A DNA stretch of 64,000 nucleotides from the NCBI GenBank assembly GCA_903828515.1, contig CAIKMD010000002.1, positions 682,001-746,000 of the forward strand. Reading direction: 5' to 3'. Shown in pieces: positions 1-64,000 of the stretch. Source of the stretch: an uncultured Rhodospirillales bacterium. GTDB lineage: Bacteria; Pseudomonadota; Alphaproteobacteria; ATCC43930; CGMCC-115725. A model generated the notes under the pieces. That model made no database searches and had not been told where the DNA came from. It saw only the letters and a list, made by a program, of their open reading frames with translations. A program made the translations under genes and the position numbers. The first letter of the stretch is position 1. Each line of letters starts with the position of its first letter.

Positions 1-224
1 GGGCCCGTGGCGCGCCAGGCGCGATAGCACGGCAGGAACCGGTGAGCCGACGGGCCGATGATCGCGGCGATGTCGGCTTCGAGCGTCGGTTCCAGAATAT
101 CGGCTTCGATGTTGCCCGACGGTGGCGCGTAGACGCGGCGGCCGAACGCGGGCCGCGCGTTGGACAGGCCCTGACCGAATTGGCCGGGCGCCACGCCTGA
201 AATGCCGAAGGGCACGTCCGCCAC
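1..224 (-). CDS. Partial hypothetical protein, N-terminal part (runs off left edge)
   Basis: An open minus-strand frame enters from the left edge and can begin at a GTG at 222-224; an in-frame stop lies a few codons upstream and no ATG is available. About 74 codons are visible. The middle holds an acidic stretch (EADILEPTLEADIAA) followed by IIGPSAHRFLPCYRAW, which loosely resembles the IGPNADYYLxRW segment found ahead of DUF2628-type membrane domains. That resemblance is weak and from memory. The plus strand has no better frame here. The gene is not recognised with confidence, the start is uncertain, and the functional part lies outside the window. Confidence 0.4.
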   Translation of the reverse strand, partial: MADVPFGISGVAPGQFGQGLSNARPAFGRRVYAPPSGNIEADILEPTLEADIAAIIGPSAHRFLPCYRAWRATG

Positions 225-337
225 GTTTGCTGCCTTGAGTCCGTGTACCAGACGCGAAGGTTACGCAGCGCAGGCTTAACGGCAGAATAAAGGCACGGCC
301 GCGCCGGGAGGAAGACGTTTCAAATTTACCCGGCTTT

Positions 338-1384
338 TTAGGCTTTGGACGAGGCTTTCTGCAGTCGGGGGAAGAGCGGCAGCGCGTTGAGGCGATCGAC
401 CTTGGCGCGTAGCTTCGGCGAGAGATGCCGCTCGCTCAGGCCCTTGTCGACCTCGACGATTTTGACGTAGGGGTCGTCGGTGCCGAAGAGGATGTGATCG
501 GGGCCGGAGAGGGCGTTCACGCCCGCCCACGACCACGGGAAGAACGCGCTCGCCGTGTCGACATAGATCTTCTGCAATTCGTAGATCGGGCCTTTCGGGA
601 CCCGCGCCTTGAGCTTGGCGTTGGTCTTGAAACCGTTGGAGATACGCCCGGCCAGCATCGGCAGCGTGCCGCCGCCATGCGAGAAGATCCATTTGATGTC
701 GGGGTATTTGGTGAACTGGCCGCTGAACAGGAGGCTGGTGATCGTGCGCATCGTGTCGAACGGGAATTCCTCGACCGCCGCGACCGTGTCGGGGAACATC
801 TGGCCGCAGCAGGCGGGCTGGGTCGGATGGACGAAGGCGACCGCCTTGCGCCGGTTGAGCTCGGCGAGCACCGGGTCGAAATCGACATCGCCGAGATACT
901 TGCCGTTGTAGGACGGCGCGAAACGCACGCCGTCGTCGTGCAGCGTATCGAACACGTAAGTGATCTCGGCCAGCGTGAGATCGACATTCGGCAGCGGCAT
1001 CATGCCGAACGAGCCGAAGCGCGCCGGATGATCGTGCGCGAGTTTCGCCATCCACTCGTTGCACGAGCGCACCACGCCGGCGAAATCGCCGGGCAGGCGG
1101 CCGTTGAGGTCGGGGCTCGAGACGATCGCGGTCTCGACATGATATTTGTCCATCTCGGCCATGCGCTCGCTCAGATCCATCGCGCCGACGTCGAGCGGCG
1201 AGCGATAGGTCGCGTTGCCGCCATTCGTCCATTCGATATAAGCCGGCGGCGGAACGTGATGATGCACGTCGATGCGGCGCGGTTTGTAGCTGTCGGCCAG
1301 CGACGTGCCGGGCAGGGCGGCGACCGCGGTGCCGGCGGCGAGGGCGGCGAGGAATTCGCGGCGTTGCAGACGATCGATCGTCAT
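338..1384 (-). CDS. Twin-arginine-exported amidohydrolase, ACMSD (amidohydrolase 2) family, copy 2
   Basis: 348 residues. The N-terminus has an RREFL twin-arginine motif, a hydrophobic stretch and an alanine-rich cleavage region, so export by Tat is likely. The mature part is an ACMSD-type TIM-barrel hydrolase/decarboxylase: RRIDVHHHVPPP supplies the HxH metal ligands, FVHPTQPACCG and FSHGGGTLP the middle histidines, and FGTDDPY the catalytic aspartate. The family decarboxylates or hydrolyses ring-derived acids; the substrate here is unknown. It lies 10 nt downstream of a close paralogue (1395-2432) and is probably co-transcribed with it. The two share PTQPACCG, FSHGGGTLPMLAGRI and the final KLRA..DR.NALPLFPRL, so they arose by tandem duplication. 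Confidence 0.85.
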   Translation of the reverse strand: MTIDRLQRREFLAALAAGTAVAALPGTSLADSYKPRRIDVHHHVPPPAYIEWTNGGNATYRSPLDVGAMDLSERMAEMDKYHVETAIVSSPDLNGRLPGDFAGVVRSCNEWMAKLAHDHPARFGSFGMMPLPNVDLTLAEITYVFDTLHDDGVRFAPSYNGKYLGDVDFDPVLAELNRRKAVAFVHPTQPACCGQMFPDTVAAVEEFPFDTMRTITSLLFSGQFTKYPDIKWIFSHGGGTLPMLAGRISNGFKTNAKLKARVPKGPIYELQKIYVDTASAFFPWSWAGVNALSGPDHILFGTDDPYVKIVEVDKGLSERHLSPKLRAKVDRLNALPLFPRLQKASSKA

Positions 1385-1394
1385 GAGGTTCTCC

Positions 1395-2432
1395 TTATGC
1401 TTTTTTCAGTCGCGGAAAGAGCGGCAGCGCGTTCTCGCGATCGATCGCGGCACGCAGTTTCGGATCGAGATGGAGGGCGCGCATGCCCTCGTCGGTTTCG
1501 GCGACGCGGATATAGGGATCGTCGGTCCCGAACAGAATGTGGCTGCCGCCCGACAGCGCCATCATCCCCGCCATCGAGGTCGGGAAATAGGAACTCGCCG
1601 TGTCGACATAGAGTTTCTTGAATTCGTACATCGCGCCTTTCGGCGTGCGCGCGCCGATCCGCTTGTTGAAGCGCAGATTGTCGGCGATGCGCCCGGCGAG
1701 CATCGGCAACGTGCCGCCGCCATGCGAGAAGATCCATTTGATATCGGGGAACTGCGCGAACGAGCCGCTGACCAGCAGGTCGGTGATGCAGCGCGTGGTG
1801 TCGAACGGGAACTCGAGCGTCGCCGAGGGCGCCTCGGGCACGATCACGCCGCAGCATGCTGGTTGGGTCGGATGGATGAACACCACGGCCTTGCGTCGGT
1901 TGAGTTCCTCGAGGATGGGGCGGAAATCGGCATGGCCGAGATATTTGCCCTGATAGGAGGGCGCCGAACGCATGCCGTCGACTTTCAGCGTGTCGTAGGC
2001 ATACGCGATCTCGGCGAGGCAGGCATCGACGTTGGGGTAGGGCAGGGTCGCGAAACTGCCGAAGCGACCGGGATAGTCGCGCGCGAGACCCGCGCACCAT
2101 TCGTTGCACTCGCGCACGACGGCGAGGAAGTCGCCGGGCATCCGGCCGTTGAGTTCGGGCCACGACACGATCGAGGTGGCGATGCCGGCCTTGTCCATGT
2201 CGCGGATCGCGCCCTCGAGCGTCCACCACGAGATGTCGAGCGGCGAACGGAACAGGGACTGGCCGCTCTCGACGAATTTGTTGTAGGCGGGCGGCAGGAC
2301 GTGGTGATGGACGTCGATGCGGCGGGGCTTATAGGCGCCGGCCGCGAAACTCGCGGGGGGAAGGGCGGCCGTGATCGCACCAGCCCCGAGCGCGGCAAGC
2401 ACGTCGCGCCGCCGCCATGATTGATTGTCCAC
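1395..2432 (-). CDS. Twin-arginine-exported amidohydrolase, ACMSD family, copy 1
   Basis: 345 residues, first gene of the pair. It begins with a WRRRDVLAALGAG twin-arginine signal and a hydrophobic alanine-rich segment ending near ASFAAG. The mature domain shows the amidohydrolase-2 pattern: RRIDVHHHVLPP (HxH metal site), FIHPTQPACCG, FSHGGGTLP and FGTDDPY. Family members are zinc-dependent decarboxylases or hydrolases of aromatic or heterocyclic breakdown products; no substrate can be named. It is divergent from the CoxL-like gene at 2773, with a 143-bp hairpin repeat in the shared intergenic region. The N-terminal half differs more from its paralogue than the C-terminal half, suggesting different substrates. 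Confidence 0.85.
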   Translation of the reverse strand: MDNQSWRRRDVLAALGAGAITAALPPASFAAGAYKPRRIDVHHHVLPPAYNKFVESGQSLFRSPLDISWWTLEGAIRDMDKAGIATSIVSWPELNGRMPGDFLAVVRECNEWCAGLARDYPGRFGSFATLPYPNVDACLAEIAYAYDTLKVDGMRSAPSYQGKYLGHADFRPILEELNRRKAVVFIHPTQPACCGVIVPEAPSATLEFPFDTTRCITDLLVSGSFAQFPDIKWIFSHGGGTLPMLAGRIADNLRFNKRIGARTPKGAMYEFKKLYVDTASSYFPTSMAGMMALSGGSHILFGTDDPYIRVAETDEGMRALHLDPKLRAAIDRENALPLFPRLKKA

Positions 2433-2530
2433 CCGAATCTCTCCCCAACCGCTTCTTTAATTGCGCGCGATCCTAACACCGGCGATTAGATGCCTCATCT
2501 GAATTCGGGCAATAAGAGAGTCTCAATCCA

Positions 2531-2673
2531 TTCCCTCCCCCCTTGAGGGGGAGGGTTAGGGTGGGGGGTATGCTTGTTACCAGCGAGATCGTTTCGTACA
2601 TCGCGCGATGCGGGATGCAGTGTCGAACTTGTTACCCCCCACCCATACCCTCCCCCTCAAGGGGGGAGGGTTG
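2531..2673. repeat. Family A paired inverted repeat, copy 1
   Basis: Two GC-rich arms of about 38 nt in opposite orientation (ccctcccccccttgaggggg type; and its reverse near 2633-2673) flank about 65 nt of less symmetrical sequence. Each arm also contains its own short palindrome around cttgag/ctcaag. The core shares a gcgcgatgc...cagtgtcgaact block with copy 2. A fragment of the right arm is repeated just after, to about 2700. It lies between divergent genes at 2432 and 2773 and accounts for most of that 340-bp gap. Confidence 0.85.
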
Positions 2674-2772
2674 TTTCTTGAAGGGGGGAGGGTTTTCTTG
2701 AGCCTGTCGCGCCTTGCCTTACCCGTCCGGGCTTGTCAGAATCGGGGCACGATAATAAGGGGAGGTCGCGTC

Positions 2773-5085
2773 ATGGCATTCGGTATCGGGCAGCCGGTTA
2801 CGCGCAAGGAAGATCCGCGGTTCATCACCGGACGCGGGCGCTATGTCGCCGACATCGATCTGGCGCACCAGACCCATGCGGTCTTCATCTATTCGCCGCA
2901 CGCGCACGCCACCATCAAGTCGATCGACAAGAGTGCCGCCGAAGCGGCGTCGGGCGTGGTCGCGGTGCTGACCGGCAAGGATTATGTCGCCGACGGATTG
3001 GGTCCGGTCGGGCCCGAGGCGATGCCGGAGGATTTCGGCGGCCCCAAGGGTTACCGCACCCAGCATTTCCCGCTCGCGGTCGACAAGGTTCGCTTCGTCG
3101 GCGAGCGCGTTGCCGTCGTGATCGCGCGCACCGAGGCGCTGGCGCGCGATGCGGTCGATCTGGTCGAGATCGATTACGAGATTCTTCCCGCCGTCGTCCG
3201 CGCGACCGACGCGGTGAAGCCGGGCGCGCCGCAGGTCTATGCGGAATCGCCGAACAACACCTGCTTCACCCTGCGCATGGGCAATGTCGACGCGGTCGAG
3301 CCGGCCTTCGCCGCCGCCGCGCACGTGACCAAGCTCGAACTCTTCAACAACCGGCTCAACGCCTTCACCATGGAGATGCGCGGCTGTCTCGCCGAATACG
3401 ATGCCGGCACCGGCCGCTACACGGTCTACAGCTCGACCCAGAACGTCCATGGCCTGCGTCACGGTCTCGCGCATCTGATGCACGTGCCGGAAGGCATGAT
3501 CCGCGTCATCGCCAAGGATGTCGGCGGCGGCTTCGGCATGAAGGGCAATCTCTATCCCGAGGAAGTCGTCGTGCCGTGGGCGGCGAAGAAAGTCGGCAAG
3601 CCGGTCAAATGGATTCCGACCCGTTCCGAGGCGATGCTGGGCGACGATCAGGGTCGCGATTTGAACGTTAGCGCCGAGCTGGCGCTCGACAAGGACGGCA
3701 AGTTCCTCGCGCTCCGGTGGAAGGGCGTCCACAATGTCGGCGCCTATATCGAGGGCTCGGGCATCGTGCCGGTGCTGTTCGCCTTGAAGCTGGCGCCGAC
3801 GGTCTATGAAATTCCCGCCGTCGCCGTGTTCAACAGCGCGGTCTTCACCAACACGCCGCCGACCATTTCCTATCGCGGCGCGGGGCGTCCCGAGGCGGTC
3901 TATATCATGGAGCGCATGGTCGATAAGGCGGCGCACGAGATGAAGATCGATCGCGCCGAGATCCGCAAAAAGAACTTCATCCAGCCCGGCGCGATGCCCT
4001 ATTCGACCAAGACCGGCTGGACCTACGACACCGGCGACTTCGCCGCCGCGATGGGCAAGTGCCAGGGCCTGGCCGATTGGCAGGGTTACGACGCGCGCAA
4101 GGTCGCCAGCGAAAAATCCGGCAAGAAGCGCGGACGCGGCATCGTCGCCTATATCGACAATACCGGCATCTTCAACGACCGGATGGAAATCCGCTTCGAT
4201 CCGAACGGCAACGCGATCATCCATTCCGGCATGTTGAATCACGGCCAGGGCCACGAGACCGCCTATGCCCAGATGGTGTCGGAATGGCTGTCGATTCCGT
4301 TCGAGAGCATCCGCCTGGCGCAAGGCGATACCGACGAGATCGCGGCGGGGCGCGGCACCTATGCCTCGCGTTCGATGCATGTCGGCGGCAACGCGTTGAA
4401 GGCGGCGGCGGAGGATGTGATCGAGAACGGCAAGAAATGGGCGGCGCATTTCATGGAAGCGAGCGCGGACGACATCACCTATGCCGGCGGCAAGTTCACC
4501 ATCACCGGCACCGACAAGTCGATGCCGATCCAGAAGATCGCGGGGATGTCCTACATCCCGGTCGGCATTCCGGCCGCGTTGGGCGTGGGGCTGCGCGGCG
4601 ACGGCGCTTTCGCCGCCAACGTGCCGAGCTTCCCGAACGGCTGTCACATCTGCGAGGTCGAGATCGACCCCGATACCGGCCGCGTCGTGCTCGACCGCTA
4701 CACCGTGGTCGACGATATCGGTACGGTGATCAATCCGTTGCTGGCCGAAGGTCAGATCCACGGCGGCGTCGTGCAGGGCGCCGGACAGGCGCTGCTCGAA
4801 GAGATCGTCCACGACGAGAGCGGGCAGTTCCTCACCGGCTCGCTGATGGATTACGGCGTGCCGCGCTGCAACGACATGCCGAACATCAAGGTCGATTTCA
4901 GCCCGGTGACGTCGAAGTCGAACCCGCTCGGCGTCAAAGGCGTCGGCGAAGGCGGCACGGTCGCTTCCACGCCGACGGTGATCAACGCGATCCTCGATGC
5001 GCTGGGCGGTTACGGCATCGGCACCATTCCGATGCCGGCGACCCCGCAGCGTGTGTGGCAAGCGATCCAGGCGGCGGGGAAATAG
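2773..5085 (+). CDS. Xanthine dehydrogenase family molybdopterin-binding subunit (form II CoxL-like)
   Basis: 770 residues from an ATG preceded by a good ribosome-binding site (gggagg, 7 nt). This is the large molybdopterin subunit of a molybdenum hydroxylase. Visible signatures are the N-terminal RKEDPRFITGRGRYVADI, GGGFGMKG near residue 252, SYRGAGRPEA near residue 366 and GVGEGG near residue 723, whose glutamate is the family's catalytic base. The YRGAGR loop matches form II CoxL-like proteins, not the CSFR loop of true CO dehydrogenase, so hydroxylation of an aromatic or heterocyclic substrate is more likely than CO oxidation. The [2Fe-2S] and FAD subunits normally beside it are absent, so partners must be encoded elsewhere. 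It is transcribed alone, divergent from the amidohydrolase pair. Confidence 0.9.
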   Translation: MAFGIGQPVTRKEDPRFITGRGRYVADIDLAHQTHAVFIYSPHAHATIKSIDKSAAEAASGVVAVLTGKDYVADGLGPVGPEAMPEDFGGPKGYRTQHFPLAVDKVRFVGERVAVVIARTEALARDAVDLVEIDYEILPAVVRATDAVKPGAPQVYAESPNNTCFTLRMGNVDAVEPAFAAAAHVTKLELFNNRLNAFTMEMRGCLAEYDAGTGRYTVYSSTQNVHGLRHGLAHLMHVPEGMIRVIAKDVGGGFGMKGNLYPEEVVVPWAAKKVGKPVKWIPTRSEAMLGDDQGRDLNVSAELALDKDGKFLALRWKGVHNVGAYIEGSGIVPVLFALKLAPTVYEIPAVAVFNSAVFTNTPPTISYRGAGRPEAVYIMERMVDKAAHEMKIDRAEIRKKNFIQPGAMPYSTKTGWTYDTGDFAAAMGKCQGLADWQGYDARKVASEKSGKKRGRGIVAYIDNTGIFNDRMEIRFDPNGNAIIHSGMLNHGQGHETAYAQMVSEWLSIPFESIRLAQGDTDEIAAGRGTYASRSMHVGGNALKAAAEDVIENGKKWAAHFMEASADDITYAGGKFTITGTDKSMPIQKIAGMSYIPVGIPAALGVGLRGDGAFAANVPSFPNGCHICEVEIDPDTGRVVLDRYTVVDDIGTVINPLLAEGQIHGGVVQGAGQALLEEIVHDESGQFLTGSLMDYGVPRCNDMPNIKVDFSPVTSKSNPLGVKGVGEGGTVASTPTVINAILDALGGYGIGTIPMPATPQRVWQAIQAAGK

Positions 5086-5255
5086 CCCGTTCGCCGATCG
5101 CCCCGGCGCTCATTTCCGATTTGCCACCGGGCAGGCCACGGCCCTAATTTGATGAAAAGCCGGTCTCGGTGGAAGAAGTGACGATCCCGGCCGTTATCAA
5201 TCAAGGGCGCCTGAGAAGAACGCCGGGATTCGAGAAGGACGTTGGGGACATCCGA

Positions 5256-5606
5256 ATGAAGAGGCTACTGGCGCTGACCGCGGCTCTGTTTTGCTGGGGC
5301 TGTTCGACGAATACCCAACCGGTTCTTCTGATCGGGCAGTACGGCCAGATATTTCGCGGCACGACCTCGACATCTTTTTCGTCTCTGTCGTTGACCGTGT
5401 CCGATGGGTTCACCACTTGTAATGCGGCGCGTGACGGCATGGATTCCTCGCCGGAAGTGACGATGGCACTGGTCTGTTCCGACGGGCGTCGCGGCATCGC
5501 GACGATGGAGCGCCAGGGCGGCGCCGGATCGGGCGGCGGCACGGTGCGTTTCACCGACGGTGTGCAGGCGACGTTTATCTACGGCCCCGACGCGAAGAAG
5601 TTTTAG
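5256..5606 (+). CDS. Small putative lipoprotein, unknown function
   Basis: 116 residues starting MKRLLALTAALFCWGC. The hydrophobic leader ends in a Cys at about residue 16, in an imperfect lipobox context (CWGC). The mature part contains SLTVSDGFTTCNA, VTMALVCSDGRRG and a glycine-rich GGAGSGGGTVRF stretch, suggesting a small beta-rich domain with a possible disulphide. The ATG at 5256 is chosen over upstream in-frame starts because the signal sequence begins there. It is 12 nt ahead of the preferred start of the next small exported protein, so the two are probably one transcript. I do not recognise the family. Confidence 0.65.
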   Translation: MKRLLALTAALFCWGCSTNTQPVLLIGQYGQIFRGTTSTSFSSLSLTVSDGFTTCNAARDGMDSSPEVTMALVCSDGRRGIATMERQGGAGSGGGTVRFTDGVQATFIYGPDAKKF

Positions 5607-5618
5607 AGGATGTTTCCG

Positions 5619-6053
5619 ATGCGGAAATTATGCTTTGCGCTGGCGGCCGGAATTCTCGCGGCGGCGTTCGCGCTGCCGGCCAGCACCCAAGCCAACGGCT
5701 ATTACCATGGCGGCTACCACGGGGGTTACTACCACGGTGGTGGTTGGCATGTCGGGGTCGGCTTCTACGGCGGCGGGTTTTATCCGGGCTATTACGGCTA
5801 TCCGTATCCGTACGCTGCTTATCCTTACGGTTACGCGCCGTCTTACACCGCCTATACCGAGCCTTATCCGACTTACGCGGCGCCGCCGGCGCCTGCGGCG
5901 CCCGTTTATGCGCCGGCGCCGACCGCTTCGGCCGCCCCTCCGTCGCCCGAGGGCAATGTCTGGTATTTCTGCCGGCCGACCAAGTCCTATTACCCTTATG
6001 TCCGCGAGTGCAAAGTGGCGTGGGAACATGTGCCGGCCACGCCGCCGCGGTAA
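5619..6053 (+). CDS. Gly/Tyr-rich exported protein
   Basis: 144 residues from ATG 5619. An ATG also exists at 5610, but the agagg ribosome-binding site touches it, whereas it sits about 9 nt before 5619; the signal peptide (MRKLCFALAAGILAAAFALPAS) also fits 5619. The mature N-terminus is a low-complexity run of YHGGYHGG and FYPGYYGYPYPY motifs, then a Pro/Ala-rich linker, and a conserved-looking tail with NVWYFCRPTKSYYPYVREC containing two cysteines. Proteins of this build are common envelope proteins of unknown function; the Cys-containing tail is the likely folded part. Probably co-transcribed with the small lipoprotein upstream. Confidence 0.7.
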   Translation: MRKLCFALAAGILAAAFALPASTQANGYYHGGYHGGYYHGGGWHVGVGFYGGGFYPGYYGYPYPYAAYPYGYAPSYTAYTEPYPTYAAPPAPAAPVYAPAPTASAAPPSPEGNVWYFCRPTKSYYPYVRECKVAWEHVPATPPR

Positions 6054-6057
6054 CGCG

Positions 6058-6666
6058 TCAAAGCTCTAATAATCTGTCGGGCAGTTCGTCGTGCTTGAGC
6101 GCGCCCGGCGGAAAATGCGCCGCGAGCACCGCGCCGCATTGTTCGATCGCGGCGATGAAGCCGTCGGCGGGGCGGTCCGCCTTGATCGCGCTCGTTAAGG
6201 CCGTGACGGCGTCGTCCCAAACCTGCGGCGCGACCTTTTCGTTGATCGCGGCGTCAGCGACGATTTCGGCGTAGCGCTCGCCGGTCGACGCGAAGATCAG
6301 CACCCCGGTGCGATGGATGGTCCGGTCCAGACCTTGCGCGAAGAACTGGCGCATCGCCTCGGCGTGGGCGCGGTCGTGCCGGGCCCGGCGCGGGACGATA
6401 CGGAACCGCAAGGCCGGCAGCGACAGGACGAGCGCCGCGACAAAGAAGATCGCGAGTTGCGCCAGGTAGACCGTCGGCGTCGAGCCGAGACGGAAATAGA
6501 TCATCGGCAGGGGCGCGAGCAGCGCCAGCGCGGCCGCCCAGGCGATCGGCACGAGCGGGTAGTCGTGAGCCTGTTTCGCGACGACGCAAAAGATTTCCCC
6601 GTCGGTCTTTGCCTCGGCTGCCTGGATGGCGGCGGAAATGCGGGCCTTGTCGGTTAGGCTGATCAT
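6058..6666 (-). CDS. TPM domain membrane protein (second TPM gene of LemA operon)
   Basis: 202 residues from ATG 6666, starting MISLTDKARISAAIQAAEAKTDGEIFCVV, the opening of a TPM domain. Two hydrophobic helices follow (IAWAAALALLAPLPMIYF and LAQLAIFFVAALVLSLPAL), then the second half of the TPM domain with AMRQFFAQGLDRT, TGVLIFASTGERYAEIVAD and VAPQVWDDAVTAL. The membrane helices are inserted inside the TPM domain, as usual for this short subfamily. It starts 4 nt after the stop of the first TPM gene and is third in LemA-TPM-TPM. The role is unproven; related proteins are linked to envelope quality control. A longer in-frame start exists but would overlap the upstream gene deeply. Confidence 0.8.
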   Translation of the reverse strand: MISLTDKARISAAIQAAEAKTDGEIFCVVAKQAHDYPLVPIAWAAALALLAPLPMIYFRLGSTPTVYLAQLAIFFVAALVLSLPALRFRIVPRRARHDRAHAEAMRQFFAQGLDRTIHRTGVLIFASTGERYAEIVADAAINEKVAPQVWDDAVTALTSAIKADRPADGFIAAIEQCGAVLAAHFPPGALKHDELPDRLLEL

Positions 6667-6670
6667 GCCG

Positions 6671-7429
6671 TCACCAATGACCGGACGCGCCGCCGCCGCC
6701 GAACGATCCGCCGCCGCCCGAAAACGACGATCCGCCGCCACCGCCCGATGAGGCGTTGCGGCCCGATATCAGCATCGCGAAAACGAACTGCATGAGGAAG
6801 TTGCAGAAACCGCCGCCGCGTATCCCGCAATAGATCAGCACGGCGATGCCGCCGAGAACCAGGACGATCACCGGCCAGGTCGACGTGTCGGCATTGGTGT
6901 TGTCGGCCGCCGCCTTTTGCGCCGCCTGTTTCAGCCCGCCCGCGTCGCCGGTCAGGATCGAGACGATATCGTCGACGCCGCGCTTGATCCCGCCCGGAAA
7001 ATCGTTGGCCTTGAAGCGCGGCAGGATCGAATTCTCGATGATGAATTTGCTGACCGCGTCGGTCAGGTCGCCTTCGAGGCCGTAACCCACTTCGATGCGG
7101 ACCGCGTGTTCGGCGGGAGCGACGATCAGCAGCGCGCCGTTGTTCTTGTCTTTTTGGCCGATCTGCCAATGCCGGCCGAGCTGGTAGCCGTAATCCTCGA
7201 TCGTCGAGCCTTGCAGCGATTTGAGGGTGACGACGACGAGCTGATCCGTGTTCTGCGCTTCGAGCGCGGCAAGCGTGTCGGTCAGCGCCGCGCGATCGGC
7301 CGGGTTGAGCAGCGCCGCTTCGTCGACGACGCGGCCGCTCAGCGCCGGGAAGACCAGATTCTGTGCCGAGGCGGCGCAGGTCAGACCGATCCACGCGATC
7401 GCGGTGAAGATCGCCCGGCGGAAAATCAT
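6671..7429 (-). CDS. YgcG-type TPM domain protein with signal peptide and Gly-rich tail
   Basis: 252 residues. A Sec signal peptide (MIFRRAIFTAIAWIGLTCAASA) is followed by a TPM domain, residues about 30-165: VVDEAALLNPADRAALTDTL, VVVTLKSLQGSTIEDYGYQLGR, NGALLIVAP, VGYGLEGDLTDA. A transmembrane helix near 185-215 and a glycine-serine tail (GGGGSSFSGGGGSFGGGG) ending in HW complete it. This is the classic YgcG layout: the domain faces the periplasm and the Gly-rich tail follows the membrane anchor. It lies 4 nt after lemA and 4 nt before the second TPM gene. The function is not established; association with LemA is a recurrent arrangement. Confidence 0.88.
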   Translation of the reverse strand: MIFRRAIFTAIAWIGLTCAASAQNLVFPALSGRVVDEAALLNPADRAALTDTLAALEAQNTDQLVVVTLKSLQGSTIEDYGYQLGRHWQIGQKDKNNGALLIVAPAEHAVRIEVGYGLEGDLTDAVSKFIIENSILPRFKANDFPGGIKRGVDDIVSILTGDAGGLKQAAQKAAADNTNADTSTWPVIVLVLGGIAVLIYCGIRGGGFCNFLMQFVFAMLISGRNASSGGGGGSSFSGGGGSFGGGGASGHW

Positions 7430-7433
7430 CCGG

Positions 7434-8048
7434 TCAGTTGAACTTCACTTGCGGCGCGACTTTCACGCTGTCGTCCACGGTGAATTCTTCCATCGGCTTG
7501 TTGCTGCGATAGAGGATCGCCGCCCAGATCCGGCCCGGAAAGGTAGCGAGCTCGGTATTATAGAGCCGCACGGATTCGATGTAGTCGTGGCGGGCGACCG
7601 CGATGCGGTTCTCGGTGCCTTCGAGCTGCGACTGCAGCGTCAGGAAGTTCTGGCTCGATTTAAGGTCGGGATAATTTTCGGCCACCGCGAGCAGCCGGCC
7701 CAGCGCGCCGGACAACTGGGCCTGCGCCGCCTGGAATTTCTTGAAGGTTTCGGGATCGGTGATGGTGTCGGCGTTGACCTGGATCGAGGTTGCCTTGGCG
7801 CGCGCCTCGGTCACCGCCTCGAACACGGTGCGTTCCTGCTGGGCGATGCCTTTGACCGTCTCGACCAGATTGGGGATCAGGTCGCTGCGCCTTTGGTATT
7901 GGTTCAGCACGTCGGCCCATTTGGCCTTGGCCAGTTCCTGATAGGTCGGGATGTTGTTGACCCCGCATCCGGCGAGGAAAACCGTGAGCAGCGGAACGAC
8001 CAGCGCGATGCGCGCGGCGCGGGAGAGCTTGGCGAGGGGGCGGAACAT
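7434..8048 (-). CDS. lemA: LemA family protein
   Basis: 204 residues, first gene of the LemA-TPM-TPM operon, from an ATG with ggaga placed 7 nt upstream. An N-terminal hydrophobic segment (ALVVPLLTVFLAGC) gives a membrane anchor or lipoprotein leader. The LemA helical-bundle signature follows: NQYQRRSDLIPNLVETVKG, AVTEARAKA, LGRLLAVAENYPDLKSSQNFLTLQSQLEGTENRIAVARHDYIESVRLYNT. LemA proteins are coiled-coil-rich membrane proteins of poorly known role, often encoded beside TPM proteins. It is divergent from the Hsp20 gene at 8166. Confidence 0.92.
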   Translation of the reverse strand: MFRPLAKLSRAARIALVVPLLTVFLAGCGVNNIPTYQELAKAKWADVLNQYQRRSDLIPNLVETVKGIAQQERTVFEAVTEARAKATSIQVNADTITDPETFKKFQAAQAQLSGALGRLLAVAENYPDLKSSQNFLTLQSQLEGTENRIAVARHDYIESVRLYNTELATFPGRIWAAILYRSNKPMEEFTVDDSVKVAPQVKFN

Positions 8049-8165
8049 GACCGTTCTCCGGATTGAGGACCGCGCCAGCTTACCGCCAACGCGAGCCCCG
8101 TCTAGTAAGCCGCCGGTGCAATCACCATTTTCTTTAAAATCGTGAGACCAAATTTCGGGAATATC

Positions 8166-8573
8166 ATGCCATCACGCGAACCTTCGAGCTGGATGTGGAC
8201 GGAAGCGGTTCGGGCGCTTGCCCGCGCGGAACGCCTGCAACAGCATTTTTTCGAGCCGGGCCGGGGCACGCGCCAGAATTGCTGGGAACCGCCCGTCGAC
8301 ATTTTCGAGACCGCCAGCGGCCTCTTCATCGAGATCGCGCTGCCGGGGGTTGAACCGCGACAGATCGAGACCAGCTTCGTCGAGGGCGAACTGGTGGTCG
8401 TCGGGGTGCGCAATCTTCCCCTGGCTGCCGAGCCCGCCGTCATTCGCCGGCTCGAGATTCCCCATGGCCGCTTCGAGCGACGAATCGGCCTGCCGCCCGG
8501 CCGCTATGAGCTGGCCAAGCGTGAGGTCGTCGCCGGATGCCTTCTCCTGTCGCTGCGCAAACTTTCCGCCTGA
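8166..8573 (+). CDS. Hsp20/alpha-crystallin family small heat-shock protein
   Basis: 135 residues from ATG 8166 (an in-frame ATG at 8142 would add 8 residues). The alpha-crystallin core spans about residues 38-130: WEPPVDIFETASGLFIEIALPGVEPRQIE, a beta-strand pair with LVVVGVRNLP, RRLEIPHGRFERRIGLPPGRY and the C-terminal LLLSLRKL strand. Short N-terminal arm and almost no C-terminal extension. It is an ATP-independent holdase. The gene ends 14 nt before the Lon start, on the same strand, so the holdase and the protease are probably made together under protein-folding stress. I could not identify a convincing RpoH-type promoter upstream. Confidence 0.85.
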   Translation: MPSREPSSWMWTEAVRALARAERLQQHFFEPGRGTRQNCWEPPVDIFETASGLFIEIALPGVEPRQIETSFVEGELVVVGVRNLPLAAEPAVIRRLEIPHGRFERRIGLPPGRYELAKREVVAGCLLLSLRKLSA

Positions 8574-8587
8574 CGAACCGAGTGAAC

Positions 8588-11028
<2,441 letters not shown>

Positions 11029-11032
<4 letters not shown>

Positions 11033-11574
11033 TCGCCGCTGCCCGGCAGCATCCGCTGCAACACGCGGTCGCGCCGCACCACGTAGTGGTAGAGCGCGGC
11101 CGCGACGTGCAGCACGATCAGCGCGAGCAACGTCCACGCGAACGTGTTGTGAATGTCGCCGAGCGCCATGCCGGTGCGCGATGCGGCCGGCATGATCCAC
11201 GGCATCGGCAGGATGCCGAGGATGTCGACGTTCCATGCCCGCGCCGACGCATTGGCCCAGCCCATGAGGATGTGCGCGACCAGCGCGAGATAGAGAATCC
11301 CGTGCAGTGCGCTGGCGAGCCGGTTTTGCCAGCGCGGCAGGCCGGGATAGGGCGCAACCGGGTGGATCAGCTTCCAGCCGAAGCGGAGCACGATCACCGC
11401 CAGCAGCGTCATGCCGATCGTGACATGCCAGAAGATCAGCCCGACCGGCAGCGTGTTCCGGCCGACATGCGGCATGGTCCAGCCGACGATGTATTGCGCC
11501 ACGAGAAGGATCACGACGAGCCAATGCAGGCTCTTGGCAACCGCGCCGTAACCGGGGGAAGGGGCGTTAGTCAC
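11029..11574 (-). CDS. Cytochrome b561 family membrane protein
   Basis: 181 residues from GTG 11574, which has ggagag 7 nt upstream; longer in-frame extension would run into the hairpin repeat at 11666-11803 and is not believed. Four transmembrane helices contain the histidines expected for two b hemes: KSLHWLVVILL, FWHVTIGMTLLAVIVLRFGWK, LHGILYLALVAHILMGW and HNTFAWTLLALIVLHVAAALYHYVV. Family members shuttle electrons between the quinone pool and periplasmic acceptors, or serve as anchors for redox enzymes. No partner oxidoreductase is adjacent. The 3' end converges with and overlaps lon by 4 nt. Confidence 0.9.
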
Positions 11575-11665
11575 AACCAAACTCTCCAAACGCCGAATGC
11601 AACGCGATGATTTTGGCGAAGTCGCGCGGATGTGTCGATGTATCGGAATACGGGTGTCGTTTAGA

Positions 11666-11803
11666 TTCCCTCCCCCTTGAGGGGGAGGGTTAGGGTGGGG
11701 GGAACTCGCACCGCGCGTGACTATGATCGACGCATTGCGCGATGCTTGAAACAGCGTCGAACTTTTACCCCCCACCCATGCCCTCCCCCTTAAGGGGGGA
11801 GGG
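11666..11803. repeat. Family A paired inverted repeat, copy 2
   Basis: Same build as copy 1: left arm ccctcccccttgaggggg extending to gggtggggg, a 65-nt centre containing gcgcgatgctt and cagcgtcgaact, and the right arm in reverse orientation ending ggggggagggt. It occupies the gap between the divergent cytochrome b561 gene (start 11574) and the gene at 11932. The remaining sequence to 11931 shows no gene. Confidence 0.85.
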
Positions 11804-11931
11804 TTTTTTCTTCTTCACCATCGCGCGCGATTCGAGGCCCTAGGTACAATCCGATGCTATCGAGAGCGCGAGCGGGTGGCGAACATGGTGGGTGCCGTTG
11901 GTTCGTGGCACGCTGACCGGAGACGCCTCCC

Positions 11932-12342
11932 ATGTCGCACAGCATTCGGCTGAACGAAAATCTCGGTGTCGTCGTCGTCCGGTATCGCGGCAGTGTCGAT
12001 TTCAGCGAAATCCGCTCCGTCTTCGACGCAGCGGTGCATCTAAACGGCTTCAAGCCGGGGCTTAGCCTCGTCGTCGATTTTCGCGACAACAGCGAGCCTT
12101 TGACGGGCGCCGAGGTGATCGCGCTCGCCGATTACGCGCGGCGGACCGACGCGAATTGGGGCGTGACCAAATGGCTGCTGATCGCCGAAAAGGATGTGAC
12201 GTTTGGTCTGGCGCGCATGTTCTCGTCGCTGACCTCCGGTCTCGACGTCGAAACCAAGGTCTTTCGCAGCGCCGCCGCTGCGGATGACTGGCTCGGCATC
12301 GGCACCAGCGTCGAGGATCTCCTCGCCCTGACGCCCGAGTGA
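11932..12342 (+). CDS. SpoIIAA/STAS-like hypothetical protein
   Basis: 136 residues starting MSHSIRLNENLGVVVVRYRGSVDFSEIRSVF. The alternating pattern of short beta strands and amphipathic helices (LSLVVDFRDNSEPLTGAEVIALADYARR; KWLLIAEKDVTFGLARMF; VETKVFRSAAAADDWLG) fits the SpoIIAA-like/STAS fold of about 120-140 residues found in many proteobacteria. No phosphorylatable serine in the classical anti-sigma antagonist motif is obvious. No signal peptide or membrane segment, so it is cytoplasmic. The neighbours give no functional hint: it stands alone between a family A repeat and an orphan binding protein. Confidence 0.65.
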   Translation: MSHSIRLNENLGVVVVRYRGSVDFSEIRSVFDAAVHLNGFKPGLSLVVDFRDNSEPLTGAEVIALADYARRTDANWGVTKWLLIAEKDVTFGLARMFSSLTSGLDVETKVFRSAAAADDWLGIGTSVEDLLALTPE

Positions 12343-12469
12343 TCGGGCCGGTCTTCCTGAGCCGTTCGATCATCGCAGAGGTTCTATTGTTCACGATATT
12401 CCGGCGCTATCGTCGCTGAACGGGATGTTGCGCCACGCGGCATCCGGCCAAAAATTCGGGGGACTCAAC

Positions 12470-13447
12470 GTGAAGACACAGCATCGTCTTGTTCGAATCC
12501 TTTCCGTGCTCGCGACCATTGGAGTGGTCGGTTTTGCCGCCGGCGTGCCGATGAAGGCCGCGGCAGAGGAAAAGCTGCGTGTCGGTAAGGCGGACTCGAC
12601 GGATTACGACTTCGCGCTCCTCCAGGTCGGCATCGATGCCGGCATCTTCAAGAAATACGGGCTCGACCTCGACACGGTCACGCTGCCGGGCGCCCAGCTC
12701 CATCAAGGCATGACCGCCAATGCCATCGACCTGGCGCTCGGCTCGGGCACCGATTTCCAGTTCATCGCCAAGGGCGCGCCCGAACGCGGCGTCGCGGCCT
12801 TTGCCGGCGCGCCGATCAATCTCGCCATCCTCGTGCGCGCCGATGGCGGGATCGACAAGCTTGACGATCTGAAGGGCAAGATCGTCGCGGTTTCGACCAA
12901 CGGCTCGCTGACCTATTGGTTGACCACCGAACTGTCGCGCCGCCTTCACTGGACGGGCGATGACGCCTTGAAGCCGGTCGCGACGGGCAATCTCGAGGCC
13001 CAGGTCGCGGCGCTGCGCGTCAAAAGCGTCGATGGCGTGTCGGGAAATATCGAAACCGGTTATCGGCTCCAGTCCGAAGGCCTGGCGAAAATTCTGGTGC
13101 CCTTCGGCAAGTACATCGATCCGTTCATCACCCACGTGATCTATGCGACCAACGAGATGATCGCGAAGAAGCCCGACGCGGTGCGCGGCTTCCTGCGCGG
13201 CTGGTTCGAGACCATCGCCTATATGAAAACCCACCAGGCGGAAACCATCGCCTCGACCATGCCGATTACCAAGCTCGACGACGCGACGGCCAAGAAGGTC
13301 TATGCCGAGCTGATGCCGATGTTCCTCGACAATGGGCGCTTCGATCCGGCCGGCTTCGCCGTGGTGAAGCAGGCGATGACGGCGAGCGGCGTGACCGAGA
13401 TCCCGCCGAACAGCGCGCTCTACACCGAGGAATTCCTGCCGAAGTGA
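12470..13447 (+). CDS. ABC transporter substrate-binding protein, NitT/TauT (SsuA/NMT1-like) family, orphan
   Basis: 325 residues from GTG 12470, preceded by ggggga at good distance; the signal peptide (HRLVRILSVLATIGVVGFAAGVPMKAAA) fits this start. The mature part is a periplasmic binding protein type 2: LRVGKADSTDYDFALLQVGIDAGIFKKYGLDLD, GMTANAIDLALGSGTDFQFIAKGAP, LDDLKGKIVAVSTNGSLTYWL and AVRGFLRGWFETIAYM. Such proteins feed sulfonates, nitrate, pyrimidine precursors or aromatic acids to an ABC importer. No permease or ATPase gene is nearby, so it must use a transporter encoded elsewhere or act in sensing. Confidence 0.88.
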   Translation: MKTQHRLVRILSVLATIGVVGFAAGVPMKAAAEEKLRVGKADSTDYDFALLQVGIDAGIFKKYGLDLDTVTLPGAQLHQGMTANAIDLALGSGTDFQFIAKGAPERGVAAFAGAPINLAILVRADGGIDKLDDLKGKIVAVSTNGSLTYWLTTELSRRLHWTGDDALKPVATGNLEAQVAALRVKSVDGVSGNIETGYRLQSEGLAKILVPFGKYIDPFITHVIYATNEMIAKKPDAVRGFLRGWFETIAYMKTHQAETIASTMPITKLDDATAKKVYAELMPMFLDNGRFDPAGFAVVKQAMTASGVTEIPPNSALYTEEFLPK

Positions 13448-13488
13448 AAGTGGACGAGCAAGTCCGGTGCGTCGCCATCTCAACTAAA

Positions 13489-13642
13489 TTCCCTCCCCCC
13501 TTGAGGGGGAGGGTTAGGGTGGGGGGTATGATGACAACGAGGGCGATCGATCGGCGTATGGAGCGATAAGGGCAACAGCCTCGAACAGCCTCGAACCTGT
13601 CACGCTCCACCCATGCCCTCCCCCCTCAAGGGGGAGGGTTTT
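13489..13642. repeat. Family A paired inverted repeat, copy 3
   Basis: Same arms as copies 1 and 2, here between the convergent ends of the binding-protein genes at 13447 and 13655. The centre is longer than in copies 1 and 2 and holds a short direct duplication (cagcctcgaacagcctcgaacctg). The right arm runs into ttttatttttg, so a transcript crossing it could form a large terminator-like hairpin. Confidence 0.85.
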
Positions 13643-13654
13643 ATTTTTGTTGGG

Positions 13655-14668
13655 TCAGTGTCCCGCCTTCAATGCCGCGAGTTCGGTCTTGAAGCGCGCG
13701 AGCACCGTGTCGGCGCCTTTGTTGGCCGTGGTCCATTGGTCGATGGTCGGCGCGACCTTCTTTTCCCAGCTTGCGAGCTGCGCCGGCGACAGTTCGGCGA
13801 AGGTCTGATTGGGCAGCGCCTTGACCGCGGCACGTTGCACCTTGTCCTCGTCGGCCATCGCCTGGCCGAAGGCGCGGCTTTGCGCTTCGCCGGAGTTGGC
13901 GTCGATGATCTTGCGCGCCTCGGGCGAGAGAGCGTTGTACTTCGCCTTCGCCATGAAGATCATGCCGGCGGCGCCGCCGAACGCGACGTCGACGTGATAG
14001 GTCGTGACGTCGGCGAGCTTCCAGGGATTGAACGCGACCCACGCGACCATCGTGCCGTCGGCGGTGCCGCGCTGGATCGACGTGTACATGTCGGTGAGCG
14101 GCAGCGAGAGCGGCGAGCCGCCCAGTGCGGTCAACGCGTCGCCGGCGACCTTGCTCGGAACGATGAGCTTTTGCCCGGTGAGCGCGTCCAGCGACTTCAG
14201 CGGCTTGGCGAAGTGGAACGCCGAGGGCGGAAGGGTCACCAGCATGATCGGGACGACCTGGTCGTATTCCGAATTCATCAGCCCGGCTTTGTAGACCCGC
14301 CAGAAGGCGGTCGAGCTGTCGACCGAGTTGTCGGTGAGCAGCGGCAGGCCGACGACGTTGGTGAGCGGGAACTTGCCACCGACCGCGGCCTGGATTTCCC
14401 AGCCGATCTGGATCACGTCGTTGAGCGCGCGATCGTAGATGTTGCTGAAATCGGCGAGCGCCGGACCCGAGCGCACATCGACCGACAGGATGCCCTTACC
14501 CTGTTCGTTGACGCGCGCGGCCCAGGGCGCGACCACTTTGGAGTCGATCACCGAGCCGGGCGGCACCACGTCGGCGAAGATCAGTTTGATTTCGTCGGCC
14601 TTGGCCGGTGGTAGCGAGAACAGCGCGATGATTCCCGCAGCGATGAGCGATCCTGCCCCTAAGCGCAT
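13655..14668 (-). CDS. TRAP transporter substrate-binding protein, DctP type, orphan
   Basis: 337 residues from ATG 14668 with ggaggg just upstream; an ATG 15 nt earlier would place that site inside the gene. Signal peptide (MRLGAGSLIAAGIIALFSLPPAKA), then a DctP fold: IKLIFADVVPPGSVIDSKVVAPWAARV, PLLTDNSVDSSTAFWRVY, QKLIVPSKVAGDALTALGGSPLSLPLTDMYTSIQRGTADG and MIFMAKAKYNALSPEARKIID. TRAP proteins bind organic acids in the periplasm. The DctQ and DctM membrane subunits are absent from the neighbourhood, so this is an orphan, like the ABC binding protein next to it on the opposite strand. Confidence 0.9.
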   Translation of the reverse strand: MRLGAGSLIAAGIIALFSLPPAKADEIKLIFADVVPPGSVIDSKVVAPWAARVNEQGKGILSVDVRSGPALADFSNIYDRALNDVIQIGWEIQAAVGGKFPLTNVVGLPLLTDNSVDSSTAFWRVYKAGLMNSEYDQVVPIMLVTLPPSAFHFAKPLKSLDALTGQKLIVPSKVAGDALTALGGSPLSLPLTDMYTSIQRGTADGTMVAWVAFNPWKLADVTTYHVDVAFGGAAGMIFMAKAKYNALSPEARKIIDANSGEAQSRAFGQAMADEDKVQRAAVKALPNQTFAELSPAQLASWEKKVAPTIDQWTTANKGADTVLARFKTELAALKAGH

Positions 14669-14783
14669 ATTTCCCTCCCTCATGCCCGCGCCCTTGATGG
14701 GCGATGAACGCGCGTTTGGCGTTCCGCGGGTGTCGAATTATGTCACAGACATCGATTGGATGTCATCCGGCCCTCACTACCGG

Positions 14784-15308
14784 TCATTTTCTGAAATAGG
14801 CGGTCATGGCGTCGACGGCGGCGTCGAATTTTTTGAAATCCTCGGGTCGTAGGTCGAAGACCATGGGCGGTTCGTCCAGGTCTTCGTTCGGGCCTTGGAC
14901 GATGAACTCGATCGTGCCGTTCTCGTCGACCGAAACCGAAAACATAATCCGATCCTCGTCGTCCCAGTAATCGCCGATATCGATACTCTTGATCGTGGTG
15001 GCGCCAGGTTTGGGTGGTTTCGTCGCACGGGCCTTGTTCCAGAGCGCGCGGAACTCGTTCCACTGTTGGACATCGTTGAAGAACGTTAAGCCGACTTTGT
15101 CTTTGTTCTTGCCGGGATCGGGTCTGCGGAAGAGGAGGGCGGCCAATTTTTCGCTTTTGTCGCTTGTCGTGGCGAAAGCGAGAAGGGTTGAGCCGTATAC
15201 GAATGTGTCGCCGATCTGGGTGTCGAGCTTTGCTGCGTGCGCGCGTTCCGCGCCGAAGCTGAGCAGGCACAGCGCCAGGACGGCGATAACGAATAGCTTT
15301 GATGCCAC
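14784..15308 (-). CDS. Hypothetical exported protein
   Basis: 174 residues from GTG 15308, which has a ggggggaa site about 9 nt upstream. The leader VASKLFVIAVLALCLLSFGAERAHA is a Sec signal peptide with an AHA cleavage site. The mature domain is acidic with no membrane segment: KLDTQIGDTFVYGSTLLAFATTSDKSEKL, a QWNEFRALWNKA helix, then IMFSVSVDENGTIEFIVQGPNEDLDEPPMVFDL and a C-terminal FKKFDAAVDAMTAYFRK helix. I do not recognise the family. It is divergent from the thiamine-diphosphate enzyme at 15503 and shares its 194-bp intergenic region, in which I see no repeat. Confidence 0.65.
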   Translation of the reverse strand: MASKLFVIAVLALCLLSFGAERAHAAKLDTQIGDTFVYGSTLLAFATTSDKSEKLAALLFRRPDPGKNKDKVGLTFFNDVQQWNEFRALWNKARATKPPKPGATTIKSIDIGDYWDDEDRIMFSVSVDENGTIEFIVQGPNEDLDEPPMVFDLRPEDFKKFDAAVDAMTAYFRK

Positions 15309-15502
15309 GATGAACGTTCCCCCCAGAACAGGGCCCTCATACTGCACCGGCGCTCCGGCGAAATCATTATCGATTCGCGGGATAGGGGCGATGAGCGATG
15401 CCAAAGGTCGTTGCCCACGATGCCGTTTTGCGCCATCCTGTGGCCAAGACACAGCCGCCCCGGTTAAGGGGAACGGCGACGACCAGAGGGAAGGGGACGG
15501 TA

Positions 15503-17395
15503 ATGAAAGACCTGATCAAGCAAGCTCTCGATAATGGCATCTCGCGCCGCAAGCTGATGAAAGGCCTTGGCGCGGCGGGCCTCGGCGCCACCGCGGTGAA
15601 GACGCTTGCCGACACGCTGACACCGGCGACGGCACGCGCCGCCGACGCGGGCCCGGTTAGCGCGACACGGACCATCACCGCCCAGGGCGGCACGCTGTTC
15701 ACTCAGCAGCTCAAAGACGCCGGCGTCGAGTTCATGTTCGCCAATCCGTCGACCGGCGACGGACCGATTTACGACTCCCTCGTCAACGAGCCGGGTATCC
15801 AGCTCATCAAGGGCATCCAGGAAGGCGCGGTGGTCGCCATGGCCGACGGCTATGCGCGGCTGTCGGGCAAGACCGGCGTATGCGGCATCGCCAATGTCGG
15901 TCTGCCCAACGGCATGACCCAACTGGTCAACACCTATAAGGACAACATTCCGGTCCTCATGGTGGTCGCGGCTTTCGGCACCGATGTGGCCGGGCGCGAT
16001 TACGCGCAGGATTACGATCATCAAGAGCCGATGATGTCGCCGATCACCAAATGGTTCTGGATGGCGGAATCGACGCAAGGCATTCCCGACGTGACGCGGC
16101 GCGCGCTCAAATTCGCCGCGACGCCGCCCTCGGGCCCGGTGTTCCTGTCGATCCCGGACAATCTTCTGAAGGCCGAGGCGACCGCCGCGATCATGGATCA
16201 AAAGCGGTTCACCGTCTCGATGAAGGTCCGTCCCGATCATGCGGACGTCATGACCCTCGCCAAGATGCTGATCGAGGCGAAGAACCCGATCATGACGGTC
16301 GGCGACGAAGTCACCATGGGCCAGGCCGAGAAGGACGTGCTCGAACTCGCCGAGCTGCTCGGCCTGACGGTCGCCGGACAAGGCGGCCAGGGCAACTGGT
16401 CGAAGCCGTTCCCGACGCGCCATCCGCTGTTCATCGGCGGCTTCCAGTCGACGATGCGCTTCCCCGGCGAGGTGGACATCCATCTCAACATGGGCGACCA
16501 GGGCGCCGAGCGGCCGATGAAAGGCGCGACGCTGATCTCGATCCGCAGCAACCCGACCGGTCTCGCCCGCGCCAATCCGGTCGATCTCGGCATGGTCTCC
16601 GACATCCGGCTCGCCGCCCGCGACATCATCGACGCGGTCAAGGGCATGGCGACCAAGGAACGCCTGAAGCAGATCGCCGACGATCGCAGCGCGCGCACGC
16701 GCGACTATCACGCCAGCCAGGTCAAGATGCGCGAGATGATCGCCACCGACCTGAACAGCGGCTCCGAGATCAAGATGGAGCGTCTGGCGGTCGAACTCGA
16801 AGCCGGGCTCGAGAAGGACACGATCTATGTGTCGGATTGCGATTCAGGCCGCACGATGGACCCGCTGCTGTCGTGGGGCGGCGCCGACAAGACCTACATC
16901 TCGACCGGGCCGAACATTCTCGGCTGGGGCGTGGCGGCGGCAACCGGCGCCAAGCTCGCGCGGCCGAACCGGCCGGTGGTGTCCTGCGTCGGCGACGGCT
17001 CGATGCTCTTCGGCGGTCCGCAGCCGCTGTGGAGCCAGGCGCGCTACAACGCACCGGTCACCAACATCGTGGTCAACAACCGCAGCTACAACAACGAGCG
17101 CAACCGCATCTGGTCGTTCATCGCCGGTCAGCAGTTCAAGACCGGCAAGGACATGCTCTGCTACAACGGGAGCCCGGACGTCGATTTCGCCAAGGCGGCG
17201 CAAGCCTTCGGCGTCGAAGGCGAGGTGGTGAAGGATCCGGCGCAGCTCAAGCCGGCGATCGCCCGCGCCAAGAAGGCCAATGTCGACGGCCGGCCCTACA
17301 TGCTCGACATCAATGTCGCGCGTGACGGCGTCGGCGCCGCCTCGACCTGGTATCCCGCTTATTCGATCGCCGATCAGCGCACGCGGAAGGTTTGA
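15503..17395 (+). CDS. Twin-arginine-exported thiamine-diphosphate-dependent enzyme (acetolactate synthase/decarboxylase superfamily)
   Basis: 630 residues from ATG 15503, preceded by a gggga-type site. The N-terminus has a Tat motif SRRKLMKGLG, a hydrophobic alanine/glycine stretch and an ARA cleavage site near residue 46. The mature protein has the three-domain IlvB-like build: Pyr domain with the cofactor-activating glutamate (E107, in KGIQEGAVVAMADGYAR), a central domain starting near IIDAVKG, and the PP domain with GDGS at about 497 and the closing NN at 525-526 of the GDG-x-NN thiamine-diphosphate motif. It should therefore be active in 2-oxoacid or C-C bond chemistry, but in the periplasm. 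The next gene, a diheme cytochrome c, starts 2 nt after the stop and may accept electrons from it. Confidence 0.88.
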   Translation: MKDLIKQALDNGISRRKLMKGLGAAGLGATAVKTLADTLTPATARAADAGPVSATRTITAQGGTLFTQQLKDAGVEFMFANPSTGDGPIYDSLVNEPGIQLIKGIQEGAVVAMADGYARLSGKTGVCGIANVGLPNGMTQLVNTYKDNIPVLMVVAAFGTDVAGRDYAQDYDHQEPMMSPITKWFWMAESTQGIPDVTRRALKFAATPPSGPVFLSIPDNLLKAEATAAIMDQKRFTVSMKVRPDHADVMTLAKMLIEAKNPIMTVGDEVTMGQAEKDVLELAELLGLTVAGQGGQGNWSKPFPTRHPLFIGGFQSTMRFPGEVDIHLNMGDQGAERPMKGATLISIRSNPTGLARANPVDLGMVSDIRLAARDIIDAVKGMATKERLKQIADDRSARTRDYHASQVKMREMIATDLNSGSEIKMERLAVELEAGLEKDTIYVSDCDSGRTMDPLLSWGGADKTYISTGPNILGWGVAAATGAKLARPNRPVVSCVGDGSMLFGGPQPLWSQARYNAPVTNIVVNNRSYNNERNRIWSFIAGQQFKTGKDMLCYNGSPDVDFAKAAQAFGVEGEVVKDPAQLKPAIARAKKANVDGRPYMLDINVARDGVGAASTWYPAYSIADQRTRKV

Positions 17396-17397
17396 TC

Positions 17398-18063
17398 ATG
17401 AAAAAGTATCTTGTTGCCGTCGCGTTCGCGGCGTCGGTTCTCGCTATCGTTTCGGTTCACGCTCAAACCTCGCCGCAGGGTCCGGAAGGCGCCGCCCAGG
17501 GTCAGCCGGGGGCCCGCACGCCGGGTCAGGTGCCGACCACGACACCGGCGGCCCAGGCTCCGTCGCCGGCACCCCCGCCGGGCGCGTTCCAGCAAGCCGG
17601 CCCGCCGGGCGCATTGCCCGATGGCGACGGCAAGGAAATCGTCGCCGTCGCCTGCACCCAATGCCACGGCCCGTCGGTCTTCATGCAGTTGCGCATGGGC
17701 GAAGCCGCCTGGAAGAACCAGGTCTATGACATGGTCCTGCGCGGCGCCCAGATCGGCCCCGACGAGATCGGTCGCGCGATCAAATACATGGCGACCGCCT
17801 TCGGTCCCGGCGTACCGTTCCCCGGCCCGCAGGCGCCGGCGGTCACGCTCGCCGACGGCGCGGGCAAGGAGATCGTCGAGGGCGGTTGCGCCCTCTGTCA
17901 CGGGCTCGACCGCATCGCCGTGGCCAAGCGCGCGCCGGATCAATGGAAGCGGATCGTCGATCGCATGGTGTTCTTCGGCTCACCGCTCTCGGATGATCAG
18001 CAGAAGACCGCGCTCGCCTATCTGAGCGCGCAATACGGCGCGCCGCAGACCGCCGCGAAGTAG
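17398..18063 (+). CDS. Diheme c-type cytochrome
   Basis: 221 residues from ATG 17398. Sec signal peptide (MKKYLVAVAFAASVLAIVSVHA), then a Pro/Ala/Gln-rich flexible linker to about residue 73, then two similar heme-binding halves: CTQCH at 86-90 and CALCH at 164-168, each preceded by DG.GKEIV and followed by a W(K)..V..M pattern (WKNQVYDMVLRG and WKRIVDRMVFFG). The halves look like an internal duplication. Start lies 2 nt after the stop of the thiamine-diphosphate enzyme, so the two are translationally linked and both products are periplasmic. A strong hairpin terminator follows at 18076-18122. Confidence 0.9.
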   Translation: MKKYLVAVAFAASVLAIVSVHAQTSPQGPEGAAQGQPGARTPGQVPTTTPAAQAPSPAPPPGAFQQAGPPGALPDGDGKEIVAVACTQCHGPSVFMQLRMGEAAWKNQVYDMVLRGAQIGPDEIGRAIKYMATAFGPGVPFPGPQAPAVTLADGAGKEIVEGGCALCHGLDRIAVAKRAPDQWKRIVDRMVFFGSPLSDDQQKTALAYLSAQYGAPQTAAK

Positions 18064-18075
18064 GGCCGCCGCGAC

Positions 18076-18122
18076 AAAAAAAACGCCCCGCTGGTTCTAT
18101 TTCCCGAACCAGTGGGGCGTTT
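18076..18122 (-). terminator. Rho-independent terminator shared by convergent genes, partly inside a coding end
   Basis: A 17-bp stem (cgccccgctggttc pairing with gaaccagtggggcg, one G-T) with an 8-nt loop, extended by AAA/TTT. On the minus strand it is followed by an eight-T run, a textbook terminator for the gene ending at 18097; its 5' arm forms the last codons of that gene and the stop codon lies at the loop edge. On the plus strand only a short TTT follows, so it may also end the cytochrome transcript less efficiently. Confidence 0.9.
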
Positions 18123-20334
18123 GCTTCGTCCAGGAATCCTTCGGATAGGCAGCGCGCAAGAGATTGTAGGCCTGGCGCGAGATGTCGCCGCGCGGATCGC
18201 CGTATTGCGTCAGCCGGACGACGAGATGAAGCGCTTCGGGTACGCGCGCATCGTCGGGATGCGCCTTCGCCCAACCGATCACGATCGGACCGAGATAACC
18301 GGCGGCGGAGTTCAGCGCCTGGAGCTTCTTGCGCTCCTCGGCCGCCTTGCGCCGGTCGTCGCTGCTCGGGAATGTTGCCGGGCCGAGCCGTCCGGGTAGC
18401 GCCGAGCAATCGTCGCGGCATATCGCGTCGGGCGTTTGCGCGCCGAGATCCTGGCTGAAGAAACCGCTGTCCTTCGACCACCAGCGATCGCCATAGAAGC
18501 CGATCACGTCGCGCTTGTTGGTATAGCCGAGATTCTCCTCGACCCAGGGCTTGGCGGCGGGGAAGCGCAGCAGGAGCAATGCCGCTGCGAAGCGACGCTC
18601 GTCGGCAGCCGTCGCATCGTTGTACTTTTGCCAATCGCCCGCATAGTCCGGAAAGACATCGGCCAAGGCCTTGCCGAGCAGCCTGGCGTCGGCATCGTCC
18701 TGCAACAGCACCGCGCGGGTCCAGGCGGCGAGCGCGACGTCGCGACGGATGTTGGCGGGTAACTGATCCGACAGGGCGATCGGCGTAACGACCGAGAGCG
18801 GAAGCTGAAACGACAGCATCACCGCGGCGTCGGTGTCGAGATAGCGCGGATCGTCGAACAACTCGGTGCGCCAACCGAGATAGGCCGCATAGGATTTCGG
18901 TACGGTCTTGAGCGGCAGCGTCGCTGTGGCGGTGTCGTCGGGATGGCTTTCGTCGAAGAACGGAAAGACGAGTTCCGCCCGCCTCGGCGCGTCGCGCAGG
19001 AAGGCGGCGACATCGGGCGCGACGTGCAGGCGCTCGATCAGCAGCAGATTGCGCACGCCGGGCGGTAGGGTCTTGGCGGCGAGCAGCGTGTCGAGTTCGG
19101 CGCGCGCGGGCGTCACCTCGCCCTTGCCGATCAACAGGCGGACGCGATGCCAGGCCGCCGTGTAGAAACCGGGCGAATTCGGTTCGAGCTTGCGCGACTG
19201 CTCGATTGCCGCCGGCACATTCGGATCGCCGGGCCGCAGGAAGGCGAGTGCGGCGATCAGCCAGGGCAGGGTTGGTGTCGCCTGCCAATGGCGGATCACC
19301 TCGGGCCGCAGGTCGGCCGTCGTCGTCGTGTCGGGCGCCTCGACCGAATTCTCCATCGCGTGAATCCACACGCCGAGATCGGTCCCCAAAACGGCCTTGT
19401 CGGCGGCCAGCAATCTGAAGTCGTGCAGGGCGATGGCAAGATCGTCGGGCAGGACCGGAGCGAGGAGTTGCCGTTCGAGGTCGCGGATGCGTTCGGGGTT
19501 CGTCGTGAAGGCGAGCAGCGCGCTCAGTTTCGCGAGATCGCGATCCTTGCCGGCATCGCCGGCGGCGGCGAGGTCCTGCTGCGCGCGCGCAATGGCGTTC
19601 GGAGTCTTCGTCGCGACGGCATCATGCACCGCGGCGCGCGCGGTAAGGTAGCGCGCCGAAACTGCCCAGGGCGATGCGGCATCAGCGGCGATCGCGGCGA
19701 AGCGTTTGCGCGCCTCGGCATAATTGAGCCGATAGAAATAAGCGGCGGCGGTCTGATAGGCGCGGTCGGCCTTGAGCCAGGCGGGCGCGTCGGCAGGGGC
19801 GTCCGCCGGCAGGGCGGTAGGGGTGTTGCAGTTGGCGAACACCGCGTCCTGGCCGGTGATCCAGGCCTTGACCCCTGGATCGTCGGCGCCGTGGGTGGCG
19901 ATGCGCGCCTTCAGCGTCGCGGCGGCGGTGTCGAAGGCGGAAGGAAAGCAGTTGAGGGTTTCGTCGAACTCGCCGGCCTTGCGATAGGCGCCGATGCTGA
20001 CCTTGTCCTTGACGATGGTCGCCCGCGCGTCGAGCCAAGATTGAGAGAAGTCCACATTTGAAGGGTTCGGGAGATCGCAGCATGGCGTCATTAATTGCTT
20101 CACCTGATCGTCGGTGAAGCCTTGGCCGAGCAGGATGCGATAGGCGGCATAGAGCCGGTTCTCGGTGAAGCTCGGGCGCAGGATGCCGAGCTGGCCCTTG
20201 AAATAGGTGATCCCGTTATCGGGTTCCTGGCCGGAATGGCTGAAGAAGCGGAGTTGCGGCAGGAACGGTCCCGAGGCGAAAGCGGGCAGGCCCATGGTGA
20301 CGAGGGCGGTTAGCGCGAGGGCGAAGCGAATCAT
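18097..20334 (-). CDS. Large exported hypothetical protein with helical-repeat (TPR-like) regions
   Basis: 745 residues from ATG 20334. Signal peptide MIRFALALTALVTMGLPAFA, then an N-terminal region with CCDLPNPSNVDFSQSW and two further cysteines, and a long series of alpha-helical segments with TPR-like spacing (AYQTAAAYFYRLNYAEARKRFAAIAADAASPWAVSARYLTARAAV; AAWHRVRLLIGKGEVTPARAELDTLL). The tail has YGDRWWSKDSGFFSQDL and HLVVRLTQYGDPRGDISRQAYNLLRAAYPKDSW. No catalytic motif is recognised. It overlaps the upstream DUF3142 gene by 4 nt (ATGA), which ties the two functionally. It may be a periplasmic scaffold or a processing protein; this is inference. Confidence 0.75.
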   Translation of the reverse strand: MIRFALALTALVTMGLPAFASGPFLPQLRFFSHSGQEPDNGITYFKGQLGILRPSFTENRLYAAYRILLGQGFTDDQVKQLMTPCCDLPNPSNVDFSQSWLDARATIVKDKVSIGAYRKAGEFDETLNCFPSAFDTAAATLKARIATHGADDPGVKAWITGQDAVFANCNTPTALPADAPADAPAWLKADRAYQTAAAYFYRLNYAEARKRFAAIAADAASPWAVSARYLTARAAVHDAVATKTPNAIARAQQDLAAAGDAGKDRDLAKLSALLAFTTNPERIRDLERQLLAPVLPDDLAIALHDFRLLAADKAVLGTDLGVWIHAMENSVEAPDTTTTADLRPEVIRHWQATPTLPWLIAALAFLRPGDPNVPAAIEQSRKLEPNSPGFYTAAWHRVRLLIGKGEVTPARAELDTLLAAKTLPPGVRNLLLIERLHVAPDVAAFLRDAPRRAELVFPFFDESHPDDTATATLPLKTVPKSYAAYLGWRTELFDDPRYLDTDAAVMLSFQLPLSVVTPIALSDQLPANIRRDVALAAWTRAVLLQDDADARLLGKALADVFPDYAGDWQKYNDATAADERRFAAALLLLRFPAAKPWVEENLGYTNKRDVIGFYGDRWWSKDSGFFSQDLGAQTPDAICRDDCSALPGRLGPATFPSSDDRRKAAEERKKLQALNSAAGYLGPIVIGWAKAHPDDARVPEALHLVVRLTQYGDPRGDISRQAYNLLRAAYPKDSWTKQTPHWFGK

Positions 20335-21080
20335 CGAAAGATCTTTCGGCGAAGGACGGCATAGCGTGCCGCCGTCCAGCGTTGGGGCGTGAAGGCATAG
20401 AGGCGGCGGTCGGTCGGGAGCGCCGCGGGCATTTCGTCGGTGCTGACACCGAGACTGGCGCGACAGCGCGGATCGCGGAAATCGCCGCCATCGACAAGGC
20501 TTGCGCGAATGCGGTCGCGATCGGGGCCGAGGCGGAACAGCATCGGCACGATTTCGTCGACCGGGAGTTGCGCAACCCAAGTCTTGTTGAGGCACCACGA
20601 GGTCAGCGCGGTGATCGACAGATGCATGTCGGGCAGGCGACGGCGCGCGGCCTCGACGACTCCGATCAGGAAACCGCGTTGCGAGGCGGGCACCTCGAAA
20701 TCGATCTGCAGCGCGGCACCGGGATATTTCGCGCCGATCGCGGCCAGCGCATCGACGACGGCCGCACGATCAGCAGGACCCGGCACGGCGTCGCGGTCGA
20801 GCGCGATATGCGCCACGGCGATCCGGGTTGTCTGGGGCGGAAGCTGGAGCGGGTTGCGCCGGGGCGTGACGATCACACCCGACGGGGTGACGTGAACCGT
20901 GGCGGCGAGAAAGGCGACCCCGGTATCGCGCGCGTCGATGAAGCGCAGATCGTCGGCACGGTCCCAGCTCCAGAGGACCAGCGCCGGGTTCGGCCGGGCG
21001 GCCAAACCGGTGCCGTCGCCGCCGAGCGCCAGCAGCGCACCGATCGCAAAGAGGCCCGCGCCGAGGGACGAAAACGGCAT
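20331..21080 (-). CDS. DUF3142 domain protein, exported
   Basis: About 249 residues from ATG 21080, chosen because a hydrophobic leader (MPFSSLGAGLFAIGALLALGG) begins there; no clear ribosome-binding site is seen, so the start is uncertain and upstream in-frame ATGs exist to 21221. The body matches the DUF3142 pattern as I recall it: LVLWSWDRADDLRFIDARDTGVAFLAATVHV, RRNPLQLPPQTTRIAVAHIALD, ALQIDFEVPASQRGFLIGVVEAARRRLPDMHLSITALTSWC and DEIVPMLFRLGPD, reminiscent of a TIM-barrel glycoside-hydrolase-like fold. The function is unknown. The stop overlaps the next gene by ATGA, indicating translational coupling with the 745-residue protein. Confidence 0.75.
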   Translation of the reverse strand: MPFSSLGAGLFAIGALLALGGDGTGLAARPNPALVLWSWDRADDLRFIDARDTGVAFLAATVHVTPSGVIVTPRRNPLQLPPQTTRIAVAHIALDRDAVPGPADRAAVVDALAAIGAKYPGAALQIDFEVPASQRGFLIGVVEAARRRLPDMHLSITALTSWCLNKTWVAQLPVDEIVPMLFRLGPDRDRIRASLVDGGDFRDPRCRASLGVSTDEMPAALPTDRRLYAFTPQRWTAARYAVLRRKIFR

Positions 21081-21255
21081 GATGGGGGGAACGTGTGGTG
21101 CGAATTCGAGGAGGCGATCTATACCACGGTGCGGGGCGGAAAGCTGTGGCATTTCGATGAAAAACGCGCCGAACACGCTGTCGTTGACAGGTTTCCGGTA
21201 CGCGACCATCATTCCCCCCAATCGATAAAGCCGTTTGAATCAGGAGGACACGTTC

Positions 21256-22500
21256 ATGGATGGCATGACGAAAGTCGGCGACAAATACAGCGTGGGCGGC
21301 GTTCTGATGGACCGCCCGTTCAAGATCCGACGCCTCGGCCATTTCGGCTACAACGTCTACAAGATGGACGAGGCGATGCACTTCTATAAGAACCTCCTGG
21401 GGTTCCGCATCACCGACACGCTCGACTTCGCGCGCGTCCGGCCCGACCCCAAGGTTTTCGAAGGCATTTCGGCCGTCGGCTATTTCACCACCCACGGCAC
21501 CGATCATCATTCCTTCGTGCTCTTCCCGAAGCACGCGCTCGACCGGATGGCCTCGGGCAGCGCCGGCGGCCACAAGACCAACGCCGAAGTGACGACCAAC
21601 CAGATCACCTGGCAGGTCGGCACGTTGCGCGAGGTCGGCGAGGGCATCGATTACTTCAAGTCGATCGGCATCAACCCCGGCCGCATCGGCCGCGACGTGC
21701 CGGGCTCGAACTGGCATTCCTATCCGTCCGATCCCGAAGGCCATACCAACGAGATCTATTACGGCATCGAGCAGATCGGCTGGAACCTCCAGGCGAAGCC
21801 GCCGGGTGTCCGCAAGCGCGGCTTCCACGACAAGCCGGAACTGCCGCAAATCTCCGAGTATCAGGAGATCGAGGCGTTCAAGGCCGAGGGCATGGACATG
21901 AACGCGGGTTACCGCGATGTCGAGAAGGGACCGTTCAAATACGATGTCGGTGGCATCATGCTGCCGCGCCCGTTCAAGGTCATCAAGATCGGACCGGTGC
22001 GCCTGTTCATCGACGACATGGAAAAGGCGCTCGCCTTCTATACGAAGGTCATGGGCCTGCGCATCACCGAAGAGGTGGTCTATGACGGCCATCGCTGCGT
22101 GTTTCTGCGCTGCAACACCGAACATCACTCGCTCGCGCTTTACCCCAAGGCGTTGCGCGCGAAGCTCGGCCTGTCGCCGCATACGAGCTGCATGAGCTTC
22201 GGCAACCAGGTCGGCGACTATCAGCAGCTACGCGACGCCGTCGATTTCCTCAAGGCCGAAGGCGCCACGATCAAATACCTGCCGCCGGAACTCTTCCCCG
22301 GCATCGACTACTCGGCCTTCGCGGTCGATCCCGACGGCCACCTGATCCAGCTCTATTACTACATGGAGCAATTGGGCTGGGACGCGAAGGTCCGCTCGAA
22401 AGAGCAGCGCCGCAAGGTCGACAACGCCAAATGGCCCCTGGCGGTCGATGCGATGAGCGACAGCTACGACGGCGAGACGTTGTTGGGGCCGCTGGGGTAA
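21256..22500 (+). CDS. Two-domain VOC protein, extradiol catechol dioxygenase-like
   Basis: 414 residues from ATG 21256, which has aggagga 7 nt upstream. Two vicinal-oxygen-chelate modules: domain 1 (about 20-200) with LGHFGYNV, DHHSFVLFPK and GHTNEIYYG; domain 2 (about 235-390) with IGPVRLFI, EHHSLALYPK and GHLIQLYYY. Domain 1 keeps the His, His, Glu metal triad; domain 2 has Pro and Gln in place of the first His and the Glu. The usual type I extradiol dioxygenase has its iron in the C-terminal domain, so the arrangement is reversed. It probably acts on a catechol-like or related compound in the cytoplasm. A hairpin terminator follows at 22525. Confidence 0.85.
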   Translation: MDGMTKVGDKYSVGGVLMDRPFKIRRLGHFGYNVYKMDEAMHFYKNLLGFRITDTLDFARVRPDPKVFEGISAVGYFTTHGTDHHSFVLFPKHALDRMASGSAGGHKTNAEVTTNQITWQVGTLREVGEGIDYFKSIGINPGRIGRDVPGSNWHSYPSDPEGHTNEIYYGIEQIGWNLQAKPPGVRKRGFHDKPELPQISEYQEIEAFKAEGMDMNAGYRDVEKGPFKYDVGGIMLPRPFKVIKIGPVRLFIDDMEKALAFYTKVMGLRITEEVVYDGHRCVFLRCNTEHHSLALYPKALRAKLGLSPHTSCMSFGNQVGDYQQLRDAVDFLKAEGATIKYLPPELFPGIDYSAFAVDPDGHLIQLYYYMEQLGWDAKVRSKEQRRKVDNAKWPLAVDAMSDSYDGETLLGPLG

Positions 22501-22524
22501 GCGACGCTTTCACACGAAACGGCG

Positions 22525-22554
22525 CGGGGCGGTCTTCGGACCGCCCCGTTTGTT
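22525..22554 (+). terminator. Rho-independent terminator after VOC dioxygenase gene
   Basis: A perfect 10-bp GC stem (cggggcggtc with gaccgccccg) closed by a stable ttcg tetraloop and followed by tttgtttg. It is 24 nt after the stop codon at 22500. Confidence 0.85.
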
Positions 22555-22573
22555 TGTGGCTGCATCGGCATCC

Positions 22574-22766
22574 TGCGTCCTTCGACTGCTCGCGTTGCTC
22601 GCGCTCAGGATGAGGACAAAATTTGGACGGCCTCGTTCACCCATCCTCAGCCTGAGCTTGTCGAAGGCCGCACACCGTCGATCCAGCGCGATAAGCGAGG
22701 ATTCACCACGGAGACACGGAGATCAGAAAACCTTCTTCTCCGTGTCCTCCGTGTCTCCGTGGTGAA
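22574..22766. repeat. Composite hairpin repeat C-B, locus 1
   Basis: Family C element (22574-22669): arms related to tccttcgac...ctcaggatgagg and its reverse cctcagcctgagcttgtcgaagg, separated by about 25 nt. A 33-nt linker starting gccgcac leads to family B (22703-22766): caccacggagacacggag and its reverse ctccgtgtctccgtggtg around a short centre, with the left arm shortened. It fills the gap between convergent genes ending at 22500 and 22771. No gene is seen in it. Confidence 0.85.
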
Positions 22767-22770
22767 CCTT

Positions 22771-23640
22771 CTACGTTCCACCCTTCATCTTCGCGGCAAA
22801 GAACGCGAAGAGGCGTTTCTCCGCTGTCGCGGTGATTTCGGCGTCGTAGCGGAAGAGCAGGGAGCCGCCATGGATCGCGTCGACCGCGACCATGCCGTTC
22901 AGCCCGGCGCAGTCGAAGCAATGCGTGATGCCGGGATAGACCACCCAGTCGATATCGGCGCCGGCGGTTTTCATCTTCTCGTATTGCGGCACGCATTCGG
23001 CGGGCCGCGCCTGGGTGTCGGCATCGCCCAGCTGCGCCAGGAGCGGTTCGTTCAGGCCGGTCGCGTCCTCGAAAACGCCCTGCATGCCGTTCGGCGTGCG
23101 CCCGATACAAGGTCCATAGATCGAGGCGGCGGCAGCGAACGGACGCAACGCCGGCATGCCGGGGGCCGGGGATGCCCGCCTGGTCCCATCAGCGGCGATG
23201 ATCTGCGCTATGTGGCCGCCGACCGAAAATCCCAACACGCCGATCCGGGCCTTGTCGACGAACGGGAAACTTTCAAGCCGGGCGCGCGCGTTCATCGCAT
23301 CGGCGATGCGGATCAGCGGCGACACGTTGCAGTTGCGCGGCGTCGAGCCGCGCGGTCCCATCGAATCGACGACCATGACGACATAACCCTGCGCCATCGC
23401 GGATTGGCCCCAGCGGCGCAGATCGGCGGTCGCACCTGAACAGCTTTCCAGAATGACCAACGCAGGGAAAGGCCCCGCACCGGCGGGCTTGCCGAACGCC
23501 GTGCCGGTGGCCAATTCGTTGGCGTTCTCGACTGGCTGGTCGGGAAACGCGATCGGCACATAGCTCTGCGCGCCAGCCTCGGCGATGAAGACGAAGCTGG
23601 CGAGCAACGCCGCCGCGAAACGCGAACCTAGCCTGATCAT
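22771..23640 (-). CDS. Exported dienelactone hydrolase family protein
   Basis: 289 residues from ATG 23640 (aagggggac upstream). Signal peptide MIRLGSRFAAALLASFVFIAEAGA, then an alpha/beta hydrolase of the dienelactone hydrolase family: PFPALVILESCSG, GYVVMVVDSMGPRG, nucleophile elbow GVLGFSVGGHIA, and the C-terminal His in YPGITHCFD. The nucleophile is Ser, not the Cys of classical dienelactone hydrolase. Several cysteines (ESCSG, RNCN, GPCIG, AECVP, CFDC) could form disulphides, consistent with a periplasmic location. The substrate is unknown; an ester or lactone is likely. It is divergent from the MFS gene across a repeat-rich gap. Confidence 0.85.
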   Translation of the reverse strand: MIRLGSRFAAALLASFVFIAEAGAQSYVPIAFPDQPVENANELATGTAFGKPAGAGPFPALVILESCSGATADLRRWGQSAMAQGYVVMVVDSMGPRGSTPRNCNVSPLIRIADAMNARARLESFPFVDKARIGVLGFSVGGHIAQIIAADGTRRASPAPGMPALRPFAAAASIYGPCIGRTPNGMQGVFEDATGLNEPLLAQLGDADTQARPAECVPQYEKMKTAGADIDWVVYPGITHCFDCAGLNGMVAVDAIHGGSLLFRYDAEITATAEKRLFAFFAAKMKGGT

Positions 23641-23721
23641 GGCGTCCCCCTTCGAGACCAAAACCCGTTGCCCAGAATCACCATTTTTCGTTCGAGCGGC
23701 AAGGGTCCCGCGCAACCACCT

Positions 23722-23975
23722 CATCCGCTCGCTGACGCTCGCACCTTCCCGGCGGAGAAGGTTTTTTTTGTCCCTCTCCGCGCGAAGCGGGGAGAGGGCG
23801 GGGCCCATTGCGCAGCAATGGGAGGGTGAGGTGTGGTTGGGCCATAAAAAAGAAAGACGTTCACCACGGAGACACGGAGAGCACGGAGAAGATTTTTCTC
23901 GTTGTTCACGCGAAAGCGGGAACCCAGTTCTTGCGACGGCTGGATGTCCGCTTTCGCGGGCATGACGAACAACAA
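23722..23975. repeat. Cluster of three different dispersed repeats (F, half B, E)
   Basis: This explains the 374-bp gap between 23640 and 24015. Part F (23722-23835) has the outer pair acctcatccgctcgctg / gggtgaggtgtgg and inner hairpins ccctctccgcgcgaagcggggagaggg and cccattgcgcagcaatggg. Part B (23860-23890) is a single left arm, caccacggagacacggagagcacgg in form. Part E (23905-23975) has cgcgaaagcggg and the reverse cgctttcgcgggcatgacg about 40 nt apart. Open frames across it translate the repeats and are not genes. Confidence 0.75.
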
Positions 23976-24014
23976 ACCTTGCGAAATCCGCCGCCGTCGA
24001 TTACTCGCCTGCCC

Positions 24015-25238
24015 GTGGCCACGGAACCTGAAACAACGCCTCATTCGCATCGCTGGGCCATGCTGGCCGGGGTGTGGCTGGCCTATTTCTGTTTCGGGTC
24101 GGTCTCGGCGGCGATCGCGCCGCTGGTTTCGCAGGTCACCCATGAGCTCGATCTGACCCATACGCAGATGGGCAGCATTCTCGGCGCGTGGCAGCTCGTC
24201 TATATCGGCGCGGCGATTCCGGCCGGTGGGTTGCTCGATCGCATCGGACCGCGCCGCGCCATCGCGCTGGGCACGCTGGTCGTCGCGGCGTCGGGGATCA
24301 TGCGCGGCTTTGCCACCGATTACTGGACGATGCTGATCGCGGTCGCGACGTTCGGGATCGGCGGCCCGCTGATTTCCGTCGGCGCGCCGAGCGTCATCGC
24401 CCGCTGGTTCGTCGGGCGCGAGCGCGGACTTGCCATGGGTCTTTATAATGTCGGCCAAGCGCTCGGCATGATCGGCGCGTTGTCGCTGACCTCGAGCGTC
24501 GGCCTGACCCTGGCGAACGGCAACTGGCGCGCGGTGCTGATCGGTTACGGTGTCTTCGCGCTGATCGCGGCATTGATCTGGTACGCGATCAGCAGCCACG
24601 CCGACAGCCGCGCGATGGAGATGCGCAACGCCGCTGAGCCGCGCCGGTCGCAAGGGGGCGTGGTGCTCGAATTGCTGCGCGCGCCGGCGCTGCGTATCGT
24701 TCTTCTGCTCGCGGTTGGCACGTTCTTCTTCGGACACGGATTGTCGAACTGGCTGCCGGAAATCCTGCGCTCCGACGGCATGGACCCGGCGACGGCCGGA
24801 CTCTGGGCGAGCATCCCGGTGGTGATCGGGATTTTCGGCGCGCTGATCTTTCCGCGCCTCGCCATCCCGCGCCGCCGCATGGCGATCCTGACCTTCCTGT
24901 TCGTCCTGCAGATGATGGCGCCGCTGTTCCTCGAATGGGGCGCCGCGACGCCTTGGGTGCAGGCGACCGGCCTTGTGATGCAGGGCCTGGCGCGCGGCAC
25001 GCTGTCGATCGTCGTCATGCTGATGCTGATGGAACTCAAGGAGGTGACGCCGGCGCGTATGGGCGCGGCGGGCGGCATGTATTTCACCGCGGGCGAGATC
25101 GGCGGCGTACTCGGGCCCTTGAGCATCGGCACGCTCTACGACCTGACCGGCGGTTTCGCCGCGTCGCTCTATTTCCTCGCGGCGCTTTGTGCCTGGCAGG
25201 TCGCGATGCTGTCGCGGCTGAAGAAGGCGCTGAAATAA
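24015..25238 (+). CDS. MFS transporter
   Basis: About 407 residues from GTG 24015; an in-frame ATG at 24060 is a possible alternative, and reading further upstream only translates intergenic repeats. Twelve hydrophobic segments are visible. The cytoplasmic loop after helix 2 carries the MFS motif as GGLLDRIGPRRAIALG. Other family features are HTQMGSILGAWQLVYIGAAIPA, VIARWFVGRERGLAMGLYNVGQALGMIGA and MGAAGGMYFTAGEIGGVLGPLSIGTLYDLTG. The pattern resembles organic anion or cyanate/nitrate-type exporters and importers, but the substrate cannot be assigned. It is followed by a DUF805 gene and a D-aminoacylase-like gene on the same strand, a likely operon. Confidence 0.88.
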   Translation: MATEPETTPHSHRWAMLAGVWLAYFCFGSVSAAIAPLVSQVTHELDLTHTQMGSILGAWQLVYIGAAIPAGGLLDRIGPRRAIALGTLVVAASGIMRGFATDYWTMLIAVATFGIGGPLISVGAPSVIARWFVGRERGLAMGLYNVGQALGMIGALSLTSSVGLTLANGNWRAVLIGYGVFALIAALIWYAISSHADSRAMEMRNAAEPRRSQGGVVLELLRAPALRIVLLLAVGTFFFGHGLSNWLPEILRSDGMDPATAGLWASIPVVIGIFGALIFPRLAIPRRRMAILTFLFVLQMMAPLFLEWGAATPWVQATGLVMQGLARGTLSIVVMLMLMELKEVTPARMGAAGGMYFTAGEIGGVLGPLSIGTLYDLTGGFAASLYFLAALCAWQVAMLSRLKKALK

Positions 25239-25254
25239 ACGCAGGAATGAGCCG

Positions 25255-25626
25255 ATGGAATTTCTGAACGCCGTCCGGACCTGTTTCGTCAAATATTTCG
25301 ACTTCAAGGGGCGCGCCGCGCGACCCGAATTCTGGTACTGGATGCTGTTCAATGTCGTCGGTACGTTTGTCGCGATCGCGGTCACGCCCGATACCTGGGA
25401 CAGCGAGACCGTCGTCACGCTCTTCGATCTCGCCATCATCCTGCCCGGCCTCGCGGTCGGCGCGCGACGCTTGCACGATATCGGCAAGTCGGGATGGTGG
25501 CAGTTGCTGTGGCTGATCCCGATCGTCGGGCCTATCGTCGTGATCGTCTGGTGGTGTAAAGAGGGCGATGGGTTGGCGAACCGTTTTGGCCCGGCTGTTT
25601 TGACGCCGGCACCGGGAGCGATATGA
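25255..25626 (+). CDS. DUF805 family small membrane protein
   Basis: 123 residues with the DUF805 signature: KYFDFKGRAARPEFWYWMLFNVVG near the start, then LAIILPGLAVGARRLHDIGKSGWWQLLWLIPIVGPIVVIVWWCKEGDGLANRFG. Three to four transmembrane helices. The function of the family is unknown. It starts 16 nt after the MFS gene, and its stop overlaps the next gene's ATG by 4 nt, so it lies within an operon and is translationally coupled to the amidohydrolase. Confidence 0.92.
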   Translation: MEFLNAVRTCFVKYFDFKGRAARPEFWYWMLFNVVGTFVAIAVTPDTWDSETVVTLFDLAIILPGLAVGARRLHDIGKSGWWQLLWLIPIVGPIVVIVWWCKEGDGLANRFGPAVLTPAPGAI

Positions 25627-27218
25627 GCCGTTGCGATATCCTGATTTCCGGCGGGCTGCTGGTCGACGGCACCGGCGACGCGGCGCGCGAGGCGGACGTC
25701 GCGATCCTCGACGGCCGCATCGCGGCGATCGGGCCGAAGCTCGCGGTCGATGCGACACGCACGATCGACGCGCGCAATCAGGTCGTGGCGCCCGGTTTCA
25801 TCGACATCAAGACGCATTCCGACTGGACCCTGCCGCTCAACCCCAAGGCCGAGAGCAAGATCCATCAGGGCGTCACCACCGAGGTGATCGGCCATTGCGG
25901 CTATTCCTGTGCGCCCGCCTTGCCGGGCAAGGCCGGCATCCTGAAGGATTACCTCTCGCCCAGCGCGCCGTGGCTGACCTTCATCGACCAAAGCTTCCAC
26001 GACTATCTGAATTCCTTTCCGACCACCTCGACCAACATCGTGCCTTTGGTAGGGCACAACACGCTCAGGCTGATGACCATGGGTCTCGCCAATCGGGCCT
26101 GCTCGAACGACGAGTTGGAGCAAATGGCTTCGCTGCTCGAAGAGGCGCTCGACGCCGGCGCGCAAGGCATGTCGACCGGGCTGTTCACGCCGCCAGGCGC
26201 GTTCTCGAAACCCGAGGAAACCATCGCGCTGGCGAAGATCGTCAAGCGCAAGGGCGGGCGCTATTTCACCCATCTGCGCGACGAAGCCAACGACGTGTTC
26301 TCGGCGCTCGACGAAGCGATCGATCTCGGCGCGCAATCGGGCGTCCATGTTCAGGTCGTTCACATGAAGCTCTCGGGCCTCGACAATTGGGGCAAGGCGG
26401 ATGCGATGCTGGCCCGCGTCGCCATGGCGCGCGAGCACGGCGTCGCGATCGATTGCGATCAGTATCCTTATACCGCCGCGAGCAATCCGCTGAAAAACCT
26501 GCTGCCGCGCTGGGTGCAGAGCGACAAACTCGACGAGATGATGGCGCGCCTCGCCGACCCGGCCAATCGCGCGCGCATGCGCGTCGAGATCGACGAGCAC
26601 GGGCTCAATAATTTCGGTCGCATCAAGGATTGGGAGGCGATCCGGATTTCGGTCAGCCCCAACCAAAGCCAATTCGCCGGCCGCACCATCGCCGACCTCG
26701 CCAAGGAGCGCGGCATCGACGGGCTCGATTGCGTGTGCGACTACCTGATCGCCGATAAATGCGCGACGCGCGTCCTGGTCGATTCAATCTCGGAAGACGA
26801 TATCCAGACGATGATCAAGAGCGCGCATGTCTGCGTCGGCTCCGACGGCAATTGTGTGGCGCCTTACGGCATCACCGGCCAGGGCAAGCCGCATCCGCGC
26901 TTTTACGGCACGTTCCCGCGCATCATCGGGCATTATTCGCGCGATCTCGGCCTGATCGATTTGCCGCTGGCTATTCACAAGATGACCGGCGCGTCGGCAC
27001 ACGCCCTCGGCTTCACCGATCGCGGCTGGCTCAAGCCGGGTTGCGCGGCCGACGTGACGATCTTCGATCCCGCTGAATTCGCCGAGTTGGCGACCTATGA
27101 GAAGCCGCATCAATATCCGGCCGGCGCCTCGACCATGGTGCTGGTCAACGGCACGGTCACGCTCGACCATGCGGAACACACCGGCGCGCTGGCCGGCCAT
27201 TTGCTGAAGCGCGCCTGA
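25623..27218 (+). CDS. N-acyl-D-amino-acid deacylase-like amidohydrolase
   Basis: 531 residues in the D-aminoacylase branch of the amidohydrolase superfamily. The N-terminal beta-sandwich part reads DILISGGLLVDGTGDAAREADVAI and DGRIAAIG; the TIM barrel has PGFIDIKTHSDW, GVTTEVIGHCGYS (metal-binding Cys), GRYFTHLRDE, QVVHMKLSG and the late Asp in VCVGSDGN. In characterised D-aminoacylases the segment is FIDVHTHDD; here Lys replaces the first His. It has no signal peptide and acts in the cytoplasm. Its ATG overlaps the DUF805 stop. N-acyl-D-amino acids are the family's typical substrates; the exact one is unknown. Confidence 0.88.
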   Translation: MSRCDILISGGLLVDGTGDAAREADVAILDGRIAAIGPKLAVDATRTIDARNQVVAPGFIDIKTHSDWTLPLNPKAESKIHQGVTTEVIGHCGYSCAPALPGKAGILKDYLSPSAPWLTFIDQSFHDYLNSFPTTSTNIVPLVGHNTLRLMTMGLANRACSNDELEQMASLLEEALDAGAQGMSTGLFTPPGAFSKPEETIALAKIVKRKGGRYFTHLRDEANDVFSALDEAIDLGAQSGVHVQVVHMKLSGLDNWGKADAMLARVAMAREHGVAIDCDQYPYTAASNPLKNLLPRWVQSDKLDEMMARLADPANRARMRVEIDEHGLNNFGRIKDWEAIRISVSPNQSQFAGRTIADLAKERGIDGLDCVCDYLIADKCATRVLVDSISEDDIQTMIKSAHVCVGSDGNCVAPYGITGQGKPHPRFYGTFPRIIGHYSRDLGLIDLPLAIHKMTGASAHALGFTDRGWLKPGCAADVTIFDPAEFAELATYEKPHQYPAGASTMVLVNGTVTLDHAEHTGALAGHLLKRA

Positions 27219-27231
27219 ACGAGGAGCACCC

Positions 27232-28587
27232 ATGCCCCCATACGATTTCGACCTTTTCACCATCGGCGCCGGATCGGGCGGGGTGGCTTCGTCGCGGCGC
27301 GCGGCGTCCTATGGCGCCAAGGTCGGGATCTGCGAGGATCTACGGATCGGCGGCACCTGCGTGATGCGCGGCTGCGTGCCGAAGAAATTGCTGGTCTACG
27401 GCGCGAGCTTCGCCGATGCGTTTCAGGACGCGGCGGGCTATGGCTGGACGGTCGGCGAGAGGACCTTCGACTGGTCGAAGCTGATCGCCAACAAGAACAA
27501 GGAACTCGACCGGCTCGAAGGCATCTATCGCAATCTGCTGAAGGACTGCACCCTCATCGAGGCGCGCGGCAAGGTGGTCGATCCGCATACGGTCGAGGTC
27601 GGCGGCAAGCGCTATACCGCCGCCAACATCCTGGTCGCGACCGGCGGCTGGCCCGAACGGCCGACCATTCCGGGGATCGAGCACAGCATCACCTCGAACG
27701 AGGCGCTCGAACTGGCGAAACTGCCCAAGCGCATCGTGATCGTCGGCGGCGGTTACATCGCGCTGGAATTCGCCGGCATCTTTCAGGGTCTCGGGTCGCA
27801 AGTGACCATCCTCATCCGCGCCGACAATATTCTGCGCGGTTTCGACGAGGACGTGCGGACCAATCTCGCCATCGAACTGAAACAGCGCGGCACGACGATC
27901 ATGCCGAAGCACCATGTCACCAAGATCGAGAAGGTGGCGGGCGAATTCATCGTGCATCTCGAATCCGGCGGCACGATCGAGACCGACATGGTGATGTACG
28001 CGACCGGGCGCAAGCCGACCGCGCACGCCATCGGCCTTGAAGAGGTCGGGGTCAAATTCGACGAGCGCGGCGGCATCGTGGTCGACGAATGGTGCCGCAC
28101 CGCCGTGCCGTCGATCTATGCGATCGGCGACGTGACCGACCGGTTGAACCTGACGCCGGTCGCGATCGCCGAAGGTCGCGCGATCGCCGAGACACTCTTC
28201 AACAAGAACCCGATGACGATCAGCCATGACAACGTGGCGACGGCGGTGTTCACCAATCCGCCGGTCGGCACGGTCGGCCTGACCGAGGAACAGGCGCGGG
28301 CGAAAGGCTATACGCTCGACATCTATCGCACCCGGTTTCGCGGGATGAAGCACACGCTGTCGGGCCGCGAGGAACGCACGATGATGAAGATCGTCGTCGA
28401 CCGCGCGACCGATCGCGTGCTCGGCTGTCACATGGTCGGCCAGGATTCGCCCGAGATCGTCCAGTGCCTCGGCATCGCGATTACCTGCGGCGCGACCAAG
28501 AAACAGTTCGACCGCACCATGGCGGTCCATCCGACGGCCGCCGAGGAATTCGTCACTCTACGCGACAAGGTGCCGGAGCCGAAGTAA
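27232..28587 (+). CDS. gor: Glutathione-disulfide reductase
   Basis: 451 residues. FAD-binding GAGSGGVASSRRAA at the N-terminus, redox-active disulphide C43-VMRG-C48 followed by VPKKLLVYG, NAD(P)-binding VIVGGGYIALEFAGIFQGLG near 165, YATGRKPT, IYAIGDVTDR, and the C-terminal dimer domain with the active-site base in VHPTAAEEF. It recycles oxidised glutathione with NADPH in the cytoplasm. It starts 13 nt after the deacylase stop, after a gagga site, so it may be the last gene of the MFS-DUF805-deacylase operon. Confidence 0.95.
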   Translation: MPPYDFDLFTIGAGSGGVASSRRAASYGAKVGICEDLRIGGTCVMRGCVPKKLLVYGASFADAFQDAAGYGWTVGERTFDWSKLIANKNKELDRLEGIYRNLLKDCTLIEARGKVVDPHTVEVGGKRYTAANILVATGGWPERPTIPGIEHSITSNEALELAKLPKRIVIVGGGYIALEFAGIFQGLGSQVTILIRADNILRGFDEDVRTNLAIELKQRGTTIMPKHHVTKIEKVAGEFIVHLESGGTIETDMVMYATGRKPTAHAIGLEEVGVKFDERGGIVVDEWCRTAVPSIYAIGDVTDRLNLTPVAIAEGRAIAETLFNKNPMTISHDNVATAVFTNPPVGTVGLTEEQARAKGYTLDIYRTRFRGMKHTLSGREERTMMKIVVDRATDRVLGCHMVGQDSPEIVQCLGIAITCGATKKQFDRTMAVHPTAAEEFVTLRDKVPEPK

Positions 28588-28592
28588 GGCGT

Positions 28593-28868
28593 TTATCGCG
28601 TGCGGCGATAGCCCTGGGTTTGCATGCAGGCATCGAAATCCGGCGTGCCGACCGCGCGGGGTGAGTCCATGCCCCCGGCGGCCTGCGTCTGGCAGGTTCG
28701 CGTTGCGACCCGCAGCGCGCTCATCGCCTCATCCGAGGACAGCGGCCTGGCGTCGACGCGGACATAGACCGGCATCTTGGGCATGTCGGGAAACGACAGG
28801 GCTTCGCGATCGACCTGGGTCATGCAGCCGGCCAGAGCGAGGGCTGCAACAATGACGACGTATTTCAT
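28593..28868 (-). CDS. Small lipoprotein, unknown function
   Basis: 91 residues. The leader MKYVVIVAALALAGC ends in a good lipobox (LAGC, Cys15). The mature part has two further cysteines, in RTCQTQ and DFDACMQTQGY, in a form common among short alphaproteobacterial lipoproteins. It ends 5 nt from the convergent gor stop. No function can be assigned. Confidence 0.75.
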   Translation of the reverse strand: MKYVVIVAALALAGCMTQVDREALSFPDMPKMPVYVRVDARPLSSDEAMSALRVATRTCQTQAAGGMDSPRAVGTPDFDACMQTQGYRRTR

Positions 28869-28951
28869 CAGGCCATCCTCGTAGGCTGCGCAACACGCGC
28901 CGTGCCGGTGACGTTTCGTTGAGCGGACCTGTAGCGCAAGGATGGCGCGGG

Positions 28952-29013
28952 AAAAATTTAAATGCGCGTTAGACGCGCGGTTCCCCGGCCGGTGCTTTCG
29001 CGCCGGTCGGGGT
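28952..29013 (-). terminator. Tandem-hairpin terminator after porin gene
   Basis: Read on the minus strand, a 10-bp stem (ccccgaccgg with ccggccgggg) is followed by a smaller gcgcg-tctaa-cgcgc hairpin and then atttaaattttt. It starts about 28 nt after the porin stop at 29041. The small hairpin with the T run is the likely functional terminator. Confidence 0.7.
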
Positions 29014-29040
29014 GGGGTCCGCGATGACGCCCTGGGGACG

Positions 29041-30561
29041 TTAGAACGCGACTTGGGCGCGGGCTTCGACGGAGTCGAACCGGCCGCCGATGCCGGCGCC
29101 GAGCGGAGCGGTTGCCGCCGCGCCGCTCTTCTTGTCGACGAAGCCGTGCAAATAGTCGAACAGGAAGCGGATGTTGTTGTTGACGTACCAGTTCACGCCG
29201 AGCGTTGCGACCTGCTGCTGGCCGCCGGCGACGCCGTTGGTCGACGCGGTGGAAACGCCGGGCGTCAAGTTGCTGTTGAGGTCCATGATGCTGTAGCGCG
29301 CGGCGACTTCCCAGGCGCCCCAGGTTCCGTCCTTGAGCGAGAACGGATGATCGGGCGAGATGCCGCTATAGGCGCCGGTGCCGGGGATGTATTTGCGATG
29401 CTCGCCGGTGAGCGTGTAGCTCGCCTGCGCATAGCCACCGTTGAAGCTCAGCGTCGAGGCATTGGTGCGGTTGACGGTATAGTGGAAGTATTCCGCCTGG
29501 CCGAACAGCGAGCCGAGTCCGCCGGCCAGTTCGAAGCCGGCGACGTTCGCGCCGCTGACCGGATTGGCCGCCGTGCCGATCGTGCCCGCGTTGAGGATCT
29601 GGGTGGTGTCGATGCGATCCTCGGGCCGGTCGGAGAAGGTCGTGATCTGGCGTGTGCCGGCGAAGGATTGCGGCTTCATCAGGCCCTCGACATCGACGCC
29701 GACATGCAACGAGTAGGCGTCGCTCTGGAGAACCTGATAGGTCGCGCGACCGACAGCGCCGAATTGCTGACCGAGGCCGGCATGGCTGTTGCCCGAGGTT
29801 GGGCCGGTGGCGTAAATGCCGACCCATGCGCGGTCGTTGTTCCAATGACCGCCGATATTCGAGCGGAAATCGCCGGCCGCGAGATTGGCGGCGATGACCT
29901 GCGAGGAGGCGCGCTCGGTGAACATGATGTCGTTCGAGCTGGTCGCTTCGTCGAGCGTGTAGGGCACGTCCTCATAGCCGAACTCGAAGGCGAATGGACG
30001 GAAGCCGTTATAGGTGAGTTCGGCCGTTTCGATGCCGCCGCTCGTGATGCCGCCGGTGCCGCCGGTGGCCGGACCCGCGTCGTTCGAGCCGCCGAAATCG
30101 TAGACCAGGCCGAAATTCCAGTCGCCGGCGATCTTACCGAGAACGCCGATGCGGCCGCGGCGCAGATCGACGCCGCTGTTGAGATTGGCCGGCGCCACGT
30201 TCGGACGGTTGGGCGAATAATTCGGATAGGCGCCCATGTCGAAATGCATGCGGCCGGTCAGTGCGATCGAGTTCTGCCCGTCGGCAGTCGAGAGGGTCGG
30301 CCGGTTGTTCGGCATCGAGGCGACGATGCCGTTCGACGATGCCGCGACCGTATTGATCTTGGCGGTGGCTTGCGCTTGGCTCTGCACCGTCTGGGTCACC
30401 TGGCTTTGCAGGTTCTGCAGTTGCTGGTTCAGGGCGCGGACCTGATCCTGGAGCGTCTGAATCTGGTTGGTGACCGCCGCCGATTGCGCGTTCGCCGGGA
30501 TGGCAAGGCCGAGCAGACACGAGAGCGCGACGCCTCCGAGAAGAGTTTTCTTGAGCAGCAT
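29041..30561 (-). CDS. Outer-membrane porin, phosphate-selective OprO/OprP-like
   Basis: 506 residues from ATG 30561 (aagga 5 nt upstream). Signal peptide MLLKKTLLGGVALSCLLGLAIPANA, then a short coiled coil (IQTLQDQVRALNQQLQNLQSQV) as in OprP-type porins, then a beta-barrel: LRRGRIGVLGKIAGDWNFGLVYDFGG, AELTYNGFRPFAFEFGYEDVPYTLDEATSSNDIMF, GRATYQVLQSDAYSLHVGVDVEGL, WEVAARYSIMDLNSNL and a C-terminal strand ending in Phe (VEARAQVAF), the outer-membrane sorting signal. It probably admits phosphate or other anions; selectivity is not provable here. It is divergent from the MBL hydrolase at 30801. Confidence 0.92.
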   Translation of the reverse strand: MLLKKTLLGGVALSCLLGLAIPANAQSAAVTNQIQTLQDQVRALNQQLQNLQSQVTQTVQSQAQATAKINTVAASSNGIVASMPNNRPTLSTADGQNSIALTGRMHFDMGAYPNYSPNRPNVAPANLNSGVDLRRGRIGVLGKIAGDWNFGLVYDFGGSNDAGPATGGTGGITSGGIETAELTYNGFRPFAFEFGYEDVPYTLDEATSSNDIMFTERASSQVIAANLAAGDFRSNIGGHWNNDRAWVGIYATGPTSGNSHAGLGQQFGAVGRATYQVLQSDAYSLHVGVDVEGLMKPQSFAGTRQITTFSDRPEDRIDTTQILNAGTIGTAANPVSGANVAGFELAGGLGSLFGQAEYFHYTVNRTNASTLSFNGGYAQASYTLTGEHRKYIPGTGAYSGISPDHPFSLKDGTWGAWEVAARYSIMDLNSNLTPGVSTASTNGVAGGQQQVATLGVNWYVNNNIRFLFDYLHGFVDKKSGAAATAPLGAGIGGRFDSVEARAQVAF

Positions 30562-30800
30562 GATTGTCCTTCGCTTTGAAATTCCCCAAACCGGCGCGAT
30601 GCTCCGTGCTTGCTGCACCGCAACCGGCCGCGATCCTAGGGGCGCTCTATTTCGGTTCTTGGTCATCCGCGTGACGGCGGCGTGACAGGGCGTGTATCGG
30701 CGGGCGACACGATGTCGCGGGCCGGCGCTCACGATTAGGTGAGGTACTTGCTGCGGAGGGCGCACCTGCCGATACTGCACCGCGACAGGGAGGAACCAAC

Positions 30801-31736
30801 ATGAACATGAAATTCGCGTTAGTCGCGACTGCTGCTTTCGCACTCACACTCGGGGTCACGCAGGCGGCTCGCGCGCAGGCGATCGATTTCTCGAAGGTCG
30901 AGGTCAAGACGACCGATCTCGGCCATAAGACCTATATGATGGAAGGCGCGGGCGGCAACGTCACCGTCGCGGTCGGCGCCGACGGCGTCATCATGGTCGA
31001 TGGCGAATTCGCGCAGATGCACGACAAGCTCAAGGCGGCGGTCGCCGCGTTGACCAATCAGCCGATCAAGTATCTGATCAACACGCATTTCCACGGCGAT
31101 CACAGCGGCGACGACGAAAACTTCGCCAAGGACGGCGTGATCGTGGTCGCGCAGGAGAACGTGAAGAAGCGCATCGCCGAGGGCTCGACCAACGGCCTCA
31201 CCGGCAACAAGACGCCCGGCCTGTCGGGCGGCGCCGTGCCGTCGAAGACCTACACGAACGGCTCGCTGACCCTGAAGGTCAAAGGCCGCAGCGCCAAGGT
31301 CGGCCACGTCCCCAACGCCCATACCGACGGCGACAGCTATGTGTGGTTCGCCGACGCGAACGTGCTCTCGACCGGCGACGTCATGACGATCGGCCGCTAT
31401 CCGAACAGCGACTTCGCCAATGGCGGCAGCATCAATGGGATGATCTCGGCGGTCGGCCAGTACATCGCGATGACCAACGCCCAGACCAAGGTCGTTCCGG
31501 GCCATGGCTCGCTGACCAACCAGGCCGGGCTCAAGGACTATCGCGCCTTCCTGATCGCGGCGCGCGACCGCATCGCCAAGCTGATCAAGGCCGGCAAGAG
31601 CGAACAGGAAGCGGTCGCGGCGAAACCCTTCGCCGATTGGGACGCCAAGCTGGGCGCCAACGATCAGGCGAGTGGCAATTTCGTCCGCGTCGTCTACAAC
31701 TCGCTGAAGCATTCGACGATGTCGACGATTCACTAA
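30801..31736 (+). CDS. Exported MBL-fold metallo-hydrolase
   Basis: 311 residues from ATG 30801 (gggagg upstream). Sec signal peptide MNMKFALVATAAFALTLGVTQAARA, then a metallo-beta-lactamase fold with THFHGDHSG (HxHxDH metal motif), AHTDGDSYVWF (third His), STGDVMTIGRYP (bridging Asp) and PGHGSLT (last His). All zinc ligands are present, so it should be an active hydrolase in the periplasm. The protein is of the SoxH/quinoprotein-associated or general cyclase type and is unlikely to be a true beta-lactamase. It is divergent from the porin. A terminator hairpin follows. Confidence 0.9.
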   Translation: MNMKFALVATAAFALTLGVTQAARAQAIDFSKVEVKTTDLGHKTYMMEGAGGNVTVAVGADGVIMVDGEFAQMHDKLKAAVAALTNQPIKYLINTHFHGDHSGDDENFAKDGVIVVAQENVKKRIAEGSTNGLTGNKTPGLSGGAVPSKTYTNGSLTLKVKGRSAKVGHVPNAHTDGDSYVWFADANVLSTGDVMTIGRYPNSDFANGGSINGMISAVGQYIAMTNAQTKVVPGHGSLTNQAGLKDYRAFLIAARDRIAKLIKAGKSEQEAVAAKPFADWDAKLGANDQASGNFVRVVYNSLKHSTMSTIH

Positions 31737-31757
31737 AGTCGACAGGAGCAAGCATCG

Positions 31758-31787
31758 CGCCGGCGGGGGAAACCTCGCCGGCGTTTT
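31758..31787 (+). terminator. Rho-independent terminator after MBL hydrolase gene
   Basis: Stem cgccggcg / cgccggcg, extended by a G-T and two G-C pairs, with a gaaa loop, then ttttgcgtttt. It lies 21 nt after the stop at 31736. Confidence 0.85.
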
Positions 31788-31810
31788 GCGTTTTAGGATT
31801 AGAGATTTTT

Positions 31811-31883
31811 ACCACGGAGACACGGAGGACACGGAGAAGAAACTTATTCTTCCTTCTCCGTGTCCTCCGTGTCTCCGTGGTTT
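31811..31883. repeat. Family B hairpin repeat, isolated copy
   Basis: accacggagacacggagg and the exact reverse cctccgtgtctccgtggt enclose a short centre (acacggag...ctccgtgt pair, then aagaaacttattcttcctt). The total is 73 nt and nearly perfectly palindromic. It lies between the MBL terminator and the carboxylesterase gene, and unlike three other copies it has no family C partner. Confidence 0.9.
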
Positions 31884-31987
31884 AATAAACCGCTGCGCGC
31901 AGAGCGCGGGTCTCTTGTTCCAGCTTGCAGGCGAGTGCCGCAGGAATTAGCGTTCGCGTAACGATATAAAACCTTGGGGAGGATTGC

Positions 31988-32938
31988 ATGCTTCGCGTTG
32001 CTTTATCGATTGCCGTGGCCGTGATGGCCGTCAGCCTGGGCGCGCCCGTGTCGCGCGCCGATATCACGAGCCTGCCGCCCGAGGTGGTGGCGGGGCTGGC
32101 GGCGCTGGGGCCCAATCTCAATCCGGATGTGATCGCCAAGACCGGCGCGCTGATGAAGCCGCTGGTTTCGACGGAACGCCCCGCCGGCGTACAGGTGACG
32201 ACCGACCTCATCTATGGCGACGATCCGCTCCAGAAGATCGATATCTACAAACCGGCGAAGGGCAAGAATCTGCCGATCGTGCTCTTCGTTCATGGCGGTG
32301 GTTTCGTCGGCGGCGACAAGAACGCTTACGGCCAGTTCTATGGCAACGTCACCGCCTATCTCGCGTCGCGCGGTATCGTCGGGGTCAACGTGGATTATCG
32401 CCTGGCGCCCAAGGTGACCTGGCCGGCGGCGTCGCAGGATGTCGGGGCGGTGGTTGCCTATATGAGGGCGCATGCCGCGGCCTATGGCGGCGATCCCAAA
32501 CGCATCATCATCATGGGGCATTCGGCGGGCGCCAATATCGTCGCGTCCTATGTCCTCGATCCGGCGGTTTATCCGAAAGGCGGCCCCGGCGTGATTGCCG
32601 CGATCCTCGTCAGCGGCCCGGCCTATCGCGCCGAGAGTCTCTCGAAAGCCGATCACGTCTATTACGGCGAGGATGCGAGCCTTTATGCCAAGCGTGTCCC
32701 CGGCGCGCATCTGAAGCAGAGCAAGATCCCGCTGATGATCGTCACCACCGAGTTCGATCCGGTGTCATTGGCGCCGGAAAGCTACGACCTTGCCGCCAAG
32801 GTTTGCGTGCGCGACGGCAAATGCCCGGCGTTTCTCTATATCAAAGGCCACAACCACATTTCCGAGATGATGAGCATCGGCAGCAAGGACGATCAATTCG
32901 CCCGGCCGCTCGTCGATTTCATCCGCTCGGTGAAGTAG
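31988..32938 (+). CDS. Exported alpha/beta hydrolase (carboxylesterase, HSL-like)
   Basis: 316 residues from ATG 31988 with ggagga 5 nt upstream. Signal peptide MLRVALSIAVAVMAVSLGAPVSRA. The mature enzyme has oxyanion-hole HGGGF, VDYRLAPKVTWPAA, nucleophile elbow MGHSAGANI, the Asp in TTEFDPVS and the catalytic His in IKGHNHISEM. This is the hormone-sensitive-lipase-like carboxylesterase build; the enzyme is secreted to the periplasm and probably cleaves short-chain esters. It ends 4 nt before the convergent MFS gene. Confidence 0.88.
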   Translation: MLRVALSIAVAVMAVSLGAPVSRADITSLPPEVVAGLAALGPNLNPDVIAKTGALMKPLVSTERPAGVQVTTDLIYGDDPLQKIDIYKPAKGKNLPIVLFVHGGGFVGGDKNAYGQFYGNVTAYLASRGIVGVNVDYRLAPKVTWPAASQDVGAVVAYMRAHAAAYGGDPKRIIIMGHSAGANIVASYVLDPAVYPKGGPGVIAAILVSGPAYRAESLSKADHVYYGEDASLYAKRVPGAHLKQSKIPLMIVTTEFDPVSLAPESYDLAAKVCVRDGKCPAFLYIKGHNHISEMMSIGSKDDQFARPLVDFIRSVK

Positions 32939-32942
32939 GGCG

Positions 32943-34214
32943 TTAAAGCGCCTCGCTCGGCGCGGCGACGGCTTCGTTTTCGAGCATCTTCGCCATGCGG
33001 GTACGGAAGCGCCAGGTCCAGGCGAAGAGCAGGATGCACACCGCCGCGCCGACGGCCACCGGCAGGCGCAGGCCGAAGCGTTCGGCGGCGAGGCCGATGG
33101 CAAGCGTGCCGAGCGATGGCACGGCCTGATTGATCATGCCGTAGACGCTGAGGACCCGGCCGCGCAGGCTTGAATCGATCGCCGATTGAATGAGCGTCTG
33201 GTTGCTGACGCTTTGGACGATGAAGGCAAAGCCGACGAGGGCGATGAGCGGCGCCGAGATCCAGAAACTCGGCGTCGCCACGAAAAGTCCCAGCGCCACC
33301 GCCATCAGCAGGATGTTGATCAGAGTGATGCGGGTGAGCCCGACGATGCTGCCGCGCATCGTCATCCAGAACGCGCCGAGCATCGCGCCCGCGCCGTGGA
33401 ACGTCAGCAGCCAGGCGAGACCGGTCGAACCGCGATCGAATACATCAGCGGCAAATCCCGGCAGCAGATCGGTGACCGGCTTGGCGAAGATCGAGACGAC
33501 GATCAGCAGGGCAAGCTGGGTGCGGATGCCTTCGTGATAGAGAATGTAACGCAGGCCCTCGAGCGTCTCGGTCCAGACCGAGCGGGTCGAGATGTGCGGC
33601 GCGGGAATTTCGATGCGTGCCTCGTCGATCGCACGCAACGCAAAAGTCATCACCCAGAACATGAGAAACGCGGCGACGAAGGTCCAGCCGGTGCCGGCCC
33701 AGGCGATGATGGCGCCGCCCATCGCCGGCCCGAGAAAGCGCGAGGCGTTGAAGATCATCGAATTGAGCGCGAGCGCCGAGGGCAACAATTCGCGCCCGAC
33801 CAGCCCATAGATCACCGTCATGCGCGTCGGCCGGCTGAACGAGATGACGACGCCGCGCAGCAACACGAGCGTCACCAGCAGCCAGATATTCATCAGGTCG
33901 GTGAGGGTGAAGAAACCGAGTGCCGCCGCGTAGAGCAGCGAGAAGAGCTGGGTCAGGCGCAGCAGCTTCAACTGATCGACGCGATCGATCACCGTGCCGG
34001 CGACGAGGCCGAGGATGATGGTGGGGCCGGCTTCGCAGATCGCGATGATGCCGAGCCAGGCGGTCGACTGCGTCAGCTCCCAGGTCAACCACCCGATCGC
34101 AACGCGCTGCATCCACATCCCGAGATTGGATGTGATATTGCCGAAGGTAAAAAGACGATAAGGCTTGAGCGTGAGGGTTTGCCTCAACATCTCGAAGCCC
34201 ACGGGTGCTCTCAT
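32943..34214 (-). CDS. MFS transporter (EntS/MFS_3-like)
   Basis: About 423 residues from ATG 34214; alternatives are 34262 and 34190, none with a strong ribosome-binding site. Twelve membrane segments: FGNITSNLGMWMQRVAIGWLTWELTQS opens the family pattern, with LVAGTVIDRVDQLKLLRLTQ as the loop motif, NSMIFNASRFLGPAMGGAIIAWAG, LLTFHGAGAMLGAFWMT and SLRGRVLSVYGMINQAVPSLGTLAIGLAAERFG. This subfamily exports siderophores or small toxic compounds. It lies 86 nt after the stop of the FAD monooxygenase gene on the same strand and could be co-transcribed with it. Confidence 0.88.
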   Translation of the reverse strand: MRAPVGFEMLRQTLTLKPYRLFTFGNITSNLGMWMQRVAIGWLTWELTQSTAWLGIIAICEAGPTIILGLVAGTVIDRVDQLKLLRLTQLFSLLYAAALGFFTLTDLMNIWLLVTLVLLRGVVISFSRPTRMTVIYGLVGRELLPSALALNSMIFNASRFLGPAMGGAIIAWAGTGWTFVAAFLMFWVMTFALRAIDEARIEIPAPHISTRSVWTETLEGLRYILYHEGIRTQLALLIVVSIFAKPVTDLLPGFAADVFDRGSTGLAWLLTFHGAGAMLGAFWMTMRGSIVGLTRITLINILLMAVALGLFVATPSFWISAPLIALVGFAFIVQSVSNQTLIQSAIDSSLRGRVLSVYGMINQAVPSLGTLAIGLAAERFGLRLPVAVGAAVCILLFAWTWRFRTRMAKMLENEAVAAPSEAL

Positions 34215-34300
34215 CACTCTGCCGATCTTGCGCTTTCCGCCCTGATTTCCTCCACCGATCATAGCAAGGATTGCGGGCGACCGGCACCGGGCGCGGCGAT

Positions 34301-35914
34301 TTATCCCGCTTTGCCGGACACGGTGTCGAGCAGGGCCGGTATGTCGGCGGGCAAGGCGTCGCCGCGCCAAGCGACATGCCCGTCGGGTCGCACCAGGACG
34401 AGCTTCGATCCGTAAAGCGCCAAGGCTTCCGCCGAGTCGATGGCGATCGTCGTCAGGGGAATGCGGCGCGCGTCGGCTGCGTGTTGCAGCGCATCGCCCA
34501 ATGGCGCGTCGGCAAAGCGGAGCAAAGTGAAGCCGTGCGCGAAGAGATCGAGCGTCGATTGGTTGTCCTTGATCCACCAATGTGGCGCGCGCGCGCCGGG
34601 CCGCGCGGTCGGGTGATAGGTCTCCGGATCGTCCGGCGGCGCCTCGGTTCCGTCGCTGATGTCGATCGCGGAGTTGTCGTAGCGATAGCCGAGCTGGAGC
34701 CCCATGGTGCGGAACTCGGCGCCGAGACGGTTGACCAAAGCCGCGCCGATCTCGCGCCGGCTGGCATCGCCCGCCGCGCCCGGCTGGGCGATCGTCGCGA
34801 GCCCGCCATATTCCGACTGCATCGCGTGAAACGAGGTCGCCATCCGCACCGCGCGCGCGCCGACGGGGCGGCGCTCGGCGTCGTAAGAGGCGAGAAGCTT
34901 CGGCCCGCCCCAGCCGCTCAGCACCGCCGCGAGCTTCCAGCCGAGATCGACCGCATCGCCCAAGCCCGTATTCATGCCAAGCGCGCCGGTCGGCGAAACC
35001 TGATGTACCGCGTCGCCCAGCAGGAAGACCGGGCCGTTGCCGTAATGCGCGGCGACGACGCTTTGCCGGCGCCAGACATTGACGTCGACCCATTCGACCG
35101 CGATGTCGGTACCGAGCGCGCGCTGGAGGTAGGCTTCTTTGTCGACGGTCTCGGGCGTGATGTCGGCGGGCGCCTCGTTGACCATCAATCGCCAGAGCAC
35201 GTTGACGGGATCGATGATGCGCAGATTGGCCCAGACGCCGCCGGGATCGACGGTCAGAAAAAACGTGCCCGGCTCTTTGCCGCACCGCGCGATCAGATCG
35301 GGGGCACGAAAGAACATGTTGACCGCGTGGCCGAGCATGCCCTTGCCTTCGAGCGCGACGCCAAGGCCGCGCCGCACCGTGCTACCCGCGCCGTCGCAGC
35401 CACACAGGTATCGCGCCTCGACGTCTTCGCGCGCGCCGGTCTCCGTGTCGACCAGATGCGCGACCACGCTGGTCGGCGTCTCCTCGAATGACTCGAGCTT
35501 GGTGTGATAACGCAGCGTGACCGAGGGGAAGCTCCGCGCGAAGCGTTGCAGGATCGGATCGAACCAATGCTGCGAACAGGTCTGGGTCGATTCCGGGCTG
35601 TGTTCGGAAGCGCGGATGCGGCGCGGCGGACGCACGACGCGACCGAGTTCGTAGCCTGAGAGGCTGGTGACGAAGACGACGTCCTTGGGCCAGTCGGCCG
35701 GGAAGGGCGTGTCGAGCACCCGGTCGGCAATGCCCCAGCGCCGACAGAACTCCATCGACCGCGTGTTGACCTCGTTCATCTTCGGTGTTTTCACTACGCC
35801 GTCGCCCTGTTCGATCAACTCGCAGGTAACGCCCTGAAAGCCGAGTTCGGCCGCAAGCGCGAGGCCGATGGGCCCGCCGCCGACGATGAGGACCGGGGTT
35901 TTGCGGATGCTCAT
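34301..35914 (-). CDS. FAD-dependent aromatic monooxygenase (PheA/TfdB/MhpA type)
   Basis: 537 residues. Rossmann FAD motif [22 protein letters not shown] at the N-terminus, the DG motif [18 protein letters not shown] near 160-178 and [33 protein letters not shown] near 300-330, whose GD binds the FAD ribityl chain. The C-terminal region is thioredoxin-like ([16 protein letters not shown]), as in phenol-hydroxylase-like enzymes. It hydroxylates an aromatic ring or related substrate with NAD(P)H and O2. The mug stop touches its ATG with no spacer, so the two are in one transcript. Confidence 0.93.
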
Positions 35915-36472
35915 CTAAAGACCAGAGAGATATTCATGCAGCCGATCGTACCACTCGGTCTGATTGGCGGGCGTGAAATGCGCGTTGGCACCGCTCGGAT
36001 TGGGGACGACGAAGAATTTCGTCGGCCCGATGGAAATATTCTGCGCGCCGAGTGTAGGCGTCTCGCGCGATCCGGTCATCGCGCGATGGACATGCGCGTA
36101 ACCGGTGACGCCATGAAAGCAGGCGATACGCGGCGCGAACTTGGCGAGTTTCTCGTCGAGTTCGCCGAGACCGGATTCGAACTCCTTGCGCGGCAAATCC
36201 GAGGCGCGCGCAGTCGCGCGCTTGGCCACGTCGGTGAAGCCAAAGCCGCAATCGAGCAGCGCGCGGTCATGTGCGGGGGTGAGCGCCGCGACGCCGAGTT
36301 TGCTGCGCGCGGCGAGGCTGAGTTTCGAGCGGGAAAACCCCGGCCAGAACCGATTCGTCTTGCGCGCGAAGTAATGCCCCTGCTCGACCGAATAGACCGA
36401 CGGATTGATCCCGACGAAGACGACATCGAGGTTCTTGCGGATCAGGTCGGGGAGGGTGGGGGCGGTTGGCAT
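35915..36472 (-). CDS. mug: G/U mismatch-specific uracil-DNA glycosylase (Mug family)
   Basis: 185 residues. Mug active-site motif [30 protein letters not shown] at 18-47 (GINPS) and the second motif [11 protein letters not shown] at about 160 (NPSGAN). It removes uracil or ethenocytosine from mismatches in DNA repair. The length is usual for the family. It is first in a two-gene unit with the FAD monooxygenase, directly abutting it. The pairing with a catabolic enzyme is probably fortuitous. Confidence 0.92.
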
Positions 36473-36505
36473 CGCCCCAGTTTAACCGATGGACCGACAT
36501 CGCGC

Positions 36506-36650
36506 GCGCTTCGACTGCTTGCTACCGCTCGCGCTCAAGCTGAGGGGCCGTACCATGTGGGTACAAAAGGATTTTCACCACGGAGACGCGAAGGACACGG
36601 AGAAGGGAAGATAAGTTTCTTCTCCGTGTCCTTCGCGTCTCCGTGGTTCA
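36506..36650. repeat. Composite hairpin repeat C-B, locus 2
   Basis: A shortened family C element (36506-36549; gcttcgactgc...ctcaagctgagg) is joined by gccgtaccatgtggg plus a short linker to a family B hairpin (36574-36650). The B arms differ from other copies at the same paired sites: gagacgcgaagg on the left and ccttcgcgtctc on the right. A small further C fragment (ctcgacaagctcgagacgagg) follows near 36680. This accounts for most of the 354-bp gap between mug and aroG. Confidence 0.88.
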
Positions 36651-36826
36651 AAAATGACTGCGCGAATAGTGGGGGGGCTCTCGACAAGCTCGAGACGAGG
36701 TCGATTGATTATGGCCGCGAGGGCCGGATGCGAGCTACCTTTGAGGCCCACCCCTTTCATTCCCGCGCAAAATCGCTATTTTATGGCTTGAGGTGCGGCT
36801 TCTGGGGCCGCGTCCAAGAGGCTGTT

Positions 36827-38212
36827 ATGCAAAAGAAATGGACCCTCGACAGCTGGCGGGGGATGCCGATTCGTCAGGTGCCCGATTACGCCGATACGGC
36901 CGCGCTCAACGCGGTCGAGGCGACGTTGCGCAACTATCCGCCGCTGGTCTTTGCCGGCGAGGCGCGGAACCTGAAGGCGAATCTCGCGCGCGTGGTCGAG
37001 GGCAAGTCTTTCCTGTTGCAGGGCGGCGATTGCGCCGAGAGCTTCGAGGAATTCCGCCCCAACAACATCCGCGACATGTTCCAGGTCTTCCTGCAGATGG
37101 CGGTCGTCCTCACGTTTGGGGCGGCGAGCCCGGTGGTGAAGGTCGCGCGCATGGCGGGGCAGTTCGCCAAACCGCGCAGCGCCGACACCGAGACGCAGAA
37201 CGGCGTCACCCTGCCGTCCTATCGCGGCGACATCATCAACGGCATGGAATTCACGCCGGAAGCGCGCAAGCCCGATCCGCAGCGCATGATCCAGGCGTTC
37301 AGCCAGTCGGCTGCGACGCTCAACCTTTTGCGCGCCTTCGCGCAAGGTGGCTATGCGGACCTGCATCGCGTTCATAGCTGGACCCAGGGCTTCGTCGCCG
37401 ACAGTCCCGAGGGCGAACGTTATCAGGAACTCGCCAACCGGCTGACCGAGACGCTCGACTTCATGGCGGCGTGCGGGCTTACCTCGGAGACGACGCCGCA
37501 ACTGCGCGAGACGGAATTGTTCACTTCGCATGAAGCGTTGCTGCTCGAATACGAGCAGGCGATGACCCGCATCGATTCGACGACCGGCGACTGGTACGAC
37601 GTGTCGGCGCATATGCTGTGGATCGGCGACCGCACGCGCCAGCCCGAGGGCGCGCATGTCGAGTTCCTGCGCGGGGTGAAGAATCCGATCGGCCTCAAAT
37701 GCGGACCGAGCCTGCCGACCGACGATCTCCTGAAGCTGATCGACATCCTCAATCCCGAGAACGAGGCCGGGCGGCTGACGCTGATCACGCGCATGGGCGC
37801 CGACAAGGTCGACAGCAAACTCGGGCCGTTGATCCGCTCGGTCGCGCGCGAAGGCAAGAATGTGCTGTGGTGCTGCGATCCGATGCACGGCAACACGATC
37901 ACCTCGGCGAACGGTTACAAGACCCGCGCGGTCGACAGCATCCTGCGCGAGGTGAAGGGATTCTTCGACGTGCACCAGGCTGAGGGCACCTATGCCGGCG
38001 GCGTGCATTTCGAGATGACCGGCCAGAACGTCACCGAATGCATCGGCGGCGCGCAGGCCATCACCGAGACGTCCCTGGGCGACCGCTATCACACCCATTG
38101 CGATCCGCGTCTCAACGCCAGCCAGGCTTTGGAACTCGCGTTTCTCATCGCCGAGGAACTGAAAAAGAAGCGTGCCGACAAACCGAAGCTGCGGGCTGCC
38201 GCCGCGATGTGA
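36827..38212 (+). CDS. aroG: 3-deoxy-7-phosphoheptulonate synthase, class II (DAHP synthase)
   Basis: 461 residues from ATG 36827; the frame stays open far upstream, but that part only translates repeats and antisense sequence. Class II signatures: [122 protein letters not shown] and CDPMHGNTI, ending near [15 protein letters not shown]. It makes DAHP from phosphoenolpyruvate and erythrose 4-phosphate, the first step to aromatic amino acids, in the cytoplasm. It is a monocistronic gene. Confidence 0.96.
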
Positions 38213-38224
38213 TGGAAGGCGCGT

Positions 38225-39094
38225 TCAGCGAATTGTTTCGGTCACGCTGACGCTGACGTCCATGCCGCGAAAAGAGGATCGGAAGCCGGTGAAGCTGCCC
38301 CAGAGCGGCAGCGCATGGGCCGGATCCCAGGCGACGGCGACGCGGATCAGGTTGCGATTGCCGACGATGCTGTTGGTCGGATCGAAATCGACCCAGCCGG
38401 CGCCCGGCAGATAGACCTGCATCCAGGCATGGGTAGCGCCGCCGCCGACGGTCCGCACGTCGGGCACGAAGATGTAGCCGCTGACGAAGCGGGCGGCGAG
38501 GCCGAGCGAGCGCACGCCCTCCATCATCAACAGCGCGAAATCCCGGCAGCTTCCACGCCCGCAGCTCAGCGTTTCGCGCGGGGTTCGCACACCTTTTTCG
38601 GTCCGGCGTTCATAGGTGAATTGCTGCTTGATGCTCGCGGTCACGCGGCGCAGCAGGTCCATCGTGCCGGCGATGCCGCCGGGTGCGAGGAATTGCCGGA
38701 TCCAGGTATCGACCTCGGCGCCGGGATGTCGGCGCCGCAGCGCTTCGCCGAGATTGGACCATTCGTCGTCGGAATAGGTGAACGGGTAATTTCGTGCCCG
38801 CGCTTCCAGCGCGTAATCGGGCAACGACACTTCGAGATGCTCGATGCTCACGGTGCTGTCGAAGCGAAGTTCGGCGGCCGTGCCGTCGAACCGGGCGATC
38901 GCCACTGAATTGTCGAAGATGTCATGCAGCCACGTCAGGCTGGCGGGTTCTGGACTGATCGCCAGCGCGGTCTTGATCAGGCGAAGATCGTGACTCTCGC
39001 GAGGGCGAAACATCATGCGATGCTCCCCGAAGGCGACCGGTTCCGAATAGCGATAGGCCGTGACGTGACGCACGACGAGATGGCGAAGGGTCAC
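38225..39094 (-). CDS. Transglutaminase-like cysteine protease family protein
   Basis: 289 residues from GTG 39094, with ggaggg about 10 nt upstream; longer frames are low-quality. The bacterial transglutaminase N-domain (VRHVTAYRYSEPVAFGEHRMMFRPRESHDLRL, about 1-75) is followed by the catalytic core: Cys in CGRGSCRDFALLMMEGVRSLGLAARFVSGY, His in ATHAWMQVYLPGAGWVDFDPTN with the Asp. All three triad positions are present. No signal peptide, so probably cytoplasmic. Such proteins act as peptidases or amidases in poorly defined processes. It converges with aroG at its 3' end and is 40 nt downstream of a small exported protein on the same strand. Confidence 0.9.
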   Translation of the reverse strand: MTLRHLVVRHVTAYRYSEPVAFGEHRMMFRPRESHDLRLIKTALAISPEPASLTWLHDIFDNSVAIARFDGTAAELRFDSTVSIEHLEVSLPDYALEARARNYPFTYSDDEWSNLGEALRRRHPGAEVDTWIRQFLAPGGIAGTMDLLRRVTASIKQQFTYERRTEKGVRTPRETLSCGRGSCRDFALLMMEGVRSLGLAARFVSGYIFVPDVRTVGGGATHAWMQVYLPGAGWVDFDPTNSIVGNRNLIRVAVAWDPAHALPLWGSFTGFRSSFRGMDVSVSVTETIR

Positions 39095-39134
39095 GCGCGC
39101 ATGGCCCTCCGGATCATCGGCGTCGCGGCGGACC

Positions 39135-39464
39135 TCACCGGCGGTCGCGATCACCCATTCCGAGCATTTCATGCTGTGCGCGCAGGGCGCGGGCGAGGCG
39201 AAGATCGATCTCGGTGCGTTGGCGCTGAAGCTGATTGATCTCGGCCTGGAGGCGATTGTATTCGGCGACCCGGCGGGGCGGCAGGCGGAAATATCCGTCG
39301 CGCGCGGGCTGTTCGCGATGTTCCTGTTCCCACCAGCCGTCGACGAGGACGATGGAAGGATTGGCGGTCGCCGTCGGTCGCGCGCCGACCGAAGCCGCAA
39401 AACTGGCGAACGGCGTCACGCCGAACAGCAGGGCGGCGAATGTCGTGAGGAGAATGGGGCGCAT
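39135..39464 (-). CDS. Small exported protein with C-terminal coiled coil
   Basis: 109 residues. Signal peptide MRPILLTTFAALLFGVTPFASFAAS, a segment with IVLVDGWWEQEHREQPARDGYFRLPP, and an alpha-helical C-terminal half with heptad-like spacing (RVAEYNRLQAEINQLQRQRTEIDLRLARALRAQHEML). It is 40 nt upstream of the transglutaminase-like gene on the same strand. I do not recognise the family. Confidence 0.65.
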   Translation of the reverse strand: MRPILLTTFAALLFGVTPFASFAASVGARPTATANPSIVLVDGWWEQEHREQPARDGYFRLPPRRVAEYNRLQAEINQLQRQRTEIDLRLARALRAQHEMLGMGDRDRR

Positions 39465-39576
39465 GAACGTACTCCTGATGTCGGGCAGCCGAGGCGGTCG
39501 CCGTCATGGTGGATAACGATGCGCGAGAACGAGTATTCCGCCGCCTGTCGAACGGCGGCGGAATACCCAAACCCGA

Positions 39577-39933
<357 letters not shown>

Positions 39934-40043
39934 GATGGTGTGTCCTTCTCTATCGCGTCGCGTTCGTCGAATGGGTCGAAACGCAGACTAACGATCAAAG
40001 CGGACGCGGCGGCAGGCTCGGAATGTACCTACCGTTTTATATG

Positions 40044-40982
40044 TCAGGAGTAGTGCCGGATCCCGTCGGTCACGTCGTCGATCGCGAGAAGGATTTTGGG
40101 GCGCGACGGGGGCAGGAGCGAAATATTCCGTGCATTGAGGAGTAGAACGCGGCGGCCGCGCGGCGGAAGCTCGATCTCGATTCCGTAATTCTCGGCGACA
40201 TCGTCGCCGGCCGCGATCTGTTCGAGAAAACCGTGCATCGCCGGTACGTCGAAGCAATGGTCGCGAAGATTCGGAAGCGACTTGCCCACCGCGTTGCCGG
40301 GCATGATCGCGAAGCCACGGTAAAACGAAGGCGTCGCGGAAACGATGCGCAATTCCTCGTCGAGCACGACAAGCGATTGGCGGATCGTATCGATGATGCC
40401 GTTGTAATAGGCGCGGGCGGTGTCGGCCTCGCGCTCGGACTCCTTGGCGTCGGAAATATCCACGAACGTCAGCACGATGCCGCGCTGATCGGCGTTCCCG
40501 GTCTGATAGGGCAACAGACGTCGACTGAAGCACGCGCCCTTATCGGTGTTCACCTGGCGGCGCAGCGATATGTTGGCGGCAATGACGGTTTGGGCGTCGA
40601 GAATGAGATCGTCGTCGACGAAATGGCGCGCGATATCGGCGAGCGGCTTGCCGAGGTCGGCGCTGGCGATCTTGAACAGTGCCGTCGCCGCGGGCGTGAA
40701 GAAAGAAAGCCTGAGTTCGTGGTCGACGACGACAAGGGGAAGTCCCGAACTGCTCAGGATGGTCTGGAGATGGTCGGGGGTGAGGGACGGCGACGTCGTG
40801 CCGTTTCCGTTGGGTGATGAACCCTTCGTATCCGGGGAAAGCATGGCCAGAGGTTGAGTCGCGCTTTGCCACCAGCCGCGCCAAGGCGACTTCGGCCGAC
40901 TCATCGATCCGTCCCGGTGTGCCCCACTCACGAGGCGATCATCCCATCCGGGCGGTGGCGCCGTATGTTCCGAATTGCTCAC
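40044..40982 (-). CDS. PAS-domain protein without an output domain
   Basis: 312 residues, starting MSNSEHTAPPPGW. After a disordered Ser/Pro-rich N-terminus (to about 70) come two PAS domains: about 72-185 (LQTILSSSGLPLVVVDHELRLSFFTPAATALFKIASADLGKPLADI...VLTFVDISDAKESE) and about 195-312 (IIDTIRQSLVVLDEELRIVSATPSFYRGFAI...LLAIDDVTDGI). The first matches the PAS module found in CheB-CheR fusion proteins. No kinase, methyltransferase, cyclase or HTH output follows; the gene ends just after the second PAS. It lies 36 nt downstream of a Crp/Fnr-family regulator on the same strand, so it may sense a signal for that regulator. Confidence 0.8.
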   Translation of the reverse strand: MSNSEHTAPPPGWDDRLVSGAHRDGSMSRPKSPWRGWWQSATQPLAMLSPDTKGSSPNGNGTTSPSLTPDHLQTILSSSGLPLVVVDHELRLSFFTPAATALFKIASADLGKPLADIARHFVDDDLILDAQTVIAANISLRRQVNTDKGACFSRRLLPYQTGNADQRGIVLTFVDISDAKESEREADTARAYYNGIIDTIRQSLVVLDEELRIVSATPSFYRGFAIMPGNAVGKSLPNLRDHCFDVPAMHGFLEQIAAGDDVAENYGIEIELPPRGRRVLLLNARNISLLPPSRPKILLAIDDVTDGIRHYS

Positions 40983-41018
40983 TTCGGGAAGATTGGCATC
41001 CGCCCACGGGGTAGTGCC

Positions 41019-41723
41019 TTATTTCGGCTGGGAAACCGAATTGGACGGTTCGGTCAAAAGCACGCTCAGCAACGAGCTGTGGACTTCGAGGTGGCCGTTG
41101 TAATCGATGAAGCCCAGGCGACGAAAATTGTTCATGAAATGACTCACGCGCGAGCGGGTCGTGCCGATCATTTCGGCGAGGGTTTCCTGACTGATCTTGG
41201 CGATGATCGGTTCGGGCCGTCCTTCCTTGCCGAAATTGGCCAGCAGCAGAACCCTTGCCAGCCGTTTTTCGGTCGAGTTGAAAAGTTGATCGACGAGGTC
41301 TTCTTCGACCCGCGCGTTTCTCGCCAGAACATGCGTGATGAAAATTTGCGCGAAAGCAGTCTCGTCCTGGAGGACGCGTTGCATTTCGACCTTCGCGACT
41401 TTCATCACCGTGCATTCGGTCATCGCCGTTGCCGTGCCGAGACGCTTTGGCTGTCCGATCAGGCAGCCTTCACCGAGGAACTCATGCTGCCCGAGGATCG
41501 CGACAACCGCTTCCTTGCCGGCTTTGGAGACGACGGTGACTTTTACTTTGCCCTTCTTGATATAGAACACCGAGTCCGCCGCATCGCCCTGCGTGAAAAT
41601 GATTTTCTTGATCGGATAGGTGGCGATGACGCGGCCCTTCGCCGTCGTCTCGAGAAATGCCAGCGGATCGAATTTCGCCGGCGCCTTCGATTTTTTTGCG
41701 GCTGGCTTAGCCTGCTTTTTCAT
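41019..41723 (-). CDS. Crp/Fnr family transcriptional regulator
   Basis: 234 residues. A basic Lys/Ala-rich N-terminus (MKKQAKPAAKKSKAPAKF), a cyclic-nucleotide-binding-like beta-roll (IIFTQGDAADSVFYIKKGKVKVTVVSKAGKEAVVAILGQHEFLGEGCLIG, about 40-95), a long dimerisation helix and a C-terminal winged helix with recognition segment SQETLAEMIGTTRSRVSHFMNNFRRLGFI (about 180-210). The N-terminal cysteine cluster of FNR is absent, so an oxygen-sensing iron-sulfur cluster is not expected; the ligand is unknown. Upstream of a PAS-only protein gene in the same direction. Confidence 0.9.
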   Translation of the reverse strand: MKKQAKPAAKKSKAPAKFDPLAFLETTAKGRVIATYPIKKIIFTQGDAADSVFYIKKGKVKVTVVSKAGKEAVVAILGQHEFLGEGCLIGQPKRLGTATAMTECTVMKVAKVEMQRVLQDETAFAQIFITHVLARNARVEEDLVDQLFNSTEKRLARVLLLANFGKEGRPEPIIAKISQETLAEMIGTTRSRVSHFMNNFRRLGFIDYNGHLEVHSSLLSVLLTEPSNSVSQPK

Positions 41724-41854
41724 GACCGTTCCCGCATACCGGCGCGTCGCTGCTCCGGTCCGGAAAGCGGACTGAAGATCGGCGAAAACTAGGTGACGGC
41801 GAAACGCGGTGGGAGGTTCGGAAAATACCTAGAGACGCGACTCGGAGCTTATCG

Positions 41855-43333
41855 TTAATTCGTCGCGACAGCCGCACTTTTCATTCGCTCGAGCGCATCC
41901 TTCGCATAGAACGTGCCGCCGCGCACGACCGCGCGAATCTGGTGCAGCGCCTGCACGTTGACCGCGGGATTGCTGTCGAGCACGACGAGATTGGCGTCCT
42001 TGCCGACCGCGACGCTTCCCATGCGATCTTCGCGGCCGAGAAATTTCGCGCCGTTCAACGTCGTCATCTGCAGGATGGTGAGCGGCGAGAGACCGGCCTG
42101 GCGCAGCAGATCGAATTCCTGATGCAGCGCGAAGCCCGAGATGTCCCAGTGACCGGAGCCGCCGCCGTCGGTGCCGGCGAGCATCATCACGCCGGTATCC
42201 TGAAACAGCTTCACCAGTTTCAGTTGGAGCACGAAAAACTTCTTCAGCATGGCGCGCGTGTCGGGCGAGACCTTGGCCGGAAATTGCTGCGCCATTTCCT
42301 GCCACAGCGCCCGCGTCGGGCCCGGCACGTAGCGAAGATTGGGGTCGTTGCGATAATGCGGGTCGTCGCCGAATTCCATCGTCCGCAGGCGAATCAGGGT
42401 CGGGATCATCCAGGTCTTGTCGGCGACGAAAGTCGCCGCGAGCTGGCGGCATTTGGTGTCGCTGTAGCTCGCGACCACACGCTTCATCAGGCCGAACTCG
42501 ACCGGGTCGCTCGCCATGATCGGATTGGTGACCGCGCGCAGGGCGATATTGGCGGCAACGGGACCGGGCACGATCGGCGGCGCCTGCGGCGGCTTTTCTG
42601 CGATTTCGCGCCGCAACGCGGCTTCCTCGGTCGAGCAGCCGAGCAGGACGCTTTCCTTGGGGCCGAGATGTTCGATCCCGGTCATGCCGCGCTTCGAGGC
42701 TTCGGTCACGTCGACGCTCGGCGGCAGATGCCCATCGAAGGGCAGGCCGAGGCGCTTGGCCTCGTCGAGCGCCGCGAAGAACGCGGCCGGTTTGACGTCG
42801 ATCACCTTGATGAAATCGGCGCCGAGTTCCTTCTGTTTGCGCACCTCGGCCACGGCTTGTTCCGGCGTGCCGGCATTGCCGCCGGTCAGGATCATGCCCG
42901 GCATCGCGAGCAGCTCCGGCGCGTCGGCGGGCACCATCACCTTGCCGTCCTTGCGTTGCTGCAGCAGTTCGGGCGAACCGGACATCTGGCGAAACCCGGT
43001 GATGCCGTTGGCGAGCATCAGCGCATAGCTTCGTGACGCATCGGGCGCGGCCAGCGAATGCACATGCATGTCGAGATAACCGGGGACGACGAACTTGCCG
43101 CGCTCTTCGATCAGTTTTGCCGATCCGCTCACTTTAACGGTGCCGGCGCGAGTGATCCGCGTGATCTTGCCGCCGTCGATGACGATCGCGCGGTCGCGGA
43201 TGAGCTTGCCGGTATGCGTGTCGACGATGGTGACGCCGTTGAGTACGACGCCTTGCGTGACCTGCGCGCGCACGGATGGTGCGGTCAGCACGAGCCCGGA
43301 CAAAATCACGGCGCCGATCAGGTTTCTGGCCAT
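41855..43333 (-). CDS. Exported amidohydrolase family protein (imidazolonepropionase-like)
   Basis: 492 residues from ATG 43333 (ggggaga upstream). Sec signal peptide MARNLIGAVILSGLVLTAPSVRA. Beta-sandwich segment VVLNGVTIVDTHTGKLIRDRAIVIDGGKITRI, metal motif GYLDMHVHS, the lysine-containing strand ADFIKVID, FDGHLPP and MTGIEHLG histidines, MMLAGTDGGG with the catalytic Asp, and closing GSVAVGKDANLVVLDSNP. The general family hydrolyses cyclic amides, peptides or carbamates. Secretion to the periplasm agrees with peptidase-like members such as Xaa-Pro prolidase-type amidohydrolases. The substrate is unknown. Confidence 0.9.
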   Translation of the reverse strand: MARNLIGAVILSGLVLTAPSVRAQVTQGVVLNGVTIVDTHTGKLIRDRAIVIDGGKITRITRAGTVKVSGSAKLIEERGKFVVPGYLDMHVHSLAAPDASRSYALMLANGITGFRQMSGSPELLQQRKDGKVMVPADAPELLAMPGMILTGGNAGTPEQAVAEVRKQKELGADFIKVIDVKPAAFFAALDEAKRLGLPFDGHLPPSVDVTEASKRGMTGIEHLGPKESVLLGCSTEEAALRREIAEKPPQAPPIVPGPVAANIALRAVTNPIMASDPVEFGLMKRVVASYSDTKCRQLAATFVADKTWMIPTLIRLRTMEFGDDPHYRNDPNLRYVPGPTRALWQEMAQQFPAKVSPDTRAMLKKFFVLQLKLVKLFQDTGVMMLAGTDGGGSGHWDISGFALHQEFDLLRQAGLSPLTILQMTTLNGAKFLGREDRMGSVAVGKDANLVVLDSNPAVNVQALHQIRAVVRGGTFYAKDALERMKSAAVATN

Positions 43334-43518
43334 CGCGTTTCTCTCCCCTAGTGCCGGACATTCGCGTGCCCGGCTCGTTTTGATTTGTCGTCGGACGATG
43401 GCACGAAATCGTCTCGAGGGAAACCGGGGGCGGGGCTCATGCAAACCCAGTAGGCGCTTCGGCGCCTGTCTGCTAATTCTGGCGGATCGCCCGAGCCGAC
43501 CGTCACAAGGAGCCGACC

Positions 43519-43719
43519 ATGCCGCACGGAGGACCACATACGTCCTGGTTCAAGGTCAACGCCGACCTCGTCGCCTTTGGAACGGGCCCGGAGGGCGAGG
43601 TGATGCTGCGCCTCGATCTGCCGCAGGATGAAACCGTGCTGGTCCTGCAGATGAGCGTGGCCGATGCCAAACGCATCGCCGAGGGGCTGACCGCGAAGGC
43701 GAACGAGGTCGCAGGCTGA
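43519..43719 (+). CDS. Small conserved-looking hypothetical protein
   Basis: 66 residues from ATG 43519 with an aaggag site 6 nt upstream, a strong sign that this short gene is real. Sequence MPHGGPHTSWFKVNADLVAF, then a compact beta-then-helix pattern (EGEVMLRLDLPQDETVLVLQMSVADAKRIAEGLTAKA). No signal peptide or membrane segment. It is divergent from the amidohydrolase and upstream of the amidase/ABC operon, from which a 138-nt gap separates it. Confidence 0.65.
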   Translation: MPHGGPHTSWFKVNADLVAFGTGPEGEVMLRLDLPQDETVLVLQMSVADAKRIAEGLTAKANEVAG

Positions 43720-43857
43720 GGGATCTCGAGGGACGGCCCTAGAAAGTTGTAATCCCTTGCAAAGTTACGCCGGCGTGCCTGAAACGTAAGGCACGAGCTT
43801 CTTGCGCGTCCGGGCGAAATCCGCCAAGAATCGGGCAAAACCAGGGGGAGGCGGACC

Positions 43858-44565
43858 ATGGTCGACGCGTTCGAGGATCATTGCTGGAAAGACGTGATTC
43901 CGGCCGAGGATTTGGTCACCTACGCCTCTTATAAGCGCGATACCTATGTCGGCGGCCCCGCGGCGCTGCTGGCCATCGATCTCTATGAATGGGTCTATCA
44001 GGGCGGCGCGCTGCCGGTGGCGCAGTTGCGCACGAGCTATCCGTCGAGCTGCGGCGAGCATGCCTATGCCGCGATCGAGCCGACCAAGCGGCTCTTCGCG
44101 GCGGCGCGCGCGGCGGGCCTGCCGATCTTTTATACGACCGGCGATACGCGCCCCGAAAGCAAACCCGGCGCCGTGACCGCGACCAAGCGCCAGCGCAGCA
44201 GCGCGGTCGATCCCGAGTTTTTTCGCATCCGGCCCGAGTTCAAGCCGCAGCCCGGCGACGTCGTCGTGACCAAGCAGCGCGCCAGCGCGTTTTACGGCAC
44301 GCCGCTGCTGGCGCATCTCATCCAGCTCGGCATCAAGAGCGTGATCGTGTGCGGCGAGAGTACATCCGGATGCGTGCGCGCCTCGGCGGTCGACGCGTAT
44401 TCCAACGGGTTCCACGTCGCCATCGCCGAGGAATGCTGTTTCGATCGCGCGGTGCTGTCCCACAAGGTCAATCTGTTCGACATGCACCATAAATATTGCG
44501 ACGTGATGCATATCGACGCGATCGTCGCCGAACTGGGCACGCTTGCCGTGCGCAAGGCAGGCTGA
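43858..44565 (+). CDS. Cysteine hydrolase, isochorismatase-like amidase family
   Basis: 235 residues from ATG 43858 (gggggagg upstream). Catalytic triad of the family: Asp in LLAIDLYEWV, Lys in VVVTKQRASAF and the nucleophile Cys in CGESTSGCVRASAVDAYSNGF. The insertion before the core and the TSGCVRA motif are closest to N-carbamoylsarcosine amidase and maleamate/biuret-type amidohydrolases. It cleaves an amide C-N bond and probably releases ammonia, in the cytoplasm. First gene of an operon with a polysaccharide-deacetylase-like hydrolase (2-nt gap) and a full NitT/TauT ABC importer. Confidence 0.92.
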   Translation: MVDAFEDHCWKDVIPAEDLVTYASYKRDTYVGGPAALLAIDLYEWVYQGGALPVAQLRTSYPSSCGEHAYAAIEPTKRLFAAARAAGLPIFYTTGDTRPESKPGAVTATKRQRSSAVDPEFFRIRPEFKPQPGDVVVTKQRASAFYGTPLLAHLIQLGIKSVIVCGESTSGCVRASAVDAYSNGFHVAIAEECCFDRAVLSHKVNLFDMHHKYCDVMHIDAIVAELGTLAVRKAG

Positions 44566-44566
44566 G

Positions 44567-45436
44567 ATGAAGCCAGCGCCCTACGGCCCGTTTCCCTATT
44601 CGCCGATCATCACGCGGCCGAAGCTCGAATGGCCGAACGGCGCGCGCGTCGCGTTGTGGGTCATCCCGAATATCGAGTTCTTCTCGCTTGCCGAGAAAAT
44701 CCCTGCCTATCCGAACGCGAAACTTCCCGACGTCGCCAACTGGTCGGCCCGCGATTACGGCAACCGGATCGGTGTCTTTCGCTTCATGGAGACGTTCGAC
44801 AAATACGGCGTGCGCGGCACCGTCGCGCTCAACAGCGATGTCTGCCTGCACCACCCGATCATCATCGAGGAAGGCAACAAGCGGAACTGGGAGTGGATGG
44901 GCCACAACAAGACCAACACGAAGCGCCTGACCGATTATCCCGAGGCCGAGGAACACGGCGTGATCAAAGAGGTGCTCGATACGATCGGCCGGGTCAGCGG
45001 CAAGCGCCCGGTCGGCTGGCTCGGCTCCGGCCTGACCGAGAGCTGGAACAGCCTCGATCACCTCGCCGCCGAGGGTGTCGAATATGTCTGCGACTGGACC
45101 AACGACGACCAGCCCTATGTGATGACGCTCGAGAGCGGAAAGAAAATCCTTTCGGTGCCTTACAGCCACGACATCAACGACATTCCGGCTTTCGAGCGGC
45201 ACAACCGCACGGCGGACGAATTCCGCGACATGATCTGCCGGCAATTCGATACCCTTTATAAAGAGGGCGCGCAGTCGGGGCGGGTGATGGCGATCGCGCT
45301 GCATCCCTATCTGACCGCGAAGCCGTACCGCATCGGGGCGCTCGACGCGGCGCTTGCCTATATCTTCAGCCACAAGGGCGTGTGGAACACGACGGGCAGC
45401 GAAATCGCACGGCATTTCAACAGCCAGCAGAAATGA
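44567..45436 (+). CDS. Polysaccharide deacetylase family protein (PuuE/allantoinase-like)
   Basis: 289 residues from ATG 44567, 2 nt after the amidase stop (overlapping gag...atg). The NodB-homology fold reads WPNGARVALWVIPNIEFFSL, YGNRIGVFRFMETFDKYGVRGTVALNSDVC, EWMGHNKTNTKRL, RPVGWLGSGLTESWNSLDHLAAEGVEYVCDWTNDDQPY and MAIALHPYLTAKPYR. The usual first metal Asp pair (DxD) is not obvious; the middle HNKTNT region and the late HP supply histidines. Metal-independent PuuE-type members hydrolyse cyclic ureides such as allantoin. Cytoplasmic. The context with an amidase and transporter supports a cyclic amide or ureide substrate. Confidence 0.88.
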   Translation: MKPAPYGPFPYSPIITRPKLEWPNGARVALWVIPNIEFFSLAEKIPAYPNAKLPDVANWSARDYGNRIGVFRFMETFDKYGVRGTVALNSDVCLHHPIIIEEGNKRNWEWMGHNKTNTKRLTDYPEAEEHGVIKEVLDTIGRVSGKRPVGWLGSGLTESWNSLDHLAAEGVEYVCDWTNDDQPYVMTLESGKKILSVPYSHDINDIPAFERHNRTADEFRDMICRQFDTLYKEGAQSGRVMAIALHPYLTAKPYRIGALDAALAYIFSHKGVWNTTGSEIARHFNSQQK

Positions 45437-45464
45437 ACGAGCCAGCATCTTGGGGGAGAAAGCC

Positions 45465-46436
45465 ATGACACGCTTTCGGTTGCGCGCCGCGATGTTGATC
45501 GCGGCCTGCGTTCTCTTGGTAACGCCGTCGGCGCGCGCGGCGGATAAGATCGTAACCGGCATGGTCGGCGGGCCGACCGGCACGATGTGGCTCTATTATG
45601 TCGGCATCGACGAAGGCTTCTTCGCCAAGCACGGCATCGAACTCGATTTCGTCTTCGCGCCCAGCGCGCCCGGCATTCTCCAGCAGCTCACCGCCGGATC
45701 GCTCGACATCGTCGGCACGACCGGCGTGGTCGAGCCGATCCATGCGGTCGACAAGGGCGCGCCGGTCGCCATCGCGCGCATCATCGGCCAGAACGCGCCT
45801 TATGGGCTCGACGCGGCGTCGTCGATCGGCTCGATCAAGGACCTCAAAGGCAAGACCGTCGCGCTCGGCGGGCTCGCCGATATCACCGCGATCTATTTCA
45901 ACCGCATGGCGGCCGCCAACGGCTTGAAGCCCGGCGACGTCGATATCATCGTGATCGGCGCGACGGCCGGGCGCTATGCCGCGCTCAAATCCGGCACCGT
46001 CGCGGCCTCGATGCTGATGACGCCGTTCAACTTCCAGGCCGAGGCGGGCGGGTTCCGGAATGTCGGTCTCGTCTATGACTATGTGAAGGATTATCCCTTC
46101 ACCGGTCTCGAAGTCTCCAAGAGCTGGGGCTCGTCGCATATCGAGGTGGCGAAGCGCCTGCTGACCGCGCTGGATGAAAGCGCGGCCTGGTTCTACGTGC
46201 CCGAAAACCGCGACGCGCTGATCAAGATGGGCGTGAAGAATTTCAGCATCTCCGAAGACGAATCGGGGCAGAGTCTCGACTACATGCGCAAGATCAAGTT
46301 CTTCGCGCCGACCAGCAAGGTCTCGCGCAAGGGCCTCGAAATTTTGACCAAGGTGATGCGCGACAGCGGTGACGTGACGAACCCGCTCACGCCCGAACAG
46401 CTCACCCTTCCCGGATTGACGGAGTTGACCGAGTGA
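45465..46436 (+). CDS. ABC transporter substrate-binding protein, NitT/TauT (NMT1/THI5-like)
   Basis: 323 residues from ATG 45465 with gggggaga upstream. Signal peptide MTRFRLRAAMLIAACVLLVTPSARA. Binding-protein fold: LYYVGIDEGFFAKHGIELDFVFAPSAPGILQQLTAGSLDIVGTTGVVEPIHAV, LKGKTVALGGLADITAIYFNRMAA, SMLMTPFNFQAEAGGF and IEVAKRLLTALDESAAWFY. It delivers the substrate in the periplasm to the permease/ATPase encoded next. Its TGA overlaps the permease GTG start. The family handles sulfonates, nitrate and hydroxymethylpyrimidine; with the upstream hydrolases a nitrogenous organic ring compound is likelier. Confidence 0.92.
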   Translation: MTRFRLRAAMLIAACVLLVTPSARAADKIVTGMVGGPTGTMWLYYVGIDEGFFAKHGIELDFVFAPSAPGILQQLTAGSLDIVGTTGVVEPIHAVDKGAPVAIARIIGQNAPYGLDAASSIGSIKDLKGKTVALGGLADITAIYFNRMAAANGLKPGDVDIIVIGATAGRYAALKSGTVAASMLMTPFNFQAEAGGFRNVGLVYDYVKDYPFTGLEVSKSWGSSHIEVAKRLLTALDESAAWFYVPENRDALIKMGVKNFSISEDESGQSLDYMRKIKFFAPTSKVSRKGLEILTKVMRDSGDVTNPLTPEQLTLPGLTELTE

Positions 46437-47197
46437 CCGAACGCGTAAGGCATGCCTCCGGCCTGACGAGCCTGCTATCGATCGTCGGCGGATTGGCGAT
46501 CTGGGAGGCGGCGAGCCGTTTCGCCGTCGACAATTCGCTTTTCCTCGCCGCGCCGTCGCAGATCGTGATGGCGATCTGGAAGCTCGCGACCAACGGCCTG
46601 CTCTGGAAGCATGTCCAGATCAGCGCGATCGAGTTCATTCTCGGTTACGTCATCGCCAGCATCCTCGGCATCGCGCTGGGGCTGGCGATGGCCGAGAGCG
46701 AACGCGCGAAACGCATCTTCCAGCCCTGGATCTCGGGCCTTTACGCCACGCCGACCATCGCGCTCGGGCCGCTGTTTCTCCTGTGGTTCGGCATCGGCAT
46801 CTGGTCGAAGGTGCTGGTCGTCATCACGCTGGTGATCTTCTCGGTCGTCATCAACACCGAGGCCGGCTTGCGCAATACCAGCGAGCGGCTGATCGAGATG
46901 CTCCGAAGCTTCGGTGCAACGCGCCAGCAGATTTTCTGGAAATTGTCGCTGCCCTCGGCGGCGCCGTTCATTCTCGCCGGGTTGAAGCTCGGCATCGGCC
47001 GTGGCCTGATCGGCGTCGTCGTCGCCGAATTGTTCGGCTCGCGCGCCGGATTGGGACAGCTCATCAGCCAGTCCGCCGACAGTTTCAACATGCCGAATCT
47101 TTTCGCCGCCGTCGTGGTGCTGGCCAGCGCGGGTATCGCGATGACCGCCGGCTTCACCTGGCTGGAGAAAAGTCTCGTGCCCTGGACCAAGGATTGA
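46433..47197 (+). CDS. ABC transporter permease, NitT/TauT family
   Basis: 254 residues from a GTG start that overlaps the preceding stop (GTGA). Six membrane helices, with the permease EAA loop as LIEMLRSFGATRQQIFWKLSLPSAAPFILAGLKLGIGRGLIGVVVAELFGS. Earlier segments LWKHVQISAIEFILGYVIASILGIALGLAMAESERAKRIFQPWISGLYATPTIALGPLFLLWFGIG fit SsuC/TauC. It forms the membrane channel with the ATPase encoded 2 nt downstream. Confidence 0.94.
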   Translation: MTERVRHASGLTSLLSIVGGLAIWEAASRFAVDNSLFLAAPSQIVMAIWKLATNGLLWKHVQISAIEFILGYVIASILGIALGLAMAESERAKRIFQPWISGLYATPTIALGPLFLLWFGIGIWSKVLVVITLVIFSVVINTEAGLRNTSERLIEMLRSFGATRQQIFWKLSLPSAAPFILAGLKLGIGRGLIGVVVAELFGSRAGLGQLISQSADSFNMPNLFAAVVVLASAGIAMTAGFTWLEKSLVPWTKD

Positions 47198-47199
47198 TC

Positions 47200-47979
<780 letters not shown>

Positions 47980-47980
47980 G

Positions 47981-48014
47981 AAAATACTATAAGTATTTGT
48001 ATTTATAGTATTTT
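47981..48014 (+). terminator. AT-rich perfect hairpin, probable operon terminator
   Basis: aaaatactataa and its exact reverse complement ttatagtatttt form a 12-bp stem with a 10-nt loop, starting 1 nt after the ATPase stop and followed by atttaaaataaa. The stem is almost free of G-C pairs, so it is weak as an intrinsic terminator and stands out in a GC-rich region. The T-rich 3' arm could still aid release. Confidence 0.55.
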
Positions 48015-48032
48015 ATTTAAAATAAATTGACC

Positions 48033-48241
48033 GTCATTCCCGCGTCCTTCGACAAGCTCAGGAGCGGGAATCCATCTCACTCCAGCCGCGACTATGGGGG
48101 CCCGCTTTCGCGGGCATGACGAAAACAAAGCAGCAGCAAAACCGTGGGTCCTTCGACAAGCTCAGGACGAGGATGTTCTTTGTGGCATTAGGGGCCGTTA
48201 AGAAAATCTCTTCGTCCTGAGCTTGTCGAAGGACCCACGGT
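48033..48241. repeat. Family E repeat with embedded C fragment, followed by a family C hairpin
   Basis: Family E (48033-48125): gtcattcccgcg at the left and ccgctttcgcgggcatgacg at the right, with a fragment of family C (tccttcgacaagctcagg) sitting where the short left-arm loop of E is expected. It is followed by a separate full family C hairpin (48149-48241), gtccttcgacaagctcagga against tcctgagcttgtcgaaggac around about 50 nt. This accounts for most of the 332-bp gap between 47979 and 48312. Confidence 0.8.
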
Positions 48242-48311
48242 ATCCGCGCGGCCACGTTGAGCCCCGCGCGATTGACACGACTCGGCGCGCTACCTAGCGT
48301 GTTTCGGCACC

Positions 48312-50024
48312 ATGACTGACCAACTTGCCATCGCCATTGCCCAGCTCAATCCGAGCGTCGGGGACATCGCCACCAATCTCGGCCGGCTGAAAGACGCCTG
48401 GGCCGAGGCCAAGAGCGCGGGGGCCGATCTGGTGGTCGCGTCGGAACTGTTCGTCGCCGGCTATCCGCCCGAGGATCTGGTGCTGAAGCCGGTTTTCATC
48501 GAGGCCTGCGAGGCGGCGGTGCGCGGCTTTGCCAAAGAGGTGGCCGACGGACCAGCGGTCCTGCTCGGCACGCCGTGGCGCCAGGACGGCAAGCTCTACA
48601 ACGCGGCGGCGCTGCTCATGGGTGGCGAGGTCGCGGTGCTGCGCTTCAAGCACGACCTCCCGAATTACGGCGTGTTCGACGAAAAGCGCGTCTTTGCCGC
48701 GGGACCGTGTCCGGGGCCGATTGCCTTCAAGGGCGTGCGGCTCGGCGTCATGGTCTGCGAGGACATGTGGTCGCCGGATTCGGCCGAGACGCTGCAGGAA
48801 AGTGGCGCCGAGTTGCTGATCGTCATCAACGGCTCGCCTTACGAACTCGACAAGCACGAGGAGCGGCTGAAACTCGCGCGCATTCGCGTGACCGAATCCG
48901 AACTTCCGCTGCTCTACGTCAATCAGGTCGGCGGCCAGGACGAACTGGTGTTCGACGGCGGTTCGTTCGCCCTGGCGGCGGATGGCGCGTTGCGTATCCA
49001 GGCGCCGGAATGGCGCAGCGCGATGGTGATGACCCATTGGCGGCGCGAAGCCCAAGGCTGGACCGTCGAGCCGGGCTTGCAGGCCGAGCGCGGCGACACG
49101 CTCGCCTCGATCTATCACGCGATGGTGCTGGGCCTCGCCGATTACGTCCGCAAGAACAACTTTCCCGGCATCGTGCTGGGCCTGTCGGGCGGTATCGATT
49201 CCGCGCTGACCGCCGCGGTCGCGGTCGATGCGCTGGGCGCCGATCGGGTTCATTGCGTGATGATGCCGTCGCCGTACACCTCGACCGAAAGCCTCGAAGA
49301 CGCGGCGGCCTGCGCCAATCTGTTGAGCTGCGAATTGCGCAGCATCGATATCGGCCCGGCGATGAAGGCCTATGATGCGCTGCTGAAGCCGTCCTTCGCC
49401 GGCAAGGACGCGGACATCACCGAGGAAAACATCCAGTCGCGCATTCGCGGCATGACGCTGATGGCGCTTTCCAACAAGTTCGGCTGGATGGTGGTGTCGA
49501 CCGGCAACAAGTCGGAGATGTCGGCCGGTTACGCCACGCTCTATGGCGACATGTGTGGCGGCTTCTCGGTGCTGAAAGACGTCTACAAGATGACGGTGTT
49601 CGAGCTGAGCCGGTTCCGCAATGCGCGCCGGTTGAATGGCATGCTCGGGCCGTCGGGCGAGGTGATGCCGCAGCGGGTGATCGACAAGCCGCCTTCGGCC
49701 GAGTTGAAGCCCAACCAGAAAGACGAAGATTCGTTGCCGCTCTACAAGGTGCTCGACGACATTCTCGAATGCCTGATCGAGCACGAGATGGCGGTGCCCG
49801 ATATCGTCGCGCGCGGCCATGACGAGGCGACCGTGCGCCGCATCTGGCGGATGCTCGACCGCGCCGAATACAAACGCCGCCAAGCGCCGCCGGGGGTCAA
49901 GCTCACGCGCCGCGCCTTCGGCCGCGACCGCCGCTACCCGATCACCAATCTGTTTCAGGATGTGCCCGTGGCCAATGCCGATTCCGCCAAGTCCCCGCGC
50001 GCGCCCGCGCCGCAGGAATCGTAA
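48312..50024 (+). CDS. nadE: NAD+ synthase, glutamine-hydrolysing
   Basis: 570 residues in two domains. The N-terminal nitrilase-like glutaminase (about 1-265) shows Glu in [16 protein letters not shown], Lys in [16 protein letters not shown] and Cys in [11 protein letters not shown]. The C-terminal synthetase (about 280-570) shows the ATP P-loop [31 protein letters not shown] and [23 protein letters not shown]. It amidates deamido-NAD using glutamine-derived ammonia, the last step of NAD synthesis, in the cytoplasm. The stop shares one base with the glnS start (taATG), so the two are translationally coupled. Confidence 0.96.
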
Positions 50025-51700
50025 TGGCCGATAACGAAACGCCGATTGTCGAGGCGCCGCGCGATTTCATCCGCGACATCGTCGATGCCGATCTCAAATC
50101 GGGCAAGCACAAGAGCGTGGTGACGCGCTTTCCGCCCGAACCGAACGGCTATCTCCATATCGGCCACGCCAAGTCGATCTGTTTGAACTTCGGTCTCGCC
50201 GAGGAATTCGGCGGGCATTGCAATCTGCGCTTCGACGACACCAATCCGGCGAAGGAAGCGCAGGAATATATCGATTCGATCAAGGCCGACGTGCGCTGGC
50301 TCGGCTTCGATTGGGGCAAGAACCTGTTTCATGCCTCGGACTATTTCGAGCAGCTTTACATTTGGGCCGAAGACCTGATCCGCGCCGGCAAGGCCTATGT
50401 CGACGATTCGACGCCCGACGAGGTTCACGCGATGCGCGGCACGCTGACCGAGCCGGGCAAGGAAAGCGCCTATCGCAACCGCAGCGTCGAGCAGAACCTC
50501 GATCTCTTCCGCCGCATGCGCGCGGGTGAGTTTCCGAACGGCAAGTGCACGCTGCGCGCCAAGATCGACATGGGCTCGGGCAACATCAACCTGCGCGATC
50601 CGATCCTCTATCGCATCCTGCACGACGAACACCCGCGCACCGGCAAGACCTGGTGCATCTATCCCAATTACGATTTTGCGCACGGCCAGTCGGATTCGAT
50701 CGAGGGCGTGACGCATTCGATCTGCACCCTCGAATTCGAGGATCACAAGCCGCTCTACGAGTGGTTTCTCGACAATCTGCCGGTGCCGTCGCGGCCGCGC
50801 CAATACGAGTTCGCGCGGCTCAATATTGGCTACACGGTTCTCTCCAAGCGCTTCCTCAATCAGCTCGTGACCGAAAAGCGCGTCTCGGGCTGGGACGACC
50901 CACGCATGCCGACACTGGCAGCCTTACGCCGGCGCGGCGTGCCGCCCGAGGCCTTGAAAGATTTCGTCCGCCGCGTCGGCGTCGCGCGCGCCAACAGCGT
51001 CGTCGACATGCAGTTGTTCGATTTCACCGTGCGCGAATTCCTCAACAAGCACGCGCAGCGCCGCATGGGCGTGTTGCGCCCGCTGAAAGTCGTGATCGAG
51101 AATTATCCCGAAGGTCAGGTCGAGGAACTCGAAGCGGTCAATCATCCCGACGATGCCGCGCTCGGCACGCGCAAGATTCCGTTCGCGCGCGAGATCTATG
51201 TCGAGCAGGAAGACTTCATGGAGAACCCGCCGAAGAAGTTCTTCCGCCTGTCGCCCGGCACCGAAGTTCGCCTGCGTTATGCCTATTTCATCAAGTGCCG
51301 TGAGGCCGTGAAGAACGCGGCCGGAGAGGTGATCGAGCTGCGCTGCACCTACGACCCGGCGACGCGCGGCGGCAACGCGCCTGACGGGCGCAAGGTGAAG
51401 GCGACGCTGCATTGGGTTCCGGCGGCGCAATCGCTTCCGGCCGAAGTCCGGATTTATAATCCGTTGTTCAGCCGCCCCGATCCGGGCGCCGGCGGCAGCG
51501 ATCTCCTGGCCGACATGAATCCGAACTCGCTCGAATTGCTGAAAGACGCGCGGCTCGAACCGGCACTGGCCGACGCGAAGCCCGGCGAAGTCATCCAGTT
51601 CGAGCGCCAGGGCTATTTCTGCACCGACCCCGACAGCAAGCCGGGCGCGCTCGTCTTCAACCGCACGGTCGGCCTGAGGGACAGTTACGCGAAGGCGTAG
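50024..51700 (+). CDS. glnS: Glutamine--tRNA ligase
   Basis: 558 residues. HIGH motif in [59 protein letters not shown], a KMSKS-like site [11 protein letters not shown], and [23 protein letters not shown]. The C-terminal half forms the two beta-barrel anticodon-binding domains (VIENYPEGQ to the end, with [13 protein letters not shown] and FERQGYFC). It has no YqeY fusion. It charges tRNA-Gln directly; many alphaproteobacteria lack this enzyme and use GatCAB transamidation, so its presence is notable. It overlaps nadE by one base. Confidence 0.96.
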
Positions 51701-51718
51701 CGCTGTTTTTCACTTTTC

Positions 51719-51800
51719 GTCATGGCCGGGCTTGACCCGGCCATCCATGACTTTGGTTCATCGTAAGGCGTGGATGCCCGGAACAAGTCCGGGCATGACG
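51719..51800. repeat. Family D double-hairpin repeat, copy 1
   Basis: Outer inverted ends cgtcatg.../...catgacg. Two internal hairpins: atggccggg-cttga-cccggccat and atgcccgg-aacaagt-ccgggcat, separated by ccatgactttggttcatcgtaaggcgtgg. It lies between the end of glnS and the end of the VOC gene at 51821. Copy 2 at 58508 is the same element in reverse orientation. Confidence 0.9.
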
Positions 51801-51820
51801 TATTAGGAGAGATCACCTTT

Positions 51821-52216
51821 TCAGTACGTAATCCCGTTCCAGGTGTGTTCGGGTTCCGAGATGTCGAAGATGATGCCGTGCGGGTCGGCGTATTTGGTTT
51901 CGAGTGCTTGGCCAGCCTGCGCCTTCGAGTGATAGACGCCGCCGTTTTCCTTGATGATTTCGTCCATCGCGGCGAATTCGGCCGGATCGTCGATCACGAA
52001 ACCGATATGGTCGATGCCGACCACCGCATTGCCCTGCGCCGCGTTGACATAGCGGTCGGCCCGATACTTCAAGAGCGTGACGTTGACGACGCCGTCCGAC
52101 ATCGAAACCGAATTCTCGGTTTCCCGGTGCGTCGTGAAGCCGAAGACCTTCACGTAGAATTCCGCTTCGCGCTTCACGTCGGTCACCGTCAGCGCGATGT
52201 GTCTGAGTTTGGCCAT
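51821..52216 (-). CDS. VOC family protein (glyoxalase/bleomycin-resistance fold)
   Basis: 131 residues from ATG 52216 with ggagcagg upstream; an in-frame ATG at 52249 would add 11 residues. VOC pattern: KLRHIALTVTDVKREAEFYVKVFGF (metal His early), then GIDHIGFVIDDPAEFAAMDEI and PHGIIFDISE with the late acidic residue. A single domain pair, so it dimerises to form sites, as in small dioxygenase-like or glyoxalase-like proteins. The substrate is unknown. It is divergent from cysS. Confidence 0.85.
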   Translation of the reverse strand: MAKLRHIALTVTDVKREAEFYVKVFGFTTHRETENSVSMSDGVVNVTLLKYRADRYVNAAQGNAVVGIDHIGFVIDDPAEFAAMDEIIKENGGVYHSKAQAGQALETKYADPHGIIFDISEPEHTWNGITY

Positions 52217-52373
52217 GTCCTGCTCCGAATGCCTCGATTGTGTTGGCATAGTATATCAAGGATCGGCCTTCGCCGCGTTTGCCGAATCCGCTCTCGGGCT
52301 TTGACGGCGACGCGGCTTTCGTCTATTTCCTAAGCCAAGTCAATATCTTGCCTCATGCCGGAAACCGAACCCC

Positions 52374-53780
52374 GTGCCGCTTTCGCTCCACAACACGCTG
52401 ACGCGCAAAAAAGAGGTCTTCGCGCCGATCGATGCGAAGAAGGTGCGCATGTATGTCTGCGGGCCGACGGTTTACGACTTTGCCCATATCGGCAATGCGC
52501 GCCCGGTGATCGTGTTCGACGTGCTCTATCGATTGCTGCGCCATGTCTATGGCGAGGCGCATGTGCGTTATGTCCGCAACATCACCGACGTGGACGACAA
52601 GATCAACGCCGCCGCCAAGGCGAACGGCGAGAACATTCGCGACTTGACCGAACGCACCGCCAAGGAATTCCACGCCGATACGAAAGCGCTGCTCTGCCTC
52701 GAACCCGATGTCGAGCCGCGCGCGACGGAGCACATCGCTGAGATGATTGCGATGATCGAGCGGTTGATCGCGTCGGGCCACGCTTATGAGGCCGAGAAGC
52801 ACGTCCTGTTCTCGGTGCAGGCCGATAAGGATTACGGCAAGCTGTCGCATCGCAATCGCGACGAGATGATCGCGGGCGCGCGCGTCGAAGTCGCGCCCTA
52901 TAAACGCGACGCGGCGGATTTCGTGTTGTGGAAACCGTCGCCCGACGATCTGCCGGGCTGGGATAGTCCGTGGGGCAGGGGCCGACCCGGCTGGCACATC
53001 GAATGCTCGGCGATGAGCGAAAAGCATCTCGGGCCGAGTTTCGACATCCATGGCGGCGGGCTCGACCTGATCTTTCCGCATCACGAGAACGAAATCGCGC
53101 AAAGCGAATGCGCTCATGGCGGAGCACCCTTCGCGCGCTACTGGCTGCATAACGGCTTCCTCATGGTCGAGGGCGCCAAGATGTCGAAATCGGAAGGCAA
53201 CTTCCGCACCATCCGCGACGTGCTCGGCGAGGCGCCCGGCGAAGCGGCGCGTTTCGCGATGCTGATGGGGCATTACCGCGATCCGCTCGACTGGACTTCG
53301 GAACGGCTGATGCAAGCGATTTATGGACTCGATCGTTTCTATATGGCGTTACGCGGAATCGACGCGGCGCCTGCCGCGATACCGGTGCGCGTGCTCGAAG
53401 CCCTCGACGACGATCTCAACACACCGTTAGCCATAGCAAGGCTCTACGAGTTGTTAGGCGAACTCAACACGGCAAATACGACGGCGGATAAAGCACGGTG
53501 GGCGGGTGAGTTGCGCGCTGGCGGTCTGTTGCTCGGACTGTTGCAGCAGGACTCAGAAGCCTGGCTTCAAGGCGAAACAATTGATCCAAATGAAATTTCG
53601 GATGCTGTCGTTAAAAGGCTTGAAGAGCGAGATTGGATCGATGAGCAAATAAGGCTCCGTCTCGCGGCGCGCCAAACAAAGAACTTCGCCGAGGCGGATC
53701 GCATCCGCACTGACCTTGCGCTGAAAGGCATCATTCTGGAAGACGGACCGAAGGGCACGACGTGGCGACGTGCGGGGTAG
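52374..53780 (+). CDS. cysS: Cysteine--tRNA ligase
   Basis: 468 residues from GTG 52374; no in-frame ATG exists upstream. CysRS signatures: [27 protein letters not shown] (zinc Cys and HIGH motif), [35 protein letters not shown] (zinc Cys), [22 protein letters not shown], and KMSKSEGN. The C-terminal DALR-type anticodon domain ends in [14 protein letters not shown]. The stretch from about 53420 onward uses more A/T-ending codons than the rest of the gene. Essential cytoplasmic enzyme. Confidence 0.96.
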
Positions 53781-53801
53781 GGCGCGGGGGATAGGCGCCG
53801 T

Positions 53802-53985
53802 GCGCCCTTCGACAGGCTCAGGGTGACGTCGATTTTCTTAATGCCCTCGACCATCTTCCTCAGCCTGAGCCTGTCGAAGGCCGCACCATGTGGATGCAGC
53901 GATCGATAAGAATTCACCACGGAGACACGGAGGACACGGAGTAAGAAAACAGATTCTTCTCCGTGCTCTCCGTGTCTCCGTGGTC
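53802..53985. repeat. Composite hairpin repeat C-B, locus 3
   Basis: Family C (53802-53883; cccttcgacaggctcagggtgacg against cctcagcctgagcctgtcgaagg), then a linker beginning gccgcaccatgtgg and ending gataagaatt, then family B (53913-53985; caccacggagacacggagg against ctccgtgtctccgtggt). It is in the gap between cysS and cimA; no gene is seen in it. Confidence 0.9.
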
Positions 53986-54071
53986 AAACCTCTTTTGCTG
54001 CTTGCCTGGCTTTGCAGCCGCTTAACTGGGGGCAGGGTGGCATAAGCCGATTCTCCCGCTAGAATAAGGAC

Positions 54072-55664
54072 ATGGCGGGCGAACGTATCTATTTGTACGA
54101 CACGACTCTGCGCGACGGGGCGCAGACGCAGGGCGTCGATTTCGGCGTGCCGGACAAGCTTGCCATCGCCCGCGAGCTCGATCTTTTGGGCATCGATTAT
54201 GTCGAGGGCGGTTGGCCCGGCGCCAATCCGACCGACGACGCGTTTTTTGCCAAATTGCCGAAGCTCGCCCATGCGCGGATGTCCGCGTTCGGGATGACGC
54301 GCCGCAACGGACGCAGCGCCGGCAACGATCCGGGTCTTGCGACCTTGATCGGCAGTTCGGCGCGCATCGGCTGTCTTGTCGGCAAGACCTGGGATTTCCA
54401 CGTGAAGGTCGCGCTCAACGTGAGCCTCGACGAAAATCTCGCGATGATTTCGGAATCGGTCGCCTATGTCGCCTCGAAGCTCGACGAGGCGATCTTCGAC
54501 GCCGAGCATTTCTTCGATGGCTACAAGGCCAATCCCGAATATGCGCGTCACGCACTGACGGCCGCTTATGCGGCGGGCGCGCGCTGGATCGTGCTGTGCG
54601 ACACCAATGGCGGCACGCTGCCTAACGAAGTCGAAGGTATCGTCGGGGAAATTGCGAAGTACATACCCGGCGACCGGCTGGGCATCCACACCCATAACGA
54701 CACCGAGAACGCGGTGGCGAATTCGCTCGCGGCGGTGCGCGCCGGCGCGCGCCACATTCAGGGCACGCTCAATGGCTTGGGCGAACGCTGCGGCAACGCC
54801 AATCTGGTGTCGCTCATTCCGACGCTGATGCTGAAGATGGGATTTTCGACCGGCGTGAGCGACGCGGGCCTCGCGCGGCTGACCCATGTGTCGCGTTTCC
54901 TCGACGAGCGGTTGAACCGCGCGCCCGACCGTCATGCGCCCTATGTCGGCGAAAGCGCCTTCGCGCATAAGGGCGGGCTGCATGTCTCGGCGGTCGAGAA
55001 AGACCCGCGCTCCTACGAGCACATCGATCCTGCGCTTGTCGGCAATGCGCGCAAGATCGTGGTCTCGGATCAGGCCGGGCGCTCCAACATCCTGGCGCGG
55101 CTGCGCGAGATCGGTATCGACGTGCCGACCGATCACCCCAAGCTCAACGCGCTGCTCGACGAGGTGAAGAGCCGCGAGTTCGACGGCTATGCCTATGACG
55201 GCGCCGAGGCGAGTTTCGAGCTGCTGGCGCGGCGCATCCTCGAAAGCGTGCCGGAATATTTCAAGCTGCAGAATTTTCGCGTCAGCGACGAACGGCGCTA
55301 CAACGCGCTCGGCAAGCTCGTCCATGTCGCCGAGGCGATCGTGCGCGTCACTGTCAACGGCACCGAGTTCCTGAAAGTTGCCGAAGGCAACGGCCCGGTC
55401 GATGCGCTCGACGCGGCTTTGCGCCAGGCCCTGACCGCGACCTATCCCGAGATCGCGCATATCCGCCTGACCGATTACAAGGTGCGTATTTTGACGCCGC
55501 AGGACGCAACCAAGGCGATGACCCGCGTGATGATCGAATCGAGCGACGACAGCGGCGCGACCTGGTCGACCGTCGGTGTCTCGACCGACGTGATCGACGC
55601 CTCCTACAACGCGCTGCACGACAGCCTGACCTACAAGCTCTGGCGCGCGGGGCGGCGGTCGTGA
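54072..55664 (+). CDS. cimA: (R)-citramalate synthase
   Basis: 530 residues. HMGL/LeuA-type catalytic barrel: YLYDTTLRDGAQTQGVDFGVPDKLAIARELDLLGIDYVEGGWPGANPTD, ARWIVLCDTNGGTLPNEV, LGIHTHNDTENAVANSLAAVRAGARHIQGTLNGLGERCGNANL. A C-terminal LeuA allosteric domain follows (FRVSDERRYNALGKLVHVAEAIVRVTVNGTEF to RIHLTDYKVRIL-type). The TTLRDG, GGWPG and GQC/LGERCGNA motifs indicate the CimA group: acetyl-CoA plus pyruvate to citramalate, a threonine-independent route to isoleucine. Cytoplasmic. Confidence 0.93.
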   Translation: MAGERIYLYDTTLRDGAQTQGVDFGVPDKLAIARELDLLGIDYVEGGWPGANPTDDAFFAKLPKLAHARMSAFGMTRRNGRSAGNDPGLATLIGSSARIGCLVGKTWDFHVKVALNVSLDENLAMISESVAYVASKLDEAIFDAEHFFDGYKANPEYARHALTAAYAAGARWIVLCDTNGGTLPNEVEGIVGEIAKYIPGDRLGIHTHNDTENAVANSLAAVRAGARHIQGTLNGLGERCGNANLVSLIPTLMLKMGFSTGVSDAGLARLTHVSRFLDERLNRAPDRHAPYVGESAFAHKGGLHVSAVEKDPRSYEHIDPALVGNARKIVVSDQAGRSNILARLREIGIDVPTDHPKLNALLDEVKSREFDGYAYDGAEASFELLARRILESVPEYFKLQNFRVSDERRYNALGKLVHVAEAIVRVTVNGTEFLKVAEGNGPVDALDAALRQALTATYPEIAHIRLTDYKVRILTPQDATKAMTRVMIESSDDSGATWSTVGVSTDVIDASYNALHDSLTYKLWRAGRRS

Positions 55665-55687
55665 TGGCTGGCATCGCGCGCGGCTTA

Positions 55688-55724
55688 CCCCCCACCCTGA
55701 CCCTCCCCCTCAAGGGGGGAGGGA
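55688..55724. repeat. Family A repeat, single arm (copy 4)
   Basis: One arm only, ccccccaccctgaccctccccctcaaggggggaggg in form, between cimA and trmJ. It matches the right arm of copies 1-3 and has no partner within 200 nt. Confidence 0.85.
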
Positions 55725-55757
55725 ACGCAGTTTCACCAGACCGTCGCGGTATCTGAC

Positions 55758-56531
55758 ATGGCCGGCACCGATCATCGCCGCCGGATACAGAAGGGCGGGC
55801 CCGCCATCATTCTCGTCAATCCGCAGTTGGGCGAGAATATCGGGACCGCCGCGCGCGCGATGTATAATTGCGGGCTGACCGACATGCGGCTGGTGAAGCC
55901 ACGCGATGCGTGGCCGAACGAGCGCGCCAAAGCCGCGGCGAGCGGCGCCGATCCGGTGCTGGAGAAGGCGCAGCTTTACGACACGGTCGAGGAAGCGATC
56001 GCTGATCTGCGCCATGTCTATGCGACGACGGCGCGCGACCGCTACATGGTCAAGCGCATCCTGAGCCCGCGCAAAGGCGCCGGCGAGATCCGTAACTATC
56101 TGGGCGCCGGCGAGGCGTGCGGGATTCTGTTCGGCCCCGAGCGCAGCGGCTTGCTCAACGAACACATCGCGCTGGCCGATACGGTCCTCAATGTTCCACT
56201 CAACCCGGCCTTCTCGTCGCTCAACTTGGCGCAGGCGGTGTTGCTGGTCGGCTATGAATGGTTTCTCTCGGGCGATGAATCGCCCGACGAGCAATGGGCG
56301 GTCGGCCATTCGAAGCCCGCGACCAAGGAGCGGCTCATCCAGTTCTTCGGGCATCTCGAAGAAGAACTCGACAAAAGCGGCTTCATGCGCAGCGCCGAGA
56401 AGCGCCCATCGATGGTGCGCAATCTGCGCAACCTGTTCCAGCGCGCGGCCTGCACCGATCAGGAATTACGCACGTTGCACGGCATGGTCACCGCGTTTTG
56501 CGGCCCGCGCAACCGCAAGGAAGACGACTGA
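55758..56531 (+). CDS. trmJ: tRNA (cytidine/uridine-2'-O)-methyltransferase, TrmJ family
   Basis: 257 residues. SPOUT-knot methyltransferase with the three family motifs: IILVNPQLGENIGTAARAMYNCGL near the N-terminus, ACGILFGPERSGLLNEHI in the middle, and VPLNPAFSSLNLAQAVLLVGYEW near 155-175. A C-terminal helical extension (ERLIQFFGHLEEELDKSGFM) is typical of TrmJ. It 2'-O-methylates nucleotide 32 of tRNA using S-adenosylmethionine. It ends 20 nt before the next gene on the same strand. Confidence 0.93.
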   Translation: MAGTDHRRRIQKGGPAIILVNPQLGENIGTAARAMYNCGLTDMRLVKPRDAWPNERAKAAASGADPVLEKAQLYDTVEEAIADLRHVYATTARDRYMVKRILSPRKGAGEIRNYLGAGEACGILFGPERSGLLNEHIALADTVLNVPLNPAFSSLNLAQAVLLVGYEWFLSGDESPDEQWAVGHSKPATKERLIQFFGHLEEELDKSGFMRSAEKRPSMVRNLRNLFQRAACTDQELRTLHGMVTAFCGPRNRKEDD

Positions 56532-56551
56532 AAACCAGGAGGTCGATCATC

Positions 56552-57025
56552 ATGGCACACAAACCCGAACCACGGCTTGAATGGCAAGGCTTCAAGGCAT
56601 TGGCGCCCGCCGCCAACGATGCGTTGTTGGCGCTCGGCAAGGCCGCGTCGGCGCGCGGGCTCGACAAGACGATCAACGAACTGATCAAGATTCGTGTATC
56701 GCAGATCAACGGCTGCGCGTTCTGTCTGCAGATGCATCTCGACGATGCCCGCAAGATGAAGATCGACGAGGCGAAGCTGAACCTCATCGTCGCGTGGCGC
56801 GAGGCGCCGGTGTTCTCCGAGAAGGAACGCGCGGCCTTGGGCTGGGCCGAGGCATTGACCCTGCTGCCGCAAGGGGTGAGCGACGAGGTCTATGAGACCG
56901 CACGCGCCGCGTTCTCGGAGACGGAACTGGCCGATCTCACCACCGCAATTGTCTCGATCAACGCGTGGAACCGGCTGGGCGTCGGTTATCGCTTCACGCC
57001 GCTGATCCAGCAAAAAGCTTCCTAA
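56552..57025 (+). CDS. Carboxymuconolactone decarboxylase / AhpD-like protein
   Basis: 157 residues from ATG 56552 (aggagg 9 nt upstream). All-alpha AhpD fold with the redox pair CAFCLQMH: NELIKIRVSQINGCAFCLQMHLDDARKMKIDEAKL, then EKERAALGWAEALTLLPQGVSDEVYETAR and LADLTTAIVSINAWNRLGVGYR. The CxxC with following His suggests alkylhydroperoxidase-type or thiol redox activity and not lactone decarboxylation. It sits downstream of trmJ and probably shares its transcript. Confidence 0.93.
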   Translation: MAHKPEPRLEWQGFKALAPAANDALLALGKAASARGLDKTINELIKIRVSQINGCAFCLQMHLDDARKMKIDEAKLNLIVAWREAPVFSEKERAALGWAEALTLLPQGVSDEVYETARAAFSETELADLTTAIVSINAWNRLGVGYRFTPLIQQKAS

Positions 57026-57106
57026 GCGTCGCCTTGCATTGGGCGAATGGCCGCACGGCGTGTGCGTCGCATTGATTTGCGCGCGCCGTTGCCATAGGAA
57101 AGCGCG

Positions 57107-57454
57107 ATGACACAAACGATCTATAAAATCCTCCCAGCGGCCGATTGGCGCGCGGCGCAACAGGCCGGGGTGTTTCGCGGCGCCGGCATCGACCTGACCG
57201 ACGGGTTCATCCATTTCTCGACGGCCAAGCAGACTCGCGAGACGGCGGCCAAGCATTTCTCCGGCCGGGCCGATCTCGTGCTGGTGGCGGTCGAGGGCGA
57301 ACGCCTGGGCTCGGCGCTCAAGATGGAGCCGTCGCGTGGGGGGCAGCTTTTCCCCCATCTCTACGGCGCGCTGTCGCTCGACCGGGTGCTCTGGGCCAAG
57401 CCCATGGCGCTGGGGCCGAACGGCTCCCACATATTTGATCAGCCGGGGTTTTGA
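57107..57454 (+). CDS. DUF952 family protein
   Basis: 115 residues from ATG 57107. DUF952 pattern: IYKILPAADWRAAQQAGVFRGAGIDLTDGFIHFSTAKQTRETAAKHFSGRADLVLVAVE, then LGSALKMEPSRGGQLFPHLYGALSLDRVLWAKPM. DUF952 has an ADP-ribosyl-like fold in general descriptions, and the function is not established. Cytoplasmic, no signal peptide. Confidence 0.92.
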   Translation: MTQTIYKILPAADWRAAQQAGVFRGAGIDLTDGFIHFSTAKQTRETAAKHFSGRADLVLVAVEGERLGSALKMEPSRGGQLFPHLYGALSLDRVLWAKPMALGPNGSHIFDQPGF

Positions 57455-57485
57455 CAACGTCCCGGTTTGAGCGGAGACTCAACCC

Positions 57486-57701
57486 ATGATGATGCGAACC
57501 CTCGTTCTCGCCCTTTCCGCCCTGGTTTTGGCCTCCTGCGCCGGTTTCGGGCAATGCCCGGGCTATGGCGCCTGCACGGGGCGGGGGATGACCGGTCCCT
57601 ACGATCAGGCGGATCTTTATACGGCGGCGGACGGGTCGATGATCGGGGGCTTTGCCGCCCTTCGCTACGGCAACATGTCCGACAGCAACGCCTCCCAGTA
57701 A
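57486..57701 (+). CDS. Small lipoprotein
   Basis: 71 residues. Leader MMMRTLVLALSALVLASC with lipobox LASC (Cys18), then CPGYGACTGRGMTGPYDQADLYTAADGSMIGGFAAL. The mature part is about 53 residues with two further cysteines. It is 31 nt after the DUF952 gene and just ahead of the rpsD promoter. Function unknown. Confidence 0.65.
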   Translation: MMMRTLVLALSALVLASCAGFGQCPGYGACTGRGMTGPYDQADLYTAADGSMIGGFAALRYGNMSDSNASQ

Positions 57702-57715
57702 GCCACGGGTCCGGC

Positions 57716-57743
57716 TTGACTTATCGGCCGCGGACCCTATAGT
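57716..57743 (+). promoter_or_regulatory. Sigma-70-type promoter of rpsD
   Basis: ttgact, 16-nt spacer, tatagt, a near-consensus pair lying 120 nt before the rpsD start and after the preceding gene's stop. It predicts transcription starting near 57750 and a 5' leader of about 110 nt. Confidence 0.75.
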
Positions 57744-57778
57744 CCCGGCGCTTCATTCCCGAGAACGTGGACGTCTGA

Positions 57779-57795
57779 TCCGAATGGAATTCGGA
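57779..57795 (+). promoter_or_regulatory. Hairpin in rpsD leader
   Basis: tccgaat-gga-attcgga, a perfect 7-bp stem with a 3-nt loop inside the predicted rpsD leader. It could contribute to S4 autoregulation; no known leader motif was recognised. Confidence 0.35.
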
Positions 57796-57862
57796 CGCCC
57801 CGCCTGCGCGCAAGCAAGGGCCTATCGGGACAACAACACCAACGAAATGGATCGCTACTCAA

Positions 57863-58477
57863 ATGAGTAAACGCGAAGGCTCTAAATTTAAGATCAATCG
57901 CCGCCTCGGGGTCAATCTCTGGGGCCGCGCGAAGTCGCCACTCAATCGCCGCGATTACGGCCCCGGCCAGCACGGTCAGCGCCGCAAGAAGCCGTCCGAT
58001 TACGGCACGCAGTTGATGGCGAAGCAGAAGCTCAAAGGCTATTACGGCAATATCGGCGAGCGTCAGTTCCGCCGCCTGTTCACCGAAGCCGCCCGCCGCA
58101 AGGGTGACACGTCGGAGAACCTCATTGCCCTCCTGGAGCGCCGTCTGGACGCGGTCGTCTATCGCATGAAATTCGCGATGACGCCGTTCGCCGCGCGCCA
58201 ATACGTCAATCACGGCCACATTCTGGTCAACGGCAAGCGCGTCAACATCGCGTCCTATTCGGTGAAGGACAACGACACGGTCGAAGTCCGCGAGAAGGCC
58301 AAGCAGATGGCCGTCATCATCGAAGCCAGCGGCTCGACCGAACGCGACATCCCGGATTATCTCGAGGTCGACCTGACCAAGCTGAAGGGCCGCTTCGTGC
58401 GCGCGCCGAAGCTGTCGGACGTGCCGTATCCGGTGACGATGGAACCGAACCTCGTGGTCGAATTCTACTCGCGCTGA
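57863..58477 (+). CDS. rpsD: 30S ribosomal protein S4
   Basis: 204 residues, the family length. [42 protein letters not shown] at the start, with the zinc cysteines of some bacterial S4 proteins absent; the S4 RNA-binding domain [61 protein letters not shown]; and the C-terminal [18 protein letters not shown]. It nucleates 30S assembly. It is a stand-alone gene with its own promoter and leader. The start has no strong Shine-Dalgarno (only gaaatgga 12 nt away), which fits regulated translation. Confidence 0.97.
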
Positions 58478-58507
58478 TTTCGACCATTCTTTCCTCTACC
58501 TTTATTA

Positions 58508-58594
58508 CGTCATGCCCGGCCTTGTGCCGGGCATCTACGTCTTTGGCTGACGCCAGGTAAGACGTGGATGGCCGGGACGAGCCCGGCCATGACG
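58508..58594. repeat. Family D double-hairpin repeat, copy 2
   Basis: cgtcatgcccggc-cttgt-gccgggcat, a spacer with tacgtctttggctgacgccaggtaagacgtgg, then atggccggg-acgag-cccggccatgacg. Compared with copy 1 the two hairpins are in swapped order, so it is inserted in reverse orientation. It lies between the convergent rpsD and beta-propeller genes. Confidence 0.9.
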
Positions 58595-58607
58595 TGAAGA
58601 GGAATGC

Positions 58608-60242
58608 CTAAGGCACGATCTCTAATTTATAGATCACGGCGTGGTGGTTGTTGCCGGCCCAAAAGCTCGGCACAGCCGTCGTGTTGTCGATGAGGATGCG
58701 TCTTATGTTCGTGGGCGCGGGCAACAGGTACTCGACGGCGGCGCCGGTTGCCGGATCGATGCGTTGCACCCGGTCGGAATTCATGCCGCCCGACCACAGC
58801 ATCCCGTCCTTGTCGATCGACGCGTCATAGGGGGCGGTCCACGGCGTCGGCAGCGCGAATTCGCGAAAGCTTTCGCTCTTGATGTCGAACAGGCCGAGCT
58901 GGTTGGCGGCGAATTCCGCGAACCACAGCCGGCCTTGATCGTCCATCATGCCGCGGCGCGGGCGCGAGCCCCTTGTCGGCGTCGGATAGATCGTCGCGAT
59001 GCCGGTCTGTGCATCGATGCGGCCGATATTCTCGTCGCCGAAATCCATGAAATAGAGGTTGTTGGCCGCATCGACGGTCATGCCATAGGGCGCGTGGTCG
59101 TGGCCGGTCGGCATGTTCCGGAACGGATCGATGGTTTCGACCACGCCGGTCTTGAGGTCGAGCCGGATCACCGATTGCTGGGCGACCATGTTCGACCACA
59201 CCTTGCCGTCGATGCGCGAGCCTGCCGGCATCACCATCGATTGCTGGGTCGTGTCGTTGTCGAGCGATTTCGGCATCGGCCACATCTTGAATTTTTTCGT
59301 CTTCGGGTCGAACTCGGCGAGTCCGGCCTGGAACATCGTCGCGAGCCAATAATGCCCGTTCGCGTCGGTTTCGAGATCGAGCGCGCCGGTCGGCGAGCCG
59401 CGCTTGCGCGTGGGATAGGGATATTCGGTCACCTTGCCGGTGCGCGGATCGAGCATGCCGAGCTTCTGATCGCCGAATTCGGAAAACCAGATCAGGCCGG
59501 CTTTGTCCACGCGGACGTCATGCGGCGCGATGGTCGGGCGCGGCAGCGCGTAGCTCGTGACGATTGCATGCGTGGCGGCGCCCTTGGGACGCGGCAGGGT
59601 TTGCAGCTTATAGGTCCAGGTCGAGCCTGTGCTCAGATTGATCGTGGCGAGGTAATCCGCCGCACGGCGCATCAGTTCGGGCTTCGGCTGGCGTTGTACC
59701 AGGCGTTTTTGTGGATGCAGCGTCGTGCTGTTATTGGCGTAATTCATCATCCGGGTGAGGACCGAGACGAATTCGTCGGCGTTATGCGTCGAGCGGACGA
59801 TGCGTTCGAGCGTGTGGCAGCTCATGCATTCGAGCAGCGTCTTCTTCTGGGGGTCGGTGCCCGGAATGCTCATCAGCCATTCGGTGTTGGTGAGCTGCGC
59901 CGCGAGGTCGTGCGCGGGGACGAGCGCGATGTCGACATCGGCGGTCTCGCCGGTCGCGATCTTGCCCGAGACGGCGCCATCGATCGCGTAGCCGACCGCG
60001 CGGATGGACAGGAACCAGGTGCCGGGCGACAACCGGCCGGCCGGAAAGCGATAGATACCCTCGGCATTGCTGACGACGGTGACGCTGATCGTCGAGTCCG
60101 GGCGCTGCGCGGTGACCAGCACGCCTTCCATCTCGCCCTCGGCGGCGGAGGTGACATGCCCGGTCAAAACCGGCGGCGCCTCGGCGGCATGAGCGGCGGC
60201 GCCGACGATCAGAAAACCAGCGACGAGGATCGCGCGGATCAT
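58608..60242 (-). CDS. Heme-c protein with Ig-like domain and Vgb-like beta-propeller
   Basis: 544 residues. Signal peptide MIRAILVAGFLIVGAAAHA; a carboxypeptidase-regulatory-like Ig domain (about 22-112; LTGHVTSAAEGEMEGVLVTAQR to GETADVDIALVP); a short heme-c domain with C139-MSC-H143 (LLECMSCHTLER); then a beta-propeller of virginiamycin-B-lyase type, with repeated blades (PHDVRVDKAGLIWFSEFGDQKLGMLDPRTGKVTEY; PYGMTVDAANNLYFMDFGDENIGRIDAQTGIATIY; RGMMDDQGRLWFAEFAANQLGLFD). A periplasmic redox protein; not a streptogramin lyase, since the heme domain is fused. Fifth gene of the multicopper oxidase operon; its start overlaps the preceding stop by 4 nt. Confidence 0.85.
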   Translation of the reverse strand: MIRAILVAGFLIVGAAAHAAEAPPVLTGHVTSAAEGEMEGVLVTAQRPDSTISVTVVSNAEGIYRFPAGRLSPGTWFLSIRAVGYAIDGAVSGKIATGETADVDIALVPAHDLAAQLTNTEWLMSIPGTDPQKKTLLECMSCHTLERIVRSTHNADEFVSVLTRMMNYANNSTTLHPQKRLVQRQPKPELMRRAADYLATINLSTGSTWTYKLQTLPRPKGAATHAIVTSYALPRPTIAPHDVRVDKAGLIWFSEFGDQKLGMLDPRTGKVTEYPYPTRKRGSPTGALDLETDANGHYWLATMFQAGLAEFDPKTKKFKMWPMPKSLDNDTTQQSMVMPAGSRIDGKVWSNMVAQQSVIRLDLKTGVVETIDPFRNMPTGHDHAPYGMTVDAANNLYFMDFGDENIGRIDAQTGIATIYPTPTRGSRPRRGMMDDQGRLWFAEFAANQLGLFDIKSESFREFALPTPWTAPYDASIDKDGMLWSGGMNSDRVQRIDPATGAAVEYLLPAPTNIRRILIDNTTAVPSFWAGNNHHAVIYKLEIVP

Positions 60243-60619
60243 TCGTGCTGAAGCACGCAGACGGCCTGGATCGGCGCCATGCCGGCGGCAGGGGTCTTGG
60301 TGGCGATGGCCGGCCGGTAGCCGTCCTTGCTGCAGGCGATCTCGACATCGGCGGGATCGACGCTCTTGTCGAAGCCTTTGATGAAAAAATGTCCGGTGGC
60401 GTCGGAGCGCAATACCAGGCTCGAATTCATCTTGGCGATGGTCGCGGTGATCTTGGTGTCGGGAACCGACGCGCCGGCCTGATCCTTGACGATGCCGAAG
60501 AAAGGCGGGCCGCCGGTGTCCTCGTCTTCATCCATGCCGAAACCGCCGCCGCCCGCGAACGCGCCGGCGGGAAAGGCGACCAGCAGGAACGACGCGATGA
60601 GCGCGCGGCGGATCGTCAA
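60239..60619 (-). CDS. Small exported protein with Ig-like (carboxypeptidase-regulatory) domain
   Basis: 126 residues from a TTG at 60619 that overlaps the preceding stop (TTGA); it is the only start that gives the signal peptide LTIRRALIASFLLVAFPAGAFA. An acidic MDEDEDTGG stretch follows, then a beta-rich domain (FFGIVKDQAGASVPDTKITATI to VLRSDATGHFFIKGF), as in carboxypeptidase-regulatory-like domains, and two cysteines (IACSKDG, AVCVLQ). It has the same fold type as the N-terminal domain of the next gene's product. Fourth gene of the multicopper oxidase operon. Confidence 0.75.
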   Translation of the reverse strand: MTIRRALIASFLLVAFPAGAFAGGGGFGMDEDEDTGGPPFFGIVKDQAGASVPDTKITATIAKMNSSLVLRSDATGHFFIKGFDKSVDPADVEIACSKDGYRPAIATKTPAAGMAPIQAVCVLQHE

Positions 60620-60939
60620 TGAATGAACCAGACGCGGTTGACGTAAACCACCAGCGCGACCGCGCCCAGCGCTGCGACCCAGGGCAGGCCGGGCCACCAG
60701 CGTTCGGTCTTGAGCGGCAGCACTGCCGCGAGGGCGGATACGACGATTGCGCAAAGCGCCGCCGTGCTGAGCCAGCCGTAATAATACATCGGCGGGCCGG
60801 GCAGGTTGGGTTGAGCGGCGAAGTGGAACTCGTTCACCGTCGGATAATAGATGAAGACCGGCAGGTTGTAATAGAGCGCGACCGCATAGGCGATGATGAA
60901 GATAATGCTGAACACCGGCAGAACGCGGGCGCGATTCAT
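60616..60939 (-). CDS. Small integral membrane protein of multicopper oxidase operon
   Basis: 107 residues from ATG 60939. Three hydrophobic helices: VLPVFSIIFIIAYAVALYYNL, YYGWLSTAALCAIVVSALAAVL, and LPWVAALGAVALVVYVNRVWFIH. Between the first and second lies a periplasmic-looking loop FIYYPTVNEFHFAAQPNLPGPPMYY. I do not recognise the family. It overlaps its neighbours on both sides by 4 nt, so it is translated with them. Confidence 0.75.
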   Translation of the reverse strand: MNRARVLPVFSIIFIIAYAVALYYNLPVFIYYPTVNEFHFAAQPNLPGPPMYYYGWLSTAALCAIVVSALAAVLPLKTERWWPGLPWVAALGAVALVVYVNRVWFIH

Positions 60940-61403
60940 ATCCCGAACCCCCTTATGTTGTTGAGGATATGGCCGACCAGAAAGGCCCACCACACGGTCA
61001 GGGTCAGAAACAGCGTGAGGATACGGCGCGTCGCGGCATGTTCGGCGGCGAGCGGCTGGCGCCAGTAATACCAATAGGCCGGCAGAAGGGCGGCGCCGAT
61101 GGCGACGAAATGCTCTTTCAGTTCGAACAGGCCGAGCGGCGTGTTGAGATGGATCTGCTCGAGCAAGGGCCGGATGCCGATCCGATAGGTCGGATAGATG
61201 ATCGCGCCGAGTGACGCGGTGACCAGATAAAGCACGATGATCGCGTTGCTGTAGACGGCCGAGCGGACGCCGCGCGCATTGGCGACGAAGTTGCGTTGCG
61301 CGCCGGCCTTGACCGGCCACCAGAGGCTCAAGGCCTGATGCGTGACCGCACCGATCAGCGTGACCGCGCAGAGCGAATGAATGATGAGCAGAAAGGTGAT
61401 CAT
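60936..61403 (-). CDS. Four-helix integral membrane protein of multicopper oxidase operon
   Basis: 155 residues from ATG 61403. Four membrane helices with histidines at helix positions: TFLLIIHSLCAVTLIGAVTHQALSLWW, AVYSNAIIVLYLVTASLGAIIYP, FELKEHFVAIGAALLPAYWYYW and FLTLTVWWAFLVGHILNN. The two histidines in helix 1 and one each in helices 3 and 4 would suit b-heme ligation, which is inference. A quinol-linked membrane cytochrome is one possibility. It overlaps the multicopper oxidase stop and the next gene's start by 4 nt each. Confidence 0.75.
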   Translation of the reverse strand: MITFLLIIHSLCAVTLIGAVTHQALSLWWPVKAGAQRNFVANARGVRSAVYSNAIIVLYLVTASLGAIIYPTYRIGIRPLLEQIHLNTPLGLFELKEHFVAIGAALLPAYWYYWRQPLAAEHAATRRILTLFLTLTVWWAFLVGHILNNIRGFGI

Positions 61404-62779
61404 GTGTATTTCACCAAGGTCATGAAGCCGAAATCCTGATGGTCCTGCATGTGGCAGTGGAAAAGGGCGGGGCCGGGATTGTCGGCGATGAAATCGATCT
61501 CGGCGTCGCGCCGGCCGGGCAGGGCGACGACGTCCTTCGTCAGCCCCGACATCGGCTTGCCGAGGAAATTCGTCACCTCGAAGCTGTGGCGATGGAGATG
61601 GATCGGGTGCATGTCGCCGCTGAGATTGTGCATCACAAGGCGATAACGCTTGCCGCGCGTCACCATGATCGGATCGGCGTCAGGCCATGATTTGCCGTTG
61701 ATGGTCCAGCGATTGAAGCCGCCGCGCCCGCCGGGAATCTTCTCGAACAGCAATTCGATCCGCGCGTCAGGCTCGGGCGCCGGCGCGGGGTTGCCGAAGA
61801 TCGTGTAGTCCCAGTTCATCTTCATCGGCGCCATCGACCACTGCGGCGCGCCGGTGGCACCGGCATATTCGATCACCACGCCCATCCCGCTCGCACGTTC
61901 GGCATCGTTGGTCGAGCCCATGATCCAGATGCCCGGCTGATCCATCGTCACCACGGCGTCGATCCGCTCGCCCGGCGCGAGGAAGAGCATGTCGAGCGTC
62001 TGCGGATTCGGCACCGGATTGCCGTCCATCGCCAGCACGGTGAAGCGGTGATGCGGCAACGCGATCATCGCATCCGCCGTCGCGCTCGCGTTCAGCAGGC
62101 GGAACAGCACGCGCTGCCCCCTCTTGACCCGGATCGGTGCACTGTGACCCAGCGCCTTGCCGTTGAACGAGGCGGATTTGTAGGTCACTTCCATCCCGTT
62201 ATCGGCCGGCGGACCCTTGCGGATATCCTGTAGGCTGACGAATTGTGGTTCCCAATGATGCATCGCGATCGTCACTTCGCGGTCATAGCGCGCGGGGTCG
62301 CTGACCGGATCGACGATGAAGAACCCGTATTGCCCGCCATAGAGGCTCTTGGTCAGGTCGCGCCCCGCCATCGCGTGGGTGTGATACCAGCGGGTACCGG
62401 CGGGCCCGGCGACGAAGCTGACCGTTTGAGTGGCGCCCGCGTCGACCATGGGCGAGCCTTCTTCCATCGCGCCGTCGGCCTCGGCCGGAACATGCAGTCC
62501 GTGCCAATGCACGATGTCGTCGCCGCGGCTTTTGTTGGCGATCTCGATGGTGACGGTTTTGCCGTCGCGGACCCGCAAGAGCGGACCGGGCACGGTGCCG
62601 TTATAGCCGACCGTTCGGATGACGCGGCCGGGCGCGATTTCGAGCGACAGCGGCGCGATGGTCAGGCGGAAATCGGGCTTCGGCCGGCGTTCCTGGGCGA
62701 AGGCAGGTCCCGCCAGCGGCAAACTCGCAGCACCGGCCAGAAATAGCCGCCGATCGAGATGAGGTCCCGGCCGTCGCAT
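61400..62779 (-). CDS. Twin-arginine-exported multicopper oxidase (laccase-like)
   Basis: 459 residues. Tat signal HLDRRLFLAGAASLPLAGPAFA (DRRLFLAG motif). Three cupredoxin domains with the full copper set: HWHGLH (near 103), WYHTHA, HPIHLHRHSF and the C-terminal HCHMQDHQDFGF. The T1 axial position (Cys+10) is Phe, not Met as in CueO, which normally raises the redox potential. No methionine-rich insert is seen, so copper oxidation as the main role is less likely than oxidation of phenols or of a protein partner. First gene of a five-gene unit, each junction overlapping by 4 nt. It is divergent from the CorC-type gene. Confidence 0.92.
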   Translation of the reverse strand: MRRPGPHLDRRLFLAGAASLPLAGPAFAQERRPKPDFRLTIAPLSLEIAPGRVIRTVGYNGTVPGPLLRVRDGKTVTIEIANKSRGDDIVHWHGLHVPAEADGAMEEGSPMVDAGATQTVSFVAGPAGTRWYHTHAMAGRDLTKSLYGGQYGFFIVDPVSDPARYDREVTIAMHHWEPQFVSLQDIRKGPPADNGMEVTYKSASFNGKALGHSAPIRVKRGQRVLFRLLNASATADAMIALPHHRFTVLAMDGNPVPNPQTLDMLFLAPGERIDAVVTMDQPGIWIMGSTNDAERASGMGVVIEYAGATGAPQWSMAPMKMNWDYTIFGNPAPAPEPDARIELLFEKIPGGRGGFNRWTINGKSWPDADPIMVTRGKRYRLVMHNLSGDMHPIHLHRHSFEVTNFLGKPMSGLTKDVVALPGRRDAEIDFIADNPGPALFHCHMQDHQDFGFMTLVKYT

Positions 62780-62872
62780 CGTTTCGCTCCCCTGCCGAAT
62801 ACGCTATCGGAGGGATGCCGGACAGGCAACCCATGGCCTAAACTAGAGCCTCGAACAATGAACGGGACCGCC

Positions 62873-64000
62873 ATGCTCTGGCTGCAATTCGCCGTCGTCT
62901 TTCTGCTGATCCTGCTCAACGGGTTCTTCACCCTCGCCGAGATGGCGGTCGTCTCCGCGCGGCGCGTGCGCCTGCAACGCGCGGCCGATCTCGGGAGTGT
63001 GGGGGCGCGGATCGCGCTCGACCTGAAACAGGATTCGGGACGGTTCTTTTCGACGGTGCAGATCGGCATCACGGTGATCGGCGTGCTGGCCAGCGTGTTC
63101 GGCGGCGCCGCTTTCGCGCATGAGGTCGAGAGCCTGCTCGCGCCCTATACGGCTTACGCGGAATCGATGAGCTATGTGCTGGTGGTTATCGCGATTTCCT
63201 ATCTGACGCTGATCCTCGGCGAACTGGTGCCGAAGCGCGTCGCGCTGAACCGGCCCGAGGCGATCGCGATCCGCCTCGCCTGGCTGATCCGGGTGATGGC
63301 CCAGGTCGCGGCGCCCGTCGCGTGGTTCCTGTCGTTTTCGAGCAATCTCGTGCTGCGGCTGGTGCCCGGACGCGCGACCGAGCCGGGGCCCGTGACGGAA
63401 GAAGAAATCACCATCATGTTGCGTGAGGCGCAGGCGGCGGGGCAGGTTCATCCCGCCGAGACCGCGATCGTGCAGATGGCCCTGCGCCTCGGGGATCGCC
63501 GCGTCAACGCGGTGATGACGCCGCGCACCCAGGTCGAATGGCTCGACCTGTCCGAAAGCGACGACGAGATTCGCGCGGCGATCCGCAACAGTTCCTATTC
63601 GCGCTTTCCGGTCTTCGACGGCGGTCCGGCGCAGGTCGCGGGCGTCGTCCACGTGCGCGATCTCGCGCTCGAGGTGATGAGCGGACAGCCGTTCAATCTC
63701 AAGCGTCAACTGCGGCCGGCGCTTTACATCCCCGAAACCGCCACGGCGTTGCGCGCGCTCGAAGTCTTCCGCAAATCGGGCGATCCGATGGCGCTGGTGG
63801 TCGACGAGTTCGGCGACTTTCAGGGACTGGTCACGCTCGACGACGTCATGCAGTCCCTGGTCGGCGAGATCGCCGAGCAGGGCGAGGCGCCGAACCCGAG
63901 CGTCGAGCGTCGCGAGGACGGCTCGATGGTGATCGACGGCATGACCGCGCTCGATTCGGTCAAGGACCTGACCGGGCTCGCGACGCTCCCCGGCGAAGAC
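62873..64000 (+). CDS. CorC/HlyC-type membrane protein with DUF21 and CBS domains (partial, 3' end outside window)
   Basis: 376 codons to the right edge, still open. Start ATG 62873 (ggga 6 nt upstream) or in-frame ATG 62858. DUF21 membrane domain: LLILLNGFFTLAEMAVVSARRVRLQRAADLGSVGARIALDLKQDSGRFFSTVQIGITVIGVLASVFGG and LILGELVPKRVALNRPEAIA; then the CBS pair starting DRRVNAVMTPRTQVEWLDL and ending AMALVVDEFGDFQGLVTLDDVMQSLVGEI; the C-terminal CorC/HlyC transporter-associated domain begins just before the edge (SVERREDGSMVIDGMTALDSVKDL). The family includes Mg/Co-homeostasis membrane proteins (CNNM-like). Confidence 0.93.
   Translation, partial: MLWLQFAVVFLLILLNGFFTLAEMAVVSARRVRLQRAADLGSVGARIALDLKQDSGRFFSTVQIGITVIGVLASVFGGAAFAHEVESLLAPYTAYAESMSYVLVVIAISYLTLILGELVPKRVALNRPEAIAIRLAWLIRVMAQVAAPVAWFLSFSSNLVLRLVPGRATEPGPVTEEEITIMLREAQAAGQVHPAETAIVQMALRLGDRRVNAVMTPRTQVEWLDLSESDDEIRAAIRNSSYSRFPVFDGGPAQVAGVVHVRDLALEVMSGQPFNLKRQLRPALYIPETATALRALEVFRKSGDPMALVVDEFGDFQGLVTLDDVMQSLVGEIAEQGEAPNPSVERREDGSMVIDGMTALDSVKDLTGLATLPGED

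Follow-up and report, generated by a model that had tools for sequence, protein, structure and literature searches.

The window analysed here, a 64,000-nucleotide stretch of DNA from an uncultured Rhodospirillales bacterium, contains a gene for a thiamine diphosphate (ThDP) enzyme with a candidate twin-arginine (Tat) signal, directly followed by a gene for a secreted diheme cytochrome c. We consider it rather probable that these two genes form a self-contained periplasmic oxidoreductase pair, in which the ThDP enzyme is linked to cytochrome c without FAD. The substrate, the export, the oxidative reaction and the role of the cytochrome as direct acceptor are what we infer from sequence comparison. 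The presence of such a pairing in two separate branches of these enzymes suggests that extracytoplasmic substrate oxidation is carried out by a kind of enzyme not described so far. The features are:

15503 to 17395, plus strand: group A Tat-type ThDP enzyme of 630 aa, with Pfam TPP_enzyme_N, TPP_enzyme_M and TPP_enzyme_C domains; closest PDB matches BbmA and benzoylformate decarboxylase
15503 to 15646, plus strand: putative twin-arginine signal region, aa 1-48, with R15-R16 at 15545-15550; RR invariant in 14 relatives, 15.9 bits against TIGR01409
15821 to 15823, plus strand: E107, predicted catalytic ThDP-activating Glu; invariant in 14 of 14, aligns with the Glu of PoxB and IlvI
16991 to 17080, plus strand: ThDP/Mg motif, from GDG (497-499) to NN (525-526); invariant in 14 of 14
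17398 to 18063, plus strand: secreted diheme cytochrome c of 221 aa, with an internally duplicated SorB-like haem domain; the SorB match falls in two stretches
17653 to 17667, plus strand: haem site 1, CTQCH (aa 86-90), with putative Met ligand M112
17887 to 17901, plus strand: haem site 2, CALCH (aa 164-168), with putative Met ligand M190
21256 to 22500, plus strand: two-domain VOC/extradiol-dioxygenase-like protein of uncertain role in the system; this neighbour is conserved in the sister species (L043) too

Judged by its domains and motifs, the window enzyme is a member of the benzoylformate decarboxylase/acetolactate synthase superfamily. It scores 79.8, 42.9 and 99.4 bits against TPP_enzyme_N, TPP_enzyme_M and TPP_enzyme_C, respectively, all above the cut-offs, and it carries both the catalytic Glu and the GDG...NN metal motif. 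The full ThDP motif set claimed in a sequence-only reading of this DNA is therefore present, with E107, G497-D498-G499 and N525-N526, as well as R15-R16, all invariant across the 14 aligned relatives, which come from three groups (A, B and C). An alternative in-frame ATG lies upstream at 15398; homology begins only at 15503. At the family level, the enzyme scores below the cut-offs of both the NCBIfam benzoylformate decarboxylase model (PRK07092; 205.5 bits, cut-off 493) and the acetolactate synthase large subunit model (TIGR00118; 184.9 bits, cut-off 538). AlphaFold2 models computed with three-row alignments had a pLDDT of 37 for the enzyme and 46 for the cytochrome, too low for them to be used.

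The ThDP stop codon ends at 17395 and the cytochrome begins at 17398, so that the secreted cytochrome with two CxxCH sites is found 2 nt behind the ThDP gene, just as had been read. Its N-terminus is signal-peptide-like, the CxxCH sites lie at aa 86-90 and 164-168, and each half has a Trp at 15 and a Met at 22 residues past the haem His in 5 of 5 relatives. The signal-peptide-like N-terminus, the two CxxCH sites and the Met at H+22 in both domains (5/5) place it among the c-type cytochromes, and the conservation of this Met in both halves suggests that the group A cytochrome holds two His/Met haems, with the Met residues as the predicted ligands. Its family signal is that of SorB and of the quinohaemoprotein amine dehydrogenase (QHNDH) haem domains, and its score against the NCBIfam SorB model (NF052246), 52.2 bits over two stretches, lies below the cut-off of 93. 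SorAB sulfite dehydrogenase and QHNDH, whose SorB and alpha subunit haem domains resemble those of the window cytochrome, are also alike in logic in that an exported enzyme works with a cytochrome. However, their enzymes are molybdenum or quinone enzymes, whereas the partner in the window is a ThDP enzyme and the SorB-like domains number two in tandem. CxxCH motifs are also seen elsewhere in the window, where the minus-strand intervals 58608-60242 and 61400-62722 cover a virginiamycin-B-lyase-like propeller protein with a carboxypeptidase-regulatory-like domain and one CxxCH, near a multicopper oxidase, and near one group A pair (L038, 11598-13775), where a CxxCH protein has a weak carboxypeptidase-regulatory-like match.

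The window enzyme is probably carried out of the cytoplasm by the Tat pathway. The twin-arginine signal had been called convincing. The RR is kept across groups A, B and C, but the window protein falls just under the cut-off of 16.7 of TIGR01409, a model of the S/TRRxFLK-type motif and its h-region. That shortfall is the one point in favour of an N-terminus that is not a functional Tat signal and an enzyme that stays cytoplasmic, a reading to which we give very little credence. Against it, the RR is invariant in all three groups and the cut-off is exceeded by one group B member (L041, 23.4 bits) and by group C members, which range from 23 to 25 bits (for example, L047 with 25.4 and L065 with 23.8). 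Furthermore, an N-terminal extension of this kind is confined to groups A, B and C among the relatives compared, and TatC is encoded in the window's own genome. Apparent RR matches in some non-Tat rows lie upstream of the true start and these rows were judged by eye to be non-Tat.

We explored the conservation of the pair in overlapping searches of samples amounting to about 1,800 genomes, so the frequencies given here are rough. Group A, the close group of the window enzyme, comprises five loci with 64-73% identity, and the relatives come from a sister species (L001/L043), an Acetobacteraceae metagenome-assembled genome (L002) and, within the same family, two further genera (L037 and L038). 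All five loci keep the Tat motif and a directly downstream diheme cytochrome, the two genes overlapping by 1 nt at one extreme and lying 4 nt apart at the other. Broad phylum samples yielded no further group A members, and the plasmid database PLSDB, queried with the window protein, returned only relatives of about 30% identity or less. The four members of group B (L039-L042; 36-38% identity) keep the Tat motif and have no adjacent cytochrome (absent in 4/4), indicating that the link between Tat motif and cytochrome is not universal. Behind one group B Tat-ThDP gene (L042, 7372-8850) lies a gene for a molybdopterin oxidoreductase, which may be the redox partner instead.

A second Tat-bearing lineage, group C, emerged from weaker matches that align from about query residue 10. 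Its members are about 650 aa long and share about 27% identity with the window protein, and in the first set a small secreted cytochrome lies directly behind the enzyme in all 11 distinct members. This partner is a monohaem cytochrome unrelated to that of group A. Two group C members (L047 and L049), both paired, are encoded in the window's own genome; thus, the statement that this superfamily normally acts in the cytoplasm is right for the superfamily as a whole, but the window enzyme is not an isolated exception. The group C pair of Caballeronia zhejiangensis (Betaproteobacteria), annotated as a 'thiamine pyrophosphate-binding protein' followed by a 'c-type cytochrome', has a diheme cytochrome, and Novosphingobium sp. 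KACC 22771 has two consecutive cytochrome genes. A further alphaproteobacterial family contributed 40 distinct full-length group C genes, every one with the Tat motif and 35 with the cytochrome; of the other five, three truly lack it and two are cut by sequence ends. One genus of this family has up to ten group C genes per genome, and one contig (L139, 3320-12956; G787 contig 132) carries four Tat-ThDP/cytochrome pairs in tandem. A Tat-bearing ThDP enzyme without a cytochrome (L131; G783 contig 53) is followed by genes whose products resemble VOC/glyoxalase-fold proteins, similar to the VOC protein near the window pair.

The relatives that lack the Tat motif present a different picture. No cytochrome was found beside any of about 75 non-Tat relatives, nor beside the five non-Tat paralogues in the further alphaproteobacterial family, and the cytosolic sister enzymes retrieved alongside group C by profile lack both the Tat motif and the cytochrome. 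A Fisher test, run with 77 non-Tat rows for the 75 listed, yields a p value that serves as description only, as the rows are related. Among plasmid-borne cytosolic relatives of group C, three (L108, L109 and L111) adjoin aldehyde dehydrogenase genes and two (L110 and L112) do not. Where it occurs, the aldehyde dehydrogenase stands in place of the cytochrome, as though one oxidant had been swapped for another.

The proposed coupling would have been refuted had most homologues lacked the signal peptide and the cytochrome neighbour. Instead, beside the five complete group A loci, the Tat motif is present in 51 of 51 group C enzymes and the cytochrome at 46 of 49 testable group C loci. Since groups A and C both keep the Tat motif and the cytochrome, functional coupling of the ThDP enzyme to the cytochrome is well supported. 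The pairing itself most likely arose twice. Specifically, a tree of 74 sequences separates groups A and B together from group C, each of the two with full support, so that the Tat signal requires two changes. Constraining all Tat sequences to be monophyletic was rejected (AU test, 27 rows; p-AU 2e-5, lnL difference 93.7). The cytochromes are also of different families, SorB/QHNDH-like in group A and of the cbb3-subunit-III/cytochrome c type in group C, and it is this combination of separate ThDP branches with different cytochrome families that points to two origins. These results bear on the alternative that the cytochrome shares no more than a transcript with the enzyme and works in general electron transport or for a different enzyme. 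Enzymes with no cytochrome next door, four in group B and three in group C, would fit such an arrangement. However, pairing is seen at 51 of the 54 testable A and C loci, the cytochromes were drawn from different families in the two independent lineages, and enzyme distances track cytochrome distances in 43 group C pairs (Mantel r=0.64, against at most 0.19 in permutations), as shared descent would partly lead one to expect. We therefore regard mere co-transcription as unlikely.

A FAD-binding middle domain, which the sequence-only reading had proposed to look for, is not evident, as the segment typical of the FAD-containing enzymes PoxB and IlvI is absent. Specifically, in an alignment with Escherichia coli PoxB and IlvI, their common G-rich loop and F-x-x-R segment are shortened or replaced in the window enzyme, and the position of PoxB F465 is Asn. 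The segment contacts FAD in PoxB and IlvI, and together with F465 it characterises the PoxB-type FAD-dependent ThDP oxidases. The missing segment indicates that the enzyme is not a classical flavin 2-oxoacid oxidase. The earlier proposal of a periplasmic 2-oxoacid oxidase or aldehyde-forming enzyme feeding a cytochrome is partly supported, with the coupling itself well backed and the enzyme a putative electron donor. PoxB is a pyruvate:quinone oxidoreductase that uses ThDP and FAD, is cytoplasmic and peripheral, and delivers electrons to quinone. The window enzyme resembles it in belonging to the ThDP superfamily and in probably feeding the respiratory chain, and differs from it in having a Tat signal, a cytochrome c partner and no FAD segment. 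A PoxB-like, FAD-containing 2-oxoacid oxidase relocated to the periplasm would account for the TPP_enzyme_M domain and for a ThDP enzyme that feeds the respiratory chain as PoxB does, but the altered loop, the Asn at the F465 position and the absence of POX models among the best 25 NCBIfam matches led us to reject it as highly improbable. Our search of the open-access literature found nothing useful on the FAD residues of PoxB and nothing relevant on BbmA.

On the likeliest reading of these comparisons, the active site is of decarboxylase type and the neighbouring cytochrome oxidises either its intermediate or its product. The ThDP enzyme would fold and take up ThDP-Mg in the cytoplasm before export by Tat, and would then attack a 2-oxoacid, possibly an aromatic one resembling an arylglyoxylate, or another carbonyl compound of that sort. 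Decarboxylation would leave an electron-rich ThDP enamine; this enamine, or an aldehyde derived from it, would be oxidised without FAD, with the adjacent cytochrome c as acceptor, and the diheme cytochrome could accept the two electrons singly and hand them to the respiratory chain. To our knowledge, direct electron transfer from ThDP to haem has no precedent. If this direct mechanism is right, one-electron oxidation of a ThDP intermediate would be shared with pyruvate:ferredoxin oxidoreductase, a cytoplasmic enzyme that uses iron-sulphur clusters and CoA and has a domain architecture unlike that of the window enzyme.

The main competing explanation is that the enzyme acts in the periplasm without oxidation, as a decarboxylase or carboligase similar to benzoylformate decarboxylase that yields an aldehyde or acyloin, and that an exported dehydrogenase encoded elsewhere oxidises this product by way of the cytochrome. 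Among solved structures, benzoylformate decarboxylase (MdlC; PDB 1bfd) and BbmA (8x3x) score best against groups A and C, they share the N/M/C domain order and the ThDP motifs with the window enzyme, and the nearest well-characterised relatives are in general non-oxidative decarboxylases and carboligases, benzoylformate decarboxylase itself being non-redox. The missing FAD segment is also congruent with such chemistry, as is the pairing of some cytosolic relatives with an aldehyde dehydrogenase, since this implies that an aldehyde is formed. MdlC and BbmA are only distant relatives and differ from the window enzyme, which has a Tat signal and a cytochrome partner. Against the non-oxidative explanation, neither a dehydrogenase nor any other third gene recurs beside the pairs; when a third partner was sought in 14 loci, no gene family appeared in more than four of them. 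Pairs also occur in tandem arrays, and a ThDP-cytochrome pair stands alone in housekeeping surroundings, between ssb and gyrA, in both the window's species (L047, 6864-9193) and its sister species (L114, 6551-8882). Together, the lack of a recurrent third gene and this isolated position indicate that two genes seem sufficient. We thus hold the non-oxidative explanation to be possible but doubtful, and favour oxidation by the paired cytochrome.

We found no described exported ThDP enzyme or ThDP-cytochrome pair in the open-access literature; one chance match (PMC10080006) was unrelated. Tentatively, and with somewhat less assurance than for the window pair itself, we propose a new class of 2-oxoacid (or aldehyde):cytochrome c oxidoreductases that are periplasmic and free of flavin. 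In these, a c-type cytochrome reserved for the enzyme would take electrons straight from the ThDP intermediate. Cytosolic ThDP enzymes would have given rise to the class on at least two occasions, and some lineages would have expanded it to about ten enzymes per genome, most with a cytochrome of their own. Teaching usually places ThDP chemistry in the cytoplasm and has the electrons pass to NAD by way of lipoamide, to quinone by way of FAD, or to iron-sulphur clusters. If the proposal is true, a ThDP enzyme that is exported and served by a dedicated cytochrome would provide an additional exit route, oxidation of 2-oxoacids outside the inner membrane would make substrate uptake unnecessary, and many genes now labelled 'acetolactate synthase-like' would be re-annotated. 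Whether a ThDP enamine can reduce a c-type haem directly also becomes a testable question.

As to the substrate, VOC/extradiol-type dioxygenases and other catabolic genes near group A pairs weakly hint at an aromatic compound. Finally, downstream of the cytochrome, the window encodes on the minus strand (18097-20334) a 745-aa protein that has a signal-peptide-like N-terminus and is without a Pfam match.
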